Shown piece after piece: positions 1 through 64,000 of a stretch of 64,000 nt of DNA. The translations under genes were made by a program, and so were the position numbers. The notes beneath the pieces were generated by a model. That model was not told where the DNA came from. It ran no database searches and worked only from the letters and a program-made list of their open reading frames with translations. Within the stretch, counting starts at the first letter, position 1. Each line of letters opens with the position of its first letter. The stretch is from Guptibacillus hwajinpoensis (lineage in GTDB: Bacteria; Bacillota; Bacilli; Bacillales; Guptibacillaceae), in NCBI RefSeq assembly GCF_001039475.1, contig NZ_LELK01000001.1, positions 593,466-657,465 on the forward strand, read 5' to 3'.

Positions 1-206
1 GCATCCACGTCTTGTCGTTCCAAAAGTTCCTTATAATCTGTCGTAATATATGTTTCTTTGTTTATGTCTTCTTGAAAGGCTTTTAATCTAGAGATGGATA
101 GATCTGCTGCTGCTACAACAACAGATTCTCCATCCGGCTGATGCCAATATTTTGCAATAGAACTTCTTAATCCAATACCGATTAATCCAATTCTTACTTG
201 TTTCAT
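1..206 (-). CDS. Gfo/Idh/MocA family oxidoreductase, N-terminal part (cut by window edge)
   Basis: The first 68 codons are present and the rest lies beyond base 1. The start ATG (204-206) follows a GGGGAGAAAC ribosome binding site. The protein opens with a beta strand and a Rossmann motif (IGLIGIGLRSS, residues 6-16), then AAADLS at about residues 34-39, as in NAD(P)-dependent sugar or inositol dehydrogenases of the Gfo/Idh/MocA family. It lies downstream of two sugar ABC permeases on the same strand, so it probably oxidises or isomerises the imported sugar. The substrate cannot be told from this fragment. Confidence 0.8.
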   Translation of the reverse strand, partial: MKQVRIGLIGIGLRSSIAKYWHQPDGESVVVAAADLSISRLKAFQEDINKETYITTDYKELLERQDVD

Positions 207-265
207 TGTTTCTCCCCTACGAGTATGGCATTCATTCTATGTTCTGCTTCTGACATGATCGTTTT

Positions 266-1126
266 CTATCCTTTGATCGAACCTAGTAGCATCCCTTTTG
301 TTAAATGTTTCTGAACAAATGGATAAATTACAATGATTGGTAAGCTTGCAATAATAACGGCTGCCATTTGAATGGTAGCTGTCGGTATAACTGCATCCAC
401 GTTCTCGATTTGGTCTTGATTTTGTACAAGAATATCTCGAACCACAACCTGGAGAGGATTTAGGGCAGGATCTGTAATGTACATAACGGCCTGGAAAAAT
501 TCGTTCCAGTGACCAACGACATAGAATAAGCCAATTGTAATCATAACGGGTTTCGAAAGAGCGAGTACAATTTGCCCGAGAATTCTAAATTCGCCTGCAC
601 CATCAATTCGAGCTGCTTCGAAAATATCTTCTGGTAAGTTTTCAAAGAAGCTTTTCATGATCAGAACATTAAAGCTCCAAATCGCATTCGGAATAATCAT
701 TGCCCACACGGAATTAAGTAAACCAGTTGCTTTTACAATTAAGTATGTTGGTACGATCCCGCCGTTAAATAAGAGTGTAAAGACGACGAGGAAAATGAAA
801 ATGTTGCGACCAGGTAAGTTTTTGCGACTTAATGGATACGCCATTAATGTAGTAAGAATCAAGTTAATGATCGTTCCAACAACTGTAATAAATATGGTGA
901 CCATAAACGATTTTGGGATTTTGGGTTGTGATAAAAGGTGAGTATACGCATCAAAGTTAATCGCTTCAGGAATCAGAACAAATCCACCATTTTTCAATAC
1001 TTCTTCGATCGGGGTTAGAGATACTGCAACGACGAAAAGCAAAGGGAAAACGGATAATACACCAACTAGAATGAGAGAGATCGTTACAAGTAGATCAAAG
1101 GCGCGGTCTCCTTTATTTTTCACCAT
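266..1126 (-). CDS. Sugar ABC transporter permease, YtcP/AraQ type
   Basis: Inner-membrane permease of about 286 residues with six predicted membrane segments. The binding-protein-dependent transport loop EAARIDGAGEFRILGQIVLALSKP (EAA motif, about two thirds along) contacts the ATPase. The family imports mono- or oligosaccharides in partnership with an LplB-type permease. I place the start at 1124-1126, not at the ATG five codons upstream, because GGGGGG lies between the two. The start overlaps the stop of the upstream permease by 7 bases, indicating translational coupling. No binding protein or ATPase gene is in the window. The substrate is inferred only from neighbours and is probably a uronate-containing oligosaccharide. 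Confidence 0.88.
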   Translation of the reverse strand: MVKNKGDRAFDLLVTISLILVGVLSVFPLLFVVAVSLTPIEEVLKNGGFVLIPEAINFDAYTHLLSQPKIPKSFMVTIFITVVGTIINLILTTLMAYPLSRKNLPGRNIFIFLVVFTLLFNGGIVPTYLIVKATGLLNSVWAMIIPNAIWSFNVLIMKSFFENLPEDIFEAARIDGAGEFRILGQIVLALSKPVMITIGLFYVVGHWNEFFQAVMYITDPALNPLQVVVRDILVQNQDQIENVDAVIPTATIQMAAVIIASLPIIVIYPFVQKHLTKGMLLGSIKG

Positions 1127-2088
1127 ATGTTTTCCCCCCATTTCTTCGCAATTTGGTTCGCTCCGATGACAAGAATAAGGCCGATTGCTGACTTAAATAA
1201 TCCTACTGATGCAGCAAGGCTGAAGTTCATCTGTTCAAGTCCTGTTCGGAAAACCCACGTATCAATAATATCAGCCACTTCATACACTTGGACGTTATAC
1301 ATGATGTAAACTTGCTCAAAACCAGCATCAAGCATATGTCCTAGTTTTAAAATAAACAAAAGGATGATAACGTTACGTATTCCTGGTAGTGTAATGTGCC
1401 AAATCATATGAAAACGATTCGCCCCATCTACTTTTGCAGCTTCATAGAGAGAAGGATTAATTCCGGCTATCGCTGCTAAATAAATAATGGCTCCCCATCC
1501 AAGACTTTGCCATGCTTCAGATCCTACTAATATCGAACGGAACCAGTCTGTTGATGTTAAGAAAGGAATGCTGGATGCTCCTCCTTCTGTTAACCAACGA
1601 TTAAATAGCCCTGTGCTTTCTGACAAAAAAGCGATACAAATTCCATAAATGATAACCCAAGAAAGAAAGTGCGGCATGTAGCTTAGCGTTTGTATCCATC
1701 TTTTAAACCACATTGTTTTACATTCATTTAGAAAAATAGCGAGTACAATACTCGGAACCATTCCAAAAAGAATTTTGTATAAACTAATGATCAATGTGTT
1801 AGATAATAGCTGGTAGAAATAAGGGGAATCAAAGAAAATTTGAAAATACTTGTACCAAGGATCGGCCCAGTTACTTCCCGTGATGCCTTCCATCACGTTA
1901 TAATCTTTAAACGCAATAATAACACCATACATTGGTAGATACTTATAGATGAAAAACCAAATTAATCCCGGTGCAAGCATAATGTAGAAGCTTTTGTACT
2001 TCCATAAGTTTGTCATCAGCGTTTTCTTCTTTGTTTCCGATTTCGTATAAAGTGACCTCTCTGACTCTACAGCTGTTTTTGCATTCAT
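1120..2088 (-). CDS. Sugar ABC transporter permease, LplB type
   Basis: Inner-membrane permease of 322 residues. The N-terminal part has LWKYKSFYIMLAPGLIWFFIYKYLPMYG-like sequence typical of LplB (first membrane helix plus periplasmic region), and the EAA loop reads YEAAKVDGANRFHMIWHITLPGI. The start at 2086-2088 is chosen because AGGAGG sits just upstream. An open frame continues 31 codons further but has no ribosome binding site. It forms a heterodimer with the next gene. LplB/YtcP pairs usually work with a lipoprotein binding protein and the shared ATPase MsmX, neither of which is seen here. The gene is 118 bases downstream of the FAD oxidoreductase gene, probably in one transcript. Confidence 0.88.
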   Translation of the reverse strand: MNAKTAVESERSLYTKSETKKKTLMTNLWKYKSFYIMLAPGLIWFFIYKYLPMYGVIIAFKDYNVMEGITGSNWADPWYKYFQIFFDSPYFYQLLSNTLIISLYKILFGMVPSIVLAIFLNECKTMWFKRWIQTLSYMPHFLSWVIIYGICIAFLSESTGLFNRWLTEGGASSIPFLTSTDWFRSILVGSEAWQSLGWGAIIYLAAIAGINPSLYEAAKVDGANRFHMIWHITLPGIRNVIILLFILKLGHMLDAGFEQVYIMYNVQVYEVADIIDTWVFRTGLEQMNFSLAASVGLFKSAIGLILVIGANQIAKKWGENIW

Positions 2089-2206
2089 GAATTCCCTCCT
2101 AGACTGTTCTTTGGTGACAGACTTTCTTACCTGAAAATTCGATTTCTTTTGAGATATTATTACAATAGCATATCTGTACACCTGTGAGAGTTTATTAATT
2201 TAGATA

Positions 2207-4441
2207 CTAGTAGACTCTCACTTCGATCAGTTCAGCGTGCTTTGATCCATTGGTTTCCTCGATAACCACACGTATTTTATCAGTGGTAAAAGTTTCAAAA
2301 TGATGGACGCACTTTCTTTTTCGGTTAGATTTGATTGAATCTAACGTTTGCCACTGACCATCTAAATTCATTTCAATCCGATAGTTGGCAACTAGCTCTG
2401 GCATAATATCGAATTCTGTTTTCAAAAAGTGAAGGTTAATTAAGTATTCGTTCACATCATCATTAAAGGTTAAGTGGATTTCATCCATTTGAATCGGCTT
2501 GTCCCAAGTTAACTCGATCCACTCTTCCTGACCATTTGGTTCAGACATCCACATATGTGGAGATCCAAAAGGACGGTGATAACCATTAATGACCTTATCA
2601 GGTAAGTAAGTTCCGATTGGATCATTTACTCTAAAACAAAACGGCTGTCGTGTAAGATTTTTCATTGACCACTGAACGACTAACTGCTCGGGTTGTTGGG
2701 ACAAGTTAGGGTCGACGATAGCAATATCTCCTTTTTCAAAAGTTAACACCCCGGATAGTGGCTGTTTTGACTTCCATAAAGCTAGCTGTTCATTTTCCTT
2801 AATCACGATAAAAGCATTTTGTTCTTCGTTTGGTGTCCAAGGAATGTTAACTGTGATCCACTGCTTCTCACCTTTTGGAATGGTTACTTTTCTCTCATTT
2901 TGCAATGTACGAGGAATGTAATTTTCACCTCTACCTGTATCCCATACTTCTATAATCGCTTCTGTTTTTATAGTAGCATCGACTAAAAGTTCAATTGAAG
3001 TGAGCTTCTGATCAACTGGAAACAAGATACCCACATCATTTTTTAAAGAGTACAGTTCAGCTGGTGTGTTAATGGCGATCTTTTGATATGTGCTTGATGC
3101 GCTTATCTTTGCAAGTTTAGCTTGATCCCTTTCATCTTCGTTTCTAGCTCCAATAATTGAAGCATCTTGTTTGAGTAACGTTTGCTGTACACTTTTGAAA
3201 TGATTTTCATACAGTTCACGTGGCGTCAGTTGTTTCTCCACACATAGAGCGGCGCCTACTCCGGCAGCTTCACCCATAACCGCACAAGTTGCCATCACTC
3301 GTGTAGTTCCGAAGGCTACATGAGTTGCACTTATGTTACGGCCCGCCATAAACATGTTCGAAACGTTGCGTGAGTATAAAGAGCGGAATGGAATGTGATA
3401 TAGACCATCAGGGAAAAGGTGCTTGGATGCATTTTCTCCAGTATACATGCCCTTTGGGGGATGTAGATCGATTGACCATCCACCAAAAGCAATCCGATCA
3501 TCAAATGGTCTCTGACTAATAATATCATTTTGATTTAGCATATAATCGCCTACAAATCGTCGGTACTCTCTTTTACCTGGTACAGACCCTACCCACTCAA
3601 GAACTAGGTTGTCAGCATCGAATTTTCCTGAATTTTTAATGTAGTCCCAGATTCCGTAAATGGCTGCCCACAATTCATCTCGTATAGCTTCGTTTTGATG
3701 AACGGTATCCATTTCCCCGCCCCATTCAATCCACCAATAATAGCAGCCAGAGTCACCTGTACGAATAATTCTTTTCTCTGGTATGAGTGTCTGTGTGATA
3801 TCTCTTGCAAAAGCAGGTGCGACATATTTGACTGGTGTTCCGATATCTTTTGTATAAAATAAGATGGTACTTCCAAGTGTGATGTTGTCAGCTTCTTCTG
3901 GTGCCCACTCTTCGTCGTACTCATGTCTTGCTTCTCTACCTAACTTAAATTCGGCGCCTGCGAGAAAACCAACTAATCCATCTCCTGTACAGTCAAGGAA
4001 TACCTCACTCTTGTAGGTGATTTTCCGCTCTGATCCCATCATCCAGCCTGTAACCGATTGGATGACACGATTGTCATTTTCTCCAGTGGCTTCTACTTCA
4101 TGAACATCTGTATTAAGATGAAGTGTAATATTTGGTTCGTTATAGACGGTTTCATAAACGATCAGGTCCCAGTAGTATGGGTTTCCTTCAGGGTTCCGAT
4201 ATTGATTTTCAACAAGCATTTCTCCCATGATGCCTGTTTCTCTGGCATATCTTTGTGTTCCTACTGCGTTAGCACCGCTTACCCACACTCTTACTTCACT
4301 ACTTGAATTTCCGCCAAGTACTGGCCTGTTTTGGATAAGGAAAACGGTTTTACCTAATCGAGCGGCTGATACGGCTGCACAAACTCCAGCAAGACCTCCC
4401 CCAATTACCGTTATATCAGATTCGACTGTTTCATACTTCAT
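2207..4441 (-). CDS. FAD-dependent oxidoreductase (FAD_oxidored family) with C-terminal beta-rich domain
   Basis: 744 residues. Residues about 8-45 carry the dinucleotide-binding fold (VIGGGLAGVCAAVSAARLG, then a GGNSSSE segment). CTGDG at about residue 150 and an AGRNISATHVAFGTTRVMATCA block at about 367-388 complete the FAD-binding half, as in the FAD_oxidored (PF12831) family found beside polysaccharide-degradation genes. The last about 270 residues are beta-rich and could be a carbohydrate-binding module. No signal peptide, so cytoplasmic. AAGGAGGATG precedes the start. It leads an operon with the permeases and the Gfo/Idh/MocA gene and is divergent from the AraC regulator. The reaction catalysed is unknown; sugar oxidation is an inference. 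Confidence 0.85.
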   Translation of the reverse strand: MKYETVESDITVIGGGLAGVCAAVSAARLGKTVFLIQNRPVLGGNSSSEVRVWVSGANAVGTQRYARETGIMGEMLVENQYRNPEGNPYYWDLIVYETVYNEPNITLHLNTDVHEVEATGENDNRVIQSVTGWMMGSERKITYKSEVFLDCTGDGLVGFLAGAEFKLGREARHEYDEEWAPEEADNITLGSTILFYTKDIGTPVKYVAPAFARDITQTLIPEKRIIRTGDSGCYYWWIEWGGEMDTVHQNEAIRDELWAAIYGIWDYIKNSGKFDADNLVLEWVGSVPGKREYRRFVGDYMLNQNDIISQRPFDDRIAFGGWSIDLHPPKGMYTGENASKHLFPDGLYHIPFRSLYSRNVSNMFMAGRNISATHVAFGTTRVMATCAVMGEAAGVGAALCVEKQLTPRELYENHFKSVQQTLLKQDASIIGARNEDERDQAKLAKISASSTYQKIAINTPAELYSLKNDVGILFPVDQKLTSIELLVDATIKTEAIIEVWDTGRGENYIPRTLQNERKVTIPKGEKQWITVNIPWTPNEEQNAFIVIKENEQLALWKSKQPLSGVLTFEKGDIAIVDPNLSQQPEQLVVQWSMKNLTRQPFCFRVNDPIGTYLPDKVINGYHRPFGSPHMWMSEPNGQEEWIELTWDKPIQMDEIHLTFNDDVNEYLINLHFLKTEFDIMPELVANYRIEMNLDGQWQTLDSIKSNRKRKCVHHFETFTTDKIRVVIEETNGSKHAELIEVRVY

Positions 4442-4508
4442 GCGATGAACATCCTCCTTGATGTTACCTTCGATAATTTTTTAAGTTTTCTAAATATAAT
4501 TGTATCGC

Positions 4509-4538
4509 TTGGCAACTTCTATTAAAATGTAATATAGA
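4509..4538 (+). promoter_or_regulatory. Possible sigma-A promoter for the AraC gene
   Basis: TTGGCA (4509-4514) and TATAGA (4533-4538) are separated by 18 bases and lie 28 bases before the AraC reading frame. The match is moderate and the intergenic region is AT-rich, so this is tentative. Confidence 0.3.
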
Positions 4539-4566
4539 GTCATTTGTTTATACTTTATTTCATAAG

Positions 4567-5415
4567 GTGGTGAAATTAATCCTGGACTCTCAAACGTTAC
4601 AAAACTATGTACCCTCGGTGATTTACTTAGCTCATTGGAAAGAAAAGCAGCGATTTGTATTTGAAGAAGATGTCCACCCTAAGTGGGTCTTATTTGCGGT
4701 CGAAAAAGGTGAATTCGAATTTTCAATCGGTCATAAGAATGGTGTAGCACAGGTCGGTGATCTCGTGTTTTGTCCACCTAACACACCTTTTAAGAGGAAG
4801 TTAATTGAGCCTTTGTCATTTTTTGCATTTATTTTCGAATGGGAATTAAAAAAAGAGTATTTATCAGATCCGTCATTATTAAAGCCATTGGAAGAAGATG
4901 AATCAATTATTAGTGGAAAATGGACGTTAAGAGATTTTAAAAGACTTTCTTCTAATTTCGAATATTTAGCTTTATATTCGAACCATACTCACTCTCAGAA
5001 TATGTCCCGTATTAATTACATACTGAGAGATATGTGGAACGTGTTTTGTTGGGAGCTTGAAGAAAAGCATGTGAAACAAATCGGCCAAAAAGATAAGCTG
5101 ATGATTGATGCGAAAAATGCTATTCAAGAGAAAGGCTTAATGTCTTTATTTAGTATGAATGACCTTTCCATCCAATTAGGACTTAGTTCTGTTCAACTTA
5201 CTAGAAGGTTTAAAGCAGCTTTTCGGATGACTCCAAAGGAATATTTGATTTCACTTAGAGTAGAAGAAGCGAAAAAATTACTCGCCAACACGGATTGGAC
5301 GATGGATGAAATCGCAAGACATTCAGGCTATGAAAATCGGTATTACTTTAGTCGTGCGTTTCGAACAAAAGAAGGGAAAAGCCCATCAGAATTTAAAAAA
5401 ATTCACCAAATGTAA
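4567..5415 (+). CDS. AraC family transcriptional regulator
   Basis: About 280 residues. The C-terminal hundred residues hold two helix-turn-helix motifs: FSMNDLSIQLGLSSVQLTRRFKAAF and WTMDEIARHSGYENRYYFSRAFR, followed by the usual GKSPSEF tail. The N-terminal part is a cupin-like effector domain (GEFEFSIGHKNGVAQVGDLVFCPPNTPF). It is divergent from the FAD oxidoreductase/permease operon and convergent with the GH123 gene, so it probably activates one or both in response to a sugar. The start is uncertain: GTG at 4567 overlaps the AAGGTGGTG ribosome binding site, so translation may begin slightly downstream, for example at CTG 4582. Confidence 0.88.
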   Translation: MVKLILDSQTLQNYVPSVIYLAHWKEKQRFVFEEDVHPKWVLFAVEKGEFEFSIGHKNGVAQVGDLVFCPPNTPFKRKLIEPLSFFAFIFEWELKKEYLSDPSLLKPLEEDESIISGKWTLRDFKRLSSNFEYLALYSNHTHSQNMSRINYILRDMWNVFCWELEEKHVKQIGQKDKLMIDAKNAIQEKGLMSLFSMNDLSIQLGLSSVQLTRRFKAAFRMTPKEYLISLRVEEAKKLLANTDWTMDEIARHSGYENRYYFSRAFRTKEGKSPSEFKKIHQM

Positions 5416-5418
5416 ATA

Positions 5419-5449
5419 CAAATAAACCGCCTTTCAGGCGGTTTATTTG
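5419..5449. terminator. Bidirectional terminator between AraC and GH123 genes
   Basis: Perfect 13-bp inverted repeat (CAAATAAACCGCC / GGCGGTTTATTTG) around a 5-base TTTCA loop. The A/T-rich outer stem gives a U-rich 3' arm in both directions. The right arm covers the stop codon of the minus-strand GH123 gene, so the two convergent genes share it. Confidence 0.85.
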
Positions 5450-7089
5450 TGCGTATGAACATTTATTTCAAGCTTAATTCTTTCATTGATTTCGTCTCTT
5501 TTAGCCAGAAGCCAAGCAGCCTCCTTTGGATAATGGCTGAATGTTAATGGTTGTTCTAAATTGTTTTCTAGTAGATGGAGAGTTTGTTCACGCCCAATAT
5601 AGCTTTCAAGAAGTTGTAGTGCAGAATGATCTTGAAAGGCCTCCCTTAACACTTCTAAACGAAGTGACTCAATTGGTCCTTCCTCTCCAGGATAAACGAG
5701 AAAAGCATCGCCTGATGGAAAAGAGTAATTCGCATCTGTGTTCCGAAACGGATCAATTTTTTTTTGGGAATAAGAAGAGTACCAGAAGTTAAATCCCCAA
5801 TGAAGAAAGCCCTGTAGATTAAACTTATATAATTGCATTCCTAGTATTCTATTCCTAGAGGATGGCATGTTAAAAAAACGATTGGAAACTTCTTTGTATT
5901 GAGAAGTACAGTAATAAGTCCATAAACCAGGAACGTTGTTTTCAAGAAATGGAGTAATATGATCGTTGGCTGATACTGGATTTTTAATAAGGCCTTTTTC
6001 GTAAAATGCATAATCTGAAAGTGCGTCTATTATTGGTAGGTCACCGAGGTAATCATTCATAACACGGCTTGCATTCGTATAAGACTCCAAATGTTCCATT
6101 CGAGGTTCATCAGAAATATGAAAATAACAATAATCTGTTAGATCGGATTCTTCAAGTAATTGAATAAGCGCAGGTAAGAATTGTGCTAGAAATGAACGGT
6201 AGTCTTGACTCGTAGCGTCTGTTTCCCAACCAAATAGTTTTTGTTTTTTTCCATGTACATTACCTATAATTTTAGGTGGATGCTTTGCACCCCACTGACT
6301 AAAAAGATGAGAGAATTCAAAATATCGAATGCCGTTATTCTGACACATTTTAAACCAACGGAGAAGCTTTTCGAAATGAAATGTATATTTCTCTCCTTCT
6401 TTTGTTACATCAACAAGCTGTACGGTGGGTCTCTCTCCGCCAATCTCAGTATCCAGCGGAGGGGTGAATAAAGGAGTTAAAATCATATTAATATGATGAT
6501 CAGCAGCTGTCTTTACATACTTCTCTACTGTGTCCCAGTATTTATCACTGAAAATCTCTAATTGATAAATTGAAGCGATACAATCCGTGTGTAGCCACTC
6601 GGTGTGAATCACTCCTTGCTCTGGAAGATTTGCATCAGTGACGTTCAATTGAAAAGTTTCTTTAATGTGATCACCATTAGTGCAAATGAGGGCGATCTCA
6701 ATTTGATGGTCGCCTGGTCTAACGTCTTGTTCTATGTCCACTGTTATCCAAATCGATCGCCACTGATTTGGAAAAGCTGTAAGCCCTTCTTCTTCTATAA
6801 TTGGAAATAAGGGATCAGGGTATAATCCCGGTGTATGACGCAGGGTATGATCATCGTAATCAAAGTGACATGGGTACTCAGAAGGCACCAGTCCAACTAC
6901 TCGTGCTGTTACATTTAACTGAGAATGAATTTCGACCTTCATTTCTTTCACTAATTTATCTGACCGATACGCTACCTGAAAGGAATATGTTTCACCTAAT
7001 AAAGCAGATGCAAATGAAACATATGGTTCAGCTAAATCTTCATCAGCAAAAACTTTGGTGAGCGAGCTTACTAATTTCGTCTCAATAAT
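5443..7089 (-). CDS. DUF4091 / GH123-type glycoside hydrolase, probable non-canonical start codon
   Basis: DUF4091 domain protein, related to GH123 beta-N-acetylgalactosaminidases, which cleave terminal beta-GalNAc by substrate-assisted catalysis using an adjacent Asp-Glu pair. That pair is visible as HISDEP (D327-E328 in the long numbering). No signal peptide, so it acts on imported oligosaccharides. The first ordinary start is GTG at 6951, but the frame stays open upstream to 7110. The extra 46 residues read like protein (IETKLVSSLTKVFADEDL), and AAAGGAG at 7099-7105 lies 9 bases before an ATT at 7087-7089. I therefore annotate from ATT, giving 548 residues. The last gene of the operon, 25 bases after the lyase stop. 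Confidence 0.75.
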   Translation of the reverse strand: MIETKLVSSLTKVFADEDLAEPYVSFASALLGETYSFQVAYRSDKLVKEMKVEIHSQLNVTARVVGLVPSEYPCHFDYDDHTLRHTPGLYPDPLFPIIEEEGLTAFPNQWRSIWITVDIEQDVRPGDHQIEIALICTNGDHIKETFQLNVTDANLPEQGVIHTEWLHTDCIASIYQLEIFSDKYWDTVEKYVKTAADHHINMILTPLFTPPLDTEIGGERPTVQLVDVTKEGEKYTFHFEKLLRWFKMCQNNGIRYFEFSHLFSQWGAKHPPKIIGNVHGKKQKLFGWETDATSQDYRSFLAQFLPALIQLLEESDLTDYCYFHISDEPRMEHLESYTNASRVMNDYLGDLPIIDALSDYAFYEKGLIKNPVSANDHITPFLENNVPGLWTYYCTSQYKEVSNRFFNMPSSRNRILGMQLYKFNLQGFLHWGFNFWYSSYSQKKIDPFRNTDANYSFPSGDAFLVYPGEEGPIESLRLEVLREAFQDHSALQLLESYIGREQTLHLLENNLEQPLTFSHYPKEAAWLLAKRDEINERIKLEINVHTHK

Positions 7090-7098
7090 GATTAACCA

Positions 7099-7103
7099 CT
7101 CCT
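7099..7103 (-). promoter_or_regulatory. Ribosome binding site that fixes the GH123 start
   Basis: AGGAG on the minus strand. No ATG, GTG, TTG or CTG lies in frame within suitable distance downstream. ATC (7090-7092), ATT (7087-7089) and ATT (7084-7086) are the only candidates at 6, 9 and 12 bases. Confidence 0.6.
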
Positions 7104-7114
7104 TTATCGTTTAT

Positions 7115-9196
7115 TTAGCTAGAATAATAGGAAAGGGTCGATAAATGGTGATTTTTTCCCTTAGTTAATCGGAATTCACCACATATAGAGGAATGAGTGG
7201 AGACAAGTATTTTTATTTCGGATTCGCTTTGTATCACTTCTATATTCTCAACTTCTCTATTTGGTAAATCCGTAGCCATTTGAAAAACGTTAATATACGT
7301 GATGGATTGATGTGGCTCACTTCTTTGTATAAAAGTGGCTCGATTAGAAACGGGAGGGTTATCGGGAGTGTTTGCTAAATAGAGCATCGTTTTTGATGAA
7401 CACCAGCTATGTTGATTTACAGTTTCTTCGTTCGCTTTCCATTGTAAAAATGCAGAACCATTCGTCATCATTTCTCTCTTATTGTTGAATAAATCTTGAT
7501 TTAATTTGCTTAATTTTGCTTGTGATGTTTCCCAGTTTTGGGTGTCAAGTATTTGGCCGTTGACGTGATATAAGAGATCCACTTCTCTTTTTTCAGGTAC
7601 GTTTACCGTAACGATGTCAAGAAACAATCGATCGGTAATGGCATTGAGACGTTGGATGAAACAATCTTTGTAACTCTCAACATCCCAGGAACTCATTGAC
7701 TCAGGTAACTGAATTAAATTTTGAAAAAGATAGGAATCACTTTTCCAGTCTACGACGCTTTCTACCCAACTTCCCCATTCACATTGTTCAGCTTTGATTC
7801 GTTTCCCATCTGCTGGTGGTTGATCACTTCCATTTATACTAATGGTGTTATGTGAATACGTATGTTTGAACCAGTCATAGTGTACAGGCACACTATAGCG
7901 TGTTGTGCCAGGATCTCGTATAAACGGTTTGTTTTTTAAGCTAAGCGATAAACCTAGTTGATCGAGATGATCGTGTTCACCACCAAATGGCGCATGCTTT
8001 TGAAAGACCTGCCATCCATTCTCACAGGAAATTTTTGTTAAGCTAGAACTTGAAGTTAACGTCTTATTTTGATTGTTCTTACGAGATGGGACTATACAAT
8101 TGCTATCATTTAAAACGAATTGGTTAATGAAGAACAATGAATAAGAATCTCGCGGAACCGGTTTAAACTTTGATGGTTGCATGCTGTATAAGCTTCTTAA
8201 TATCATTTGATACTGCTCTTCCCCATAACTAGAAAAAGCGAACTCGTAGAGATGTGCATATTTAGATAAGGAAATATATGAGGATGAGTCATTTAAAGAT
8301 GGGAGCAACCCTTCATTATCAATAAATAATAAGGGCGTATCGAACATCTTTTTAATTTCTGGGAATGACCAAAGACGAGTATCATCTGTGATATGTGCTA
8401 ATTGAACGATCGATTCAAGTGTATAAAAATGGTAGGAGAATGAGCCTTCATACCATAAACCATCCTCAAGTACGCCCTTACTAATCTGATTTTTTAATCC
8501 ATAATCTCCATTAAACCCTTGTTCAATTAAGTGATCATTACCCAATATTGAACCGATCATACAAATGGCAACAGTTATATGGACGGCATGATTATGAATC
8601 TGTTGTTCTTTCCATATAGATAAAAAGGTAGCCGCATCAAGAAATAGCTGATTATTTACAAGTTCCAATTCTTCTTTGGTAAAATGTTCTTTACCAATGT
8701 GATAGGCATAACAAAGATTAATCATCCAATTGGCTTCATCAAGCGTTTGAGCGAAAAGTTTACCTGGCCCATTATAAGGGATCTTTCCATGTGTTCGGTA
8801 ATGAGGGTAGCACTCTGCATAATCCAAAAGGATCTTGTTTGCTTTCAATAAATAATCATCTCTTTTAGTAGCCGCATAGGCAAACGAAAGATGTTTAACT
8901 GCCTCTCCTAGTTTTCCGTGAGCAATTCCCATCCAGCCACCTAGAAATGGAGAGTCTTCAAAGACTCTCCTGCATGAAGGACAATCAAATTTCTTATTAT
9001 TCGTCCAGCTGAAATTGAGTGCAGCTCCATCATATGGGCAGTGAAAATAGTGCCCCCAGTCTGCGATATCTGTCTTTGAAGGTCTAAATGGTATTTGTAG
9101 CGCTTCATCCGCCTCGGCGATTAGCTTTTTTTTCGCATGTAGTGTTTCTTCATGTTGAGCGTTTAAGTAAATCGTATCTGACAAACGGGAACTCAT
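7115..9196 (-). CDS. Heparinase II/III family polysaccharide lyase, cytoplasmic (PL15/PL21-like)
   Basis: 693 residues without a signal peptide. Residues 45-80 contain WGHYFHCPYDGA and CPSC, a cysteine/histidine cluster that may bind a metal. An alpha-helical toroid follows, with IHNHAVH at about 200-206. The C-terminal beta domain carries the hallmark GGEHDHLDQLGLSL, FIRDPGTTRYS and YSHNT segments (about 415-460). The family cleaves uronate-containing glycans by beta-elimination, leaving a 4,5-unsaturated uronate. Its location in the cytoplasm suggests an oligosaccharide lyase. The start overlaps the cupin stop by ATGA. Family number is my best guess by motif recall; heparin, chondroitin or alginate-type substrates cannot be separated. 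Confidence 0.82.
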   Translation of the reverse strand: MSSRLSDTIYLNAQHEETLHAKKKLIAEADEALQIPFRPSKTDIADWGHYFHCPYDGAALNFSWTNNKKFDCPSCRRVFEDSPFLGGWMGIAHGKLGEAVKHLSFAYAATKRDDYLLKANKILLDYAECYPHYRTHGKIPYNGPGKLFAQTLDEANWMINLCYAYHIGKEHFTKEELELVNNQLFLDAATFLSIWKEQQIHNHAVHITVAICMIGSILGNDHLIEQGFNGDYGLKNQISKGVLEDGLWYEGSFSYHFYTLESIVQLAHITDDTRLWSFPEIKKMFDTPLLFIDNEGLLPSLNDSSSYISLSKYAHLYEFAFSSYGEEQYQMILRSLYSMQPSKFKPVPRDSYSLFFINQFVLNDSNCIVPSRKNNQNKTLTSSSSLTKISCENGWQVFQKHAPFGGEHDHLDQLGLSLSLKNKPFIRDPGTTRYSVPVHYDWFKHTYSHNTISINGSDQPPADGKRIKAEQCEWGSWVESVVDWKSDSYLFQNLIQLPESMSSWDVESYKDCFIQRLNAITDRLFLDIVTVNVPEKREVDLLYHVNGQILDTQNWETSQAKLSKLNQDLFNNKREMMTNGSAFLQWKANEETVNQHSWCSSKTMLYLANTPDNPPVSNRATFIQRSEPHQSITYINVFQMATDLPNREVENIEVIQSESEIKILVSTHSSICGEFRLTKGKNHHLSTLSYYSS

Positions 9197-9519
9197 GAAT
9201 GCTTTCCTTCTAATAAGTCCTCTCTTACTGGACTAAAGGAATCTAAAAGACTACCATCTGAAAGTGCTTTAACACCATGAAGTGTATTTGGTGGGATATA
9301 AAGTGACTCTCCTTTTTCAATGATCGTATGAGCTGTGCCAATCGTGAATTCAAATTGCCCATCAAGACAATAGGAAATCTGTTCATGAGGATGCTGATGC
9401 TTATTTCCGATCGCTCCATTTTTGAAGCGAACTTCCATAATCATTAGATCTTCACCACTTGTTAAGATATTTCGTTTAACACCGTCTTCTACTGACTCCC
9501 AAACACCAATTTGTCCCAT
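9193..9519 (-). CDS. Cupin domain protein, KdgF-like (uronate ring opening)
   Basis: 108 residues, a single cupin. The metal motif HQHPHEQISYCLDGQFEF and the second motif ESLYIPPNTLHG match KdgF, which converts cyclic 4,5-unsaturated uronates to the open-chain keto form after lyase/GH88 action. The start at 9517-9519 is taken because AAAGGAG lies 8 bases upstream. The longer open frame upstream overlaps the GH88 gene and has no ribosome binding site. Sits between the GH88 and lyase genes, exactly where that step is needed. The downstream KduI/KduD and KDG enzymes are not in the window. Confidence 0.8.
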   Translation of the reverse strand: MGQIGVWESVEDGVKRNILTSGEDLMIMEVRFKNGAIGNKHQHPHEQISYCLDGQFEFTIGTAHTIIEKGESLYIPPNTLHGVKALSDGSLLDSFSPVREDLLEGKHS

Positions 9520-9538
9520 AATCGAACTCCTTTCCAGA

Positions 9539-10744
9539 TTACCAATATAAATTCCAGTCTTTCGAGAGACGAACAAGCGCTTCGAAATAATAATAATCGC
9601 CCCAAATACAACTTTCATCTACTCCGCGGTTACCACCTTTATAGTAAACGGCATGGCGCAACAATCCATTTTCATTTGAGTTTACATCAGTCGTGTAATG
9701 TTCAACTAGTGATTCTGTTGTGTTGTTGATAGCGTTCTCATAATAAGGTCTCTCTTCATCTGTAAGTGGTAAATGTTTAACTAATTCAAGTAGTCCACAG
9801 AGCGCGATAGCAGCTGATGAGCTATCTCTTTCTTCATTGCCATCTGTGAAAATTAAATCCCAATAACAAATATAGTCTTTAGGTAAACGATTTAAATAGT
9901 AATTTGTAAGTTTTTTAGTTAACGTAATTAAATTCCAGTCTTTCGTATAAGCATAACTTAGAGGGAAGCCGTATATTCCCCATGCTTGCCCGCGAGCCCA
10001 ACAAGAATCATCTGCATATCCCTGGTGTGTGTCACCATACAGTGGCTTCCCTGATTCTGGATCCATATAATAAGTATGGTGCGTAGATGCATCTTCTCTC
10101 ACAAGGTATCGTGCTGCCTGTTGGATATGGCTTTCAGCTACGCTCTTATACTTCTGATCTCCAGTTTCTTCTGTAGCCCAATAGAGTAAAGGTAGATTCA
10201 TATTACAGTCAATAATCATCCTTCCCCGCTGTGACGGGTCTGTTAAGTCGCCCCATGCTTGAATGATACCTGCTTTTTCATGAAAGCGCGTCATGAGCAA
10301 GTCTGCTGCTTCAATAGCTACATTTTTGGCTTCTTCATTACCAGTTAATTTATAAGCACTAACACATGAAAGCGTGTAGAGAAATCCGAGATCATGGTGA
10401 TTTACAGCAATTCGATTCTTTAAGCGCTGTTTGAAACTAGTTAGGTGTCCTTCAGCTACACTGCGGTATTTCTGATCTCCAGTTACTTCATAAGCGAGCC
10501 ATAACATTCCGGTCCAGAAACTCGTTGTCCATTCATTGTTCTCAATGGACGGGTACACCCCACCTTGGCTACTTGAATCAGGAAAACGGTCAGTAAAAGT
10601 TTCAAGATTTTGATCAATTTTCTGAAGAACATGGTGAATCGCTTGATCGACGTACGCGCGGTTTATCGTAGACTGTTTTTGATAGCGATCTTTTAGTCGA
10701 ATGCCTTCATCTAGTACACTTTGTGTATTTGTTTTAAACTTCAT
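9539..10744 (-). CDS. GH88 unsaturated glucuronyl/rhamnogalacturonyl hydrolase
   Basis: 401 residues of an (alpha/alpha)6-barrel. GH88 enzymes remove the 4,5-unsaturated uronic acid from lyase products by hydrating the double bond. HHDLGF (D118) and RMIIDCNMNLPLLYWA (D179) align with the two acidic catalytic residues of Bacillus sp. GL1 UGL (D88, D149 as I recall); the spacing of 61 is the same. No signal peptide. The start at 10742-10744 follows GGAGGTGCAA; an ATG four codons upstream is part of that site. The start overlaps the end of the ROK kinase gene by 11 bases. Confidence 0.9.
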   Translation of the reverse strand: MKFKTNTQSVLDEGIRLKDRYQKQSTINRAYVDQAIHHVLQKIDQNLETFTDRFPDSSSQGGVYPSIENNEWTTSFWTGMLWLAYEVTGDQKYRSVAEGHLTSFKQRLKNRIAVNHHDLGFLYTLSCVSAYKLTGNEEAKNVAIEAADLLMTRFHEKAGIIQAWGDLTDPSQRGRMIIDCNMNLPLLYWATEETGDQKYKSVAESHIQQAARYLVREDASTHHTYYMDPESGKPLYGDTHQGYADDSCWARGQAWGIYGFPLSYAYTKDWNLITLTKKLTNYYLNRLPKDYICYWDLIFTDGNEERDSSSAAIALCGLLELVKHLPLTDEERPYYENAINNTTESLVEHYTTDVNSNENGLLRHAVYYKGGNRGVDESCIWGDYYYFEALVRLSKDWNLYW

Positions 10745-11675
10745 TTGCACCTCCATTAGATGAGTTGTGAAGTCTTAAACCGGCTCCCACAAGTCCTGAG
10801 TCTCCTTTCAATTGACTAACAGATAATCGATGAACGGCACTGCTTTGTTCAGTAATCAGGAGAGGTTTTAGTGTCGCTTTAATATGGTCTATTAACACTG
10901 GATTATGATTAATGACCCCACCACCTAGAACAATTTGGTGAGGGTCGAGCATGCAAATCATGCCATGAATCCCTTTACTAATATCATTTAAAACTTCAGT
11001 CATGACATGACAGGCGTATTTCTCCCCATGAAAGTAATCTCTCAAGACTGTAGCTGTGGTAATTCGTTCAGTCTCTTTCATTTGAAGTCTTGCTCTTTTT
11101 GTTGCTGCCTTTGATTGAATAGCTGGACCGGATGCTACATTTTCAAGAGTAACCACTGGATTTTCTTTCGAAGCACTTGTCAACATTAAGCCTACTTCGC
11201 CTGCAAAACCAGCACCACGTAAAATGGCTCCATTGTGAAGAATGCAACATGAAATCCCTGTACTAATAGTTAAATAAGCAAACGTTTCATTTTTTTTACA
11301 TCCTCTTTGATACCATTCCGCAAATGCTGCCATATGAACATCATTATCAAGGATGACAGACATAGTAGGATAAAGTTCTTCCAATTTTGGACCAATTGGA
11401 AAATGAGACCAAGGTAGATTGTTTTGATAGATGGCTATTCCTTTTTCAATATCAACTTTTCCAGGGACACCAATACCGATACCAAGTAGGTTTTCTGGTT
11501 TGTAACCAGACTCTTTTAATACTTGATCAATACAGTTCTTTAATTGCTGAAACACCTTGTCTTTATCCGTTGTTACACTTGGGACTTCTTTTCGAAATAG
11601 CACGCGCCCATCTTTTGTAATGAGCGCAGCTGCAATTTTGGTTCCCCCTACATCAATACCGAGTGAAAGATTCAT
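10734..11675 (-). CDS. ROK family sugar kinase lacking the zinc-finger motif
   Basis: 313 residues. ATP-binding motif DVGGTK (8-13), GIGVPG (67-72) and catalytic ND (111-112, LDNDVHMAAFAEW) are intact. The usual zinc-binding GHxxC...CxCGxxGC segment is absent: AGEVGL (158-163) replaces AGEIGH and no cysteines follow before ENVASG (179-183). By context it may phosphorylate N-acetylgalactosamine or another released sugar at O6, feeding the AgaS-like isomerase. A regulatory ROK is unlikely because no helix-turn-helix precedes the kinase. RBS CAGGAGG, 15 bases after the SIS stop. Confidence 0.82.
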   Translation of the reverse strand: MNLSLGIDVGGTKIAAALITKDGRVLFRKEVPSVTTDKDKVFQQLKNCIDQVLKESGYKPENLLGIGIGVPGKVDIEKGIAIYQNNLPWSHFPIGPKLEELYPTMSVILDNDVHMAAFAEWYQRGCKKNETFAYLTISTGISCCILHNGAILRGAGFAGEVGLMLTSASKENPVVTLENVASGPAIQSKAATKRARLQMKETERITTATVLRDYFHGEKYACHVMTEVLNDISKGIHGMICMLDPHQIVLGGGVINHNPVLIDHIKATLKPLLITEQSSAVHRLSVSQLKGDSGLVGAGLRLHNSSNGGANEV

Positions 11676-11690
11676 GTTGGCCTCCTGTTA

Positions 11691-12722
11691 TTAAGGCAGA
11701 GATATTTTCACGACTTGATTAAGATTACGAGGTTGATCTGGGTTTAAGCCAAGTTTGATTGACTGATAATAAGCTAGAAGCTGAAAGTAAGGAATATAGA
11801 GTGTCGCTCTCGCTTCATCTGATAAATTACTTCCTATATTAATCACATGATCAGCCGTTAAATCTGTCGCAAGATCTCCAATCACAATCGTTTTTCCACC
11901 GTTATTTTTTATATCATGAAGTAATGTGTGGTCGATCTCGCTCATTTTCGTTGTAGAAAACAGCACCACAACGGTTTCCTCATCCACAATAGAAATCGGA
12001 CCATGACGGAATTCAAGGTTCGAATAACTTTCGCATTCCGTTTGCGTCATTTCTTTGAGTTTCAGTGTACCTTCTTTGGCTAATCCATTATAAATACCTG
12101 CGCCTAAGAAGATAAACCGCTCCGCTTTTGCACCTTGAACTATATCCTTCATAACATGTGCATGACTCACATTCTCATTTAACAATTTAGGCACCTGTTT
12201 CAGTTCTTTTAATGCCTCAGTATTCTCCGCAAATCTTGCAGCATATAGTTGAATTGCATAAAGCATGTTAGTGAAGGATTGAGTCATGACAACGCTTTTT
12301 TCACTTATATGATCAAGACTAATTTGATCGTCAGCTAATTGTGCCATTTCAGCATCACTGTTGCATGTTACGGCTAGAGTGGATATATTCTCTCTATGCT
12401 TAATGGCTTTTAAAGCCGTAATAATTTCAGAAGTGGTTCCGGAGCGAGAGATACTTACTACTCTATATCGTTTATGGGGGGTGAATACCTGCTTTTCATG
12501 AAGAAAAATTTCTGAAGCCGGCACCGCGTTGGCTTGAATTCCAGTGATTTCTTGAAAGTATCTAGCAGCTGAAATTGCAATGTAGTAGGATGTGCCACAC
12601 CCTGTAAATAAATAATTGACTTCGATATTTTCCTTAGGAATATTCATATTGCTGACGATCTGATAGGTTTTTTCTGAAGCGTTTCCTTGAGACATGATTT
12701 CCTTCAACGTATACGTATCCAC
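11691..12722 (-). CDS. agaS: SIS-domain aminosugar-phosphate deaminase/isomerase, AgaS-like
   Basis: 343 residues with two SIS domains: FTGCGTSYYIAISAARYFQ with SISRSGTTSEI in the first (about 39-115), and GAGIYNGLAKEGTLKLKEMTQTECESYSNLEFRHGP in the second (about 210-250). It ends NPDQPRNLNQVVKI, the usual C-terminal signature. In GalNAc pathways AgaS converts galactosamine-6-phosphate to tagatose-6-phosphate. Adjacent tagatose-type kinase and aldolase genes favour this over a GlmS or FrlB-like role. Start is GTG, with GGAG 11 bases upstream, a wide spacing. Confidence 0.75.
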   Translation of the reverse strand: MDTYTLKEIMSQGNASEKTYQIVSNMNIPKENIEVNYLFTGCGTSYYIAISAARYFQEITGIQANAVPASEIFLHEKQVFTPHKRYRVVSISRSGTTSEIITALKAIKHRENISTLAVTCNSDAEMAQLADDQISLDHISEKSVVMTQSFTNMLYAIQLYAARFAENTEALKELKQVPKLLNENVSHAHVMKDIVQGAKAERFIFLGAGIYNGLAKEGTLKLKEMTQTECESYSNLEFRHGPISIVDEETVVVLFSTTKMSEIDHTLLHDIKNNGGKTIVIGDLATDLTADHVINIGSNLSDEARATLYIPYFQLLAYYQSIKLGLNPDQPRNLNQVVKISLP

Positions 12723-12737
12723 TAATTACATCACTCC

Positions 12738-13676
12738 TTATTTAGTAAATGAAAATTGATTTACACTCATTTGTTTTTCTAGCGAATTTAGATCTTCTAA
12801 GGAAAGGTCTCCTGCTTTTTCTTGCAGTGCATTGGCTGTGCCGGCAGCTGAGGCTCTTATTAATGATTTCTCAAAAGACTCTCCATCATAGAATCCAGAT
12901 ACTAATCCAGCAACAAAGGCATCGCCACTTCCTACAGGATTGACAACAGATAACTTAGGAATAGAAATTGTATAAATACAATTGTCATAAGCAGCCATCG
13001 CTCCATCGCTACCTCTAGAGACTGCCACAACGGAGACACCTGTATGGCTTAATTCTATTAAAGCATTCATGATTTCATCATCGGTTTGCAACGGACGATT
13101 GGTGATTTCACTTAGCTCATCAATATTTGGTTTTATCATAAAGGGCTTCGCTTTCAGAGCTTCCTTAAGCGGTTGTCCACTCGTATCAACAATTGCTCTT
13201 GGACCATTCTGCTGAACAAGTTCAATAAGTTCTTGATAAGCCGTCGTTAAAAGCCCCTTAGGTAAGCTCCCGGATAGAATGACATAAGTGCTTTTATTGG
13301 CCAATTCCAATAGTTTTCGTTTAAATCCGATCCATTCTCTTTCTAAAATGGTTGGACCTAACTCAAGAATTTCAGTTTGGTTTGTGTATTCATCAATGAT
13401 ATTAAGGCAAATACGTGATTCGCCTTCTATCATTGCAAAATCGGAATGAATTCCTTTTTCATCTGCTAACCGTTTAATGAGTTGACCATTTAAGCCCCCC
13501 AAAAAACCTGTCGATACTGTATTTATATTTAAAATTTTCAGTATTTTTGAGACATTAATACCCTTACCTCCAGGTTCGCTTATGATTCTTTTCGTTCGAT
13601 TTACTTTATTTATAGAAAAGCGATCCATATAGTACGTACGGTCAATCGCTGCATTTAACGTAACAGTAGTGATCAT
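12738..13676 (-). CDS. PfkB-family kinase, LacC/FruK type (probable tagatose-6-phosphate kinase)
   Basis: 312 residues of ribokinase fold. The N-terminal TLNAAIDRTYYMD, the GGKGINVS loop (36-43) and NPVGSGDAFVAG with catalytic D252 place it in the 1-phosphofructokinase/tagatose-6-phosphate kinase branch. By context it makes tagatose-1,6-bisphosphate for the aldolase encoded 4 bases upstream. Fructose-1-phosphate is the main alternative substrate, but no fructose PTS gene is nearby. There is no clear ribosome binding site before ATG 13676, suggesting coupling to aldolase translation. Confidence 0.82.
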   Translation of the reverse strand: MITTVTLNAAIDRTYYMDRFSINKVNRTKRIISEPGGKGINVSKILKILNINTVSTGFLGGLNGQLIKRLADEKGIHSDFAMIEGESRICLNIIDEYTNQTEILELGPTILEREWIGFKRKLLELANKSTYVILSGSLPKGLLTTAYQELIELVQQNGPRAIVDTSGQPLKEALKAKPFMIKPNIDELSEITNRPLQTDDEIMNALIELSHTGVSVVAVSRGSDGAMAAYDNCIYTISIPKLSVVNPVGSGDAFVAGLVSGFYDGESFEKSLIRASAAGTANALQEKAGDLSLEDLNSLEKQMSVNQFSFTK

Positions 13677-13680
13677 ATAC

Positions 13681-14538
13681 TTAAGCGTAAGTTTGCTGAC
13701 TTTGCAGCATTAAGATTTTTTTCTTAACAATTTCTTCAACAGCTTCTCGAGCAGGGACGAAATACTTTCTCGGATCATCTGTATGTGGATGATCATTCAA
13801 GTAATCTCGTAATCTAGCCACGAATTCAACCTTTAATTCAGTCGAGAAGTTCACTTTACTTACGCCATATTGAAGTGATTCACGAACTTTTTCTTCTGGT
13901 ACCCCAGAGGCGCCGTGCATAACAATTGGCCGTCCTGTCGATTCTGAAATTTTTCGTACAAGCTCAAAATTAAGCCTTGGTTCCTTTTTATATAAGCCAT
14001 GTGCTGTTCCAAAAGCAGGGGCAAACGAATCGATATCCGTTCGTGCGACAAAATCTTTTGCGAGGTCTGGATCTGTTAATTGAGCGTCCTGTTCGTCTAC
14101 ACTAAGATCGTCTTCAACCCCCCCAATGGTTCCGAGTTCAGCTTCTACGGGGACATTAACATAATGAGCAGCTTCCACAACCTTTTGGACGAGTGCTACG
14201 TTCTCTTCATATTGTAATTTTGATCCGTCAATCATGACTGACGTATAACCTGCCCGCAAACATTGTAGAACCGTTTTGAAACTATCACCGTGGTCTAAAT
14301 GCAATGCAATTGGAATCGAGGTTTTCTCAGCTACTGAATTCACCATATTTTTAATGTTTTCGATTCCCACATATTTAATTGTTCCTGGAGTCGTTTGAAA
14401 GATAACCGGTGTATCGATCTTCTCAGCACCTGAAATAACCGCTTTCATAATTTCTAGATTATGAACAGCAAAGGCCCCAATCGCATAATGATTTTTGTAC
14501 GCATCATCGAGTAACGGCTTACTAGAAACTAATGGCAT
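13681..14538 (-). CDS. Class II ketose-bisphosphate aldolase, GatY/KbaY-like
   Basis: 285 residues. Catalytic D82 and zinc ligands H83 (LHLDHGD), H180 (FGTAHGLY) and H208 (MHGASG) are present. Sequence GFAVHN-like GAFAVHNLEI at 21-30 is typical of tagatose- and fructose-bisphosphate aldolases. Splitting tagatose-1,6-bisphosphate into dihydroxyacetone phosphate and glyceraldehyde-3-phosphate would close the pathway. First gene of the eight-gene operon, behind a strong promoter and operator. Fructose-bisphosphate specificity cannot be excluded by sequence alone. Confidence 0.85.
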   Translation of the reverse strand: MPLVSSKPLLDDAYKNHYAIGAFAVHNLEIMKAVISGAEKIDTPVIFQTTPGTIKYVGIENIKNMVNSVAEKTSIPIALHLDHGDSFKTVLQCLRAGYTSVMIDGSKLQYEENVALVQKVVEAAHYVNVPVEAELGTIGGVEDDLSVDEQDAQLTDPDLAKDFVARTDIDSFAPAFGTAHGLYKKEPRLNFELVRKISESTGRPIVMHGASGVPEEKVRESLQYGVSKVNFSTELKVEFVARLRDYLNDHPHTDDPRKYFVPAREAVEEIVKKKILMLQSQQTYA

Positions 14539-14575
14539 TCAATCATCTCCTTATAAGTAGTTAGTTGAGTCGACG

Positions 14576-14589
14576 GGTTGTTGGGTCAA
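14576..14589. promoter_or_regulatory. Second copy of the operator-like 14-mer
   Basis: GGTTGTTGGGTCAA, identical to bases 14651-14664, lies 75 bp away between the promoter and the aldolase start. It lacks the CCT that completes the palindrome in the other copy. Probably a second binding site of the neighbouring GntR regulator. Confidence 0.5.
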
Positions 14590-14599
14590 GTTTAGTTGT

Positions 14600-14625
14600 A
14601 CCTGGATAATTTCACTTAACCAGGT
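14600..14625 (-). repeat. Inverted repeat in the aldolase operon leader
   Basis: ACCTGG (14600-14605) and CCAGGT (14620-14625) around 14 bases, lying just after the expected transcription start. It could be a 5' hairpin that stabilises the mRNA or a further operator. There is no U-tract, so it is not a terminator. Confidence 0.4.
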
Positions 14626-14635
14626 GTTTAATAGT

Positions 14636-14664
14636 ATTGTACTGTTATTAGGTTGTTGGGTCAA
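14636..14664 (-). promoter_or_regulatory. Sigma-A promoter of the aldolase-GH123 operon
   Basis: On the minus strand TTGACC (-35, 14659-14664) and TACAAT (-10, 14636-14641) are separated by exactly 17 bases. The -35 box lies inside the palindromic operator, consistent with repression. Confidence 0.75.
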
Positions 14665-14667
14665 CCT
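14650..14667. promoter_or_regulatory. Palindromic operator over the -35 box, probable GntR site
   Basis: AGGTTGACCCAACAACCT on the minus strand: 6-bp arms AGGTTG/CAACCT around 6 bases. It lies ten bases downstream of the regulator's stop codon and covers the -35 element of the aldolase operon. Confidence 0.6.
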
Positions 14668-14676
14668 GTTCTTTTA

Positions 14677-15408
14677 TTAAATTAACTCCGTGTAGAATCG
14701 ACAGCGATCTCCTCTAACGATAGAATGGCAAAATTCCACAGGTTTTCCATTTCGTTCATATGCTGTTCTTTCCAACAATAAAGCGGGATAACCTTCTTTT
14801 ACTTGAAGATATTCACTTTCATAATCTCTTATGAGAACAGGCTCAAACACCTCTTTTGCTTTTGTAACAATAATTCCGAAATCACTTTCCATAACATCAT
14901 ATAAAGAAGTATTCTTTACATTCTCTTGCTCAATACCGCGTACAAGGTACTCTGGTATATAGGATGTTTCAAGTATAACTGGCTCGTCATTTGCACAGCG
15001 CAACCTCTTTAATTCTATAAGAGCATCACCCTCATCGATCATTAATTTATTTGCAATTCGGGATGTAGCAGTCGATTCAATCATATGCAAAATAATATCT
15101 GTTGGTGCCATACCCATTTCTTTCATCACTTTACTAAAGCTATAGAAACCCATTAATGGTTGCTCAAGTTTTGGTTGCGACACAAAAGTTCCTTTTCCTT
15201 GAATTCGATTTAGGACACCAAGTTGGACGAGGTCTTCGATCGCTTTTTTCGCCGTATTTCGGCTAATATGATAATTATATCTTAACTCGTTTTCTGATGG
15301 GATTTTATCGCCAGGAGCCCAGTCACCGCGTTCAATATTCTCCTTTATTATCTCCTTTAATTGGTGATACAGTGGAATAACGCTATGTTGATCTAATTCT
15401 CTTTTCAT
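14677..15408 (-). CDS. GntR/HutC family regulator with UTRA domain
   Basis: About 243 residues. The N-terminal winged helix (YHQLKEIIKENIERGDWAPGDKIPSENELRYNYHISRNTAKKAIEDL) is followed by GKGTFV and a UTRA effector domain, where sugar phosphates bind. AgaR2- and NagR-type members repress aminosugar genes. Located directly upstream of the aldolase operon and likely its repressor, released by a phosphorylated aminosugar. Start placed at 15408 because GGGGG lies 5 bases upstream; ATG 15441 has no ribosome binding site. Confidence 0.88.
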   Translation of the reverse strand: MKRELDQHSVIPLYHQLKEIIKENIERGDWAPGDKIPSENELRYNYHISRNTAKKAIEDLVQLGVLNRIQGKGTFVSQPKLEQPLMGFYSFSKVMKEMGMAPTDIILHMIESTATSRIANKLMIDEGDALIELKRLRCANDEPVILETSYIPEYLVRGIEQENVKNTSLYDVMESDFGIIVTKAKEVFEPVLIRDYESEYLQVKEGYPALLLERTAYERNGKPVEFCHSIVRGDRCRFYTELI

Positions 15409-15467
15409 CATATCCCCCATTTTTCTTGTGTTTGGTTGCATGTAATTTCATTCCATTATTAACATCC

Positions 15468-15479
15468 AGATGATCATCT
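15468..15479. promoter_or_regulatory. 12-bp palindrome upstream of the GntR gene
   Basis: AGATGATCATCT, a perfect palindrome about 60 bp before the gntR start. It does not resemble the operator at 14650, so its use is unknown. Confidence 0.25.
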
Positions 15480-15615
15480 TAAAGATATTGATTGGATTTT
15501 TCTTTATTCTATCATATTAATTTAGCTAGAGGGTAAAGTCGAAGCTCGACTCTCCCCTCTTTAGTGTTCATTCTATTAACGAAGTAACGAATTCAAAAAT
15601 AGAACATTCTAACGC

Positions 15616-15649
15616 AAAACACCTGCCATCCATGTGTGGCAGGTGTTTT
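15616..15649 (-). terminator. Terminator after the LldP-type permease gene
   Basis: AAAACACCTGCCA / TGGCAGGTGTTTT, perfect 13-bp arms with an 8-base loop, 8 bases after the permease stop codon. Confidence 0.85.
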
Positions 15650-15656
15650 TCATTCG

Positions 15657-17444
15657 TTATTTAACAGATCTATAAGGATTTCGATCCATTTCAATGACAG
15701 ACGAGCGTGAACGATTTGATGCAATGATGTAAATAGCTGCTAACGCAATCAATGAAGCGATGATTGTCCCTAGATTGAAAAAGCCTTTTTCAGAAGTCCA
15801 TACGATAGAATAACCAAGTGCGCCAGCCATTGTTGCATAATAAACAAAAGGAATAAGCGTCTTTCTAATAACCTCTCCTTCCTTTCCAACTAGTCCAACA
15901 ACTGCTGATGCAGCTACTACATTATGAACGCAAATCATGTTTCCGGCTGCTCCGCCTACGGCTTGAAGGGCAACAATCCACGAAGCATCTACGCCAATCT
16001 GAGAACCTACGTCATATTGAAACAAGGAAAACATCATATTGCTTACGGTGTTACTTCCTGCAATAAATGCACCGATCCCACCTATAAAGGATGAAAATAA
16101 TGGCCAAAAGTCACCGGTTAAGGCTGCTACACCGTTCGCAAGTTCAATCGGCATTTTATCAAATCCAGCTGCTCCTCCGCTAGAGTTCAAAAACACTTGA
16201 ACCATAGGAACGGTAAAAACAAGAGCTGTTGAAGCTGCAATCATTGTTTTGCCTGAGTGTTTCCATGCTCTTACATAAGCTTTTCCATTCATTTGATGGA
16301 TAACGAAGGTGATAAGTGAAACGAGAATGAAAATGGTCCCTGGTAAATAAAGCGGCTGAAAACTAGAAGAGATTTCTGTACCAAAGATATTTGGAATGGA
16401 GACAGTCCAAGCTTGAAACCAATCTATTAATGGTAGCGCTTTTAATCTTGTTGCTACGAGAAGCAATCCCACAAGGATATAAGGAAGCCATGCGCGAATC
16501 ATCGACATATGCCCACTTTTATGTGCAATGTCTTTTATCTCAATCGTTCCAGTCCAGGCTGGGTCCCAATTTTCTTTATCGTCAAAATCCCATTGTTCCT
16601 CAGGACGAGGCATAAGAAATCCTTTTTTCGCAGCGGTTACTACAATCGAGAGTCCAACTAATCCTCCAATCATTGAAGGGAATTCTGGTCCAAGGACATT
16701 AGCAACAATAACGTATGGAATCGTCATTGCGAAAGCTGCAAACAATGCAAACTTCCAAACTTTAATCCCCTCACTGAATGATTTGTTCTTACCAAAAAAT
16801 CGAGTCATAAGGGCAACGACAAATAAAGGGATGAGTGTGCCAACGATGGCGTGTAAAATAGCAACACGTCCGCCAACCATTGTTACGAGTGCTAGAAAGT
16901 TATTTGTGATGCTTGAGTCTGCAGCTAATCCTGTTTGTACACCTACTAGAATAGGAGTCCCTACTGCACCAAATGATACGGGTGTACTTTGAATGACCAT
17001 ACCAGCGATGACTGCCGCCATTGCAGGAAAACCAAGGCCAACAAGAAGTGGAACGGCTACAGCAGCTGGTGTTCCAAAACCTGCTGATCCTTCAATGAAA
17101 GAACCAAACAGCCAGGCAATAATGATCACTTGTATTCGGCGGTCTGGAGAGATCCCTATAAATTCTTCTCTAATTGTTTTGATACCCCCACTTTCTTGAA
17201 GGGTATTAAGTAGCAGAATTGCCCCGAATATTATGTAGAGTAAGGTTGCTGCAACCACTAACCCATTTACTGATGCGGCAGCAACAGTAGCACCGGGAAC
17301 TTTCCAAACAAACAGCGCAAGAACAACGGCAACGATGTAAGATACCGGCATAGCCTTACTCGCTGGCCATCTTAACCCTACTAGAAAAATTCCAACAGCA
17401 GCAATTGGCAGTAACGAAAGAATCGATAATAACCCTGTGCTCAT
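15657..17444 (-). CDS. lldP: L-lactate/glycolate permease, LctP family
   Basis: 595 residues, almost wholly hydrophobic, with about 13 or 14 membrane segments. Family blocks such as [28 protein letters not shown] and [18 protein letters not shown] are clear. LctP permeases import lactate, and the GlcA branch imports glycolate with the same fold. Position at the end of a glycolate-oxidase operon suggests glycolate, lactate or both. It follows a weak terminator-like hairpin, so it may be transcribed partly on its own. The start has a GGAGGATGA ribosome binding site. Confidence 0.9.
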
Positions 17445-17571
17445 TGCTCATCCTCCAATAATGAAATTTTTTGGGTAATGAAGCGTGACATTCTTTCACT
17501 ATTCAGTTGCTGTCTTGTTTGTGGTATGTAATCTGTTCTGAAAAAGCTCGTTCCGCTTCTAAGTTAATAAA

Positions 17572-17587
17572 GGGGGAAAAGTCCCCC
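17572..17587 (-). terminator. Terminator or attenuator between FAH-family gene and permease gene
   Basis: Minus strand GGGGG-ACTTTT-CCCCC followed by TTTATT, 12 bases after the FAH-family stop. Short stem, so it may only reduce transcription into lldP. Confidence 0.55.
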
Positions 17588-17599
17588 GTGCTTCAGGAA

Positions 17600-18385
17600 T
17601 TACTGTTGCGTAACACTGATATGAGTTGATTTTCGTGAGAATGTGTTCGTTAGTGAACCAATTTCCTTAATGGAGCAGGTAATAACATCGTCAGTTCCAA
17701 CAAAATGTGCTCCAATTGGGCTTCCTGTTAGAATAACGTCTCCTGGGTGAAGCGTCATGACTGTTGAAAGGTAAGCAATCATCTCTTTAATCGGTACAAT
17801 CATCCATTCAGTTGGACTATTCTGCTTCTCTACACCATTTACGGTTGCTGTAACATGAACGTTGTAAGGATCAAGCTCAGTTTCGATAGTTGGACCTAGT
17901 GGGGTGAATGTATCAAATGATTTACCTAGCGTCCAATGGCCGTCATTATGGAAAAATTGTGGGGCTGTCACATCATTACCTACTGTATAGCCAAACACAT
18001 ACTCGAGCGCATTTTCCTTTTGGATATGTTTAGCTTCTTTACCAATGACAATGGCAAGTTCTGATTCAAATTTCACTTCCTCTAGTTGATCTGGAATAAC
18101 GACTGGTTCATTTGGACCAATAACTGAAGTGGATGGTTTCAAAAAGAAAACAGGCATTTCTGGAATTTCATTTGGTAAAGATTCTTTATCTTTAACATAG
18201 TTTGCGCCAATTCCAATCACGTTTTTCGGTGTAATTGGAGCAAGGAACTCTACGTCATTAATGGACACTTTTGAATTTGTATAAGACCAGTCAGACATTG
18301 GGTTACCTTCGATTATATTGATTATCTCTTCCTCAATTACTCCGTTGTATATATGATTATCAAAAGTGAATCTTCCAAATTTCAT
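17600..18385 (-). CDS. Fumarylacetoacetate hydrolase family protein
   Basis: 261 residues. The FAH core shows GIGANYVKD (58-66), PVFFLKPSTSV, then the metal-binding acidic residues E-x-E and D: FESELAIVIGKEAKHI and GYTVGNDVTA; HPGDVILTGSP closes the fold. FAH-family members act as 2-hydroxyhepta-2,4-diene-dioate isomerases, acylpyruvases or oxaloacetate decarboxylases. It lies 17 bases after glcD in the glycolate operon, an unusual partner. Oxaloacetate decarboxylation after malate formation is one possibility, but it is not shown by the sequence. Confidence 0.85.
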   Translation of the reverse strand: MKFGRFTFDNHIYNGVIEEEIINIIEGNPMSDWSYTNSKVSINDVEFLAPITPKNVIGIGANYVKDKESLPNEIPEMPVFFLKPSTSVIGPNEPVVIPDQLEEVKFESELAIVIGKEAKHIQKENALEYVFGYTVGNDVTAPQFFHNDGHWTLGKSFDTFTPLGPTIETELDPYNVHVTATVNGVEKQNSPTEWMIVPIKEMIAYLSTVMTLHPGDVILTGSPIGAHFVGTDDVITCSIKEIGSLTNTFSRKSTHISVTQQ

Positions 18386-18402
18386 AACATTCTCTCCCTT
18401 AG

Positions 18403-19866
18403 CTATTTCGTCACAGCAGTTTCTTTGATTACTTTTTTAATATCCATGCATCTGCTTGGGGTTGGAAACAATTTCCCTTGGTTTAAAAGGTTGTTAGGAT
18501 TAAAGACATCTCGTATAGCTGTTTGTGCTTCAATTTCTTCGTCGCTAAAAATAAAGCGCATTTCTTCCTTTTTCTCAATTCCAACCCCATGTTCACCCGT
18601 AATGGAGCCTCCTGCGTCTGCGCAGGCTTTTAAGCATGCAGTTCCAGCTTTTAATGCTTTATCGGTTTCTCCCTCAATTCTTGAATCGAACAGAATGAGT
18701 GGATGTAGATTACCGTCTCCTGCATGAAAAATATTAGCGATTCTTAACTCATACTCATCGCTTATTGAACGTATTTTATTCAATACTTCAGGCAGCTTAC
18801 TGCGTGGAATAACACCATCTTGAACAAGATAGTCAGGTGAGATCGCTCCCATCGCGCCAAACCCAGTTTTTCGATTTGCCCACCAGCGTCCTCGTTCTTC
18901 CTCATCACGAGCTACTTTAACTTCGCGAACATTGCGGTTTCTGCATACAGATAAAATCTGATCAATCTGTTCTTCAATTCCTTCAGCAATTCCATCCACT
19001 TCAATTAATAAGAGAGCTTCAATATCATCAGGGTGACCGACTGGAAAAGCGCCCTTTTCTACTCCTTCTATAGCGGTTTGATCCATCATTTCAAGTGCAG
19101 CAGGTATAATACCAGCAGAAATGATATCCGAAACTGCCTGGCTGCCATCTTCTACATTGTCAAAGTAAGCAAGAACGGTTTTCTTAGCTTCGGGGTTCTT
19201 TAGAATGCGCACGATAATCTTCGTCACGATTCCGAGCGTTCCTTCAGACCCTGTTAGAATACCGAGTAAATCATATCCTGGCATATCCAAGACGCCATTA
19301 TTGCTAATTTCGATGATTTCTCCATCAGGCAAGACTACTTCGAGTCCAAGTATATGGTTCGTCGTCACGCCATACTTAAGACAATGCGCTCCCCCCGCGT
19401 TTTCAGCGACGTTGCCACCGATTGTACATACGTACTGACTAGAAGGGTCAGGTGCATAATAGTATCCTTTGTGTGAAATAGAATTTGTAAGTTTTAAATT
19501 AACAAAACCAGGCTGAACAGTAGCTTGTCTATTTTCATAATCAACCTCTAGTAGGTGCTTCATCTTTACAAGACTAATGATCACTTCGTTATTTAATGGG
19601 ATGGCGCCACCAGACAAACCGGTTCCAGCACCTCGGGCCAAAAAAGGAATGTTCCGATCCGAACAATACTTTACTGCAGCCGATACTTCTTCTGTGTTCT
19701 TCGGGAAAATGACCGCTTTTGGCATTGCTTTATGAATCGTAAATCCATCACAATCATAGGATAGTAGGTCTTCCTTATAGTGAAGAATGGATTTAGTGCC
19801 TACAATTTTAGTGAGTGCTAAGATATCAGAATCGACATCCTGTTTCTGCTTCTTTCTTAAAAGCAT
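18403..19866 (-). CDS. glcD: Glycolate oxidase subunit GlcD (FAD-linked oxidase)
   Basis: 487 residues. The PCMH-type FAD-binding domain contains PFLARGAGTGLSGGAIP (74-90) and PSSQYVCTIGGNVAENAGGAHCLKYGVT, and the C-terminal oxidase domain ends TGEHGVGIEKKEEM and FNPNNLLNQGK. GlcD with GlcE and GlcF oxidises glycolate to glyoxylate at the membrane. It follows glcF by 6 bases with an AAAGGAG site. A D-lactate dehydrogenase role is the alternative, but the three-subunit gene set and malate synthase G favour glycolate. Confidence 0.9.
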   Translation of the reverse strand: MLLRKKQKQDVDSDILALTKIVGTKSILHYKEDLLSYDCDGFTIHKAMPKAVIFPKNTEEVSAAVKYCSDRNIPFLARGAGTGLSGGAIPLNNEVIISLVKMKHLLEVDYENRQATVQPGFVNLKLTNSISHKGYYYAPDPSSQYVCTIGGNVAENAGGAHCLKYGVTTNHILGLEVVLPDGEIIEISNNGVLDMPGYDLLGILTGSEGTLGIVTKIIVRILKNPEAKKTVLAYFDNVEDGSQAVSDIISAGIIPAALEMMDQTAIEGVEKGAFPVGHPDDIEALLLIEVDGIAEGIEEQIDQILSVCRNRNVREVKVARDEEERGRWWANRKTGFGAMGAISPDYLVQDGVIPRSKLPEVLNKIRSISDEYELRIANIFHAGDGNLHPLILFDSRIEGETDKALKAGTACLKACADAGGSITGEHGVGIEKKEEMRFIFSDEEIEAQTAIRDVFNPNNLLNQGKLFPTPSRCMDIKKVIKETAVTK

Positions 19867-19872
19867 TTAGAT

Positions 19873-21255
19873 TCACTCCTTTACCGCTGCAGTCTTCTTT
19901 TCGTTGTCTTTCTTCATATCCTCCTGATAAGCCCAATCTAGCAGTTGAACAGTGTGGACGACTTTCCCACCACGGCCATATTTTTGAACACCCATGGCCA
20001 TTTGAAGCATACAACCTGGATTACCCATTGAAATCATTTCAGCATCTTCAGGTACATTTTCCATCTTGCGCTCTAGAATTGCAGATGCCATTTCGGGGTT
20101 TGTTATATTGTAAATACCCGCACTCCCACAGCAAGTATCTGCATTAGGTTGTTCAATGTAGGTAACTCCTGGAATGTCATGAAGGATTTGTCTTGGCTCG
20201 TGACGTACTCCTTGTCCGTGTGCGAGATGACATGCATCATGGTATGTGATTGTTTTGTTAATCGAGCTTTGTGGCTTTATATAACCGGTATCATAAAGAT
20301 ATTTAGAAATATCCTCTATTTTTTCAGAAAACACTTCTGCTTTCTCACGCCATTCAGGATCATTTTGAAATAGTTCGGGATACTCTTTCAACGCACAACC
20401 ACAACCTGCAGCATTCACGACAACTTTATCAGCATCTTTAAATGCCTCTATATTTTGCTTTGCAAGCTTTTTACCGGTTGCTCTATCACCAGCATGGATA
20501 TGTAACGCACCACAACACGTCTGATTTTTAGGCAGTGTGACGTCATTACCGTTATAGGTTAGAACATTAATCGTTGATTCGTTAATGTCACTAAACATAA
20601 CATCCATAATACAGCCCTTCAGCATAGCCACCTGTGCTTTAGAAGACCCCTTTGCTGGGATGACATCCACATTCTTATATTTCTTATGAATTGACTGCTT
20701 AATATCTGGCATAATGGCTTCCATCTCAGCAAGATGAGATGGCATGACACGGAGTGCACCTGTCGAGCGAACAGCTTTTTGAAGGCCGCTCTTCTGATAG
20801 AATTTCAATAAGCCTCCCGCTGCTTGCAGCCTTTCGGGATGAGGAAATAATCCTTTTAGAAAAAAGTTACTCACAACTCTTTTTACACCGGTTAATGGCA
20901 TAGCTTGTCTTACCTGTCCTCGGGCTTCTTCAATTAGCCCACCCACATCCACATCTGCTGGACATGCTGTGGTGCAAGCTCGACAATCGAGGCATTGGAA
21001 AACGGGATCCATAAATTGTTCATTTACTTCAAGTTTTCCTTCCGCAACAGATTTAATGAGATGAACCCTTCCCCGTGGTGAGTGCTGTTCCTGTCCTGTT
21101 TCTAAATAAGTTGGACAGGATTCAAGACACATACCACAATGAACGCAGTCTGCCCATTTACTTTCATCTGGGTGGTCATCCCATAAATAATTACTAAGAC
21201 TGTTTGAAGCGCATGGAGGTGAGTTAGTTGTTAGCTCTTTTTCCTTAATCGACAT
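19873..21255 (-). CDS. glcF: Glycolate oxidase iron-sulfur subunit GlcF
   Basis: 460 residues. Two [4Fe-4S] motifs, CVHCGMCLESCP (about 37-48) and CLDCRACTTACP (about 88-99), precede two CCG (cysteine-rich) domains with TCCGALHIHAG and TCCGSAGIYN. It passes electrons from the FAD subunits to the respiratory chain. One base separates it from glcE, and it has an AGGAGG ribosome binding site. The C-terminus is lysine-rich. Confidence 0.92.
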   Translation of the reverse strand: MSIKEKELTTNSPPCASNSLSNYLWDDHPDESKWADCVHCGMCLESCPTYLETGQEQHSPRGRVHLIKSVAEGKLEVNEQFMDPVFQCLDCRACTTACPADVDVGGLIEEARGQVRQAMPLTGVKRVVSNFFLKGLFPHPERLQAAGGLLKFYQKSGLQKAVRSTGALRVMPSHLAEMEAIMPDIKQSIHKKYKNVDVIPAKGSSKAQVAMLKGCIMDVMFSDINESTINVLTYNGNDVTLPKNQTCCGALHIHAGDRATGKKLAKQNIEAFKDADKVVVNAAGCGCALKEYPELFQNDPEWREKAEVFSEKIEDISKYLYDTGYIKPQSSINKTITYHDACHLAHGQGVRHEPRQILHDIPGVTYIEQPNADTCCGSAGIYNITNPEMASAILERKMENVPEDAEMISMGNPGCMLQMAMGVQKYGRGGKVVHTVQLLDWAYQEDMKKDNEKKTAAVKE

Positions 21256-21256
21256 T

Positions 21257-22546
21257 CTATATTCCTCCTATAAAGCGCTGCTGATTGAGCGTATTATTGG
21301 GATCTTGTTTATACTTAATTCCTTTATACAGTTTGAACAATCCATCATGTTCTCCCCATATGGTCAGTTCTTTTCTAAGTTCACTTGGAAGGTGCTTTAC
21401 AACCGCATAACCATTTAGAGCAGTTGCAAATGATTGGAAATGTTGAATGGCATCTACAACAGATGCATCGTTCCCTGAAAGGATAATGGTACTAAGACCG
21501 TGTCCTGCACCACCGCTCGCTTCCACTTTAATACGACCTTCATGATGCGTTCGAACGCATTCCTGTAAAAGAGGAAAGACATCTAAATTCTTTGTGCCAA
21601 TCTTTAATACCCCATGCGTATATTCACCTACATCAGTGAGACTGTTTGGCGCTAATTCGCTAAATGTTTTCCAGAAATAGTCAGGGGTTGGATGAGCGGT
21701 CATAACGACTTCCTCAGGTTTATGTTGGTCTATCCAAACTTCTTGAAATTGAACGGATTTTTTGACATCTTCTAAAGCAATTAACAAACAGTACTCATCC
21801 CGATCAATAAGTCTTTTTGCCATCGATGGCGTTACGAGTTCTAAGGAAACAGGTTCTAATAAAGAATCTTGAACCAGTTTTGTGAACGCTTTCAAATTAT
21901 CGAGCGCTTCTTCTCTAACGCTTAAGATGACAAGGCTTTTATGCTTTGGAATTGGACGCAATTTCAAGGTGATTTCAGTTACAACACCAAGGGTGCCCAT
22001 TGAACCGATGAATAGTTTATTCATATCATAACCGGCGACATTCTTAACCACTTTTCCACCGGTACGTATGATTTTTCCATTCGCATAAACAACGCGCATT
22101 CCAATCACGTGATCTCTTGCTGAACCATATTTCAAACGTTTAGGACCGCTCTCATTTGCTGCAATAACTCCACCGATAGTAGCGGTAGAAGGGCTTGATG
22201 GGTCTAGTGAAACCATTTGATTGTATTGTCCTAGAAAGGTTTGAAGCTCAGTTACTGTGGTTCCAGGTTTTACGGTTACCGTCATGTCACCTACAGTGTG
22301 TTCAATAATTCCGGATAGTTTTTTGAGTGAAAGAGTAAGATCATAGTCGGATTTTGTACCACCATAACCGAGCTTCGTTCCTCCACTTACAATCGACAGC
22401 TTTTTTCCTGTATCATTGGCTTCAGTCACAAGGGCAACAACCTCATCTTCTGATTCCGGATAAACGATCTTTGAGCTTACATTACCAAAACGTCTACCTG
22501 AATCAGTTAGTGAAGCTACGTCAAGTAAGTGATTGTCCAACACCAT
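21257..22546 (-). CDS. glcE: Glycolate oxidase FAD-binding subunit GlcE-like
   Basis: 429 residues. FAD-binding PCMH domain with KLSIVSGGTKLGYGG, SPSTATIGGVIAANESGPKRLKYG and VVKNVAGYDMNKLFIGSMGTLGVVTEITLKL. It is smaller than GlcD and lacks the GEHG segment, as in GlcE. It opens with ATG GTG TTG right after GGGGGG, so the true start may be the TTG at 22540. Seven bases downstream of the regulator gene; first enzyme gene of the operon. Confidence 0.88.
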   Translation of the reverse strand: MVLDNHLLDVASLTDSGRRFGNVSSKIVYPESEDEVVALVTEANDTGKKLSIVSGGTKLGYGGTKSDYDLTLSLKKLSGIIEHTVGDMTVTVKPGTTVTELQTFLGQYNQMVSLDPSSPSTATIGGVIAANESGPKRLKYGSARDHVIGMRVVYANGKIIRTGGKVVKNVAGYDMNKLFIGSMGTLGVVTEITLKLRPIPKHKSLVILSVREEALDNLKAFTKLVQDSLLEPVSLELVTPSMAKRLIDRDEYCLLIALEDVKKSVQFQEVWIDQHKPEEVVMTAHPTPDYFWKTFSELAPNSLTDVGEYTHGVLKIGTKNLDVFPLLQECVRTHHEGRIKVEASGGAGHGLSTIILSGNDASVVDAIQHFQSFATALNGYAVVKHLPSELRKELTIWGEHDGLFKLYKGIKYKQDPNNTLNQQRFIGGI

Positions 22547-22553
22547 CCCCCCT

Positions 22554-23273
22554 TTAGTGTGTTTGAATATATTCCGAACGTATGGAAAAACCTTTCCTCA
22601 TCTGTTTCTTCACGTAAGAAAGGTGAAGCATCATGGCTTCATATGCGCCAGAAGCATCCTCACAAATAATCATTTCCATAATGGATTCATGCTGATGATG
22701 AATGTCGTGAATCAGTTCAGGCTCTGAAGCAATTAATCGATGAAAATCAGCCATTGATTTTTCCATGCTAGAAGAGATCGATTCTAGCAGTTGATGAAGA
22801 ATTGGGTTTCCTGTAGCATTCGCAACCGCCATATGAAACTGACAATCATGTTGACCGCTTTCGTCATACTTACAAACACTCATGTGATTAAGAGCTTTTC
22901 TCATAGCCATTAAATCGTTTTCCGATCGGTTCACTGCTGCTAACTTTACAATGCTAGCTTCTAGAATCTCGCGTACCTGAAACAATGACTCAATCTCTTT
23001 TTGGTTCGGCATGAGCATATGTTTAAAATATCGTTTTGGATTAAATCCAGTAACAAAAGCGCCTTCTCCTTGCCTAATTTCAACTAATCCTCTTCCTTTT
23101 AAAGTGGTTAAGGCATCTCGTACTGCTGATCTTCCTACATCGAGAGATTCACACAGTTCACGAACGGAAGGAAGTTTATCACCTTGTTTATAACTGCCCT
23201 CTTTGATTAACCTTACAATCTGTTCCTCTACTTTCTCAGAAATTTTTTGAGATGAGATCCTTTTAAATTCCAT
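22554..23273 (-). CDS. FadR-type GntR regulator of the glycolate operon
   Basis: 239 residues. The winged helix EEQIVRLIKEGSYKQGDKLPSVRELCESLDVGRSAVRDALTTLKGRGLVEIRQGEGAFV fills residues 15-75, and the C-terminal all-helical FCD domain carries a metal-binding set (D...H...H, for example QHDCQFHMAVANATGN). FCD regulators such as GlcC, LldR and PdhR sense small hydroxy- or keto-acids. First in the operon, so probably autoregulated. Similar in design to the Lut regulator at 29.6 kb but clearly a different protein. Confidence 0.88.
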   Translation of the reverse strand: MEFKRISSQKISEKVEEQIVRLIKEGSYKQGDKLPSVRELCESLDVGRSAVRDALTTLKGRGLVEIRQGEGAFVTGFNPKRYFKHMLMPNQKEIESLFQVREILEASIVKLAAVNRSENDLMAMRKALNHMSVCKYDESGQHDCQFHMAVANATGNPILHQLLESISSSMEKSMADFHRLIASEPELIHDIHHQHESIMEMIICEDASGAYEAMMLHLSYVKKQMRKGFSIRSEYIQTH

Positions 23274-23357
23274 AATAAAACCACCTTTCAGAAGTCACAT
23301 ATCAGACAGGTCTATCAATAAATATTTCATTATTCAGATAATAAAAGCGAAAAGAAT

Positions 23358-23383
23358 GCAAAAGTGGCACTTGCCACTTTTGC
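23358..23383 (-). terminator. Terminator after malate synthase G
   Basis: GCAAAAGTGGCA / TGCCACTTTTGC, perfect 12-bp arms with a very short loop, followed on the minus strand by ATTCTTTTCGCTTTT. It lies 8 bases after the glcB stop and separates glcB from the glycolate operon. Confidence 0.8.
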
Positions 23384-23391
23384 TTCTGTTT

Positions 23392-25569
23392 TTACTTGTT
23401 AGCATAAACCTTCGCTTTAGCTTCTTGGCGACGTTTATGAAGGATCGGTTCAGTATAGCCATTTGGCTGATTGAAGCCTTCAAACACAAGATCACACGCT
23501 GCTTGGAAAGCGATTGATTCGTCATAATTTGCTGCCATTGCACGGTATTCAGGATCTCCAGCATTTTGTTCATCCACAACTTTGGCCATCCGTTTCATTG
23601 TTTCCATTACTTGATCTTTCGTACAAATACCGTGATGTAACCAATTCGCTACATGCTGACTTGAGATTCGTAGTGTGGCTCTATCTTCCATTAATTCGAT
23701 ATTTCGGATATCAGGGACTTTGGAACATCCTACTCCATGCTCAACCCATCGTACAACATAGCCGAGAATCCCCTGTGCATTGTTATCAAGTTCTTCTTGT
23801 ATTTCTTTCTTACTCCAACTAGTATCTTTCGCAGCAGGAATTTGAAGAATATCGTTTTGATAGTCTACCACTTTTTTTGCTAGTTCCTCTTGTATGTTAG
23901 GCACATGAACTTCGTGATAATGAAGGGCATGTAGAGTTGCAGCTGTTGGGGATGGTACCCATGCAGTATTAGCTCCTGCTTGTAGCTGGCTTCCTTTTTG
24001 TGCAAGCATATCTGCCATCAAATCAGGCATCGCCCACATACCTTTACCAATTTGCGCTTTTCCAGAAAAGCCAGCTTTCAAGCCCTGTTGCACATTTGAT
24101 TTCTCATAGCTTTGTAGCCAAGTAGCGTTTTTCATTTCGCTTTTTCGAATGACTGGTCCCACTTCCATAGAAGTATGAATCTCATCGCCCGTTCGATCAA
24201 GGAATCCAGTATTAATGAAAACAATACGCTCTTTAACTTCATTGATGCAGTTGCGAAGATTCAGGGTTGTCCGTCGTTCTTCATCCATTACACCGATTTT
24301 TATTGTATTTCGATCAAGCTTCAGTAAATCTTCCGTTCGATTAAACAAGTTATTAGAGAAAGCCACTTCTTCAGATCCGTGCATTTTTGGTTTAACAATA
24401 TATATCGAACCTTTTGATGAGTTTTGGTATTTACCATGCTCAAGAACATCGTGCTTACCGATAAGACCAGTAATAACGGAATCCAGTATACCTTCTGGAA
24501 TTTCGTTCCCATCCTGATCAAGAACAGCATTCGTTGTCATTAGATGGCCGACATTACGAGCAAACATTAACGATCTTCCTCGTAGCGAAAAGCTATGACC
24601 ATCTGGTGAAGTATACTCACGATCCGTGTTAAGCGAACGGGTTACTGTTTTTGACCCTTTTTGGAACGAAGCGTTAAGATCACCTTTAATTAACCCAAGG
24701 AAATTGCGGTAAACTAGCACTTTATCTTCAGCATCCACAGCAGTCACGGAATCTTCGAAATCCATTATCGTTGTAATAGCAGATTCCATATACACATCTT
24801 TTACTCCTGCAGCATCTGTTTGACCAATCGAATCGTCACGGTCAATCTGAACTTCTACGTGAACATCATTATTTTTAAATAGAATAGCGTTAGGGTTTTC
24901 TTCACTGCCTTGATACCCAACAAATTGACTCTGATCTAGTAAAACGCTTTCATCACTGTCTTTAAAATGTACTTTCAGCATACCTTGTTCAATAGAGTAT
25001 TGCATGACATCTGAATGACTTCTCTCCTTAAGGGGAACTGTCTTATCAAGGAATCTTTTAGCGTAGGCAACGACTTTATCTCCTCGAATAGGATTGTAAG
25101 ATCCTTTGCGGTCAGCACCGTTCTCTTCACTTATGACGTCTGTACCATAAAGAGCGTCATATAGACTCCCCCATCTTGCATTTGCTGCATTAATCGCATA
25201 ACGCCCATTGTTTACAGGTACAACGAGCTGTGGACCAGCTTGAACAGCTATTTCATCATCAACATTTGTCGTTGTGATAGTGAAATCGTCTACTTCAGGC
25301 TCTACATAATTTAGTTTTTCCAAAAATGTCTTATATTCTTCAAAATGAAAATCTTGATTTGATTTATGCCATTCATTAAGTTTCATTTGCATATCATCAC
25401 GAACCTCTAGAAGTTGCTTATTCTTCGGGGCAAGATCTTTCACAATGTCACCAAGGCCCAACCAGAATTCCTCACTAGACATACCTGATCCTGGGATAAC
25501 GTCCTTATTAATAAATTCATAGAGTTCTTCAGCCACTTGTAGATACCCAATCTTAGAATAGCCTTCCAT
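23392..25569 (-). CDS. glcB: Malate synthase G
   Basis: 725 residues, the normal length of the long G isoform. Condenses glyoxylate with acetyl-CoA to malate. Typical blocks are [17 protein letters not shown] (about 128-144), [21 protein letters not shown] (about 264-284), [21 protein letters not shown]-like (about 448-467) and [18 protein letters not shown] (about 544-561). The catalytic Arg/Asp/Glu positions look intact. It has its own AAGGAGG site and promoter region shared with the divergent LysR gene. With GlcDEF it completes glycolate assimilation. Confidence 0.95.
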
Positions 25570-25651
25570 TGTATATCCTCCTTATTAGTAACAGAACCTC
25601 ATTTTCTAGTAGGTACTGTCCTTTCATTTAGTCTTATCTTATAATAAATAA

Positions 25652-25690
25652 ATGTATATATATAATACATATTTGGAATATTGAGTATTC
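25652..25690. promoter_or_regulatory. Two inverted repeats in the glcB/LysR intergenic region
   Basis: ATGTAT-N7-ATACAT (25652-25670) and GAATA-N5-TATTC (25676-25690). Their size and their position between divergent genes fit LysR-type recognition and activation sites. Low-complexity AT content weakens the case. Confidence 0.45.
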
Positions 25691-25744
25691 TTTATCGTTA
25701 TAATTCAGAATTTTCTATGATCCTATAAAGTTTGGAGTGATTTT

Positions 25745-26629
25745 TTGGAGATTCGTCATCTTGAATATTTCTCAGAAGTTGCGAAGCAGTTAAGTTTTAC
25801 AAAAGCCGCTTCAATACTTCACGTTTCGCAACCGTCTATTAGTAAGGCTGTTAAACATTTAGAAGATGAGCTTGGCGTCCCTTTGTTCTACAGATCCAAA
25901 CAACTGGAACTAACAGATGCAGGGAAAGCTGTACTTGTTAATGCGAAACATGTGCTTAGTTCGTTCCGTAATTTGACCTCTGAGCTTTCAGATTTAACAG
26001 AGCTTAAGAAAGGTGAAATTAAAATTGGCATACCTCCGATAATCGGAGCAGCGTTTTTCTCGAAATTAATCAGTCAGTTTAAAGAGCTGTATCCGATGGT
26101 AGAAATCATTCTCACAGAAGTAGGCTCTAAGCGAATCAAATTAGGTGTTGAAGATGGGTCTCTCGATATAGGTTTAATTTGCAATACCCCTGTACATCAT
26201 GACAACTTTGAATCTGTCCAAGTCATTAATGATCCTTTGGTGTTGATTGTTAACAGTTCACACCCGTTAGCTAAATGTACAGAGGTTAATCTTGCTGATC
26301 TAGAAGAAGAATCTTTCATTTTATATCGTGAAGATTTTACCTTGTATGACAGAATAATAGATGAATGTGCACAAAAGGGTTTTTCCCCATCTATCGTTTG
26401 TCAGAGCTCCCAAAAAGATTTCATGATTGAAATGGTTGAAGCGAAGCTTGGTGTTGCTCTTCTGCCTGGCAAAATTGCAAGCGCAATTCATAACGAGGGC
26501 ATTAAGCCGCTTACACTCACGCATTCTAATGTAAGCCTTGAGCTAGGTATGATTTGGAAAAGAAATAAATATCTACCTTTTGCAGTGAAGGAATTTATTA
26601 AACTAGCAAAATCTATTATCGAAAAGTAG
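25745..26629 (+). CDS. LysR family transcriptional regulator
   Basis: 294 residues. N-terminal winged helix MEIRHLEYFSEVAKQLSFTKAAS-type with LHVSQPSISKAVKHLEDELGVPLFYR (residues 1-55), then a periplasmic-binding-protein-like effector domain starting near residue 90. TTG start, with GGAG 6-9 bases upstream. Divergent from glcB, so it likely controls malate synthase G in response to a metabolite, perhaps glyoxylate or glycolate. The effector cannot be read from sequence. Confidence 0.9.
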   Translation: MEIRHLEYFSEVAKQLSFTKAASILHVSQPSISKAVKHLEDELGVPLFYRSKQLELTDAGKAVLVNAKHVLSSFRNLTSELSDLTELKKGEIKIGIPPIIGAAFFSKLISQFKELYPMVEIILTEVGSKRIKLGVEDGSLDIGLICNTPVHHDNFESVQVINDPLVLIVNSSHPLAKCTEVNLADLEEESFILYREDFTLYDRIIDECAQKGFSPSIVCQSSQKDFMIEMVEAKLGVALLPGKIASAIHNEGIKPLTLTHSNVSLELGMIWKRNKYLPFAVKEFIKLAKSIIEK

Positions 26630-26655
26630 TAATCTTTGTCTACCTATCCTTCCTA

Positions 26656-27348
26656 TTACAAATTAGAAATAACGACATAAGTCGTTCGAATCGGTCCATG
26701 CATCCCTACGACAAGATTCATTTCGATATCTGCACTATTACTAGGACCTGATATGAAGTTAACACAAGTAGCTGGAAATTCACCTTCTTTCATAAGTAGG
26801 TGGATTTTTCTTGTTGCTTGCGACATTCTCGGGACAATTAAACTCTTAGGAACGAGTGCAATATAGGTCGTTGGAAGAAGACTAACCGACCTGCCCTGAT
26901 TTTCGTTGCTAAACAACACAATAGTACCAGATTCTGCTAATGCCAAGTCACAGAAAGTAATCCCAATATCTGCACTCTCTGTTTGCGCCACATTGTCTTT
27001 CATTCGAGGATCCCATTTATGAATGGTCGCATCTGTTTTACTGAAAATATCGTACTGATGAAACCGTTCATCTTTCCATGCCGATATAGACTTGCCATTA
27101 TATGATTTGACTCGTTCATGGATCACATCTGCTAATTGATCTGATTCTGTTTCGATTACATCAGTATGAATGGTCTCACATTGCTTCTTAAATACAGTAA
27201 CCAGCTCGTCTTGTGAGGCATTCTTCAGAATTTGCCATTGGGGCTGATGTTTCCATGTTGGACGTTCTACCGTCTTTGGCGTGCTCCGACCCAAATTTTG
27301 TGCAAGAGAAGTTAGAAATGATTCGCGATTATAAATTTGTTCACTCAA
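26656..27348 (-). CDS. lutC: Lactate utilisation protein LutC (LUD domain)
   Basis: 230 residues. LUD domain with [25 protein letters not shown] (about 132-155) and [13 protein letters not shown]. Part of the LutABC complex that oxidises L-lactate to pyruvate. I start it at TTG 27346-27348: GGAGGAG lies 6 bases upstream and the start overlaps the lutB stop. The open frame extends further upstream into lutB without a ribosome binding site. Confidence 0.9.
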
Positions 27349-28765
27349 ATGACTCCTCCTTCTGTCTCTTTTTGAACCAATCTCGAAAGCGCTCATTGTT
27401 TGGAGCTGGCATGTCACGAATTGTTGTCCACGCTTTTAGTGGTCCCGGACCTTTCGTTAGAAAACTGTTTGTTTGAAATGGCAATGAAAGAAATGGTGCT
27501 AGCTTCGTACCTACTTGATATAAAATGGGTAGCGTTGTTCCGTATTGAAACCCTCTCATGGCAATTTTTTCAGCTGAAAGTCCTCTTCCTTCAATGATGT
27601 TCTTTCGATGCTTGTTTAAGAGTTCATGCAATGGTATTTTAACAGGGCATGCATCTGTACAGGCGGCACAAAGCGTTGATGCAAATGGTAATTCACCGTA
27701 CTCTTCATACCCCCCAAGTAATGGACTTATAACAGCACCGATCGGTCCTGGGTAAATTGATCCGTAACCGTGGCCACCAACGTGTCTATAAACAGGACAT
27801 ACGTTAATGCATGCTGCACAGCGGATACAGTGAAGTGCTTCTTGAAATTCCGTTCCAATGATGTTCGATCTTCCATTATCAACTATCACAAGATGAAACT
27901 CTTCAGGTCCATCACCTTCTAATGGTGATTTAGGTCCCGATAATGCTGTAACGTACGTTGTTAACTTTTGTCCAACAGCACTTCGGCTAAGGAGGCTAAT
28001 CATAACGTCAAGTTCTTCCCATGTAGGGACGATACGTTCCATTCCCATTACCGTTATTTGTGTTTTAGGAAGGGTTGTTGCTAGCCTCGCATTTCCTTCA
28101 TTTGTGACAAGGGTAATGGTTCCAGACTCTGCTACTGCAAAATTGCATCCTGTTATGCCTATATCTGCTGAAAGAAATTCTTTACGTAATTTTTCTCTAG
28201 CGAATAGGGTCAATTCTTCCGGTTTGTCTGTGTTTAAATAGCCGAGTTTCTCCTTAAAGACATCTCGAATTTGGGATTTGTTCTTATGTAGGGCCGGAAC
28301 GACAATGTGAGACGGAGGATCGTGATCATCAACTTGAAGAATATACTCTCCAAGGTCACTTTCAATGACATCGCATCCTATTGACTCTAACGCTTCATTC
28401 ATACTTATTTCTTCAGTAACCATCGACTTAGATTTAATGATTTTCTTTCCATTTTTACGCTTCACAACCTTTTGGATATAGTGATTGGCCTCTTCAGCCG
28501 TTTTAGCGAAATAAACATGCCCACCGTTCTCTTTTACTTTTTCACTTAACTCATACAGATAATAGTCAAGATATTCAAGCGTATGTGAACGGATCTCCTC
28601 CCCTAGATTTCGCCAATCCTCCCAACTACCAAGTTCTTCTGCAGCATCTAGACGTTTCCCAAGTAAGCGCTCTTGAGCTGATCGAACAGAATCTCTCATA
28701 AACTCGTCGTTTATGCCTTTTTCAATACGGTCGTTAAATGTGGTAGTTCCAATTCTCATAGGCAT
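27341..28765 (-). CDS. lutB: Lactate utilisation protein LutB (LUD plus two [4Fe-4S] motifs)
   Basis: 474 residues. The LUD domain includes [29 protein letters not shown] (about 200-228). Two ferredoxin-like clusters follow, [19 protein letters not shown] (about 312-330) and [17 protein letters not shown] (about 363-379). Electron-transfer subunit of the LutABC lactate oxidase. Two bases separate it from lutA; AGGAG precedes ATG 28765. Confidence 0.93.
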
Positions 28766-28767
28766 GA

Positions 28768-29493
28768 TTATTTCTCCTCCCGCTGAGTAAGAACTTCTGC
28801 AATATGCATCACTTTTACTGGTTTTTGGAGGCGATTCATTCTTCCACTAATGTTCATTAAACAACCACTATCTGCGCCTATTAAAATGTCAGCGTCGGTT
28901 GATTCAATGTCTTTTATTTTTTCATCAACCATTTCTTTTGAAATCGCTACCATTTTTACTGAAAAAGTACCTCCAAATCCGCAACAGTTCTCACAGTTTG
29001 GTAGTTTTCTATAATTTAGTCCTTCCACTTCAGAAAGTAATGCTTCTGGTGCATCTTTAACCCCTAGCAGACGCGTCATGTGACAGGATTTATGGTAAGT
29101 AGCGGTGGCGTTTAATGACGCCCCAACATTGTTGACACCTAGAACATCTACAAGAAATTGAGTGAATTCATAAGAACGTTCTTTCAATGAGCGTGCTTTA
29201 TGCTGCATTTCCGGTTCATTATGAAACAGTTCCTCATATTCCGAGAACATAGCAACGCATGACCCTGAAGGACCTACAACATATGAAGAGTTTTCAAAAG
29301 CGCGAATCATGTTTCTAGCTGCTTCTTTTGCTTCTTCCCGGTAACCACTGTTAAAAGCCGGCTGGCCACAACACGTTTGCGAAAAGGGAAAATCCACTTC
29401 ACATCCTAAGCTTTCTAACACTTCAACGACGCTTTTGCCCACGTTCGGATAAAAAATATCACCAAGACATGTAACAAACAACGAAACGTTCAT
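28768..29493 (-). CDS. lutA: Lactate utilisation protein LutA (CCG domains)
   Basis: 241 residues with two cysteine-rich CCG motifs: [13 protein letters not shown] (about 39-51) and [13 protein letters not shown] (about 165-177). Such domains bind noncubane iron-sulfur clusters, as in heterodisulfide reductase HdrB. First gene of the lutABC operon, with AAAGGAGG before ATG. Promoter and operator are visible upstream. Confidence 0.92.
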
Positions 29494-29530
29494 GGTAGCC
29501 TCCTTTCTATTCCGAATGATATGCTATCAG

Positions 29531-29543
29531 GTCATCTGATGAC
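29531..29543. promoter_or_regulatory. LutR operator
   Basis: GTCATC-T-GATGAC, a perfect 13-bp palindrome, containing the TCATC-N-GATGA sequence that I recall as the LutR consensus in Bacillus subtilis. It lies about 10-20 bases downstream of the expected lutA transcription start, a roadblock position. Confidence 0.7.
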
Positions 29544-29559
29544 TATAATGGCTTCTTCC

Positions 29560-29588
29560 AGTATAAGGATAACTATTGCGCATTTCAA
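29560..29588 (-). promoter_or_regulatory. lutA: Sigma-A promoter of lutABC
   Basis: Minus strand TTGAAA (29583-29588) and TATACT (29560-29565) with a 17-base spacer, upstream of the LutR operator. Confidence 0.65.
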
Positions 29589-29618
29589 TAAATATATTGA
29601 TTTTTCTAACAATTTTAG

Positions 29619-30326
29619 TTAAATGTGATCTAAAAGGAATGTTTCCACTTCATTTAAATGGTGAAGCATCGCTTGCTGAGCTTTTTCGGAATCTTTCGTT
29701 TTAATCGCGAGGAAAATTTCTTTATGTTCAATGTAAAGTTTTTCAAGTATTGCGGCTTCAGAATAAAGAGATAACTTTCTCGTTTCTCTCATTGAATCTA
29801 CCATTAATTGAGAAACGTGATTCATTAAATCAATAAGCAATCGATTGTGTGATGCAGCAGTAATTGACATGTGAAACTGCAAATCCGCCTGCTCTCCTAA
29901 TTCACGGTGTGATACAGCTTTTTCCATATCCATAAGTGCTTGTTGAATTTGAAATAGCTCTTCCTCTGTCCTTTTTTCTGCTGCACTCGCTGCACAACCA
30001 GTTTCAAGAATTTTACGGACTTGAAGTAGTTCTATAGTATCTTGTCTATTCATCAATATACCTGTAGATAACGATTGGCTTAACGTTGATGGATCATACT
30101 GTTTGATAAAGGTACCTTCACCTTGCCGCATCTCCACTAGTCCCATTGCTCGAAGCGCACTGAGTGCTTCACGAACGGCGGATCTTCCTACATCAAATCC
30201 TTCAGCAAGCGATTGGACGGAATCAAGCTTACTACCAGGTGACAATTCACCACTTTTAATTTTATCGAGAAGCTGATCAGCTATTTCTTCATAAATTTTT
30301 CGTTTTTTTATTTGCTTATATGTCAT
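29619..30326 (-). CDS. lutR: FadR-type GntR regulator LutR
   Basis: 235 residues. Winged helix (IADQLLDKIKSGELSPGSKLDSVQSLAEGFDVGRSAVREALSALRAMGLVEMRQGEGTFI) at residues 12-72 and a C-terminal FCD domain (DLQFHMSITAASHNRLL). LutR represses lutABC until lactate is present. It is adjacent to lutABC on the same strand, and a matching operator stands between them. GGAG precedes ATG 30326 by about 10 bases. Confidence 0.88.
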   Translation of the reverse strand: MTYKQIKKRKIYEEIADQLLDKIKSGELSPGSKLDSVQSLAEGFDVGRSAVREALSALRAMGLVEMRQGEGTFIKQYDPSTLSQSLSTGILMNRQDTIELLQVRKILETGCAASAAEKRTEEELFQIQQALMDMEKAVSHRELGEQADLQFHMSITAASHNRLLIDLMNHVSQLMVDSMRETRKLSLYSEAAILEKLYIEHKEIFLAIKTKDSEKAQQAMLHHLNEVETFLLDHI

Positions 30327-30351
30327 TAAAGCATCGCTCCTTCTTGTTTGT

Positions 30352-30380
30352 TTACTAGTTTACTTTAATAAATTACTAGT
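30352..30380. repeat. Direct repeat TTACTAGT x2, 21 bp apart, before lutR
   Basis: TTACTAGT at 30352-30359 and 30373-30380. Each contains the palindrome ACTAGT. The 21-bp period is two helical turns, which suits a dimer pair on one DNA face; possible lutR control site. Confidence 0.3.
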
Positions 30381-30449
30381 GACAATTGTTGATACACAAA
30401 GTAAAGATGAATGTGAGAACAACCAAAGAAAGTAGCAAGACCGTAAGAA

Positions 30450-30478
30450 AAGCTGATGAATGAGATCTTCATCAGCTT
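30450..30478 (-). terminator. Terminator after the OsmC-family gene
   Basis: AAGCTGATGAA / TTCATCAGCTT, perfect 11-bp arms with a 7-base loop, starting 5 bases after the TAG stop of the read-through OsmC frame. Its position supports the long reading of that gene rather than an end at the internal TGA. Confidence 0.8.
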
Positions 30479-30483
30479 CTACT

Positions 30484-30948
30484 CTATTCCTCTATGATTT
30501 CCCAATCATGTTCAAAGGCTACACAGCCCTTTAACGTCTGAGCAACAGGACATCCTCTTTCGAAAACCTGTAGTGCTCTTTCTGCCGCTTCACGCTTACC
30601 TTTAGGGATTGTTAGTTTATAGTGACATTTGATTTGAGTGATTTTGAGCACACCGTCTGGTGCTTCAATGATTCCTTCGAATTGACCTGATAACTTATTC
30701 GGAAAAGTCGGTATATGGCGCGCCTCCAGCGCACCTGATAATGTACCGGTTAGTCAGCCACCTGCTGCCGCGACAATATGGTCTAGTGTCGAAGGCTGTT
30801 CGACTTCGGGAGATGCTTTATAGAACTCTTTAACCCCACCATGTACACCGTATTGAACCGGTTCTTCAAAGTTGGCAATGTATGCACGTCGATTCTTACC
30901 TTCGTCTTGTTCAATTCGTATATTAGCTATTTCAATCGGATTGTTCAT
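30484..30948 (-). CDS. OsmC-family protein with in-frame TGA at the redox cysteine: probable selenoprotein
   Basis: Read through TGA (30754-30756) the gene encodes 154 residues with residue 65 as selenocysteine. OsmC/Ohr proteins reduce organic peroxides with two cysteines. The first lies in an AAAGGC-like motif, here AAAGG followed by TGA then LTGTLSGALEAR. The second is intact at C133 (RGCPVAQTLKG). Ninety further codons keep good OsmC sequence up to TAG 30484-30486, and the terminator follows at once. The minus-strand start has GAGGAG 6 bases upstream. A GC-rich hairpin with the geometry of a bacterial SECIS element begins 18 bases after the TGA. The alternative is a fresh nonsense mutation. 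No selA, selB, selC or selD gene is in the window. Confidence 0.8.
30717..30735 (-). promoter_or_regulatory. Putative bacterial SECIS element
   Basis: Minus-strand RNA: arm GGUGCGC (30735-30729), loop UGGAG (30728-30724), arm GCGCGCC (30723-30717), seven continuous base pairs with one G-U. Beyond a 2x2 internal loop three more pairs (UAU/AUA) extend it. The apical loop starts 26 nt after the UGA and has G at its second position. These values fit the published bacterial SECIS pattern as I recall it (loop 3-14 nt, G in the first two loop bases, 16-37 nt from UGA). Confidence 0.7.
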
Positions 30949-31110
30949 TACTTTCTCCTCTCTTCTATCATATTATTTCCATAGTTTGGCGATTCCCTCA
31001 CCTGACTTTTTTAAACCGCATTCAATAAATCATTCTAAATGGCGGGAAAGTCCCCTTTTAATAGCGAATAGTAAAGATAACAAGAAAAGGTATCATCAAA
31101 GGAGGACGAA

Positions 31111-31563
31111 ATGGAAAATAAATGGGACAAGTCGATTGTTATCAATGCGCCAATCGAAACAATTTGGCACTATCTTGATGGCTCGCTTGAAAACATGCAA
31201 AAAATTATGCCAAATGTCGTTGACAATCAACCAGTCAATATAACTGATAATGTCATTGGTAGCGTGCACCGCCAATCTTATCGTGAAGGAAAGCGGGTCA
31301 TGGAATATGATGTGCATACACTAGATTATAACAATCAAGATGACTATAAAAAATTGAAGATAGGATTTAATCTAGCAAAAATGTTTCAGATCGAAGGCTG
31401 TTATGAACTTACTAAAGAGTCCGATTCGGTAACCACTCTGCGCTATACTGGTTCTAACAAGCCATTGAAATGGTACATGAAACCTTTTGTTTTATTTTCA
31501 GGCGATAAAGTCGTTAGAGATTTTTTGGAAAGAGTAAAGCGTGTAGCTGAAGGTAAAGAATAG
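31111..31563 (+). CDS. SRPBCC (START-like) family protein
   Basis: 150 residues. N-terminal WDKSIVINAPIETIWHYLDGSLENMQKIMPNV is the usual beta strand plus helix that opens the helix-grip fold, and a long C-terminal helix (VVRDFLERVKRVAEG) closes it. The family binds hydrophobic ligands; function here unknown. AAAGGAGGACGAA precedes the start. It stands alone, divergent from the OsmC-family gene. Confidence 0.75.
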   Translation: MENKWDKSIVINAPIETIWHYLDGSLENMQKIMPNVVDNQPVNITDNVIGSVHRQSYREGKRVMEYDVHTLDYNNQDDYKKLKIGFNLAKMFQIEGCYELTKESDSVTTLRYTGSNKPLKWYMKPFVLFSGDKVVRDFLERVKRVAEGKE

Positions 31564-31646
31564 AATGGGTTATGTTAATTTATAGAATGAACAGTCGTAG
31601 TGCCTTCTTCTAGAATAGAATAACCTAATGAAGGAGGCCTGATTAC

Positions 31647-32240
31647 ATGGAGGTGTATGGAGAAGCATTAATTATTACAGGTGCCTGGATTCAAACGATC
31701 GGTGCAGGAGTCGCTGCCATCGGGAATACACTAATTGCAAACAACGAAGAAGATAGTGAAACCGTTGGCGGTGAGCTATATGTACTAGGAAATGCTATTG
31801 AAGCTACAGGTAATACCCTTCAAGCTGTAGGAAGATCAAAGTTACCATTGAGCAGTGATCATGAAGTGCTCGGAACGATAGGTACGTGGTTTCAAGCGGC
31901 GGGTAATGTTGCAAACGTTGTAGGAGGTTCACAAGCCCTTACAGGAGGAGGGAATGATGGTCTAGAGATCGATGTTTTAGGAGATGTTATTCAATCAGCT
32001 GGTGCGGCATTTGAAGCAACAAGTTCAAGTTTTAGTAATTCAGCTTATGCAGACCTGATTACATTAGGACAAACGATTCAATCACTTTCAGTCGCAATTG
32101 AAGCGATAGGCCTTCTGTATATAAAAAGAGGCGATGTTAAACTGGGGCAGCAAATTGTGGCGCTCGGAAGTTACGGGCAAACAGCTGGAGCTGCACTCGA
32201 TGCAATAGGGTTCACAAAAGGTTTTACTAGCAAAGAATAG
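31647..32240 (+). CDS. Gly/Ala-rich repeat protein, DUF6944-like
   Basis: 197 residues made of about six degenerate units of 25-35 residues with the pattern LGxxIQxxGxxxxAxG, such as GAWIQTIGAGVAAIGNT, LGNAIEATGNTLQAVG, IGTWFQAAGNVANVVGG, LGDVIQSAGAAFEATSS, LGQTIQSLSVAIEAIG and LGSYGQTAGAALDAIG. No signal peptide or classic membrane helix, but strongly amphipathic. Similar short proteins in Bacillus are called DUF6944, from memory. AAGGAGG lies 10 bases before ATG. Function unknown. Confidence 0.7.
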   Translation: MEVYGEALIITGAWIQTIGAGVAAIGNTLIANNEEDSETVGGELYVLGNAIEATGNTLQAVGRSKLPLSSDHEVLGTIGTWFQAAGNVANVVGGSQALTGGGNDGLEIDVLGDVIQSAGAAFEATSSSFSNSAYADLITLGQTIQSLSVAIEAIGLLYIKRGDVKLGQQIVALGSYGQTAGAALDAIGFTKGFTSKE

Positions 32241-32245
32241 CTTGA

Positions 32246-33727
32246 TTAAGATCTAGAGGTACGCTCGTTAACTTCAAACGCAGCTCTTACAGCTGATTCA
32301 ATCGCTCCTTCAATCCATCCGTGAAATGAAGACGTATGCTCTCCTGCAAAATGGATTCGACCTTCAGGTTGCTTAGCCACTTCCTCATATTCTGTAATTT
32401 GGTTCGGTTTAAAAAGCGTGAAACAGCCACCTGAAAATTGATTTTGACTCCAGCTAAAAGAAACCCCAGTTAAAAATTCATCAAAAACTTTAGGACCATG
32501 TATCTTCGCAAGGTCTTCAAGAGATTGAGTGATTTTCTGATCATCTGATAGGCTATTCCAAAGCATGGCATTGTCTTCCCAACTGTAGCTCGCAAGTAAA
32601 ACTCCAGGTCTAGCTTCTCCCGCAGTACGACTGGGTGTATACGTATACCGATTAGGAAAGTCTGATATCATATTTGCCCCGCTTAAACCTTCTCTCTCCC
32701 AAAAACGTTCTTTAAATTCCATTCCAATTTTGATCGATGCAACATAATGAAGTTCTCGAATGGCCTTCCATTTTTCAAACGAAAAGGAACGATAAGGATA
32801 AACCTCGATAAATTGGAAAACTGAGAATGGAACAGTGATAATCACATAATCACTTGTAAACGTTTGAATTTTTCCTGTTTTCATGTTTTTAGTTTGAATC
32901 TCCACACCTTGTGGACGCTGAATAATGCGATGTACTTTTTCGTTTAGAAGAATGTCATCTTGAAGCTCAGCCAAGAATGATTTTGGTAATAAATCATTGC
33001 CCCCCGTGATTTCATTAAATTCCATATCTTCATTAAAAACCGTATTTACAATATCCGTTAAGATATCTATAAACGAGAGTTCGGAAAATCCCTCGATACC
33101 GAGAAGAACTTTTACCATTCTAACTGCATTAGGCGATAAAGTCGGACCAATTGGATTAAATCGCAGAAAATTTTCCATGGAATATTGATCGAATTTTTTG
33201 CGAAGGGAATTTTTTTGCTCTTCGTTCGCACCTTCATACAACCTTAAAAAAGGGTTAACAGCAGTGAGGAAAAGCTCTGTAGCTGTTTTTCCTTTTTCGT
33301 GAGGTTCTACAGGGAATCTAAGGATATCAGGATTTTCTTCATATTTTGCTCTTGTTGTTCTAACCCCATTGGCATAGATGATGTCTTTTGGAGAAGAGTT
33401 GATAAAGCGATTGACAGCAAGGTTGAATTTATTAATGTATTCGTATGTTAGTTTATGGGTTGTTGGAATTCTCATCGCTCCAACATCAAGGTAGTTATCT
33501 TCTGTAAAAGGTTCTCTTAACGTAAATACCCTTCCTCCTACACGATCATTTCCTTCTAGCATCGTAACTTGATGACCCGCCTGCTTCAACAAAGATGCAG
33601 ATACAAGTCCAGCCATTCCTGCACCGATGACGATAACATTCGCTGGTTTCTTCGGTTTTGGCAGACCATTTTTAATGATGTTAAGCATATCGCCTGGGTA
33701 TTTTGGTTTAGGAGTATCTCGCATCAT
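32246..33727 (-). CDS. Flavin monoamine/L-amino acid oxidase family protein
   Basis: 493 residues. FAD-binding VIVIGAGMAGLVSASLLKQAGHQVTMLEGNDRVGGRV (about 33-68), and a C-terminal signature GRIHFAGEHTSSFHGWIEGAIESAVRAA (about 460-487) typical of amine oxidases. Oxidises amines or amino acids, releasing H2O2 and ammonia. Start placed at the ATG of 33727 because AGAGG ends 9 bases upstream; ATG 33736 directly abuts that site. No secretion signal. Confidence 0.85.
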   Translation of the reverse strand: MMRDTPKPKYPGDMLNIIKNGLPKPKKPANVIVIGAGMAGLVSASLLKQAGHQVTMLEGNDRVGGRVFTLREPFTEDNYLDVGAMRIPTTHKLTYEYINKFNLAVNRFINSSPKDIIYANGVRTTRAKYEENPDILRFPVEPHEKGKTATELFLTAVNPFLRLYEGANEEQKNSLRKKFDQYSMENFLRFNPIGPTLSPNAVRMVKVLLGIEGFSELSFIDILTDIVNTVFNEDMEFNEITGGNDLLPKSFLAELQDDILLNEKVHRIIQRPQGVEIQTKNMKTGKIQTFTSDYVIITVPFSVFQFIEVYPYRSFSFEKWKAIRELHYVASIKIGMEFKERFWEREGLSGANMISDFPNRYTYTPSRTAGEARPGVLLASYSWEDNAMLWNSLSDDQKITQSLEDLAKIHGPKVFDEFLTGVSFSWSQNQFSGGCFTLFKPNQITEYEEVAKQPEGRIHFAGEHTSSFHGWIEGAIESAVRAAFEVNERTSRS

Positions 33728-33874
33728 AGAAATCATCCTCTTTAATTAGAAATTAACCCTCTATAGCACACTGTCCACGAAAAGAGTCTATTAATTTGGC
33801 TATATTATCTTATATGGTTAATTTATAGATATTACTATGACTACGGAACTATTCGAATTCGTTTCTGTATGGAA

Positions 33875-34348
33875 TTATTTAAGCTTTTTAACCATTAAAT
33901 AGTTCGACATGGTAATACCATTCTTGTTTACAATCTGTTTAGTGATCGTTTCAAACCCTTTACACTCAAAAAATGGCTTAGCCGTTAAACTTGCTTCAGT
34001 TATCAACTTTTTCAGTTGCATACGAAAAGCAGCTAGTTCGATCTCATCTAGGAGTGCAGAAGCTACCCCGCGTCTCTGGAAATCATGATGTATGTACAGA
34101 CGATCAAGCATTCCTGCTGATGTCAAATCACAAAAACCAATGATTTGAGTATGATCAAGTGCTACAAAAGTAGTGTTTTGAGATAACGAATTACCCCATG
34201 TAGTGAATTTAGATGCCTTTTCGTTAAGGGGTGCCCATGCGTTCACTTGCTCTTCTGAATAGTCTTTTCTATTCACGAAATGGACTGTATCATAGAATAA
34301 ATTAATAATTTGTTTTAAGTCCTTCTCTTCATAACGTCTTATCTTCAT
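33875..34348 (-). CDS. GNAT family N-acetyltransferase
   Basis: 157 residues. Motif A of the acetyl-CoA site is visible as LYIHHDFQRRGVASALLDEIELAA (about 85-108), with the upstream strand IIGFCDLTSAGMLDRLY. The start at 34348 follows GGAGGTAAA; an upstream ATG lacks such a site. Substrate unknown. Confidence 0.82.
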   Translation of the reverse strand: MKIRRYEEKDLKQIINLFYDTVHFVNRKDYSEEQVNAWAPLNEKASKFTTWGNSLSQNTTFVALDHTQIIGFCDLTSAGMLDRLYIHHDFQRRGVASALLDEIELAAFRMQLKKLITEASLTAKPFFECKGFETITKQIVNKNGITMSNYLMVKKLK

Positions 34349-34404
34349 TTTACCTCCACTATTGAGTTTGCTCTTCACACCGTTTAGTTTAAGTAAATCA
34401 GAAA

Positions 34405-34429
34405 AGACAGCACGCGAAAAGTGCTGTCT
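34405..34429 (-). terminator. Terminator after the thiolase gene
   Basis: AGACAGCAC / GTGCTGTCT with a GCGAAAA-type loop, followed by TTTTCTGATT on the minus strand. Confidence 0.85.
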
Positions 34430-34435
34430 AGTGTA

Positions 34436-35626
34436 TTAAGCATCCGTGTTTTCTACCATTATCGCCATACCTTGCCCACCACCTATACAAAGTGTAGCGA
34501 TTCCAAACCGTTCCTTTCTTCGTTTCATCTCATACATGAGGGAAGTCAGTATTCTTGCACCTGTTGCTCCAAGCGGGTGACCGAGTGCAATTGCCCCCCC
34601 GTTCACGTTTACTTTATTCGTGTCGAGATCTAATTCTCGCATGACCGCTATCGCTTGTGCAGCAAATGCCTCATTTAATTCAATCAATCCAATTTCTTTT
34701 ATTTCCTTACCTGTTCTCTCAAGAAGTTTTCGAACCGCTGGAACCGGACCAATCCCCATAATTTCTGGCGAAACACCTGAGGTAGTCCAATCAACAATAC
34801 GCGCAAGCGGTTTAAGTTTGAGTTCTTTCGCTTTTTCTTCAGTCATAACAAGCATGGCAACTGCTCCATCGTTTCGTCCGCATGAGTTTCCTGCTGTCAC
34901 TGTTCCTTTTTCTTTAAAGACAGGTTTTAACTTGGAGAGTTTCTCTACTGAAGTACCTGGTCTTGGATGTTCATCCACTTCCACAAGTTTTGGTTGTTTA
35001 CGAGACTTAACTCTCATTTGAACAATTTCTTCATTGAAAATGCCTTTTTCAAGCGCAACTGCCGCACGTCTCTGACTTTCAGCTGCAAAAACGTCTTGGT
35101 CCTCTCTAGAAACATTGAAACGTTCCGCAACATTCTCAGCAGTTATGCCCATGCCAAGCTTACTTCCGTATAGTTCAATAGGTTGTTGACCTGCTTCAAG
35201 GTTCGAATCTACTAATCTAGTCTTGTCTCCACCAAATCTGCTGTCACGTAAATAGATCGGAGCATGACTTAAACTTTCCGTACCACCAGCAATCACAATT
35301 TCTGCCTGTCCAGATTGTATTTGTTGAACTGCTGATACAACAGCTTGCATTCCAGAAGCACATAAACGATTAATTGTAAATGCGGGAGTGGTTTCTGGTA
35401 AACCAGCTCTTAATGCTGAGACTCTTGCTACATTTGAAGATTCCGTCGTTTGTCTGACTTCACCAAGAATTACCTCATCAATAAGATCTGGTGATAATCC
35501 TGCTCTTGTTACTGATTCTTTGATTGCAATCGCTGCAAGTTCACCAGAATTATAATCTTTTAAAACGCCTCCATAGCGGCCTACTGGGGTTCTCACTGCC
35601 TCGACGATAACGATGTTTTCTTTCAT
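34436..35626 (-). CDS. Acetyl-CoA C-acyltransferase (thiolase)
   Basis: 396 residues. Nucleophile cysteine in NRLCASGMQAVVSAVQQIQSG (about 85-105), then GGTESLSHAP, NGGAIALGHPLGATGARI (about 341-358) and the second catalytic cysteine in LCIGGGQGMA (near 382). Cleaves 3-ketoacyl-CoA or condenses acetyl-CoA. Last gene of a three-gene cluster with acyl-CoA dehydrogenase and 3-hydroxyacyl-CoA dehydrogenase. AAAGGAGG ribosome binding site. Confidence 0.93.
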   Translation of the reverse strand: MKENIVIVEAVRTPVGRYGGVLKDYNSGELAAIAIKESVTRAGLSPDLIDEVILGEVRQTTESSNVARVSALRAGLPETTPAFTINRLCASGMQAVVSAVQQIQSGQAEIVIAGGTESLSHAPIYLRDSRFGGDKTRLVDSNLEAGQQPIELYGSKLGMGITAENVAERFNVSREDQDVFAAESQRRAAVALEKGIFNEEIVQMRVKSRKQPKLVEVDEHPRPGTSVEKLSKLKPVFKEKGTVTAGNSCGRNDGAVAMLVMTEEKAKELKLKPLARIVDWTTSGVSPEIMGIGPVPAVRKLLERTGKEIKEIGLIELNEAFAAQAIAVMRELDLDTNKVNVNGGAIALGHPLGATGARILTSLMYEMKRRKERFGIATLCIGGGQGMAIMVENTDA

Positions 35627-35639
35627 TCAAGATCCTCCT

Positions 35640-36788
35640 TTAGCTGTATTCCTTTCGAAGCTGACTTGCTATGATGTTTTTCTGAATTTCAGACGTTCCT
35701 TCGTAAATACGAGTAATACGCGCATCGCGGTAGAACCGTTCAATTGGGTAATCAGATACATAACCTAACCCACCATGTACTTGAAGTGCTTTATCTGCGA
35801 CTCTGTTGTACACTTCTGAGCCGTACAATTTAAGCATAGCTGCTTCCTTAATCACTTTTTCACCTTGATCAACCATCCATGCCACACGATAGGTAAAGGA
35901 ACGCAGCGCTTCAATTTCTACGCCCATTTCTGCTACCATATGAGCTACTGCTTGATGCTCAATGATTGGGACACCAAACTGTATTCGTTCTTCTACATGC
36001 TTCATGCTCATATCAAGTAGCTTTTGTGAAGATCCAAGGTTGCGTGCAGCAAGACCCGCACGCCCATTTGCTAGAATCTTCAATGCATTCACATATCCCT
36101 GCCCAACTTCGCCAAGGACATTTTCTTCTGGTACTTCACAATCCTCAAAAATCAGTTCAGCCGAGTGAGAACCTTTTAATCCCATTTTCTCTTCTACTGC
36201 TCCAACATTGAACCCTGGAAAGCTTTTCTCAACAATAAAAGAAGTAATTCCTTTTGCTCCTTTTGAAGGATCTGTTGTAGCCATCACAGTAAAGACGTCA
36301 GCTTCAATTGCGTTCGTTATATAATGTTTTGTTCCGTTTAAAATGTATTTATTTTCAACTTTCACTGCAGTTGTTTTCAAGTTCGACGCATTTGATCCTG
36401 CCGAAGGTTCTGTTAATGCAAAAGCCCCAATTTTCTTTCCAGTTGCCATATCTGGAAGGTATTTATTTTTTTGTTCCTCATTTCCAAGCTCTACAATACC
36501 AACTGAACCAATTCCAGTGTGGGCTCCAATTAATGTTGTGTACCCATTGTGCGTTTTCCCTAGTTCTTCATAAAGGGCACATTTCCCAACCATTCCAATA
36601 CCAAGACCTCCGTATTCTTCAGGAATACTTAAACCGAATAGTCCCATCTCTTTTGACATCTCAATAATTCGCTCTGGTATCCTGTCTTCTTTCTCAATTG
36701 TCATAGCGACTTTCTCAACTTCATTTTGCACAAAATTTCGGATCGTGGTTTTTAGAAATGCAATTTCTTCATCTAATTGGAAATCCAT
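35640..36788 (-). CDS. Acyl-CoA dehydrogenase
   Basis: 382 residues. FAD/substrate signatures GAFALTEPSAGSNASNLKT (about 128-146) and QVHGGLGYVSDYPIERFYRDARITRIYEGTSEIQ (about 338-371), with the catalytic glutamate in YEGT. Introduces the 2,3 double bond in acyl-CoA. No enoyl-CoA hydratase is in the cluster, so that step must come from elsewhere. Nine bases after the HBD stop. Confidence 0.93.
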   Translation of the reverse strand: MDFQLDEEIAFLKTTIRNFVQNEVEKVAMTIEKEDRIPERIIEMSKEMGLFGLSIPEEYGGLGIGMVGKCALYEELGKTHNGYTTLIGAHTGIGSVGIVELGNEEQKNKYLPDMATGKKIGAFALTEPSAGSNASNLKTTAVKVENKYILNGTKHYITNAIEADVFTVMATTDPSKGAKGITSFIVEKSFPGFNVGAVEEKMGLKGSHSAELIFEDCEVPEENVLGEVGQGYVNALKILANGRAGLAARNLGSSQKLLDMSMKHVEERIQFGVPIIEHQAVAHMVAEMGVEIEALRSFTYRVAWMVDQGEKVIKEAAMLKLYGSEVYNRVADKALQVHGGLGYVSDYPIERFYRDARITRIYEGTSEIQKNIIASQLRKEYS

Positions 36789-36797
36789 TGCTATCCC

Positions 36798-37658
36798 TCA
36801 ATTCGTATATGTATAGTCATAGAAACCTTTACCACTTTTGCGGCCGAGTCGACCTGCCTTAACGTATTTTATTAGTATTGGACATGGTCGATATTTCTCC
36901 CCAAGCGTTTCATAAAGGTAGTGCATATTACGAAGGCGCGTATCTAGTCCGACTAAATCTGCAAGCTCCAGTGGTCCCATCGGATGATTCAGACCCAGTT
37001 TCATGGCTTTATCAATATCTTCAGGTGTACCAACACCTTCCATAACCATATTCATAGCTTCATTTCCGATTAAGCAATTCATTCGGCTAACCGCAAATCC
37101 TGGAAATTCATTGATTTTAACGCATTCTTTTCCTATCGACTTTCCAAAGCCAATGGCTTTATTAATCGTATCTTCAGATGTTTCTAGCCCACAAATCACT
37201 TCAATTAGCTTCATCTTTGGAACAGGATTAAAGAAATGAAGTGCCAGGCATTTCTCAGGTCTACTTGTTTGCGCCGCTATTTCAGTTGGACTCATTGTAG
37301 ACGTATTTGTCGCAAGGATCGCATGAGGTGGAGTTAGATCGTCTAGTTGTTTGAAAATGCTTGTTTTGAGCTCCATGATTTCAAGAACCGCTTCAATGAC
37401 TAAATCCCTATCTTTTGCCGCTTCGCTTATTTCTGTTGTGAATTGAATAGTGTCTCGACGTTCGTCTGCCATTTCTTTCGATACCCATTCTTTCCTAACG
37501 GCACGTTCAAATTGTTTTCTAATATCTTCCTCTGCATTGTGTAAAGACGTGTTGCTAACATCTTGAACGATCACCGAAAGTCCTGCAGCCGCTGCTGAGT
37601 AAGCAATTCCTCTCCCCATTGTTCCGGCTCCGATTACTGCGATGTTTTGTATGGTCAC
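36798..37658 (-). CDS. 3-hydroxyacyl-CoA (3-hydroxybutyryl-CoA) dehydrogenase
   Basis: 286 residues. N-terminal NAD fold IAVIGAGTMGRGIAYSAAAAG (about 6-26), catalytic histidine in ALHFFNPVPKMKLIEVI (about 139-155), and C-terminal domain with NHPMGPLELADLVGLD. Start taken at GTG 37656-37658, eight bases after GAGGAG; the frame's first GTG overlaps that site. First gene of the cluster. Confidence 0.92.
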   Translation of the reverse strand: MTIQNIAVIGAGTMGRGIAYSAAAAGLSVIVQDVSNTSLHNAEEDIRKQFERAVRKEWVSKEMADERRDTIQFTTEISEAAKDRDLVIEAVLEIMELKTSIFKQLDDLTPPHAILATNTSTMSPTEIAAQTSRPEKCLALHFFNPVPKMKLIEVICGLETSEDTINKAIGFGKSIGKECVKINEFPGFAVSRMNCLIGNEAMNMVMEGVGTPEDIDKAMKLGLNHPMGPLELADLVGLDTRLRNMHYLYETLGEKYRPCPILIKYVKAGRLGRKSGKGFYDYTYTN

Positions 37659-37761
37659 TAGTATCACTCCTCAATTAATGTAATCGCTTACAATTTTGTA
37701 TTTGGTTTACTTCTCCTTTTTCTAGATAACTTCCTTTAATCTGAACTCATTTCCGAAAAAA

Positions 37762-37778
37762 CCGTTCAGTTTGAACGG
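37762..37778 (-). terminator. Terminator after the GlcD-like oxidase gene
   Basis: CCGTTCA-GTT-TGAACGG followed on the minus strand by TTTTTTCGG, six bases after the stop codon. Confidence 0.85.
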
Positions 37779-37783
37779 CTTGG

Positions 37784-39163
37784 TTAGTTAGGAACTCGAT
37801 CTATTGCAAAAATCTTACCAGGATTTAATATACCTTTAGGATCTAGCGTCAGCTTAAGACTTTTCATGACGCCTAATGCCGGTCCATGTTCTTTCTGTTG
37901 GTATTGTGCTTTCCCTGTTCCAACTCCGTGCTCACCAGTGCAAGTGCCTCCACGTTCCAATGCATAGTGCACAAGGTGTTGATTCAATTTCATTGCGCGA
38001 TCTAGTTCTTCTGAATCAGTTGGATCAATCATGACAATGGCATGGTAATTGCCATCTCCTACGTGACCAAGCAGCGCTCCGTCTAATCCATTCGTTTTAA
38101 TCGCTTTACGTGCATCAACAATGGCGCCTGTAAGCTCTGATATCGGAACACATACATCGGTTACCATCATTTTCTTTCCTGGTGATCCATGACTGAAGGA
38201 ATACGCAAGATTATGACGAGCTTCCCACAGAAGCGCTCTTTTCTTCGTATCTTGCTCAAATATAAATTCTTCGCAATCATTGTCTTGTGCGATACTTTTT
38301 GCAAATGAGACATCCTGCTTCAAACCGGCTTCGTTGCCGTGGAATTCAACAAAGAGTGTTGGTTTTTCAAGGTAATTCGTCTCATTTGTTTTGTTAACTT
38401 GCTGGACTGAGCGGGCATCTACAAGTTCGATTCTTGCTACTGGAATGGCCGCATGCAATATATTAGTAACCGTGGTAACGGCCTTCTCGATTGAAGGAAA
38501 AACCATTCTACCAGCTAGCGTTGCTTCAGGAATGCCATAAACGTTAAGGGTAAGCTCTGTGAAAGTTCCGAGAGTACCTTCTGAACCGACAAATAGCCCG
38601 TTGAGATGATACCCGGAAGAAGACTTTGCCGTCATGCTACCAGTATGGATGATGCGTCCATCAGCAAGAACAACCTCCATATCGCGAACTTGATCACGCA
38701 TAACGCCATATCTTACAGATGTTGTACCGCTAGCATTAGTTGCGGCCATTCCGCCAAGCGTGGCGTCGGCACCAGGATCTACAGTGAAAAACAAGCCGTG
38801 TTTTTTTAACTCTTTATTTAATTGGGAACGCGTCACGCCAGGCTGCACTCTCACTAGAAAATCTTCTGGACGAACTTCAAGGATCTTGTTCATCAATTGA
38901 AAATCTATTGAAATGCCTCCGTGATATGGAATTACATGCCCCTCGAGGCTTGATCCAAGTCCAAACGGAATAACTGGCACTTCAAGATCATTTGCTGTTT
39001 GCATAATTTTGGTTACTTCTTCTGTTGTTCTAGGGAATACGACGACATCAGGATCATGTGGTGTGTGATAGGATTCATCTTTGCTGTGCTGCTCAAGTAC
39101 AGTTGCGTTTACACTAATCTGATCATCTTTAAGGAAAGTGGATAAAAGGGATAGAAGTTTCAA
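37784..39163 (-). CDS. FAD-binding oxidase, D-lactate dehydrogenase/GlcD type
   Basis: 459 residues, single gene. PCMH-type FAD domain with PVIPFGLGSSLEGHVIPY (about 54-71) and PGADATLGGMAATNASGTTSVRYGVMRDQV; C-terminal oxidase domain with LLGHVGDGNYHAIVMIDP, GTCTGEHGVGTGKAQYQQKEHG and LDPKGILNPGKI. Resembles D-lactate dehydrogenase (cytochrome type) more than GlcD of the three-subunit complex because it stands without GlcE and GlcF. Monocistronic, between terminators. D-lactate is the likely substrate but other 2-hydroxy acids remain possible. Confidence 0.85.
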   Translation of the reverse strand: MKLLSLLSTFLKDDQISVNATVLEQHSKDESYHTPHDPDVVVFPRTTEEVTKIMQTANDLEVPVIPFGLGSSLEGHVIPYHGGISIDFQLMNKILEVRPEDFLVRVQPGVTRSQLNKELKKHGLFFTVDPGADATLGGMAATNASGTTSVRYGVMRDQVRDMEVVLADGRIIHTGSMTAKSSSGYHLNGLFVGSEGTLGTFTELTLNVYGIPEATLAGRMVFPSIEKAVTTVTNILHAAIPVARIELVDARSVQQVNKTNETNYLEKPTLFVEFHGNEAGLKQDVSFAKSIAQDNDCEEFIFEQDTKKRALLWEARHNLAYSFSHGSPGKKMMVTDVCVPISELTGAIVDARKAIKTNGLDGALLGHVGDGNYHAIVMIDPTDSEELDRAMKLNQHLVHYALERGGTCTGEHGVGTGKAQYQQKEHGPALGVMKSLKLTLDPKGILNPGKIFAIDRVPN

Positions 39164-39272
39164 CTAGCTTTCCTCCATTCAACTATAGAATTTACACTTT
39201 TCTGATAACTACCTCATCACTTTAGCACTATTGAACAAAATGCGTCAATCTCAGTAAAAAAGCGACGTACAA

Positions 39273-39303
39273 AATAGAGTCTGGCAATAAGCCAGACTCT
39301 ATT
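39273..39303 (-). terminator. Terminator after the flotillin gene
   Basis: AATAGAGTCTGGC / GCCAGACTCTATT, perfect 13-bp arms with an AATAA loop, four bases after the stop codon. Confidence 0.88.
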
Positions 39304-39307
39304 AACG

Positions 39308-40837
39308 TTATTCTTTTTTGTTTTCTTCTTCCGGCTCTTCTTCTTCATAAGCAGTCGCAACTTCGCTAGCATATTGATGTTCTTCTTGATCATTCTTATC
39401 TTTAGAAGAGTCACTCTCTTCATTAGAATCGAAGTTGTTGTAACTCCCTCTTGACACAAAGCTTTCTAACATGGCTTTTAAGTCCATGCCTGTTGATTCT
39501 TTTAGACTTGCTTGCAGACCCGTCATTGTTTTGGTTACGTTGTCTGTAATCTGAGTGGAACCCTTACCGCCACCCATATCAATGACTTTCATCTCTGAAA
39601 TTTGAGACAGTGGCTGAGCAATTTCATGCGCATATTTCGGTAACATGTCGATAAGCATTTCAATAATGGCAGCATCGCCATATTTCTCCATTGCCTGAGC
39701 CATTAGTTCTTTAGCTTCAGCTTCAGCACGACCACGTTCACGAATCACCTCCGCTTCCGCTAGACCTTTCTGCTTCTGAATTTCAGCTTTAGTTTGACCG
39801 TCAATGCGATCTCGCTCTGCCTCAGCTTCTGCATTTGCACGTATGTCGTATGCATTCGCATCAGCCTGCGTTTTTCTGCGTTTCTGCTCTTCTAATTCTA
39901 ATTCAACCTGGCGCTGACGCTCGATATATTGAACCTGCATCTCTTCTTCTTTAACTTTCTGGTTTAATCTTGCTTGTTCAAGGTTGTAAGATTGTTCTGA
40001 TCGAGCTCGTCCTCGTTCGATCTCAGCTTTATATTCCGCTTCTTTCACATCTTTGTCTTTTTGCGATTGAGCGATATCAATTTGACGTCTAATCTCATCT
40101 TCTTCTGCTTCTTGGTCCGTTTTGGCCTTATGCATACGTGTTTCACGTCGTGCGTTCGCCTCGGCGATGTCAGCATCTTTTCTAGCCTCTGCGATTCGAG
40201 GGCGGCCAAGCGCTTCAAGGTATCCGTTCTCTTCATCGTCGTCTTTTAATTCTTTTAAAGCGAAAGAGGTGATTTCAAACCCAAGATTTTTTAGATCTTC
40301 TTCTGCTATATTTTTTACTTTTTTGTTAACAGAATTAAAATCTTTGTAGATCTCATCCACTGTAAGAGACGAAATGATTGCGCGAAGGTGTCCTTCAAGA
40401 ACTTCTTTTAGTTCACGTTCTTTTTCCTTTTGTTCCTTTCCTAGAAACTTCTCAGCATAATTCGCAACAATTTCCAGCTTGCTTCCAATACTAATCTCAG
40501 CAACACTTGTTGCTTTAATTGGAACACCCTCTGATGTATACGCTTTTGGAGAAGCAATTTCTAGTTGAAACGACGTAAGATCAATCGGTGTGCTCGTTTG
40601 GAACATTTTAAGTCGAATACCGCCACCACGAACGATTTTCATGCTTCGACCATTATCATCTACGAAAATGCGATTGTCCTCTTCTGCATTTCCAAGTTTC
40701 GGTCCAGTAATAATCAGTGCTTGATTAGAACTCGCTGTTTTATAACGCTTCTTGAAAATGAAGAACCCAATTCCCCCTACAATTAATAAGAAGAATAAGA
40801 CTAATCCTGAAATAATTAATCCAATAAACTCCATCAT
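39308..40837 (-). CDS. floT: Flotillin (YuaG/FloT-like)
   Basis: 509 residues. One N-terminal membrane-associated helix (FIGLIISGLVLFFLLIVGGIGFFIF, about 3-27), an SPFH domain (about 30-220), then a long Glu/Ala-rich coiled coil with repeated EAEA motifs (about 225-410) and an acidic tail. Flotillins scaffold membrane microdomains. Start at ATG 40837 after an AAAGGGTGAG site; the frame stays open 36 codons further without a ribosome binding site and crosses the neighbour's terminator. The NfeD-type partner gene (YuaF) usual in Bacillus is not adjacent. Confidence 0.9.
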   Translation of the reverse strand: MMEFIGLIISGLVLFFLLIVGGIGFFIFKKRYKTASSNQALIITGPKLGNAEEDNRIFVDDNGRSMKIVRGGGIRLKMFQTSTPIDLTSFQLEIASPKAYTSEGVPIKATSVAEISIGSKLEIVANYAEKFLGKEQKEKERELKEVLEGHLRAIISSLTVDEIYKDFNSVNKKVKNIAEEDLKNLGFEITSFALKELKDDDEENGYLEALGRPRIAEARKDADIAEANARRETRMHKAKTDQEAEEDEIRRQIDIAQSQKDKDVKEAEYKAEIERGRARSEQSYNLEQARLNQKVKEEEMQVQYIERQRQVELELEEQKRRKTQADANAYDIRANAEAEAERDRIDGQTKAEIQKQKGLAEAEVIRERGRAEAEAKELMAQAMEKYGDAAIIEMLIDMLPKYAHEIAQPLSQISEMKVIDMGGGKGSTQITDNVTKTMTGLQASLKESTGMDLKAMLESFVSRGSYNNFDSNEESDSSKDKNDQEEHQYASEVATAYEEEEPEEENKKE

Positions 40838-40962
40838 ATAACGTTTCTCACCCTTTCTGTGTTTTGCAATTCCTGCTATGTAATTGCCCTTCCCCTTTTC
40901 TACGAGTCCGATTTGAAAAAGTTTCAGAATATATCGAATTAACAAGAATTGCAGAAAGATAA

Positions 40963-40988
40963 AAACGAACCTGAAAGCAGGTTCGTTT
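40963..40988 (-). terminator. Terminator after the MaoC gene
   Basis: AAACGAACCTG-AAAG-CAGGTTCGTTT, perfect 11-bp arms, 16 bases after the MaoC stop. Confidence 0.85.
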
Positions 40989-41004
40989 AGGTAAGACTTA
41001 ACTT

Positions 41005-41403
41005 CTAAAAGCTTTCTAATATAGCATCGCCTTTTACAACTACTTCATTTCTTTGATTCATAGCCAAAACATTGAATCGATATTTGTCATTCTTAATGGA
41101 TTCAAGTGATGCTTGGAGCGTGATGACATCACCCAAGAACACCATTCCTTTAAACGCGACAGAATACTCTTTAAGAAATACTTCTTGATAATATGGCGTG
41201 AACAATTTTGCTAAATTACCGATTGTCCACATCCCATGAGCAATAATACCAGGTAGCCCTGCCTTAGAAGCTTCTTCATCAATCGTGTGTATGGGATTAA
41301 AATCCCCAGATGCTCCAGCATACTTAATCAAGTCTAGACGAGAAACCGGCGAAAGGGTTACTTCAAGAGGAGTTCCGATATTAAATTCGTTCACTGTATT
41401 CAT
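41005..41403 (-). CDS. MaoC-like dehydratase subunit (hot-dog fold)
   Basis: 132 residues. Hydratase motif YAGASGDFNPIHTIDEEASKAGLPGIIAHGMWTIG (about 28-62) includes the catalytic Asp and His of R-specific enoyl-CoA hydratases. Starts with an ATGA overlap on the preceding gene, whose product supplies the second hot-dog domain. The pair probably forms a heteromeric hydratase for acyl-CoA. Confidence 0.85.
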   Translation of the reverse strand: MNTVNEFNIGTPLEVTLSPVSRLDLIKYAGASGDFNPIHTIDEEASKAGLPGIIAHGMWTIGNLAKLFTPYYQEVFLKEYSVAFKGMVFLGDVITLQASLESIKNDKYRFNVLAMNQRNEVVVKGDAILESF

Positions 41404-41849
41404 GAAGTCATCCCCTTTCGAACAGCTTCTGTAATAATTACGACCTGTTCTTCTGTAAAAATAATGTCTCCATCTGACTCTTTACCAAAACGCTTAAGAA
41501 TGAGAAAACCTAAAAGCCCGCTTTGCCCTTTTCGTTCATAATAATCCTCCAATATTGTTGAGCACATGACGGTCTCGCCTACAAGAAGAGGTCGATTGTA
41601 TTGAAAAGTTTGCTTGCCATGAATCAACCCAACATTAGGGAGGTTGAAATCTTCTATAACGCCATAATCAAACACTCTTGGATATGTAGGAGGTGCGAGA
41701 TTCTTACCATACCTGGAGCGTTTACCTACTTCTTCATCGGTATAAATGGGGGAAGGATCTCCTATTGCGTTCGAGAACGCTTTAACCGACCCATGTTCCA
41801 CCCTATTCTTTACAGGAATGGATTGTTTACCGATCATTTCTTCAAACAT
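41400..41849 (-). CDS. FAS1-type dehydratase-like hot-dog protein, partner of MaoC
   Basis: 149 residues. N-terminal MaoC-like domain (VEHGSVKAFSNAIGDPSPIYTDEEVGKRSRYGKNLAPPTYPRVFDYG, about 17-63) with the pattern of HadA/ChsH-type subunits that lack the full catalytic His set. Works with the overlapping MaoC gene. Ten bases downstream of the acyl-CoA dehydrogenase gene. Confidence 0.82.
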   Translation of the reverse strand: MFEEMIGKQSIPVKNRVEHGSVKAFSNAIGDPSPIYTDEEVGKRSRYGKNLAPPTYPRVFDYGVIEDFNLPNVGLIHGKQTFQYNRPLLVGETVMCSTILEDYYERKGQSGLLGFLILKRFGKESDGDIIFTEEQVVIITEAVRKGMTS

Positions 41850-41859
41850 ACAACTCCTC

Positions 41860-43035
41860 CTATGCGTATTGACCTACTTTTACATGTCCTTTTAACAAAT
41901 TTCTTGCAATGATGAGGCGTTGAATTTCATCTGTACCATCGTAAATTCTCCAAAGTCTTGCTTCTCTGTACCACCGTTCAATCGGAAGCTCTCTCGTATA
42001 GCCCATGCCTCCATGAATTTGTAGAACACGATCGACAACTCGATTCCCCATGTTAGAGCCATACAATTTTGCCATTGATGCCAGCTGGCGATTATCTTTT
42101 CCTTCGTCAAGCGTGTAGGCTGCGTTTAAAACGAGCCACTTAGCTGCTTCAATCTCAACAGCAGAATCAGCAATTTGCCATTGAATGGCCTGTCGTTCCG
42201 CAATTGGTTTACCAAACGTTTCTCGTTCGTTTGCATAATCAATTGCCATCTTTAACAGTCGTTCACCAGCTCCCACTGCTGTTGCACCAACGATCCAACG
42301 AGCGAAACCGATCCATTCTAGCCCAAGATTGTATCCTCCATTAACTTCTCCAAGAATGTTTTCATGAGGAACTCGCACATTATCAAAAACAAGTCCAGCA
42401 GGACCCCATTCTCCCATTGTATGAATGTATTCTGACTTCCACCCCATGTCACGATCGACAATAAAGCAAGTTACGCCATCTCTCCCAGTCGCAGCGTGTT
42501 TTTCTTTATCCGTAATAGCGATAACCATAACAAAGTCAGCTTCATTTCCACCTGTAATAAACGTCTTCTCACCATTAAGCACCCATTCATCGCCATCACG
42601 GATGGCAGTCATTTTAATGTTCCGCGTATCAGAACCAGCACCTGGTTCTGTCATAGCAAAACAAGATTTCTTCTCCCCGTTGATGGTCGGAAGCAAGTAC
42701 TTTTCTTTTTGATCTTTGTTCGCATAATACAAAATGTTATCAGCCGAGCCTCCGAATCGAAACGGAACGAACGTTTTTGATACTTCCATCATGACGATAG
42801 CGAGCATCATTTGACCAAGGTCAGCGCCGCCGTATTCTTCAGGCGTATTAATACCCCAGAAGCCTGCTTTTTTTGCTTTTAGCTGAAGTTCATTCATTTT
42901 TTCTGCAGAGATGCCTGGCTTTCCTTCTCTTTCATTACGAAGAACATCATTTTCTAGAGGGATTAGTTCATTTTCAACAAACTTGCGAATTGTCTTTTGC
43001 ACCATAACTTGCTCATCTGTTAACCGTAAATCCAT
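41860..43035 (-). CDS. Acyl-CoA dehydrogenase, ACAD10/11-like active-site variant
   Basis: 391 residues. CFAMTEPGAGSDTRNIKMTA (about 135-154) and QIHGGMGYTRELPIERWYREARLWRIYDGTDEIQ (about 341-374) are clear. The catalytic position reads YDGT with aspartate in place of the usual glutamate (YEGT), as in ACAD10/11-type enzymes that have DG(P/T)DE there. The substrate may therefore be a branched or hydroxylated acyl-CoA. Heads an operon with two hot-dog hydratase subunits; a TetR-like palindrome lies 46 bases upstream. Not a close copy of the ACAD at 35.6 kb. Confidence 0.9.
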   Translation of the reverse strand: MDLRLTDEQVMVQKTIRKFVENELIPLENDVLRNEREGKPGISAEKMNELQLKAKKAGFWGINTPEEYGGADLGQMMLAIVMMEVSKTFVPFRFGGSADNILYYANKDQKEKYLLPTINGEKKSCFAMTEPGAGSDTRNIKMTAIRDGDEWVLNGEKTFITGGNEADFVMVIAITDKEKHAATGRDGVTCFIVDRDMGWKSEYIHTMGEWGPAGLVFDNVRVPHENILGEVNGGYNLGLEWIGFARWIVGATAVGAGERLLKMAIDYANERETFGKPIAERQAIQWQIADSAVEIEAAKWLVLNAAYTLDEGKDNRQLASMAKLYGSNMGNRVVDRVLQIHGGMGYTRELPIERWYREARLWRIYDGTDEIQRLIIARNLLKGHVKVGQYA

Positions 43036-43080
43036 GTCAGATCTCTCCTTAAGAATCGATTTGAAAATTAGAATGATACT

Positions 43081-43096
43081 TACTAACCGGTTAGTA
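43081..43096. promoter_or_regulatory. TetR-type operator upstream of the ACAD/MaoC operon
   Basis: TACTAACCGGTTAGTA, a perfect 16-bp palindrome about 46 bases before the ACAD start. ACCGGT-centred palindromes with TA-rich flanks are typical of TetR-family repressors of fatty acid degradation. No TetR gene is in the window. Confidence 0.65.
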
Positions 43097-43168
43097 TCTT
43101 ACTTCGACATTGTGAATGCTCTTCCTTCTTGCGACGTAGAGAATGTTTAATTCGTTATAATTAACAAA

Positions 43169-43192
43169 GGGGTCAGACACGTGTCTGACCCC
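43169..43192. terminator. Terminator after the CAP lipoprotein gene
   Basis: GGGGTCAGACAC / GTGTCTGACCCC, a continuous 24-bp palindrome followed by TTTGTTAATT on the minus strand, 7 bases after the stop. Confidence 0.75.
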
Positions 43193-43199
43193 TCTTCTG

Positions 43200-44009
43200 C
43201 TATTTTCCTATAAACATTTGTGTCCAATAATGACCATCTTGCGCAAGTCCAACACCTATATGAGTAAAGTTCTTATTCATAATATTTTTACGGTGACCTT
43301 CACTCTTCATCCATGCGTCAACTACTGCTTCTGGTGTTTGTTGCCCTTGTGCAATGTTCTCTCCTGCAGTGTTGAAATCAACACCGAAGTCTCTCATCAT
43401 GTCGAAAGGTGAGCCATATGTTGGACTTGTATGGGAGAAGTAATTCTCCTGTTGCATGTCGCGGGATTTTTCCTGAGCGACGTCACTCAAAGAAGGCATT
43501 GCTTTTAGATTCGAAAGACCTTGCTTTCTTCTCTCAGCATTTGTAAGGTCAATGACTTGTTGAACTTCTTCGCTAATCTCTCCTGATTGTTTTGGAGCTT
43601 TTTTGTCCTCGGTTCCATTTTGATTAGCGTTACGATCTGCATCTGCTTGACCTGTCCCTTGGTCTGGTCTCATTTTCTGCTGGCGCTGTTGCTCATCTTT
43701 CCCGCCGATACCATATTGTTCGGGGAATCCTTCTGGCAAGTATTCTCTAGGATCTACCCCTTCAGGTAACGCATCTCTAAATTCAAACTGACCATTCTGA
43801 ACGATTTCTCCATGTGGGAATTTAACGCTAGGTGTATCAGTACTGTACGAGTTAGGATCTATGGTTAGTTGTCCACTGTTTATACGCTGAACACCTTCCG
43901 TAGGTGAACTCGTTTTGTTAATATCAAGTGCTTCATCATTATTATTTGCATTACATGCCCCAAGTAATATCAAACCCGGCAGCAGTAATGGCATTAGTTT
44001 CTTGTACAT
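43200..44009 (-). CDS. CAP-domain (SCP/PR1) lipoprotein, YkwD-like
   Basis: 269 residues. Lipoprotein signal with lipobox LLGAC (C19), then a low-complexity Gln/Asp/Asn-rich linker (about 100-140) and a C-terminal CAP domain: IDLTNAERRKQGLSNLKAMPSLSDVAQEKSRDM, FSHTSPTYGSPFDMMRDFGV, AGENIAQGQQTPEAVVDAWMKSEGHRKNIMNKNFTHIGVGLA. Anchored to the outer face of the membrane. Similar Bacillus proteins include YkwD; function is uncertain. Confidence 0.9.
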   Translation of the reverse strand: MYKKLMPLLLPGLILLGACNANNNDEALDINKTSSPTEGVQRINSGQLTIDPNSYSTDTPSVKFPHGEIVQNGQFEFRDALPEGVDPREYLPEGFPEQYGIGGKDEQQRQQKMRPDQGTGQADADRNANQNGTEDKKAPKQSGEISEEVQQVIDLTNAERRKQGLSNLKAMPSLSDVAQEKSRDMQQENYFSHTSPTYGSPFDMMRDFGVDFNTAGENIAQGQQTPEAVVDAWMKSEGHRKNIMNKNFTHIGVGLAQDGHYWTQMFIGK

Positions 44010-44118
44010 TCGTTGCCCTCCTTTAGGTCAATTTCTTACTGTCTTAGTTTTTCTTAAGAAGAGCAAAGTATAGGTGGTAAAAAGCGAGAAATTATAAGAA
44101 AGGTCCCAGTTATACAAA

Positions 44119-44148
44119 AAAGGCTCCTCTCAATAGAGAGAAACCTTT
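44119..44148 (-). terminator. Terminator after ppc
   Basis: Imperfect hairpin: AAAGG/CCTTT outer and CTCTC/GAGAG inner stems around AATA, followed by TTTTTTG on the minus strand. Confidence 0.7.
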
Positions 44149-44154
44149 CGTATA

Positions 44155-46905
44155 TCAACCTGTATTTCTAAGACCAGCAGCAATACCATTTATGGTGAGG
44201 AGTATTTCTTTCAATAGCTCATCATCTTTACTACCGTCAGCACGATAAGTCGAGATCAGTTCAACTTGAAGTGAGCTCAACGGATCTACGTAAGGATTTC
44301 TTAAACGAATTGAATCTTTAATATTTGGCGTACCATCAAGAAGCTCTTCTTGACCAGTAATCGTTAGAATCACATTTTTTGTCTGATGATATTCATCCAC
44401 GATTTTACCGAAAATCCGACTTGATAATTGTTGATCATCAATGAGGTCCATATATTTCTCAGCTGTTGTTAAATCAGCCTTCATTAAGCCCATTTGAAGA
44501 TTATCAATTAATGAAGCAAAGAAAGGCCAGTTTTCATACATTTCTTTTAGTGTGTGTAGCCCGTCTTTAGTGGATGCAAATTCAGTAAGGCCGGTTCCTG
44601 ATGCATACCATGCTGGCATGAGCTGACGACTCTGAGTCCAGGCAAATACCCATGGTATTGCACGGAGATCATCAAAGTGATCCGTACCTTTACGACTCAT
44701 TGGTCTTGATCCAATATTAAGTGCGCTCAATTCTGGTAATGGTGTTCCTTGTTTAAAGTAAGCTAGAAAACCTTCATCTTGGAAGACCAGTGACTGATAT
44801 GTCTTAAGGGACACGTTCGAAATGTGTTCCATTGCGTTCTGCCACTTTTCTTGCCTTTTATCTTTTTCAATGCCAGATACAGCTGATGTAAGCAGTGTTG
44901 TTGTTGCTTGTTCTAAGCTTCGATATGCAATATCATACAAAAGATAACGGGAAGATAATACTTCACCTTGCTCAGTTATCTTTACCCCAGCAGTGTATGT
45001 TTCAGGTGGTTGTGATAACAGACTTCTACGAAGTGGACCGCCACCACGTCCAAGAGCACCACCACGTCCGTGGAAGAATTTCAGACGTAAATTTCGTTCA
45101 GAAGCAAGACCACTAATTTCTTGTTGGGCTTCATAAAGCTTCCAGTTTGCGGTTAGTGTTCCACCGTCTTTACTTCCGTCAGAATAGCCAAGCATAATTT
45201 CTTGTCGGTTACCTAGCTTTTCAAGATGCTTTTTGTAAACCGGAAGATCAAATAATGTTTTCATGATCGAAGGTCCAGCTTTCAAATCATCAATGGTTTC
45301 AAGCAGTGGAGCGATGTTCAAATCACTTTCGACACTGCCATCAGAATGCATGCGATAGATGTTTGCTTCTTTAGCGAGCACAAGTACTTCAAGCAGGTCG
45401 CTTGCTGATTGAGTCATGCTAATTAGGTAAACGGAAATCGAATTTACACCAAATTCAAGATGTGCTTTCTTAATCATGTTGAATATATCAAGAATTTTTC
45501 TCGTTTTTTCAGAGTAATCCTCGTAAGTAGAAAGCACTGGCCTTGGGTCTTCAAGCACATTGCTAAGCAATTGTACTTTTTCTTCCTCTGGTAGAGAAGC
45601 ATAGTCATCTGCAACGTTTACTCGTTTAAACACTTCTGCAATAGCCGCTTCATGTTCACCACTATGATTACGGATATCCAACGTAGCAAGGTGGAAACCA
45701 AAGAGTGAAGCTTGACGGATCAGCTTTGTAAGATCCGCGAAATGATAACGTTCTGGATGGTGTTGACGAAGGCTATTAGCGATTAGCTTTAAATCGTCTA
45801 TAAAATTCTCTACATCGCTGTATCCGTTGTCAGTATTGATGCGATTAAGCTTCTCTAAGACGTAAGTAAGTTTAACTCGGTACGCTTCATGCGATACACC
45901 CCATGGCTTCACTTCTGGAAGAGCTTCTTGATCTCGTTCAATTGAGGCAATGAGCTCACCGCAAATTGGAATGCGATTAGTGGATTGACTAAGCTTGCGC
46001 ATTAAATCCTTGATGGATTTTTTGTACTTCGAAAGAACAACATCGCGCTGTCTTTCAAGTGTATTCCAGGTTACTTGAGGTGTAACGAATGGGTTGCCAT
46101 CACGATCTCCACCAATCCATGAACCAAACTTTAGGATATTAGGTATGCGCCACTCTGCATCTGGATAGTGTTCGTGCAGACATTCTTCAAGTTCTTGATG
46201 AATTTGAGGCAGAACTTCGAATAGTGTTTCTTCAAAATAAAATAGTCCCATGTTTACTTCGTCCATAACGGTTGGCTTTTTATGGCGAAGTTCATCAGTT
46301 TGCCATAAAGTTGTAATCTCATTTAACAGTTCTTCTTTAAGGCCTTTTTGTTCGCGCTTTGTTAGCAATGGGTTGTCCAATTGCTGTAATGAAACTGCGA
46401 TCCTCTTATGAATTTCAAGCACAGATCGTCTTGTAGCTTCTGTTGGGTGTGCAGTTAAAATCAATTCAAGTGAAAGAGATGAAAGCGTATCTTCAATCAG
46501 TTCACCTGGTACGTTATTCTTCTTTAGAAGTGCGATTGCATGAGGAATTGAACCTGGTTGCGATTGATCCTCTTCAAGCATTTGATAATCACGTCTTCTT
46601 CTTATGCGATGATTCTGTTCTGCAATGTTAACCAGGTGAAAATACAATGCAAACGCCCGAATGACTTGCTTTCGCATAGGTTGTTTAAGTGTATGTATCA
46701 TACTTTTAAGTTCCTGTGATGTTTCTATGCTTACTTCCTGTCTAAGTGATTTCGTCTTCTCACGAATCGATTCAACCATATCAAGAAGTTCTTTGCCGCC
46801 ATGCTGCACTAAAACGTCACCTAATAAACTTCCAAGCATACTAATGTCACGTCTTAGGGCAACGTGGTGACTTTGTTGTGTAGAACGATCAGTATCCATA
46901 GCCAT
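44155..46905 (-). CDS. ppc: Phosphoenolpyruvate carboxylase
   Basis: 916 residues, the usual length. Catalytic histidine in LILTAHPTEATRRSV (about 150-164), the mobile loop LKFFHGRGGALGRGGGPLRRSL (about 577-598), SDGSKDGG and the C-terminal LRNTG end. Makes oxaloacetate from PEP and bicarbonate for the TCA cycle. Start at ATG 46905 with AAAGG 10 bases upstream. Monocistronic, flanked by terminators. Confidence 0.96.
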   Translation of the reverse strand: MAMDTDRSTQQSHHVALRRDISMLGSLLGDVLVQHGGKELLDMVESIREKTKSLRQEVSIETSQELKSMIHTLKQPMRKQVIRAFALYFHLVNIAEQNHRIRRRRDYQMLEEDQSQPGSIPHAIALLKKNNVPGELIEDTLSSLSLELILTAHPTEATRRSVLEIHKRIAVSLQQLDNPLLTKREQKGLKEELLNEITTLWQTDELRHKKPTVMDEVNMGLFYFEETLFEVLPQIHQELEECLHEHYPDAEWRIPNILKFGSWIGGDRDGNPFVTPQVTWNTLERQRDVVLSKYKKSIKDLMRKLSQSTNRIPICGELIASIERDQEALPEVKPWGVSHEAYRVKLTYVLEKLNRINTDNGYSDVENFIDDLKLIANSLRQHHPERYHFADLTKLIRQASLFGFHLATLDIRNHSGEHEAAIAEVFKRVNVADDYASLPEEEKVQLLSNVLEDPRPVLSTYEDYSEKTRKILDIFNMIKKAHLEFGVNSISVYLISMTQSASDLLEVLVLAKEANIYRMHSDGSVESDLNIAPLLETIDDLKAGPSIMKTLFDLPVYKKHLEKLGNRQEIMLGYSDGSKDGGTLTANWKLYEAQQEISGLASERNLRLKFFHGRGGALGRGGGPLRRSLLSQPPETYTAGVKITEQGEVLSSRYLLYDIAYRSLEQATTTLLTSAVSGIEKDKRQEKWQNAMEHISNVSLKTYQSLVFQDEGFLAYFKQGTPLPELSALNIGSRPMSRKGTDHFDDLRAIPWVFAWTQSRQLMPAWYASGTGLTEFASTKDGLHTLKEMYENWPFFASLIDNLQMGLMKADLTTAEKYMDLIDDQQLSSRIFGKIVDEYHQTKNVILTITGQEELLDGTPNIKDSIRLRNPYVDPLSSLQVELISTYRADGSKDDELLKEILLTINGIAAGLRNTG

Positions 46906-47109
46906 ATACAATCAACCTTTCTTTTTCGTTTAGAGACATCTTACCAAATATTAAAAATATTTCAATAAACTTATTATAACCAAGAAAATTTATTCTTGTC
47001 ATCTTTTATGACGCTGTCACTTTCCTTCGTTATTGGCTCTACATACTTACAATAAAGGAATGAAAACGCATTCAAAGAAAATTTATTTTTTCATTTATTT
47101 CATTAAAAA

Positions 47110-47130
47110 ACCTCGCATGATATGCGAGGT
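47110..47130 (-). terminator. Terminator after the ktrA gene
   Basis: ACCTCGCAT-GAT-ATGCGAGGT followed by TTTTTTAATG on the minus strand. Confidence 0.88.
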
Positions 47131-47162
47131 AGGAAGTCAAAATCACCTGATATTGTTTCTTC

Positions 47163-47822
47163 TTAAATAGAGAATTTTCGTTTGAATTGATCGATTTTCT
47201 TGTTCTCACCAACCATCAAAATGACGTCTCCTTTTTCAAACGCCACTTCAGCATAACGACTTAGAATCGGAGAATCCTTACGGAGAATCAACGATACGTT
47301 CAATTCATATTTTCTTGAAAAATTGAGATCGAGAAGCGTTTGGCCAATTAATTCGTCAGGTACTTTCACTTCGATGGCAGATACATTTTTTGTGATTTCA
47401 ATGTATTCGAGAACATTAGGCATTGTAATTTGCCTGGCAACTTTCATACCCGCTTCCTCTTCCGGATAGATAACCTGATCCGCTCCTAAATTATACAAAA
47501 TCTCACCGATCTCACGACTAACAGCTTTTGTAATGATTTTCTTTGCATTACGATCACGAAGACGATTTGTGATTAAAATCGCCGAATAGGCATCTGTTCC
47601 AATTGCAACAAATACAGCATCATATTGGTCTACATTTAGATCGTCCATCACACGATTTTCGCGAAGATCTCCTACAATAGAATGTGTTGCATAATCATCA
47701 ACGTCTTCTAACGGACCTTCATCTTTATCACAAACAACGACATCGCATTTTTGAGCATATAATTCTTGTATGATTCCTTTAGCGAATCGTCCAGCTCCAA
47801 TAACTAGATATTGTTTACGCAC
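47163..47822 (-). CDS. ktrA: Potassium uptake regulatory subunit KtrA (RCK)
   Basis: 219 residues. RCK_N Rossmann domain with YLVIGAGRFAKGIIQELYAQKCDVVVCDKDE (about 5-35), VGDLRENRVMDDL, and an RCK_C domain (about 135-219) that in relatives binds cyclic di-AMP. Gates the KtrB channel according to ATP/ADP. Start is GTG 47820-47822, eight bases after AAGGAG. Twelve bases separate it from ktrB; KtrC/KtrD naming is possible but the linked pair resembles KtrAB. Confidence 0.92.
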   Translation of the reverse strand: MRKQYLVIGAGRFAKGIIQELYAQKCDVVVCDKDEGPLEDVDDYATHSIVGDLRENRVMDDLNVDQYDAVFVAIGTDAYSAILITNRLRDRNAKKIITKAVSREIGEILYNLGADQVIYPEEEAGMKVARQITMPNVLEYIEITKNVSAIEVKVPDELIGQTLLDLNFSRKYELNVSLILRKDSPILSRYAEVAFEKGDVILMVGENKKIDQFKRKFSI

Positions 47823-47834
47823 ATTGATCACTCC

Positions 47835-49148
47835 TTAACCGACAGCGAGATCTTCTTTTAGATAACGAGTTCTTGACTTTTCTATTTTAAATACAACATA
47901 AATGAAACTGAATACTCCAATCCGTCCAATAATCATTAACATGCAGAGTAGTAGTTTAGAAATGCTTGCAAGTTCTGCAGTTATGCCCATCGACAGACCA
48001 GTATTCGTAAGTGCTGAAAGAACTTCGAATGCAATCATTTCAATTTCTTGGGTCTCAAAAATGGAAAGAATAATGGTTGAGAAACCGAATAAAAAGATAA
48101 AGGTTAACAATATGAGAAACGATTTGTTTATCGAATCCTGGGAAATTGTTTTCTTAAACAGAGTTGTATTTTCTTCTGAACGTGCAACAGAAATCATTTT
48201 CGCAACGAGAACAGTAAAGGTTGTTAAACGTAGACCTCCACCAGTACTGGAAGAAGCTCCACCGATAAACATCAAACTCATCAATAGTAAAACAGTTGTA
48301 ATGTTAAGCGTTGAGATATCAACCGTTGTTAATCCGCCGTTTCTGGAGGTAGCGGATAAGAAAATGATGTTAACGAGTTTATCGAACCATGACAGATCGC
48401 CAAAAACCCCATTACGCTCTAACAGAAAGTAAACAACTGTTCCGAAAAGAAATAAAAAGCTGTGTAGCCTAATGTTTACTTTCGTAAATAAGCTTTTCTT
48501 CTTTCGAAATGCAAATATGTATTCAACGATCGTCGGAAATCCGAGACTTCCAAGGAAAATCATAGTCGCAGACGTTAATAGTAGCAACCAATTTTCTTGA
48601 AATGAAATTAAGCTATCTCCAAAAAGGTCAAAACCCGCGTTTGTAAAGCTAGCTACACTGTGAAAAACAGTAACAAATACCGCTTCTTGAAGTGAACTGG
48701 ATTGTTCATGAATTCCATTAAACATCAACCCAAACCCGATCGCTTCAACTAAAAGAGCAATCATTAAGACAGAAAGACTCAATGAACGGATCGTTTTTAA
48801 CTGAGTTTGATTTTGGTCTTTAGAGATTAAGAGCATGCTTGACAACGTTAGCTTCTTACCCATCATCATAAACAAGTAACTAACGAGTACAAGGATTCCT
48901 ATTCCGCCAAGCTGCATTTCAATGATTAACAACGCTTGACCAATTCTTGTGAATTCGGTAGAAATATTTATGACCGATAGCCCTGTTACACTAAGTGCGC
49001 TTGTTGAGACAAACAAGGCATCGATCACTTGAAGCGATCCGACATGGGAGAAGGGAAGCAAGTAAAGAGCCGCAAATAAAAGAATGGTTCCCACATACAT
49101 GATAAAAATATAGCGAAAGGATTTAATTGTTGATTTATTCTTTAGCAT
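47835..49148 (-). CDS. ktrB: Potassium uptake membrane subunit KtrB (TrkH family)
   Basis: 437 residues with four M1-P-M2 repeats. Filter-like loops include ALSVTGLSVIN, VASFTNAGFD, TSRNGGLTTVD and ALTNTGLSMG; the intramembrane gating loop GASSSTGGGLRLTT lies in the third repeat. Imports K+ (Na+-coupled in relatives). Start at ATG 49148 with GGAGAG upstream. Paired with ktrA. Confidence 0.92.
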   Translation of the reverse strand: MLKNKSTIKSFRYIFIMYVGTILLFAALYLLPFSHVGSLQVIDALFVSTSALSVTGLSVINISTEFTRIGQALLIIEMQLGGIGILVLVSYLFMMMGKKLTLSSMLLISKDQNQTQLKTIRSLSLSVLMIALLVEAIGFGLMFNGIHEQSSSLQEAVFVTVFHSVASFTNAGFDLFGDSLISFQENWLLLLTSATMIFLGSLGFPTIVEYIFAFRKKKSLFTKVNIRLHSFLFLFGTVVYFLLERNGVFGDLSWFDKLVNIIFLSATSRNGGLTTVDISTLNITTVLLLMSLMFIGGASSSTGGGLRLTTFTVLVAKMISVARSEENTTLFKKTISQDSINKSFLILLTFIFLFGFSTIILSIFETQEIEMIAFEVLSALTNTGLSMGITAELASISKLLLCMLMIIGRIGVFSFIYVVFKIEKSRTRYLKEDLAVG

Positions 49149-49300
49149 AGCATCTCTCCACAAACATTCTATCTACATTATTCCTATCAATTCACTATAT
49201 CATGAAAAAAAAAGCTTTGCTTTACTCTCTTTTAAACGGAAAGCAATTGTACTGATGAAGGTAATTCTTTTGTTATCTTTTTCCTAATCGTACAGGAAAA

Positions 49301-49328
49301 AACCTCTTAAGACGACTCTTAAGAGGTT
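49301..49328 (-). terminator. Terminator after the MBL-fold gene
   Basis: AACCTCTTAAGA-CGAC-TCTTAAGAGGTT, then TTTTTTCC on the minus strand. The stem starts inside the last codons of the MBL gene. Confidence 0.88.
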
Positions 49329-50278
49329 TTATTTGCTGTTTTTGTATAGTAATCGATTAGTCCCATTGCACACACCGTTAAATCGACTCGGATATAGTTA
49401 TAAACAATATGATTATCTGGTACATCATGCATTCCTAACTCGGTTTGAACCAGAAGAAACAGTTCATCTGCAAGAAGATCTCTCTTATCCTCAAACGAGT
49501 CCTTTTCTGGCCGTTTAAGCACTGTTTCTGTTTTTTCGAGAAAGAGTGACAACCAGTGCTTTAGCTGTCTCGAGACTTCAGGAGGGTTACTCGACTTTCC
49601 ATAGTGACCGAAATAAATTGCATCCGGTTGATAAGAAAAGATCTTCCGCTCTGAATCGAGCATTGCCTCAGGATCAAATTGGTTTGGTGATGTGGAGGGC
49701 AAATACAATTCAAAGTCTAGCTGAGGATAATAAACACCCACTGTATCACCTACAAAAACGCCATTTGTCTTTGAATCATGTATCGAAAAATGATGTTTTG
49801 CATGTCCCGGTGTGTCAAGAAACGTTAACGTTCTTTTAGAGCCAATCGATAAAGTATCACCGTCATTCATGACAATTAAGCGCTCTTTCGGGATCGGTAC
49901 AATCGGGTCGAAGAGTTCACCAAACTTATTACCATATACGGCTTTGGCACCTTGAATGAGACGCTCAGGAGTTTCAAGATGACGTGCCCCTTTAGGATGC
50001 ACAATAACGCGAGCATTTGGGCACTGCTCAAGAAAGAGGCCAGCCCCTCCTGCGTGATCAAGATGAATGTGTGTAACGATGATATTCTTAACGTCCTCTA
50101 AATTAATATTAAGTTCCTTGAGTCCTTGAATTAAATAGGGTACAGAAGGACTTGCACTTGTTTCTATGATTGTAAGTTCTTCTTCATGTAATATGTAGCT
50201 TCCAGTACGTTTCTCCAATGTTAGGTCGTATAGATCAATAAGTGATAAATCTTCTCCAATTCTAAGTGTTTCAGACAT
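49319..50278 (-). CDS. MBL-fold metallohydrolase
   Basis: About 319 residues. Metal motif THIHLDHAGGAGLF (about 70-83), then DTPGHAKHHFSI and IYFGHYG for the remaining ligands. The glyoxalase II/lactonase-like branch is likely; substrate unknown. Start at ATG 50278 after GGAGGGAAGAAAC. Not a beta-lactamase of the secreted type, as there is no signal peptide. Confidence 0.85.
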   Translation of the reverse strand: MSETLRIGEDLSLIDLYDLTLEKRTGSYILHEEELTIIETSASPSVPYLIQGLKELNINLEDVKNIIVTHIHLDHAGGAGLFLEQCPNARVIVHPKGARHLETPERLIQGAKAVYGNKFGELFDPIVPIPKERLIVMNDGDTLSIGSKRTLTFLDTPGHAKHHFSIHDSKTNGVFVGDTVGVYYPQLDFELYLPSTSPNQFDPEAMLDSERKIFSYQPDAIYFGHYGKSSNPPEVSRQLKHWLSLFLEKTETVLKRPEKDSFEDKRDLLADELFLLVQTELGMHDVPDNHIVYNYIRVDLTVCAMGLIDYYTKTANKTS

Positions 50279-50355
50279 GTTTCTTCCCTCCAAGCGTTAT
50301 CATAACCTTATTGCAAAGAATTCTCTTTATCAATCGGAAACCCTTTTTTGAATTA

Positions 50356-50928
50356 TTATTGATTCAAATGAGGTGTTGAGTTATAAACAACATTTACCCA
50401 GTCATCATTTTGTTTTTCCACTATCGTAAGAGATGTGTTGAAAAGATGACTGTCGTGATTGAGAGTTGGAAGAGCACTTTTAAAATAATGTCTTAAAAAG
50501 GAGCCGTGACTAACAATTAAGATGTTCTTACCATGAAAGTTTTCCTCAAATTCTGTGATGGCTTCTCTAGCTCGCGCCACGACTATCTCTTCTGCTTCAA
50601 TACCAAGGTCCAACGCTCTCCAATTCTCTCCCCACTTTTCAATCCGCTCTTGTTCAGTTGTTCCTTCGATCATACCACCACTAGCTTCACGTAACCGTTG
50701 ATCGATCAGTACTTCAATGCCAAGCGTCTCTGCAATAATGTCAGCTGTTTGTTTGGCTCTTGCTAAATGACTAGAAACAATAACGCTCCACTCGTTTCGA
50801 TCAAGATGTTGAGCGAGCTTCTCAGCTTCTTTACGTCCATCCTGATCAAGATGAATATCTGAACTTCCCTGAGCTCTTCTATCCTTATTCCAGGATGTAC
50901 GACCATGTCGAATAAACCCTATTCTCAT
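50356..50928 (-). CDS. Histidine phosphatase family protein
   Basis: 190 residues. Phosphohistidine motif IGFIRHGRTSWNKDRRAQGSSDIHLD (about 3-28), second histidine in NILIVSHGSFLRHYF (about 148-162), and SHLARAKQTADII. Phosphoglycerate-mutase-like phosphatase with unknown substrate. GGGGAG precedes ATG. Confidence 0.9.
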   Translation of the reverse strand: MRIGFIRHGRTSWNKDRRAQGSSDIHLDQDGRKEAEKLAQHLDRNEWSVIVSSHLARAKQTADIIAETLGIEVLIDQRLREASGGMIEGTTEQERIEKWGENWRALDLGIEAEEIVVARAREAITEFEENFHGKNILIVSHGSFLRHYFKSALPTLNHDSHLFNTSLTIVEKQNDDWVNVVYNSTPHLNQ

Positions 50929-50961
50929 TTCAATTCTCCCCTTATTGAATGATATTTAATG

Positions 50962-51909
50962 TTATGAGTCATTTAATGTACTAGCAATCAATCTTTGAAT
51001 GTCTTTAACACGATTTTCTCCACAGACTTGCCGATTTAATAAACTGCATAGAGCCACTAAATCCGCAAGCTTGGCTAGCTTTTTCCAGTTTTCACTCAAG
51101 GTAATGCCACTTTCATTTAAACTAGTGATGAGGCCAGTTTCAAATGACGACATATGAGGATACTGATAACGAAGCATGTTGCCAATATCAAAATAAATGC
51201 TTCCTGATAGAGCAAACTCCCAGTCCAGTACAGCACTAACGTCTGTCCCATTCATTAAGAGGTTAAGCCCATTAAAATCGCCATGAACAAGTTTTGGTCC
51301 ACTTTCATCTTCTTCAAAAAAGTGAGCGTTTACCCTCGTGTACTTATGTATGTGATCAACGACATTACTAGGTAACCACTTTGATGCATACCCAGCCGTA
51401 AAGAAAGAATCAATCGTTGAGATAAACTTTTCTGGTGTTAAACGGAATTCTTCTATTACTTTTAATCTCGAGTCTAGAAATCCATACGTATCAAACGTTA
51501 CTTCTCTATGTGCTGCTAGTTGTTTGCCAATCGATTTTCCCATGCATTTCATCTCGGCTGGTGAAGAATCAATTAGCTTCTGATAAAGCAAAGACCCTTC
51601 TTTCCATTCAAGTATTCCGATACCAAACCCATTCCATTTTGTTAGATGTAAAAAACGTGGTGCTCTAACATGATCTGGGAGGATAGCGTGAAGGGTTTGT
51701 TCTCTTACTAGACTTTCGTAATTCTTAGTTACACGTACAACGACAATTGTTTCATCGAGCATTACTTTGTAATTGGTATGACTTAATCCCCCCGAGAGGA
51801 TTGTGATGTGCTGAACATCATGGTTCATAGAATAACTTCGAATGATTGATTTGATAGCTTCAATAGGAATTTCGATAATAGGATTGTGACGTTCCCAGTT
51901 TGTTTTCAT
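50962..51909 (-). CDS. Aminoglycoside phosphotransferase (APH)-fold kinase
   Basis: 315 residues. Kinase motifs LVHGDFNGLNLLMNG (catalytic Asp, about 218-232) and VSAVLDWEFALSGSIYFDIGNMLRY (metal Asp, about 234-258), and the nucleotide loop ILSGGLSHTNYKV (about 37-49). The family includes choline, thiamine and antibiotic kinases. The chromosomal context with housekeeping genes does not suggest a resistance gene. Substrate unknown. Confidence 0.85.
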   Translation of the reverse strand: MKTNWERHNPIIEIPIEAIKSIIRSYSMNHDVQHITILSGGLSHTNYKVMLDETIVVVRVTKNYESLVREQTLHAILPDHVRAPRFLHLTKWNGFGIGILEWKEGSLLYQKLIDSSPAEMKCMGKSIGKQLAAHREVTFDTYGFLDSRLKVIEEFRLTPEKFISTIDSFFTAGYASKWLPSNVVDHIHKYTRVNAHFFEEDESGPKLVHGDFNGLNLLMNGTDVSAVLDWEFALSGSIYFDIGNMLRYQYPHMSSFETGLITSLNESGITLSENWKKLAKLADLVALCSLLNRQVCGENRVKDIQRLIASTLNDS

Positions 51910-51951
51910 GTAACCCCTCCCACTTTCTTATCATATCAACTTCATTACAAA

Positions 51952-51981
51952 AAAGCTCTTCCTCAACAGAGAAAGAGCTTT
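51952..51981 (-). terminator. Terminator after the helicase gene
   Basis: AAAGCTCTT / AAGAGCTTT around a 12-base loop, followed by TTTTGTAATG on the minus strand. Confidence 0.75.
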
Positions 51982-51985
51982 AACA

Positions 51986-53911
51986 TTAAGTCCAGTTAAT
52001 TGGTAAAGGTAGAACATCTTGAACTTGTTTTTCATACTTTGTCATCTGGTCGTTTGTCATCCAAATCCGAACAGAACCTTTGTCTTCACTACTTCTTATC
52101 AATCGTCCAATGCCCTGTCTAAGTCTGAGTAGCATGTATGGCAAGTCAACTTCAGTAATTGGGTCCATTGCGTGACTTCGCTTGGCTTGGAAGACAGGGT
52201 CGTTTGGAGGGAACGGAAGAGATGAGATTAATACCTGAGTTAGAGACTCTCCAGGAACATCTAGACCTTCCCATAAATGATAAGAACAAAGCACAGCAGA
52301 TTCATCACGCTGGAACTGTTTCACTGTTTCACTTATCTCTCTGTCACCTTCATAGATCATTTCAAAAGTCCAACTCTGATTAGCTGTCCAGTCACGGAAA
52401 CGATTCATTTCTTCGAGCGAAGAGAATAGCAGCAAGGAATGCCCGTTATTTTCATTTAAGGCGTTACCCATTGCTTCCCATTTATCGCTTTCGTTTTCTG
52501 TGACTGTTCCATTCATCTTCATTTGAGTTTCATAATCAAAAGGTGAATTAACAGAGAAAGATGCGTACTTTTGAATCCCGAGGCTACTTGCTGTATAAGA
52601 GAAGTCACCTGCTTGAGATAGTGTTGCAGAAGAAAAGACAAATGGAATCTTCTGTGAGAAAACTTCTTTTCGTAGGATATCTTCAACAAGTCTAGGCATG
52701 ATGACAAGTGACGTCTGGGTTTCGGTTTCCTCTAACCAGTGAATACCTTGTCCGTCCTGTAGTAACGTTCTTAACCCATAAGCAAAGAACTCAAGATACT
52801 CTTCCATGATTTTCACATGGTAATCTTCCATTACATAAAGTTCGGAATCAAAAACGAGCTGTTCTAGCAAGGCATCCACTTTTTCAGCAATCGTTTTGGC
52901 GGTTGTTAGCATCGGCTCCGTTCTTGGCACATCTTTACGAACAGACCCTTCAACAGCTTTAGACGTCTTACTAAGGTGAGCAAACCATTCATCGTGTAAC
53001 TCAAGAATATCTTCAACAAGTGTAAGAGATTCCTCACGAACGTCCTGATCCATATACCCTGTTAGAATGCTAGAAAGTGTTTCTGAATGGAAGCGATAGG
53101 TTAACCCTTTTTGTGCTGCGAATTCAAGAAGATGGCCTTCATCAAAGACAACTGTACTTGCTTCAGGTAACAATGGAAGTTGGCCTTCACGTTTACGTGA
53201 TTCCTTTGTCCAAATGTGCTCCATGTAAAAATCATGAGAACAAATAATAAGATCACTTGCATGACGGTAATATTCGCGATTAAGCGTTTGACCACAGCGA
53301 TGACGCCAGTCACACGTTGAGCACTGTTGCAGAGGATCCCAGGCGATTTTCTCCCATTTTTCATTGGGAACCCATGGGTATTCTTTCCGATCCCCATAAC
53401 GTTCAAACGACTTCATGGAGGCAGCAGGCTCGTATACAAATTCAGGAATTTCATCATGTACACTTAGAATATCTTCATCATCTGTTCGGTGTGCAAGGTA
53501 ATCTAGTTTCTTCACGCACACATACTGCTCTCTTGCTTTCGCGAGTCTAACGTCAACGGTCAAACCAAGTGCTTTTTCAAGCTTCTCAATATCTCCGCCT
53601 TCTTTAACGAGTTGCTCAATAAGCGTTTCATCTGCACATGAAATAATAGCAGGTTTACGAGTGTAGCGCGCATAGCAAATGGCGTAAAGCAAATAGACAA
53701 ACGTTTTCCCTGTCCCAACGCCTGCTTCTGCGAAAACGACACTTTTATTTTTAAAAGCCTGTTCAATTTGAAAGGCCATGAAGATTTGTTCATCTCGAAG
53801 CTCATAACCGTGTTCAGGGAGTATGTCATAGAAAACATCTCCAATATAGTCACCGAGCTTTTCGAAAAAAGAATCTTCCTTTGTAATTTCAAAAGGTAAT
53901 GATTGGGTCAT
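51986..53911 (-). CDS. DinG/XPD-type ATP-dependent DNA helicase with Fe-S cluster
   Basis: 641 residues. Walker A AGVGTGKT (63-70), four candidate [4Fe-4S] cysteines (C132, C197, C200, C206) between motifs I and II, and motif II DEGH (257-260). C-terminal helicase half includes LLLFSSLEEMNRF and the final RQGIGRLIRSSEDKGSV (motif VI). DNA repair or R-loop helicase of superfamily 2, damage-avoidance type. No exonuclease domain at the N-terminus, so not the long DinG form of Bacillus. Confidence 0.9.
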   Translation of the reverse strand: MTQSLPFEITKEDSFFEKLGDYIGDVFYDILPEHGYELRDEQIFMAFQIEQAFKNKSVVFAEAGVGTGKTFVYLLYAICYARYTRKPAIISCADETLIEQLVKEGGDIEKLEKALGLTVDVRLAKAREQYVCVKKLDYLAHRTDDEDILSVHDEIPEFVYEPAASMKSFERYGDRKEYPWVPNEKWEKIAWDPLQQCSTCDWRHRCGQTLNREYYRHASDLIICSHDFYMEHIWTKESRKREGQLPLLPEASTVVFDEGHLLEFAAQKGLTYRFHSETLSSILTGYMDQDVREESLTLVEDILELHDEWFAHLSKTSKAVEGSVRKDVPRTEPMLTTAKTIAEKVDALLEQLVFDSELYVMEDYHVKIMEEYLEFFAYGLRTLLQDGQGIHWLEETETQTSLVIMPRLVEDILRKEVFSQKIPFVFSSATLSQAGDFSYTASSLGIQKYASFSVNSPFDYETQMKMNGTVTENESDKWEAMGNALNENNGHSLLLFSSLEEMNRFRDWTANQSWTFEMIYEGDREISETVKQFQRDESAVLCSYHLWEGLDVPGESLTQVLISSLPFPPNDPVFQAKRSHAMDPITEVDLPYMLLRLRQGIGRLIRSSEDKGSVRIWMTNDQMTKYEKQVQDVLPLPINWT

Positions 53912-54086
53912 GTACGGTCTCCTCTTCTAGCTTGATCCGTCCTTTTATAGTAGAACAACTCTGTCTGAAATCTTAGCGACAGCTTGGCTTTTTCGTTCAT
54001 CTTGCCAGTGTGTGAATAAACCAGTATGAAAAACAAGAAAACCACCTTTTATCATAACAGATTTTGTGTTATAAGTGAAAAAAGAT

Positions 54087-55049
54087 CTACTCACTAAGTA
54101 GCGCCTCGCCGATTAGTTGATAAGATCGTAATCGCTCAACTTTGCTCGGTAGCATTGTAGTGATCATTAACTCATCAGGATTGAAGGTTGTCTTTAGCTT
54201 CTCTAACTGTAGTTGGACGTCTTCAACTGTCCCCGCTATCAATTTAGAAGAAGATTTATGTTCAACTTTGATCTTTTTTGATTCTTCTAGCGTAGGAAGT
54301 TTCGTATCACCTCGGATTTGAAAGTCATGTAACACATGTACCCAGTGTGCAAGTGCTTCCGCGTGCTCTCTTGTATCACTACAAATGACAGATACCGCAA
54401 GTAACGTGTATGGATTTTCTCCTTTAAACTCGCTCTTATAAGTGTGGAATAGTTCTCCACCATCTTTGTCACTCATAAAATATCCGAATGCGTAAGACAT
54501 TCCATTTGTTGCTGCGAGCTGAGCACTCTTTTTACCAGTACCAAGCAACCAAGTCTCAGGACGTTGGGTAGGGACTGGAGCAGCGGCTAACGTATGGTAC
54601 ATATGGTCACTAGGGAATCCATTTCTCATGAACCGAAGCAGTTCTTCAACTTTCTCTGGCATTCGTCTCACTTCCTCCAAAAACCTTCCTGATAAAGCGG
54701 TTGTTGCCTCAGCTGAGCCTCCAGGTGCACGTCCTATACCGAGGTCAATGCGACCCGGGAATAAAGTAGCTAGAGTGTTGAATATCTCGGCTACTTTATA
54801 GGGTTTGTAATGAGGAAGTAAAATAGCGCCTGCACCAATTCGAATTCGTTTTGTATGTGCACCAAGGTAGCTTAGGAGAACTTCTGGTGCAGGACAAGCT
54901 ACATGGTCAAGGTCATGGTGTTCTGTAATCCAGTACCTTGTATAGCCTAGCTCGTCTGCTAGTATCGCAAGGTCTTTTGACGCGTGAAGTGCATCAGTTA
55001 CCGTTTCACCGATAAAGAGTGGAGATTGATCGAGAATACTTAATTTCAT
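54087..55049 (-). CDS. LLM-class flavin-dependent oxidoreductase (luciferase-like)
   Basis: 320 residues. MsnO8-type opening SILDQSPLFIGETVTDALHASKDLAILADELGYTRYWITEHHD (about 3-45), then GAGAILLPHYKPYKVAEIFNTLATLFPGRIDLGIGRAPGG (about 77-116). Uses FMNH2 on an unknown substrate. AGAGGTGCC before ATG. Confidence 0.9.
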   Translation of the reverse strand: MKLSILDQSPLFIGETVTDALHASKDLAILADELGYTRYWITEHHDLDHVACPAPEVLLSYLGAHTKRIRIGAGAILLPHYKPYKVAEIFNTLATLFPGRIDLGIGRAPGGSAEATTALSGRFLEEVRRMPEKVEELLRFMRNGFPSDHMYHTLAAAPVPTQRPETWLLGTGKKSAQLAATNGMSYAFGYFMSDKDGGELFHTYKSEFKGENPYTLLAVSVICSDTREHAEALAHWVHVLHDFQIRGDTKLPTLEESKKIKVEHKSSSKLIAGTVEDVQLQLEKLKTTFNPDELMITTMLPSKVERLRSYQLIGEALLSE

Positions 55050-55124
55050 GTGGCACCTCTTTTTACAACAATCTGCTTCTATCCTATCGAAAGAAGAGAC
55101 TTACATTATACGCTTATTATGAGA

Positions 55125-55147
55125 AAAACGCCCATTTCGGGCGTTTT
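55125..55147 (-). terminator. Terminator after ilvA
   Basis: AAAACGCCC-ATTTC-GGGCGTTTT. The minus-strand 3' arm ends in a run of T (GGGCGTTTTTCTC). Confidence 0.8.
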
Positions 55148-56402
55148 AAATTAATAAATTAAAAAGGTCTTGGTCTTTGTTGATTTCGATGTACGAAAAG
55201 CCTTTACGATTCATCCGTTCAATTAATGGTTCGTAATCTTCTTTTTGCTTCAACTCGATGCCCGCAAGTACAGGGCCGCGGTCTCGATTGTTTTTCTTGG
55301 TATATTCAAAGCGGGTGATATCATCGGTAGGACCAAGTACATCTGCCATGAACTCTTTCAAGGCACCTGCTCGCTGTGGAAAATGAACGATGAAATAATG
55401 TTTTAAACCTTCGTAGATTAGCGAGCGTTCTTGAATTTCTTGCATTCGGTTAATATCATTATTTCCACCACTAATTACACATACAACATTTTTGCCTTTA
55501 ATTTGATCTCGGTAGAAGTCTAAGGCTGCAATGGACATAGCACCTGCAGGTTCCGCGACAATGGCATTTTGATTATACAACTCAAGAATCGTAGTGCAAA
55601 TCTTTCCTTCAGGTACAAGAACGATATCGTCGAGAATGTGTTTGCAAATATCGAGCGTTAACTTACCGACCTGTTTAACAGCAGCACCATCAACAAATTT
55701 ATCAATGTAATCAAGTGATAGTAACTCGTTGTGATCGAGAGAATTCTTCATACCAGGTGCACCCTGGGGTTCAATTCCAACAATCTGGGTAGTTGGACTA
55801 ATGCTTTTGACGTAAGAACCAACACCAGAAGCAAGCCCTCCCCCTCCGATTGGAACCATCATATAATCCACTTCGTCTATATCATTCATGATTTCGAGGC
55901 CCACTGTTCCTTGACCAGCGATTGTTCTGTAATCGTCGAACGGATGAATAAACGTCTTCTCATTCGAGTGACAGAACTTCTTAGCAGTTTGGAAAGAATC
56001 ATCAAATGTATCACCAGTTAGAATGACCTCTACATTTGATCCACCAAACAGCTCAACCTGAGTTACTTTTTGGCGAGGTGTCGTCGCCGGCATAAAAATA
56101 TGACCTTTAATATCGAGCGTTTTGCAAGAAAACGCAACACCTTGAGCGTGGTTGCCGGCGCTTGCGCACACTATGCCGTTTTCTTTTTCAGCTTTACTTA
56201 GGCTTTGGATGAGGTTATAAGCGCCTCTTATCTTAAAGGACCTTACGTTCTGAAGATCCTCACGCTTTACATAAACATTGCAGTTATAGCGATCAGAAAG
56301 GATTTTGTTCCGCTGCAGTGGAGTGTGCACCGCAACTTCCTTTAGGACTTGATTTGCGATAATGACATCTTCTACCTGTACCTTGCTAATTGTTTTACTC
56401 AT
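55146..56402 (-). CDS. ilvA: Threonine deaminase (biosynthetic)
   Basis: 418 residues. PLP lysine K57 in VRSFKIRGAYN, the phosphate-binding VPIGGGGLASGVG (about 178-190), CVISGGNNDI and one C-terminal ACT-like regulatory domain (about 330-418) with AGALKEFMADVLG. One regulatory domain is the Bacillus form. First step of isoleucine synthesis, converting threonine to 2-oxobutanoate. AGAAGGAG site. Confidence 0.94.
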   Translation of the reverse strand: MSKTISKVQVEDVIIANQVLKEVAVHTPLQRNKILSDRYNCNVYVKREDLQNVRSFKIRGAYNLIQSLSKAEKENGIVCASAGNHAQGVAFSCKTLDIKGHIFMPATTPRQKVTQVELFGGSNVEVILTGDTFDDSFQTAKKFCHSNEKTFIHPFDDYRTIAGQGTVGLEIMNDIDEVDYMMVPIGGGGLASGVGSYVKSISPTTQIVGIEPQGAPGMKNSLDHNELLSLDYIDKFVDGAAVKQVGKLTLDICKHILDDIVLVPEGKICTTILELYNQNAIVAEPAGAMSIAALDFYRDQIKGKNVVCVISGGNNDINRMQEIQERSLIYEGLKHYFIVHFPQRAGALKEFMADVLGPTDDITRFEYTKKNNRDRGPVLAGIELKQKEDYEPLIERMNRKGFSYIEINKDQDLFNLLI

Positions 56403-56572
56403 TCTCGCACTCCTTCTGATTAATTAGAATAGTTTAACTTTTTAAAATTCATTTTAACACAATTTAACACGGTTGTACGTTATTGTTCTAAATGAAGTTG
56501 ATTTCTTTTCACCTAGAAAGAGTGCTACAATTTTAATAGGAAATGAATTTTATATGAAGGAGGCTTTTTACT

Positions 56573-57223
56573 ATGGAGAATTGGGCATTTGTATCCGATT
56601 TTGATGGCACGATTTCAAAAAAAGATTTTTACTGGTTGGTCATAGAAAGCTACTACCCAGAAGGACAGGAGCTTTATAAAAAGTGGAAAGCTGGTGAATA
56701 CCAGGATATTGATTTTCTACAACAAGTCTTCCAATCAATTGACCAAAATGAGGAACAAATCATAGAGGATATTCTATCATTACCGATAGATGAACATGTT
56801 CCGTCTTTTATTGAAGCGGTTCAAGAAAACGGTGGTGACTTTTATATTCTAAGTGCGGGTACGGACTATTACATTCACCATATCTTAAATCATTATGGCA
56901 TTCATGATGTACTGGTCTTTTCAAACAAAGGCTATTATGAAAACCAAAATGTCCATTTATCCATAGATGAAAATCACAAACATTATTCTAGACGATATGG
57001 CATTGATAAATCCAAGGTCATCTCTGAATTAAAAGAAAAGTACGACCTTGTGTATTTTGCAGGCGATAGCGAACCGGACTCTCATCCAGCTAAAGTGGCG
57101 GATCTTACCTTCGCGAAAGATGCACTTCAGGATATATTAAAAGAAAATGGTGTCTCTTTCATCGGTGTTGAGTCGTTCAAGGATGTTGAAAGGACACTTC
57201 GTGAAAAAGGAACAATCCGCTAA
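56573..57223 (+). CDS. HAD-IB phosphatase, MtnX-like
   Basis: 216 residues. HAD motif I DFDGTI (9-14), motif II in YILSAGTDYY (about 91-100) and motif III FAGDSEPDSHPA (about 164-175) match MtnX/SerB-type phosphatases. AAGGAGG precedes ATG. The stop and the next start share one base (TAATG), so it is translated with the glycerol-1-phosphate dehydrogenase gene. That coupling suggests a glycerophosphate or prenylglyceryl phosphate substrate, or a general role; methionine salvage genes are not nearby. Confidence 0.88.
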   Translation: MENWAFVSDFDGTISKKDFYWLVIESYYPEGQELYKKWKAGEYQDIDFLQQVFQSIDQNEEQIIEDILSLPIDEHVPSFIEAVQENGGDFYILSAGTDYYIHHILNHYGIHDVLVFSNKGYYENQNVHLSIDENHKHYSRRYGIDKSKVISELKEKYDLVYFAGDSEPDSHPAKVADLTFAKDALQDILKENGVSFIGVESFKDVERTLREKGTIR

Positions 57224-58272
57224 TGCATGCACTAACGAATATCCCAATTCCGTCTATTCTTGAGATTCGGTCTGGCATTCGTCATCAATTGGAGTCCATC
57301 CTGATCAAGCATGATTTTAACAATGCCTTGTTTTTATTCGATGATTTCACATATCGAGAATATGCTGAAACATTTCACGACACATTTAAAGAAGTTTCGC
57401 TAACTTTTCATAAAATGGAGCCGAGACTTACGATCGATGAATTAATTCGCTTTGCTTTTAGTCTGGATACGTACGATGTTGTTGTTGCGATGGGCGGAGG
57501 CATGGTGATTGATTATGGGAAGTATATTGCCTTTTCAAGAAAAATGCCTTTCATTAGTATGCCAACTTCTGCTTCCAATGATGGTTTTGCAAGTAGCAAT
57601 TGTTCTCTGATCGTAAACAATAAAAAAACAACGGTACCAGCTCAAGTACCGTATGGCATTATTGCGGACCTTGAGGTTATTCAACAGGCCCCTCCTCACT
57701 TCCTTCTAGCAGGTGTGGGTGACTTAATGAGTAATATTACTGCTCTTTATGACTGGGAGTTTGAAGAGCGTAATGGTGTCGGTCACGTGAACGCATTCGC
57801 ATCCATGTTAAGTAAGAAAGCGGTCAATAGCTTTATTCGAACTCCAATGAATGACATTAACAATCCAATTTTCATTAAAGAACTTGTTAGTTCTCTTACA
57901 ATGGGCGGTGTAGCTACGGTGATTAGTGGTAATAGTGCACCAATCAGTGGTTCTGAACACCTGATTTCACACGCATTAGATAAACGATCACTAAATCCCC
58001 ATATGCATGGCATCCAAGTTGGGATCGCGACGTATATTATCGCGAATGTACAAGAGCATCGAGCAGATCGAATGAGGAAAGTTTTTGAACGAACTGGATT
58101 CTTCCACTATTTAAATGAACAGAACTTGAAGAAAGACGATCTGAAAGACGCCATTTTATTCGCTCCTTCTGTTAAACCTAGTCGATATACATATCTCCAT
58201 GATGATAAATACCGTGAGAAGGCTCTTGTTTTTCTAGATCAGGACCCCCTTCTTCAGGATTTACTGAATTAG
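57223..58272 (+). CDS. araM: sn-Glycerol-1-phosphate dehydrogenase (AraM/EgsA-like)
   Basis: 349 residues. Iron-dependent/glycerol dehydrogenase-like fold with NAD-binding VVAMGGGMVIDYGKYIAF (about 87-104), PTSASNDGFASSNCS (about 113-127), and metal ligands in GVGDLMSNITALYDW (D), SGSEHLISHALD (H) and HGIQVGIATY (H). Bacillus AraM makes glycerol-1-phosphate, the archaeal-type stereoisomer, for heptaprenylglyceryl lipids with PcrB. Reads through directly from the HAD gene. The 1-base overlap implies coordinated expression. Confidence 0.9.
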   Translation: MHALTNIPIPSILEIRSGIRHQLESILIKHDFNNALFLFDDFTYREYAETFHDTFKEVSLTFHKMEPRLTIDELIRFAFSLDTYDVVVAMGGGMVIDYGKYIAFSRKMPFISMPTSASNDGFASSNCSLIVNNKKTTVPAQVPYGIIADLEVIQQAPPHFLLAGVGDLMSNITALYDWEFEERNGVGHVNAFASMLSKKAVNSFIRTPMNDINNPIFIKELVSSLTMGGVATVISGNSAPISGSEHLISHALDKRSLNPHMHGIQVGIATYIIANVQEHRADRMRKVFERTGFFHYLNEQNLKKDDLKDAILFAPSVKPSRYTYLHDDKYREKALVFLDQDPLLQDLLN

Positions 58273-58274
58273 AC

Positions 58275-58316
58275 AAAACAAGGCTTCCACTACTTGCTTA
58301 GTGAAAGCCTTGTTTT
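58275..58316. terminator. Terminator between araM and kynA genes
   Basis: AAAACAAGGCTT / AAGCCTTGTTTT, perfect 12-bp arms around a partly paired 18-base loop (CACTA/TAGTG), ending in a T-rich arm on the plus strand and mirrored on the minus strand. Confidence 0.8.
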
Positions 58317-58358
58317 AACTATTTTAGATACATAGTTAACATAATCTTTTATTATCAC

Positions 58359-59204
58359 CTAAAGTTCTGTTCGGATATCCCAAAGTTCTGGAAAGAAACG
58401 ATGATCAAGTACTTTCTTTAAATACCCTACTCCAGATGAGCCTCCTGTACCTCGCTTAAAACCGATAATACGTTCAACCGTTTTCATATGTCGAAAACGC
58501 CACTGTTGTAAGCAATCTTCAATATCAACTAGTTTTTCAGCTAGTTCATAAAGATCCCAGTACTTTTCAACATCCTGGTAAATGGTTAACCATGCTTCCT
58601 TCACAGATTCATTCTGTTGATAGGTTCCCGTTACGTTTCGATTTAGAACAGCTTCATCAATTGGTAGACCAGCTTTTGCAAGTGCTCGAATTGCTACATC
58701 ATATATTCCAGGTTCATGGTAGGCCGCACTTAACTTGTCATGCAACGCTTTATCCTTTTCATAAATCGTAAGAACGTGCGACGTTTTGTAGCCAAGCGCA
58801 AATTCAATCATTCGGTATTGGTACGATTGAAATCCTGATGCTTGTCCGAGCGACTCTCTAAATTCCATGTATTCAGATGGTGTTAACGTTGATAGTACAT
58901 CCCATGCTTGAATAATTTGCGTTTGGGTTCTCGAGACCCTTGATAGCATTTTGAATGCGGTTGATAGTTCATTTTCTTTAATGGCTTCTATAGCACCCTT
59001 TAATTCGTGTAGTATCAATTTCATCCACAGTTCACTGACCTGGTGAATAATGATGAAAAGCATCTCGTCATGGTGATCTGAAAGCCTGTTCTGACTTGAA
59101 AGAATCTGATCAAGATTTAAATATTCCCCGTAGGTCATCGTGTTTTTGAAATCCGTATGGATTGACGATTCAATTGAATCTTTCTCAGTCGGTTTCTTTT
59201 TCAT
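58359..59204 (-). CDS. kynA: Tryptophan 2,3-dioxygenase
   Basis: 281 residues. Distal histidine region [21 protein letters not shown] (about 47-67), axial-histidine region [31 protein letters not shown] (about 230-260). Heme enzyme opening the tryptophan indole ring to N-formylkynurenine. Start at ATG 59204 after AAGGAGG. No other kynurenine gene is adjacent, so the rest of the pathway, if present, is elsewhere. Confidence 0.94.
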
Positions 59205-59358
59205 TCTTTTTACCTCCTTGAAAAGCATGTAAGCGGATACAAAATTGCGCTAATTTTTAATGAGTTTCTTCATTAATAGTTGATTTCTTTAGAGCTGTCT
59301 TTCGATGTGAACGCAATCCTGATTAGGGTGATTTCATACGAAAAACAGCACCTTATTG

Positions 59359-59901
59359 TTACAAACTGAAATTAAAGAGAGATTCGTCGATTTGCTCCTG
59401 CTCAATTCCAATGTACCTTAGGGTGATTGAAGGTGCGGAGTGACCAAAGATCTTTTGAAGCATGGCAACATCCTTCGTTTGCTTGTAATAAAAATAGCCA
59501 AACGTTTTTCTCATCGTATGAGTCCCGATTTCCGTTAGCCCAGCTTCTGATGCTGCTTGATTAAGTATTTTATAAGCTTGTCCTCTTTGAATCGGCAAAT
59601 CTGTCTTATGCGATGGAAATAAGTAATCATAGTCTTGCATGTCGAACGTATACGATTCGATTAGCTCTTTCAACGAATAGTTAATTGGAAAGCGTTTCGT
59701 TTTCCCTGTCTTTTTTTCTTTAATCACAATATGTGTTTGATTGCGTACGTCTCTCACTCTTAATGGAAGCAAGTCACTAATTCGCAAACCAGTGTTAATT
59801 CCCATAATAAATAAAAACCAATCTCTTGAATTTCGTCTTCGTAAGTTTTGTTTAATCAATTTAATCTTCTGAGGGTCTCGAATGGGCTGAACCGTGTTCA
59901 T
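59359..59901 (-). CDS. Tyrosine recombinase, catalytic domain only
   Basis: 180 residues. R40 (GLRISDLL), K64 region (KEKKTGKTKR), H128-R131 (HTMRKTFG), H154 (FGHSAP) and nucleophile Y163 (LRYIG) are all present. There is no N-terminal core-binding or arm-binding domain beyond about 20 residues, so size matches FimB/FimE-like invertases and small Bacillus integrases. AAAGGAGG precedes ATG. A cluster of TGTATCAT motifs, including a 12-6-12 site, lies upstream. No other phage or transposon gene is nearby. Confidence 0.88.
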   Translation of the reverse strand: MNTVQPIRDPQKIKLIKQNLRRRNSRDWFLFIMGINTGLRISDLLPLRVRDVRNQTHIVIKEKKTGKTKRFPINYSLKELIESYTFDMQDYDYLFPSHKTDLPIQRGQAYKILNQAASEAGLTEIGTHTMRKTFGYFYYKQTKDVAMLQKIFGHSAPSITLRYIGIEQEQIDESLFNFSL

Positions 59902-59929
59902 GAAGGCACCCTCCTTTCACTATCCGTTA

Positions 59930-59968
59930 TGTATCATAAATAACACAAAAAGACTCAATATGTATCAT
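59930..59968 (+). repeat. TGTATCAT half-site copies next to the recombinase
   Basis: TGTATCAT at 59930-59937 and 59961-59968, direct orientation, 31 bp apart. The same 8-mer occurs as ATGATACA at 60036-60043 and again as TGTATCAT at 60056-60063, so four copies lie within 135 bp of the recombinase start. Confidence 0.6.
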
Positions 59969-60034
59969 TATACCTTTTCTCCCATGGTTCGAAAAGAGTA
60001 AATCCACGAATAATAAGCTTTCATGCGTTTTCAT

Positions 60035-60064
60035 AATGATACACAATATATGTTTTGTATCATT
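60035..60064. other. Candidate recombinase core site (12-6-12 inverted repeat)
   Basis: Arms AATGATACACAA (60035-60046) and TTTTGTATCATT (60053-60064) match at 11 of 12 positions around a 6-base spacer TATATG. This geometry (about 11-12 bp arms, 6-bp spacer) is that of XerCD/dif-like tyrosine recombinase crossover sites. Confidence 0.55.
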
Positions 60065-60241
60065 GTGTACAAATAATTGCATTTAGTTTTACGTAGTCGG
60101 TAGTTTATCCATTAATGATCACTTGAGCAAAATTATAAAACGAACTACTTTTTAGGCAGCTGGTTGTATAAAAAGTAAGAACATACGATAGAAACTTATG
60201 AAAGTAAGAATAGTTTAGAAGTTTAATTTGGGGGATATTCA

Positions 60242-60340
60242 ATGGCCTCGTATAACACGAAAATTAGAATTACAGTTAGTTCGTTCAATTTAAGGTCGTT
60301 GGTTAGTAAACCAAATTCCGTATATGTGCTTGCAAAATGA
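60242..60340 (+). CDS. Possible 32-residue peptide, unknown
   Basis: MASYNTKIRITVSSF begins the frame and it ends VYVLAK. GGGGGA lies 6 bases before ATG, a good ribosome binding site. A second short frame (60337-60420, 27 residues) overlaps its stop by ATGA. No family recognised; may be chance. Confidence 0.22.
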   Translation: MASYNTKIRITVSSFNLRSLVSKPNSVYVLAK

Positions 60341-60513
60341 AAGGAGTGAAGGTTTCTCATTTATTACATGTTTCTAGTTTAGAAAAACCATTTGTTTTTG
60401 TTTATTTAAAATTCGCTTGAACTAATGAAATGGTTCAAAATTCAAGGTCATTAACGGTTACTCGCCCTCTATTTATCAAGCGCAATACTGACTTTGTTAT
60501 GTTGAACCTAATG

Positions 60514-60543
60514 AAAAAAAGCAGGCATATTCCCCGCTTTTTT
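60514..60543 (-). terminator. Terminator after the VOC pseudogene
   Basis: AAAAAAGC-A-GG / CCCCGCTTTTTT near-perfect stem with a CATATT loop, ending in a T-run on the minus strand. Confidence 0.7.
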
Positions 60544-60623
60544 CTTGATTTATAGTGTATTATTTGTAATTTCTTGTTAACTTATATTTTTTGGGAAGCT
60601 AGTACGGTAAATGAAATTTATTT

Positions 60624-61009
60624 TTAGTTAGGTGCAACCACTTCTACCTTGATCCGATCTGGATCTTCAAAATAAATGGCGTAATGCCCTTTTCCCCGAG
60701 CATACGGATATTTATCTTTATAAAGAATTTCAATCCCCTTCTTTTCCAGTTGATTCTTCAGATGATCAATATGCACTCTAGATTTCCCGTTAAAAGCGAG
60801 ATGATTTAGTCCTACTCTTTTACGATGATAACTAGCATCTAGATATGCTTCTTCTACTTGCACAAGTACAATGTAGCTTTCTCCCCACTTCCAGCTTCTT
60901 CCTTCATCCCAGTTTTGGAATGGTTTGTAATCAAGTTCTTCTAGTAACCAGCCCCAGAAAACGATACTCTCTTTAAGATCTGAACATACAACTCAATATG
61001 ATGAATCAT
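60624..61009 (-). pseudogene. VOC (glyoxalase/bleomycin-resistance-like) protein gene with a 1-base frameshift
   Basis: Starting at ATG 61007-61009 (after AGAGGTGAGC), the frame reads MIHHIELYV and then runs into a stop. Omitting the break at about 60983-60985, where TATGTTCAGAT would be TATGTTTCAGAT, restores SDLKESIVFWGWLLEELDYK and continues to the end at 60624. So one T appears to be missing. The total would be about 128 residues of a VOC-fold protein, with the terminal KVEVVAPN metal-site strand intact. Could also be a sequencing error in a T-run. Confidence 0.75.
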
Positions 61010-61104
61010 TAGCTCACCTCTTGTTTAGTGTTTAAAAATATAATATTATTATGTAAACTAAAGATCACAGACATAAATGACAACTGTCTGTGACCTCCTA
61101 CGTT

Positions 61105-62505
61105 TTATATAAGATTGTTTGAACCGACTAATTTTTTTAAAAACCAGCGATTTTTAAAAGCAGTCTTTACATAGAGATCTTGTTTCGCATACTCTCGAAT
61201 AACATCTTTTATTTCATCAGGCTGATAAGAAAAGTTTCTATTATGTGCAAGATCAGGATAACCAGATCCTCTTAGTAAATAATCAGATGATGCTACTTTG
61301 TACCACCTTTCAGGCTCAAACATCTCACCGTTTACAGTAAGAGAAATTATACTAGTTCCATTATGAAACACTTCAATTCCTGAAACATGAAGTCTTCCAG
61401 CATACTTACCTCTAAAACCAGGTCCTCTTCCATCCATCATACAAACTGAACTATCAAGTGAACTTTCAAGAGCATTCATAAGATGCTTCCCCTGTATTTC
61501 AAAATATGTTGGATTTAAAGGAGATGGGCAGATTTCAATCAATTTCTTATTGGAGACGAATTCAACCAATCCTCCATTTACAATACCGCTATTAATGATA
61601 CCTATTTCACATTGAAATCGTTCTTTCAACCCATCTGCAATTAGATTTGTTAATGGGTTCTCTTCTATTACATCGTGCCATAGCGGAGTCGCAACAGAGT
61701 AGAGTGGCTTACTTAAATGTGCTATGGCTTCTTCTTTACTTGATGCTAAGATATCTTTAATTTCTTCGTTTTCCATTGCTTTGGACGTTGGAATTGTGGA
61801 TGAAGCTAATAACTCTAATGATCCATCAGTGTATTCCATTTCCACAATGCCAACATGTTCTCCGTACATACCAGCAGAATTTAAGATTGTACCGTTCACC
61901 ACTTTCGCTTCTTCGTAGAGGACATGATCGTGAGCGGAAAGAATTAAGTCAATTTCATCAATTGCTTCAGCCAATTCAATGTCTACTTCTGTTCCTATAT
62001 GATTCAGCACAATACATATGTCATATTGGTTTTGGTGTTTCATAATTTCTTTCTGTATCGATTCTTTGTAATCATTAATTTGAAAACCCATCAATTCGTT
62101 AAATTCTTGTAGATCAGGTGAAGCACCTGTTAGTAAGATGCGTAAACCGTTTTTATGAAGAATGATACTGCTCTTAACGCCTTCGAACAAATCCCCATTA
62201 GATTTTAATAGGTTGCAACTAATAAATGGAACTGATGAATTCACTGCCATGTATTCTAACGTTTCAGTGCCATTAAACAATTCATTGTTTCCGATTGTAA
62301 GAGCTTCATACCCTGCAGATTCGAGCATTTTAACCGCTGCTAATCCTTTAGTGCCTTGAAGTTCTATACTTTTAAAATCAGCAAAGTCTCCTCCATCTAG
62401 AATTAACGTTTGGTCATCTGAATAGTCCTTAATTAATGATGTGACTCTTGCAAAGTTCTCAAAATGACTATGGATATCGTTAGTATGTATAATGTTAAGC
62501 TTCAT
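61105..62505 (-). CDS. yunD: Metallophosphatase/5'-nucleotidase, YunD-like
   Basis: 466 residues. N-terminal metallophosphoesterase domain: IIHTNDIHSHFENF (5-18), LDGGDFADF (about 36-44), TIGNNELFNG (about 75-84), VLNHIG and SAHDHVLYEEAKVVNGTILNSAG. C-terminal nucleotidase domain (about 270-440) with NLIADGLKERF and RGPGFRGKYAGRLHVSGIEV. No signal peptide, so cytoplasmic like YunD. Divergent from the lactate monooxygenase gene. The GNNE instead of GNHE motif is read directly; I am not sure how common it is in the subfamily. Confidence 0.87.
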   Translation of the reverse strand: MKLNIIHTNDIHSHFENFARVTSLIKDYSDDQTLILDGGDFADFKSIELQGTKGLAAVKMLESAGYEALTIGNNELFNGTETLEYMAVNSSVPFISCNLLKSNGDLFEGVKSSIILHKNGLRILLTGASPDLQEFNELMGFQINDYKESIQKEIMKHQNQYDICIVLNHIGTEVDIELAEAIDEIDLILSAHDHVLYEEAKVVNGTILNSAGMYGEHVGIVEMEYTDGSLELLASSTIPTSKAMENEEIKDILASSKEEAIAHLSKPLYSVATPLWHDVIEENPLTNLIADGLKERFQCEIGIINSGIVNGGLVEFVSNKKLIEICPSPLNPTYFEIQGKHLMNALESSLDSSVCMMDGRGPGFRGKYAGRLHVSGIEVFHNGTSIISLTVNGEMFEPERWYKVASSDYLLRGSGYPDLAHNRNFSYQPDEIKDVIREYAKQDLYVKTAFKNRWFLKKLVGSNNLI

Positions 62506-62695
62506 GACTGTCCCCCATCGTGGTGTGTTTTATTTCTCTTCTACTTATTTCGAAAGATGATGAGAAAGTCCTGCCTTACACCATATTTTACATAGTTCTT
62601 TTTACTTGCTTTTATTTACAAGAAGGTCCATTAAAGGAAATGATCGAACAATCAAGAAGATTTCTATAATCAATAAAAATAAGGAGGGATGAATC

Positions 62696-63865
62696 ATGAC
62701 TAATATCGGAAATGATGTTCAATTTAATATTTATAAACAGATGCACTCTCCAGATCCAAATCGTCTTCCTACGCAGTTTGAAGAATGGCAAAAGCAAGCA
62801 AGAGAAATTCTTGAAGATGGACCGTACGAGTATGTTGCTGGTGGGTCTGGTGGTGAAGATACCGTTCAATCGAATAGAGAGGCTTTTAAGCGATGGAATA
62901 TCTTACCCCGTGTATTTAGAAATGTGGAAGATCGCAATTTAAAACTCGGGTTATTTGGTGACATGCTACCTTCACCAGTTATGATTGCTCCAATTGGGGT
63001 ACAATCTATTATTCATAAAGAAGGGGAACTTGCTACGGCTAGAGCTGCTGCTTCAATGGGAGTACCTTATATTGCGAGCTCTGCTTCAACGTATTCGATG
63101 GAAGAAATTGCAGAAGTAATGGGAGATGCACCAAAGTGGTTCCAACTTTATTGGAGTAGTGAACCTTCTATAGCAAAAAGTTTTGTAGAACGTGCTGAAC
63201 ATGCTGGGTATACCGCGATCGTTGTTACACTTGACACACCAATGATGGCATGGAGGGAATTAGATCTTAAAAATGTTTATTTGCCATTTCTAATTGGAGA
63301 AGGTATTGGCAATTACCTAACAGATCCTGCATTTCGAGCAGGGCTCCGCGTTCCCCCAGAAGAAGATTCAATGGGCGCGATTATGCACTGGACACGAGTA
63401 TTTGGTCATGCAGGATTAACATGGGAAGATCTTGCTGAGCTCAAAACCTATACTTCTCTGCCTATTATTTTAAAAGGCATTCTTCATCCGGAAGATGCGA
63501 AGCTTGCTTTGAAATATGGTGCTGATGGGATCATCGTTTCAAACCATGGTGGACGCCAGGTAGATGGTGCCATCGCTGCTCTTGATGCATTACCTGCTAT
63601 AGTTGAAGCCACGAATAACCAAGTCCCTGTTCTAATGGATAGCGGAATTCGTCGTGGAGCTGATATTTTTAAAGCACTCGCTCTTGGAGCAAAAGCGGTT
63701 CTCATCGGAAGACCATGCATGTATGGGCTTGCTGTAGCGGGTGAAACAGGGGTAAGACAAGTGATGAACAACCTACTTGCAGACTTTGATTTAACAATGG
63801 CTCTATCAGGTTGTCGCGACTTGAATGAAGTAAATAAAGGCATGATTCTTCCAGCAGATCGCTAA
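62696..63865 (+). CDS. Lactate 2-monooxygenase / FMN-dependent 2-hydroxyacid oxidase
   Basis: 389 residues. FMN-binding alpha/beta barrel: DGPYEYVAGGSGGEDTVQSN (about 41-60), PVMIAPIGVQSIIHKEGE, KWFQLYW (about 142-148), GYTAIVVTLDTPMMAWRELDLKN (about 166-188), LKGILHPEDAKLA (active Lys), GADGIIVSNHGGRQVDGA (catalytic His, about 274-292) and DSGIRRGADIFKALALGAKAVLIGRP. Converts lactate to acetate and CO2 in the monooxygenase branch, or lactate to pyruvate with H2O2 in the oxidase branch. Monocistronic with AAGGAGG site and its own terminator. Confidence 0.9.
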   Translation: MTNIGNDVQFNIYKQMHSPDPNRLPTQFEEWQKQAREILEDGPYEYVAGGSGGEDTVQSNREAFKRWNILPRVFRNVEDRNLKLGLFGDMLPSPVMIAPIGVQSIIHKEGELATARAAASMGVPYIASSASTYSMEEIAEVMGDAPKWFQLYWSSEPSIAKSFVERAEHAGYTAIVVTLDTPMMAWRELDLKNVYLPFLIGEGIGNYLTDPAFRAGLRVPPEEDSMGAIMHWTRVFGHAGLTWEDLAELKTYTSLPIILKGILHPEDAKLALKYGADGIIVSNHGGRQVDGAIAALDALPAIVEATNNQVPVLMDSGIRRGADIFKALALGAKAVLIGRPCMYGLAVAGETGVRQVMNNLLADFDLTMALSGCRDLNEVNKGMILPADR

Positions 63866-63920
63866 ATGCAAAATAATAGAAAGTAGATTATCGAAACGTC
63901 ATTTAGTAATATTGACCAGC

Positions 63921-63952
63921 AAAAAGCCACACAAATGGTTGTGTGGCTTTTT
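63921..63952 (+). terminator. Terminator after the lactate monooxygenase gene
   Basis: AAAAAGCCACACAA-ATGG-TTGTGTGGCTTTTT, perfect 14-bp arms with a T-run. Confidence 0.9.
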
Positions 63953-64000
63953 GACGTTTATTAAATCCCAGAAGCTTTTTATAATATGCATCGTATTCCG

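What the first reader, a model, noticed from the sequence alone, without database searches (positions are those of the whole stretch)
30484..30948. OsmC-family gene with TGA at the redox cysteine: likely selenoprotein
Seen directly: an open OsmC frame is interrupted by one TGA at 30754-30756. The TGA falls exactly where OsmC proteins have their N-terminal catalytic cysteine (AAAGG-x-LTGTL). Ninety sense codons of recognisable OsmC sequence follow, with the second cysteine (RGCPV) kept, and a terminator lies right after the distal TAG. Established: bacteria insert selenocysteine at UGA when SelA/B/C/D are present. I recall OsmC-like selenoproteins being predicted in metagenomes. If real, it is an unusual example in an aerobic Bacillaceae.
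Basis: partly seen in the sequence, partly recalled or inferred. Interest (0 to 1): 0.88.

Follow-up and report, generated by a model that had tools for sequence, protein, structure and literature searches.

The report
Selenium-dependent OsmC protein in Bacillales
A small antioxidant-type bacterial gene carries a stop codon that the cell very probably reads as the rare amino acid selenocysteine, at the spot where related proteins have their reactive cysteine, and the same stop codon and its RNA signal are kept in the close relatives that were read.

Summary
An OsmC-family gene (30948 to 30484, 154 codons) has one in-frame TGA at codon 65 (30756-30754), opposite the first catalytic cysteine of OsmC. 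The second cysteine is kept (C133).

The same genome has selA, selB, selD and tRNA-Sec within 8 kb, and its selD carries an in-frame TGA too. One TGA interrupts the gene in 14 of 14 genomes of the genus (own included) and in 36 of 36 close matches in the order sample. The codon is TGA in all 80 loci kept, of 89 relatives found, in a scan of 84,980 species genomes. No close relative with Cys was seen.

A hairpin 18 nt past the UGA is kept in 118 of 118 loci (89 distinct sequences), with UGG opening its loop in 117. Synonymous codons freeze there. Covariation is weak: one pair, two sequences.

Selenocysteine insertion is strongly supported; no protein or selenium was measured. OsmC-like selenoproteins have been known since 2005. 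This clade lacks their published UxxT motif and was seen only in the TGA form. Selenol peroxidase activity is inferred.

The parts
30484..30948 (-). OsmC-family selenoprotein gene, 154 codons including Sec65, ending in TAG
   Evidence: Translation with TGA as a residue; Pfam OsmC 49.9 bits; AlphaFold2 model mean pLDDT 93.3 and OsmC/Ohr-type PDB matches
30754..30756 (-). In-frame TGA, codon 65, predicted selenocysteine at the position of the first redox Cys of OsmC
   Evidence: TGA in 33 of 33 loci and 80 of 80 genome-contig loci
30717..30735 (-). Putative bacterial SECIS hairpin GGUGCGC-UGGAG-GCGCGCC, starting 18 nt after the UGA; apical loop about 30724-30728
   Evidence: -14.1 kcal/mol, z -2.33, 6 of 200 shuffles as good; six core pairs formed in 534 of 534 cells of 89 distinct sequences; synonymous freeze strongest at codons 72-77
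30550..30552 (-). Codon for Cys133, the second (resolving) cysteine in RGCPV
   Evidence: Invariant in 20 and 30 aligned sequences; opposite a Cys of 1ukk
30955..30959 (-). Shine-Dalgarno-like AGGAG before the ATG at 30948
   Evidence: Read
30445..30480 (-). Hairpin just after the TAG, terminator-like
   Evidence: -19.4 kcal/mol, z -2.87 for 30430-30490; not listed by the consensus scan

Best explanation
The gene encodes a selenoprotein. SelB carrying Sec-tRNA(Sec) binds the hairpin just past the UGA and directs selenocysteine into position 65 of an OsmC-fold redox protein. Sec65 takes the place of the peroxidatic cysteine and Cys133 is the resolving cysteine, so the most likely chemistry is reduction of a peroxide by the selenol, through a selenenyl-sulfide between residues 65 and 133. 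Shown by sequence: the frame, the TGA, its conservation, the conserved hairpin and the sel genes. Inferred: actual Sec insertion, catalysis, redox partner and substrate (about even odds for an organic hydroperoxide).
For: Own genome: tRNA-Sec over the Rfam cut-off (59.4 against 47 bits; ARAGORN SeC(tca)), selA 571.9 bits, selB 352.5 bits, selD 418 bits with its own in-frame TGA, at SKGG-U-GCK. TGA kept: 14 of 14 genus genomes, 15 of 15 in the family sample, the same 14 among them, 36 of 36 matches with E<1e-50 among 299 order genomes (30 of these 36 also read at codon level; the other 6 known only as '1 TGA'), 80 of 80 kept genome-contig loci. The 37 order genomes with the gene, or a broken or partial copy reaching the TGA, all have selA over cut-off, against 139 of 299 overall (hypergeometric p 2.6e-14, not corrected for kinship; 13 families). 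Synonymous freeze in the hairpin: L74 CTG 33 of 33; A76 GCG 31 of the 31 with Ala; A73 GCG 31 and GCA 2. Protein-level constraint goes on after the TGA. TGA still ends genes in these lineages: this gene's own final stop is TGA in 4 of 33 loci (L049, L050, L054, L055). OsmC fold by prediction.
Against: No protein or selenium data. Covariation is weak: one pair changed on both sides in 2 related sequences; 23 of 500 shuffles reach one such pair, and three of the six slid versions also show one. Three of six core pairs never vary. Single-sequence folding is modest (z -2.11 and -2.33), and in L137 the minimum-energy fold of 48 nt pairs differently. Rfam at gathering scores found nothing in the window. 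The tRNA-Sec model also passes its cut-off in 5 of 14 control genomes. G097 has a broken copy, G270 and G205 only partial matches, so the gene can be lost. Many selA genomes lack it. The peroxidase role rests on family membership alone: the OsmC subfamily cut-off is not reached (27.2 against 85.8 bits).
Confidence: 0.93

Rival explanations
1. A pseudogene or sequencing error: a Cys codon was mutated or misread to TGA.
For: TGA is one base from TGC/TGT. G097 carries a truly broken copy.
Against: TGA at the same codon in 33 of 33 and 80 of 80 loci. No second stop: one stop in the 138-codon stretch checked in each of 70 loci and in each of the other 10. Amino-acid identity after the TGA is as high as before it (105 pairs).
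Confidence: 0.01
2. A truncated 64-residue protein is the real product and the downstream frame is a separate or regulatory piece.
For: Without selenium, termination at UGA is expected. A downstream ORF 30651-30484 with a GTG start exists.
Against: Codons after the TGA are under protein-level constraint and hold invariant residues from G68 on, C133 included. The first listed start after the TGA is 34 codons downstream. The OsmC domain spans the TGA.
Confidence: 0.03
3. UGA is read through by something other than Sec, such as near-cognate Trp or Cys insertion, or leaky termination with the short product as the regulated output.
For: The computations cannot identify the inserted residue.
Against: Full sel set present and co-occurrence with selA. 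A hairpin at the place of a bacterial SECIS is constrained at codon level. The position is the redox Cys site.
Confidence: 0.03

Closest known systems
OsmC-like selenoproteins of the Sargasso Sea and GOS metagenomes (COG1765/PF02566; PMC1088965, PMC2398784; also listed in PMC9312934 and PMC13188914)
   Same: OsmC family, Sec, bacterial SECIS just after the UGA (passages seen)
   Different: Published motif is UxxT; here U+3 is an invariant Gly and the Thr is at U+4. Their table rows read 3, 10, 0, 17 and 5, 3, 161; the headings were outside the passages, and I take the later figures to be Cys forms, whereas here no close Cys form was seen. Their sequences could not be aligned here.
OsmC / Ohr thiol peroxidases (1nye, 1ukk, 6ecy and others)
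   Same: Fold (first 12 matches E 8.1e-10 to 2.1e-8, query TM 0.65-0.80); two redox residues placed as in 1ukk
   Different: Sec instead of Cys at the first; 9-20% identity over the 50 listed matches; below the OsmC subfamily cut-off
YhfA-type OsmC proteins (COG1765; I take 1ml8 to be one, from memory)
   Same: Found by fold (1ml8, rank 6); remote relatives with a GGC motif match the Sec clade at the same place (L151, L153)
   Different: Sequence match to 1ml8 is not significant (E 0.17); these relatives have Asp four after the Cys where this clade has Thr

Membership tests
Bacterial selenoprotein genes | In-frame UGA where homologues have a redox Cys | tested here: met
   Residue 65 opposite a Cys of 1ukk; Pfam match spans it
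[quoted passage not shown]
   118 of 118 loci form the six core pairs; loop opens UGG in 117 and UGU in 1; criterion as worded in a passage of PMC1088965
Bacterial selenoprotein genes | selA, selB, tRNA-Sec and selD in the genome | tested here: met
Bacterial selenoprotein genes | UGA conserved in at least two sequences | tested here: met
   TGA in 118 of 118 loci, 89 distinct 48-nt stretches
Bacterial selenoprotein genes | Cys-containing homologues exist | tested here: inconclusive
   Only remote OsmC relatives without a stop were seen, some with Cys near the place; no close one
Bacterial selenoprotein genes | Selenium found in the protein | not testable with these tools
   Needs mass spectrometry or 75Se
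Published OsmC-like selenoproteins | OsmC family (PF02566) | tested here: met
   49.9 bits, cut-off 27.5
Published OsmC-like selenoproteins | UxxT redox motif | tested here: not met
   U+3 is Gly68, invariant in A1 (20 rows) and A3 (30 rows); Thr is at U+4
OsmC/Ohr peroxidases | OsmC fold with two redox residues | tested here: met
   residues 65 and 133 invariant
OsmC/Ohr peroxidases | Organic hydroperoxide reductase activity | not testable with these tools
   Needs purified protein
NCBIfam OsmC subfamily TIGR03562 | Score over curated cut-off | tested here: not met
   27.2 against 85.8 bits

The most novel reading that the evidence does not exclude
This is a separate OsmC subfamily that exists only as a selenoprotein, spread over Bacillales and into other Bacillota and a soil-MAG lineage, and it is one of the main reasons why some of these bacteria keep the selenocysteine machinery. 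In this genome the only UGA genes met are selD and this one, and the over-cut-off formate dehydrogenase match has no internal stop; a full search for other UGA genes was not made. It would be a selenol-based peroxide reductase of a kind not yet characterised.
Probability: 0.4. Interest if true: 0.65.

Novelty: new variant of a known kind. Interest (0 to 1): 0.55.

Why it matters
A standard ORF call stops this gene at the TGA, so a conserved redox protein may be annotated as fragments in many Bacillales genomes (annotation was not checked). [quoted passage not shown] It gives a testable reason why cultivable Bacillales keep selenium coding.

Tried and rejected
Rfam scan of the window at gathering scores: no match. 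Terminator scan: none listed. Plasmid tblastn: no match. PHROGs: none. A scan of the window for other TGA-interrupted frames gave three places, this gene among them. The one at 35643-37670 joins two long frames and looks like two neighbouring genes; the one at 62564-63862 has only a 42-codon left part. Neither was followed. A pattern search for the same hairpin elsewhere in the genome was written with GCGC where this gene has GTGC. It could not match the gene itself, so its 0 hits mean nothing. The first dN/dS run kept different pairs in each class (55, 104 and 73 of 105), so its means are not comparable. It is replaced, over all 105 pairs of 15 loci: amino-acid identity 0.827 before and 0.857 after the TGA, 0.845 after the hairpin; differences at codon positions 1+2 are 0.084, 0.093 and 0.107. 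The genome-contig scan kept 80 of 89 relatives; the 9 others were not seen and could include Cys forms. It needed exact HGGVK[EDQ]FY or CPVAQTLK stretches. In one search my motif missed 10 of 80 loci, which were read from the given ranges. The 118 loci include genomes fetched twice, and the search pattern asked for the 5' arm of the hairpin; no locus failed it. The broken gene of G097 (L148, L156) is not among the 118. Searches were scripts that looked for wrong file names. One search translated the wrong strand.

Full report
What is there. The gene lies on the minus strand, from ATG at 30948 to TAG at 30484. Table 11 gives two pieces in the same frame. With TGA read as a residue there is one 154-residue frame with one TGA at codon 65, 30756-30754. 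Pfam OsmC covers residues 51-147 with 49.9 bits. Residue 65 falls opposite one Cys of the solved OsmC 1ukk and residue 133 opposite another. A model from 30 aligned sequences (the window protein and 29 of the 80 fetched) has mean pLDDT 93.3. Of 63 PDB matches at E up to 0.001, the 50 listed are named OsmC or Ohr, except 1ml8, 2egt and 2ql8, which carry structural-genomics, hypothetical or putative redox titles; the best is 2onf at E 8.1e-10.

Machinery. The genome has tRNA-Sec at C14:909320-909412 (59.4 bits, cut-off 47), which ARAGORN also calls SeC with anticodon tca. The Rfam model passes its cut-off in 5 of 14 control genomes, so the two calls together carry the point. selA (571.9 bits), selB (352.5 bits) and selD (418 bits) are all over their cut-offs and lie within C14:901652-909412. 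The selD gene has its own TGA, in SKGG-U-GCK, followed by a hairpin. The over-cut-off Fdh-alpha match has no stop inside, nor do two weaker ones.

Conservation of the TGA. All 14 genomes of the genus, own included, have one match with exactly one TGA, 80-99% identity. The family sample adds one genome, also with TGA (15 of 15). In the order sample, 65 of 299 genomes match at E up to 1e-3. All 36 matches below 1e-50, in 35 genomes, have one TGA. I read 30 of them at codon level, plus three genus genomes outside that sample: TGA in 33 of 33. G097 has a split gene with the TGA in one part and a TAA in the other. G270 has a 64-residue match with a TGA. G205 has a 41-residue match that ends before the site and has no stop. 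The remaining matches are remote (23-35% identity) and have no stop. In the phylum sample 11 of 398 genomes match. The intact close ones (G000, G417, G340 twice, G608, G665) carry the TGA, G097 is the broken one, and the rest have E of 8.9e-7 or worse and no stop. The diverged G665 gene keeps GG-U-LAGTL and the same hairpin. A scan of one genome for each of 84,980 species found 89 relatives and kept 80. The codon is TGA in 70 of 70 where my motif worked and in the other 10. Record titles name Pseudalkalibacillus, Thalassobacillus, Mesobacillus, Fictibacillus, Planococcus, Marinithermofilum, Candidatus Frackibacter, Bacillota MAGs and Terrabacteria MAGs, among others. The 9 relatives not kept were not seen.

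Link to the machinery. The 37 order genomes with the gene, or with a broken or partial copy that reaches the TGA, all have selA over its cut-off, against 139 of 299 in the sample. The hypergeometric p is 2.6e-14 without correction for kinship; the 37 fall in 13 families. The converse does not hold: about 100 selA genomes of the sample lack this gene, so it is not the only use of Sec in the order.

The RNA signal. Eighteen nucleotides after the UGA comes GGUGCGC-UGGAG-GCGCGCC. It folds at -14.1 kcal/mol, z -2.33, with 6 of 200 shuffles as good; a 57-nt piece gives z -2.11, again 6 of 200. In 118 of 118 loci the six core pairs can form, and the loop opens with UGG in 117 and UGU in one. In L137 the minimum-energy fold of 48 nt pairs differently. 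In 89 distinct sequences the pairs are formed in 534 of 534 cells. Three pairs never vary, two vary on one side, and one changes on both sides (G-C to A-U) in two related sequences. The controls make this weak as covariation: 23 of 500 shuffles reach one such pair, and the slid versions -3, +2 and +3 show one too. As to cells paired, only 1 of 500 shuffles reaches 100%, and the slid versions reach 69.1% at most. The stronger evidence is at codon level, in 33 loci. L74 is CTG in 33 of 33. A76 is GCG in the 31 that have Ala. A73 is GCG in 31 and GCA in 2, the two with the compensated pair. G72 is only GGT or GGC, and R77 only CGC or CGT. The ratio of observed to expected codon entropy is 0 to 0.54 at codons 72-77 and 0.54 to 1.18 at codons tested outside 64-77. 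Codons 64 and 66, next to the TGA, are also biased (0.41 and 0.50). The element lies where a bacterial SECIS should be; the criterion of a small apical loop with a guanosine comes from passages of PMC1088965.

After the TGA. Over all 105 pairs of 15 loci (14 genus genomes and one of another family), amino-acid identity is 0.857 after the TGA and 0.827 before it, while third positions differ in 0.421 and 0.522 of codons. The distal part is thus kept as protein. TGA still ends genes in these lineages: 4 of the 33 loci end this very gene with TGA, so a changed genetic code is unlikely.

Function. Residues 65 and 133 are invariant. In OsmC and Ohr, established knowledge (recalled) is that the first Cys attacks hydroperoxides and the second forms a disulfide with it. 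By analogy this protein would form a selenenyl-sulfide. That step and the substrate are inference. The protein is far below the OsmC subfamily cut-off.

What is known. OsmC-like selenoproteins were reported from the Sargasso Sea in 2005 (3 sequences, UXXT; PMC1088965, passages) and from GOS in 2008 (UxxT; PMC2398784, passage), and are listed in reviews of 2022 and 2026 (PMC9312934, PMC13188914; passages). This clade has Gly, not Thr, at U+3. A 2006 survey table gives 3 selenoproteins for Firmicutes/Bacillales, and OsmC does not occur in its text (PMC1794560, passage). Searches 'OsmC + selenoprotein' (7 papers), 'selenoprotein + Bacillales + SECIS' (2), 'selenocysteine/Bacillus/selenoproteome/OsmC' (58, of which 15 listed), 'OsmC-like + selenocysteine + UGA' (6) and 'Pseudalkalibacillus + selenium' (0) showed no title or passage that describes it in Bacillales. 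I read passages of six papers only; supplements and most subscription papers were not searched. A 2016 survey says that Sec users include aerobes and anaerobes (40.4% and 35.8%; PMC5029168, passages), so a Sec-using aerobe is not itself a surprise.

Verdict.

Noticed in passing
L016:6510-8915 (own genome C14, between selD and selB): A phosphonate-type ABC transporter (ATPase, permease, PF12974 binding protein) sits inside the sel cluster between selD and selB; it might import a selenium compound, which is a guess.
   Followed up: partly
L016:5420-6469: selD of this genome is itself interrupted by one in-frame TGA (SKGG-U-GCK) with a hairpin after it; the default ORF list starts it only after the TGA.
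   Followed up: partly
L102, L137: Records titled Chryseobacterium sp. ISL-80 and Pseudomonas sp. ISL-84 hold this Bacillales-type gene. The L102 contig has the same length as contig 13 of G202, placed in the window's order, so that title looks wrong; L137 was not checked.
   Followed up: no
L079 and L082; L146 and L155; G033: Some genomes carry two copies, each with TGA: Marinithermofilum abyssi, G340 and G033.
   Followed up: no
L148, L156 (G097): One genome has a broken copy (split frame, extra TAA) while keeping selA.
   Followed up: no
window 26656-30326: Next to the gene lie a CCG-domain protein and a GntR/FCD regulator with two further genes; from memory this looks like a lutABC lactate-use operon with its repressor.
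   Followed up: no
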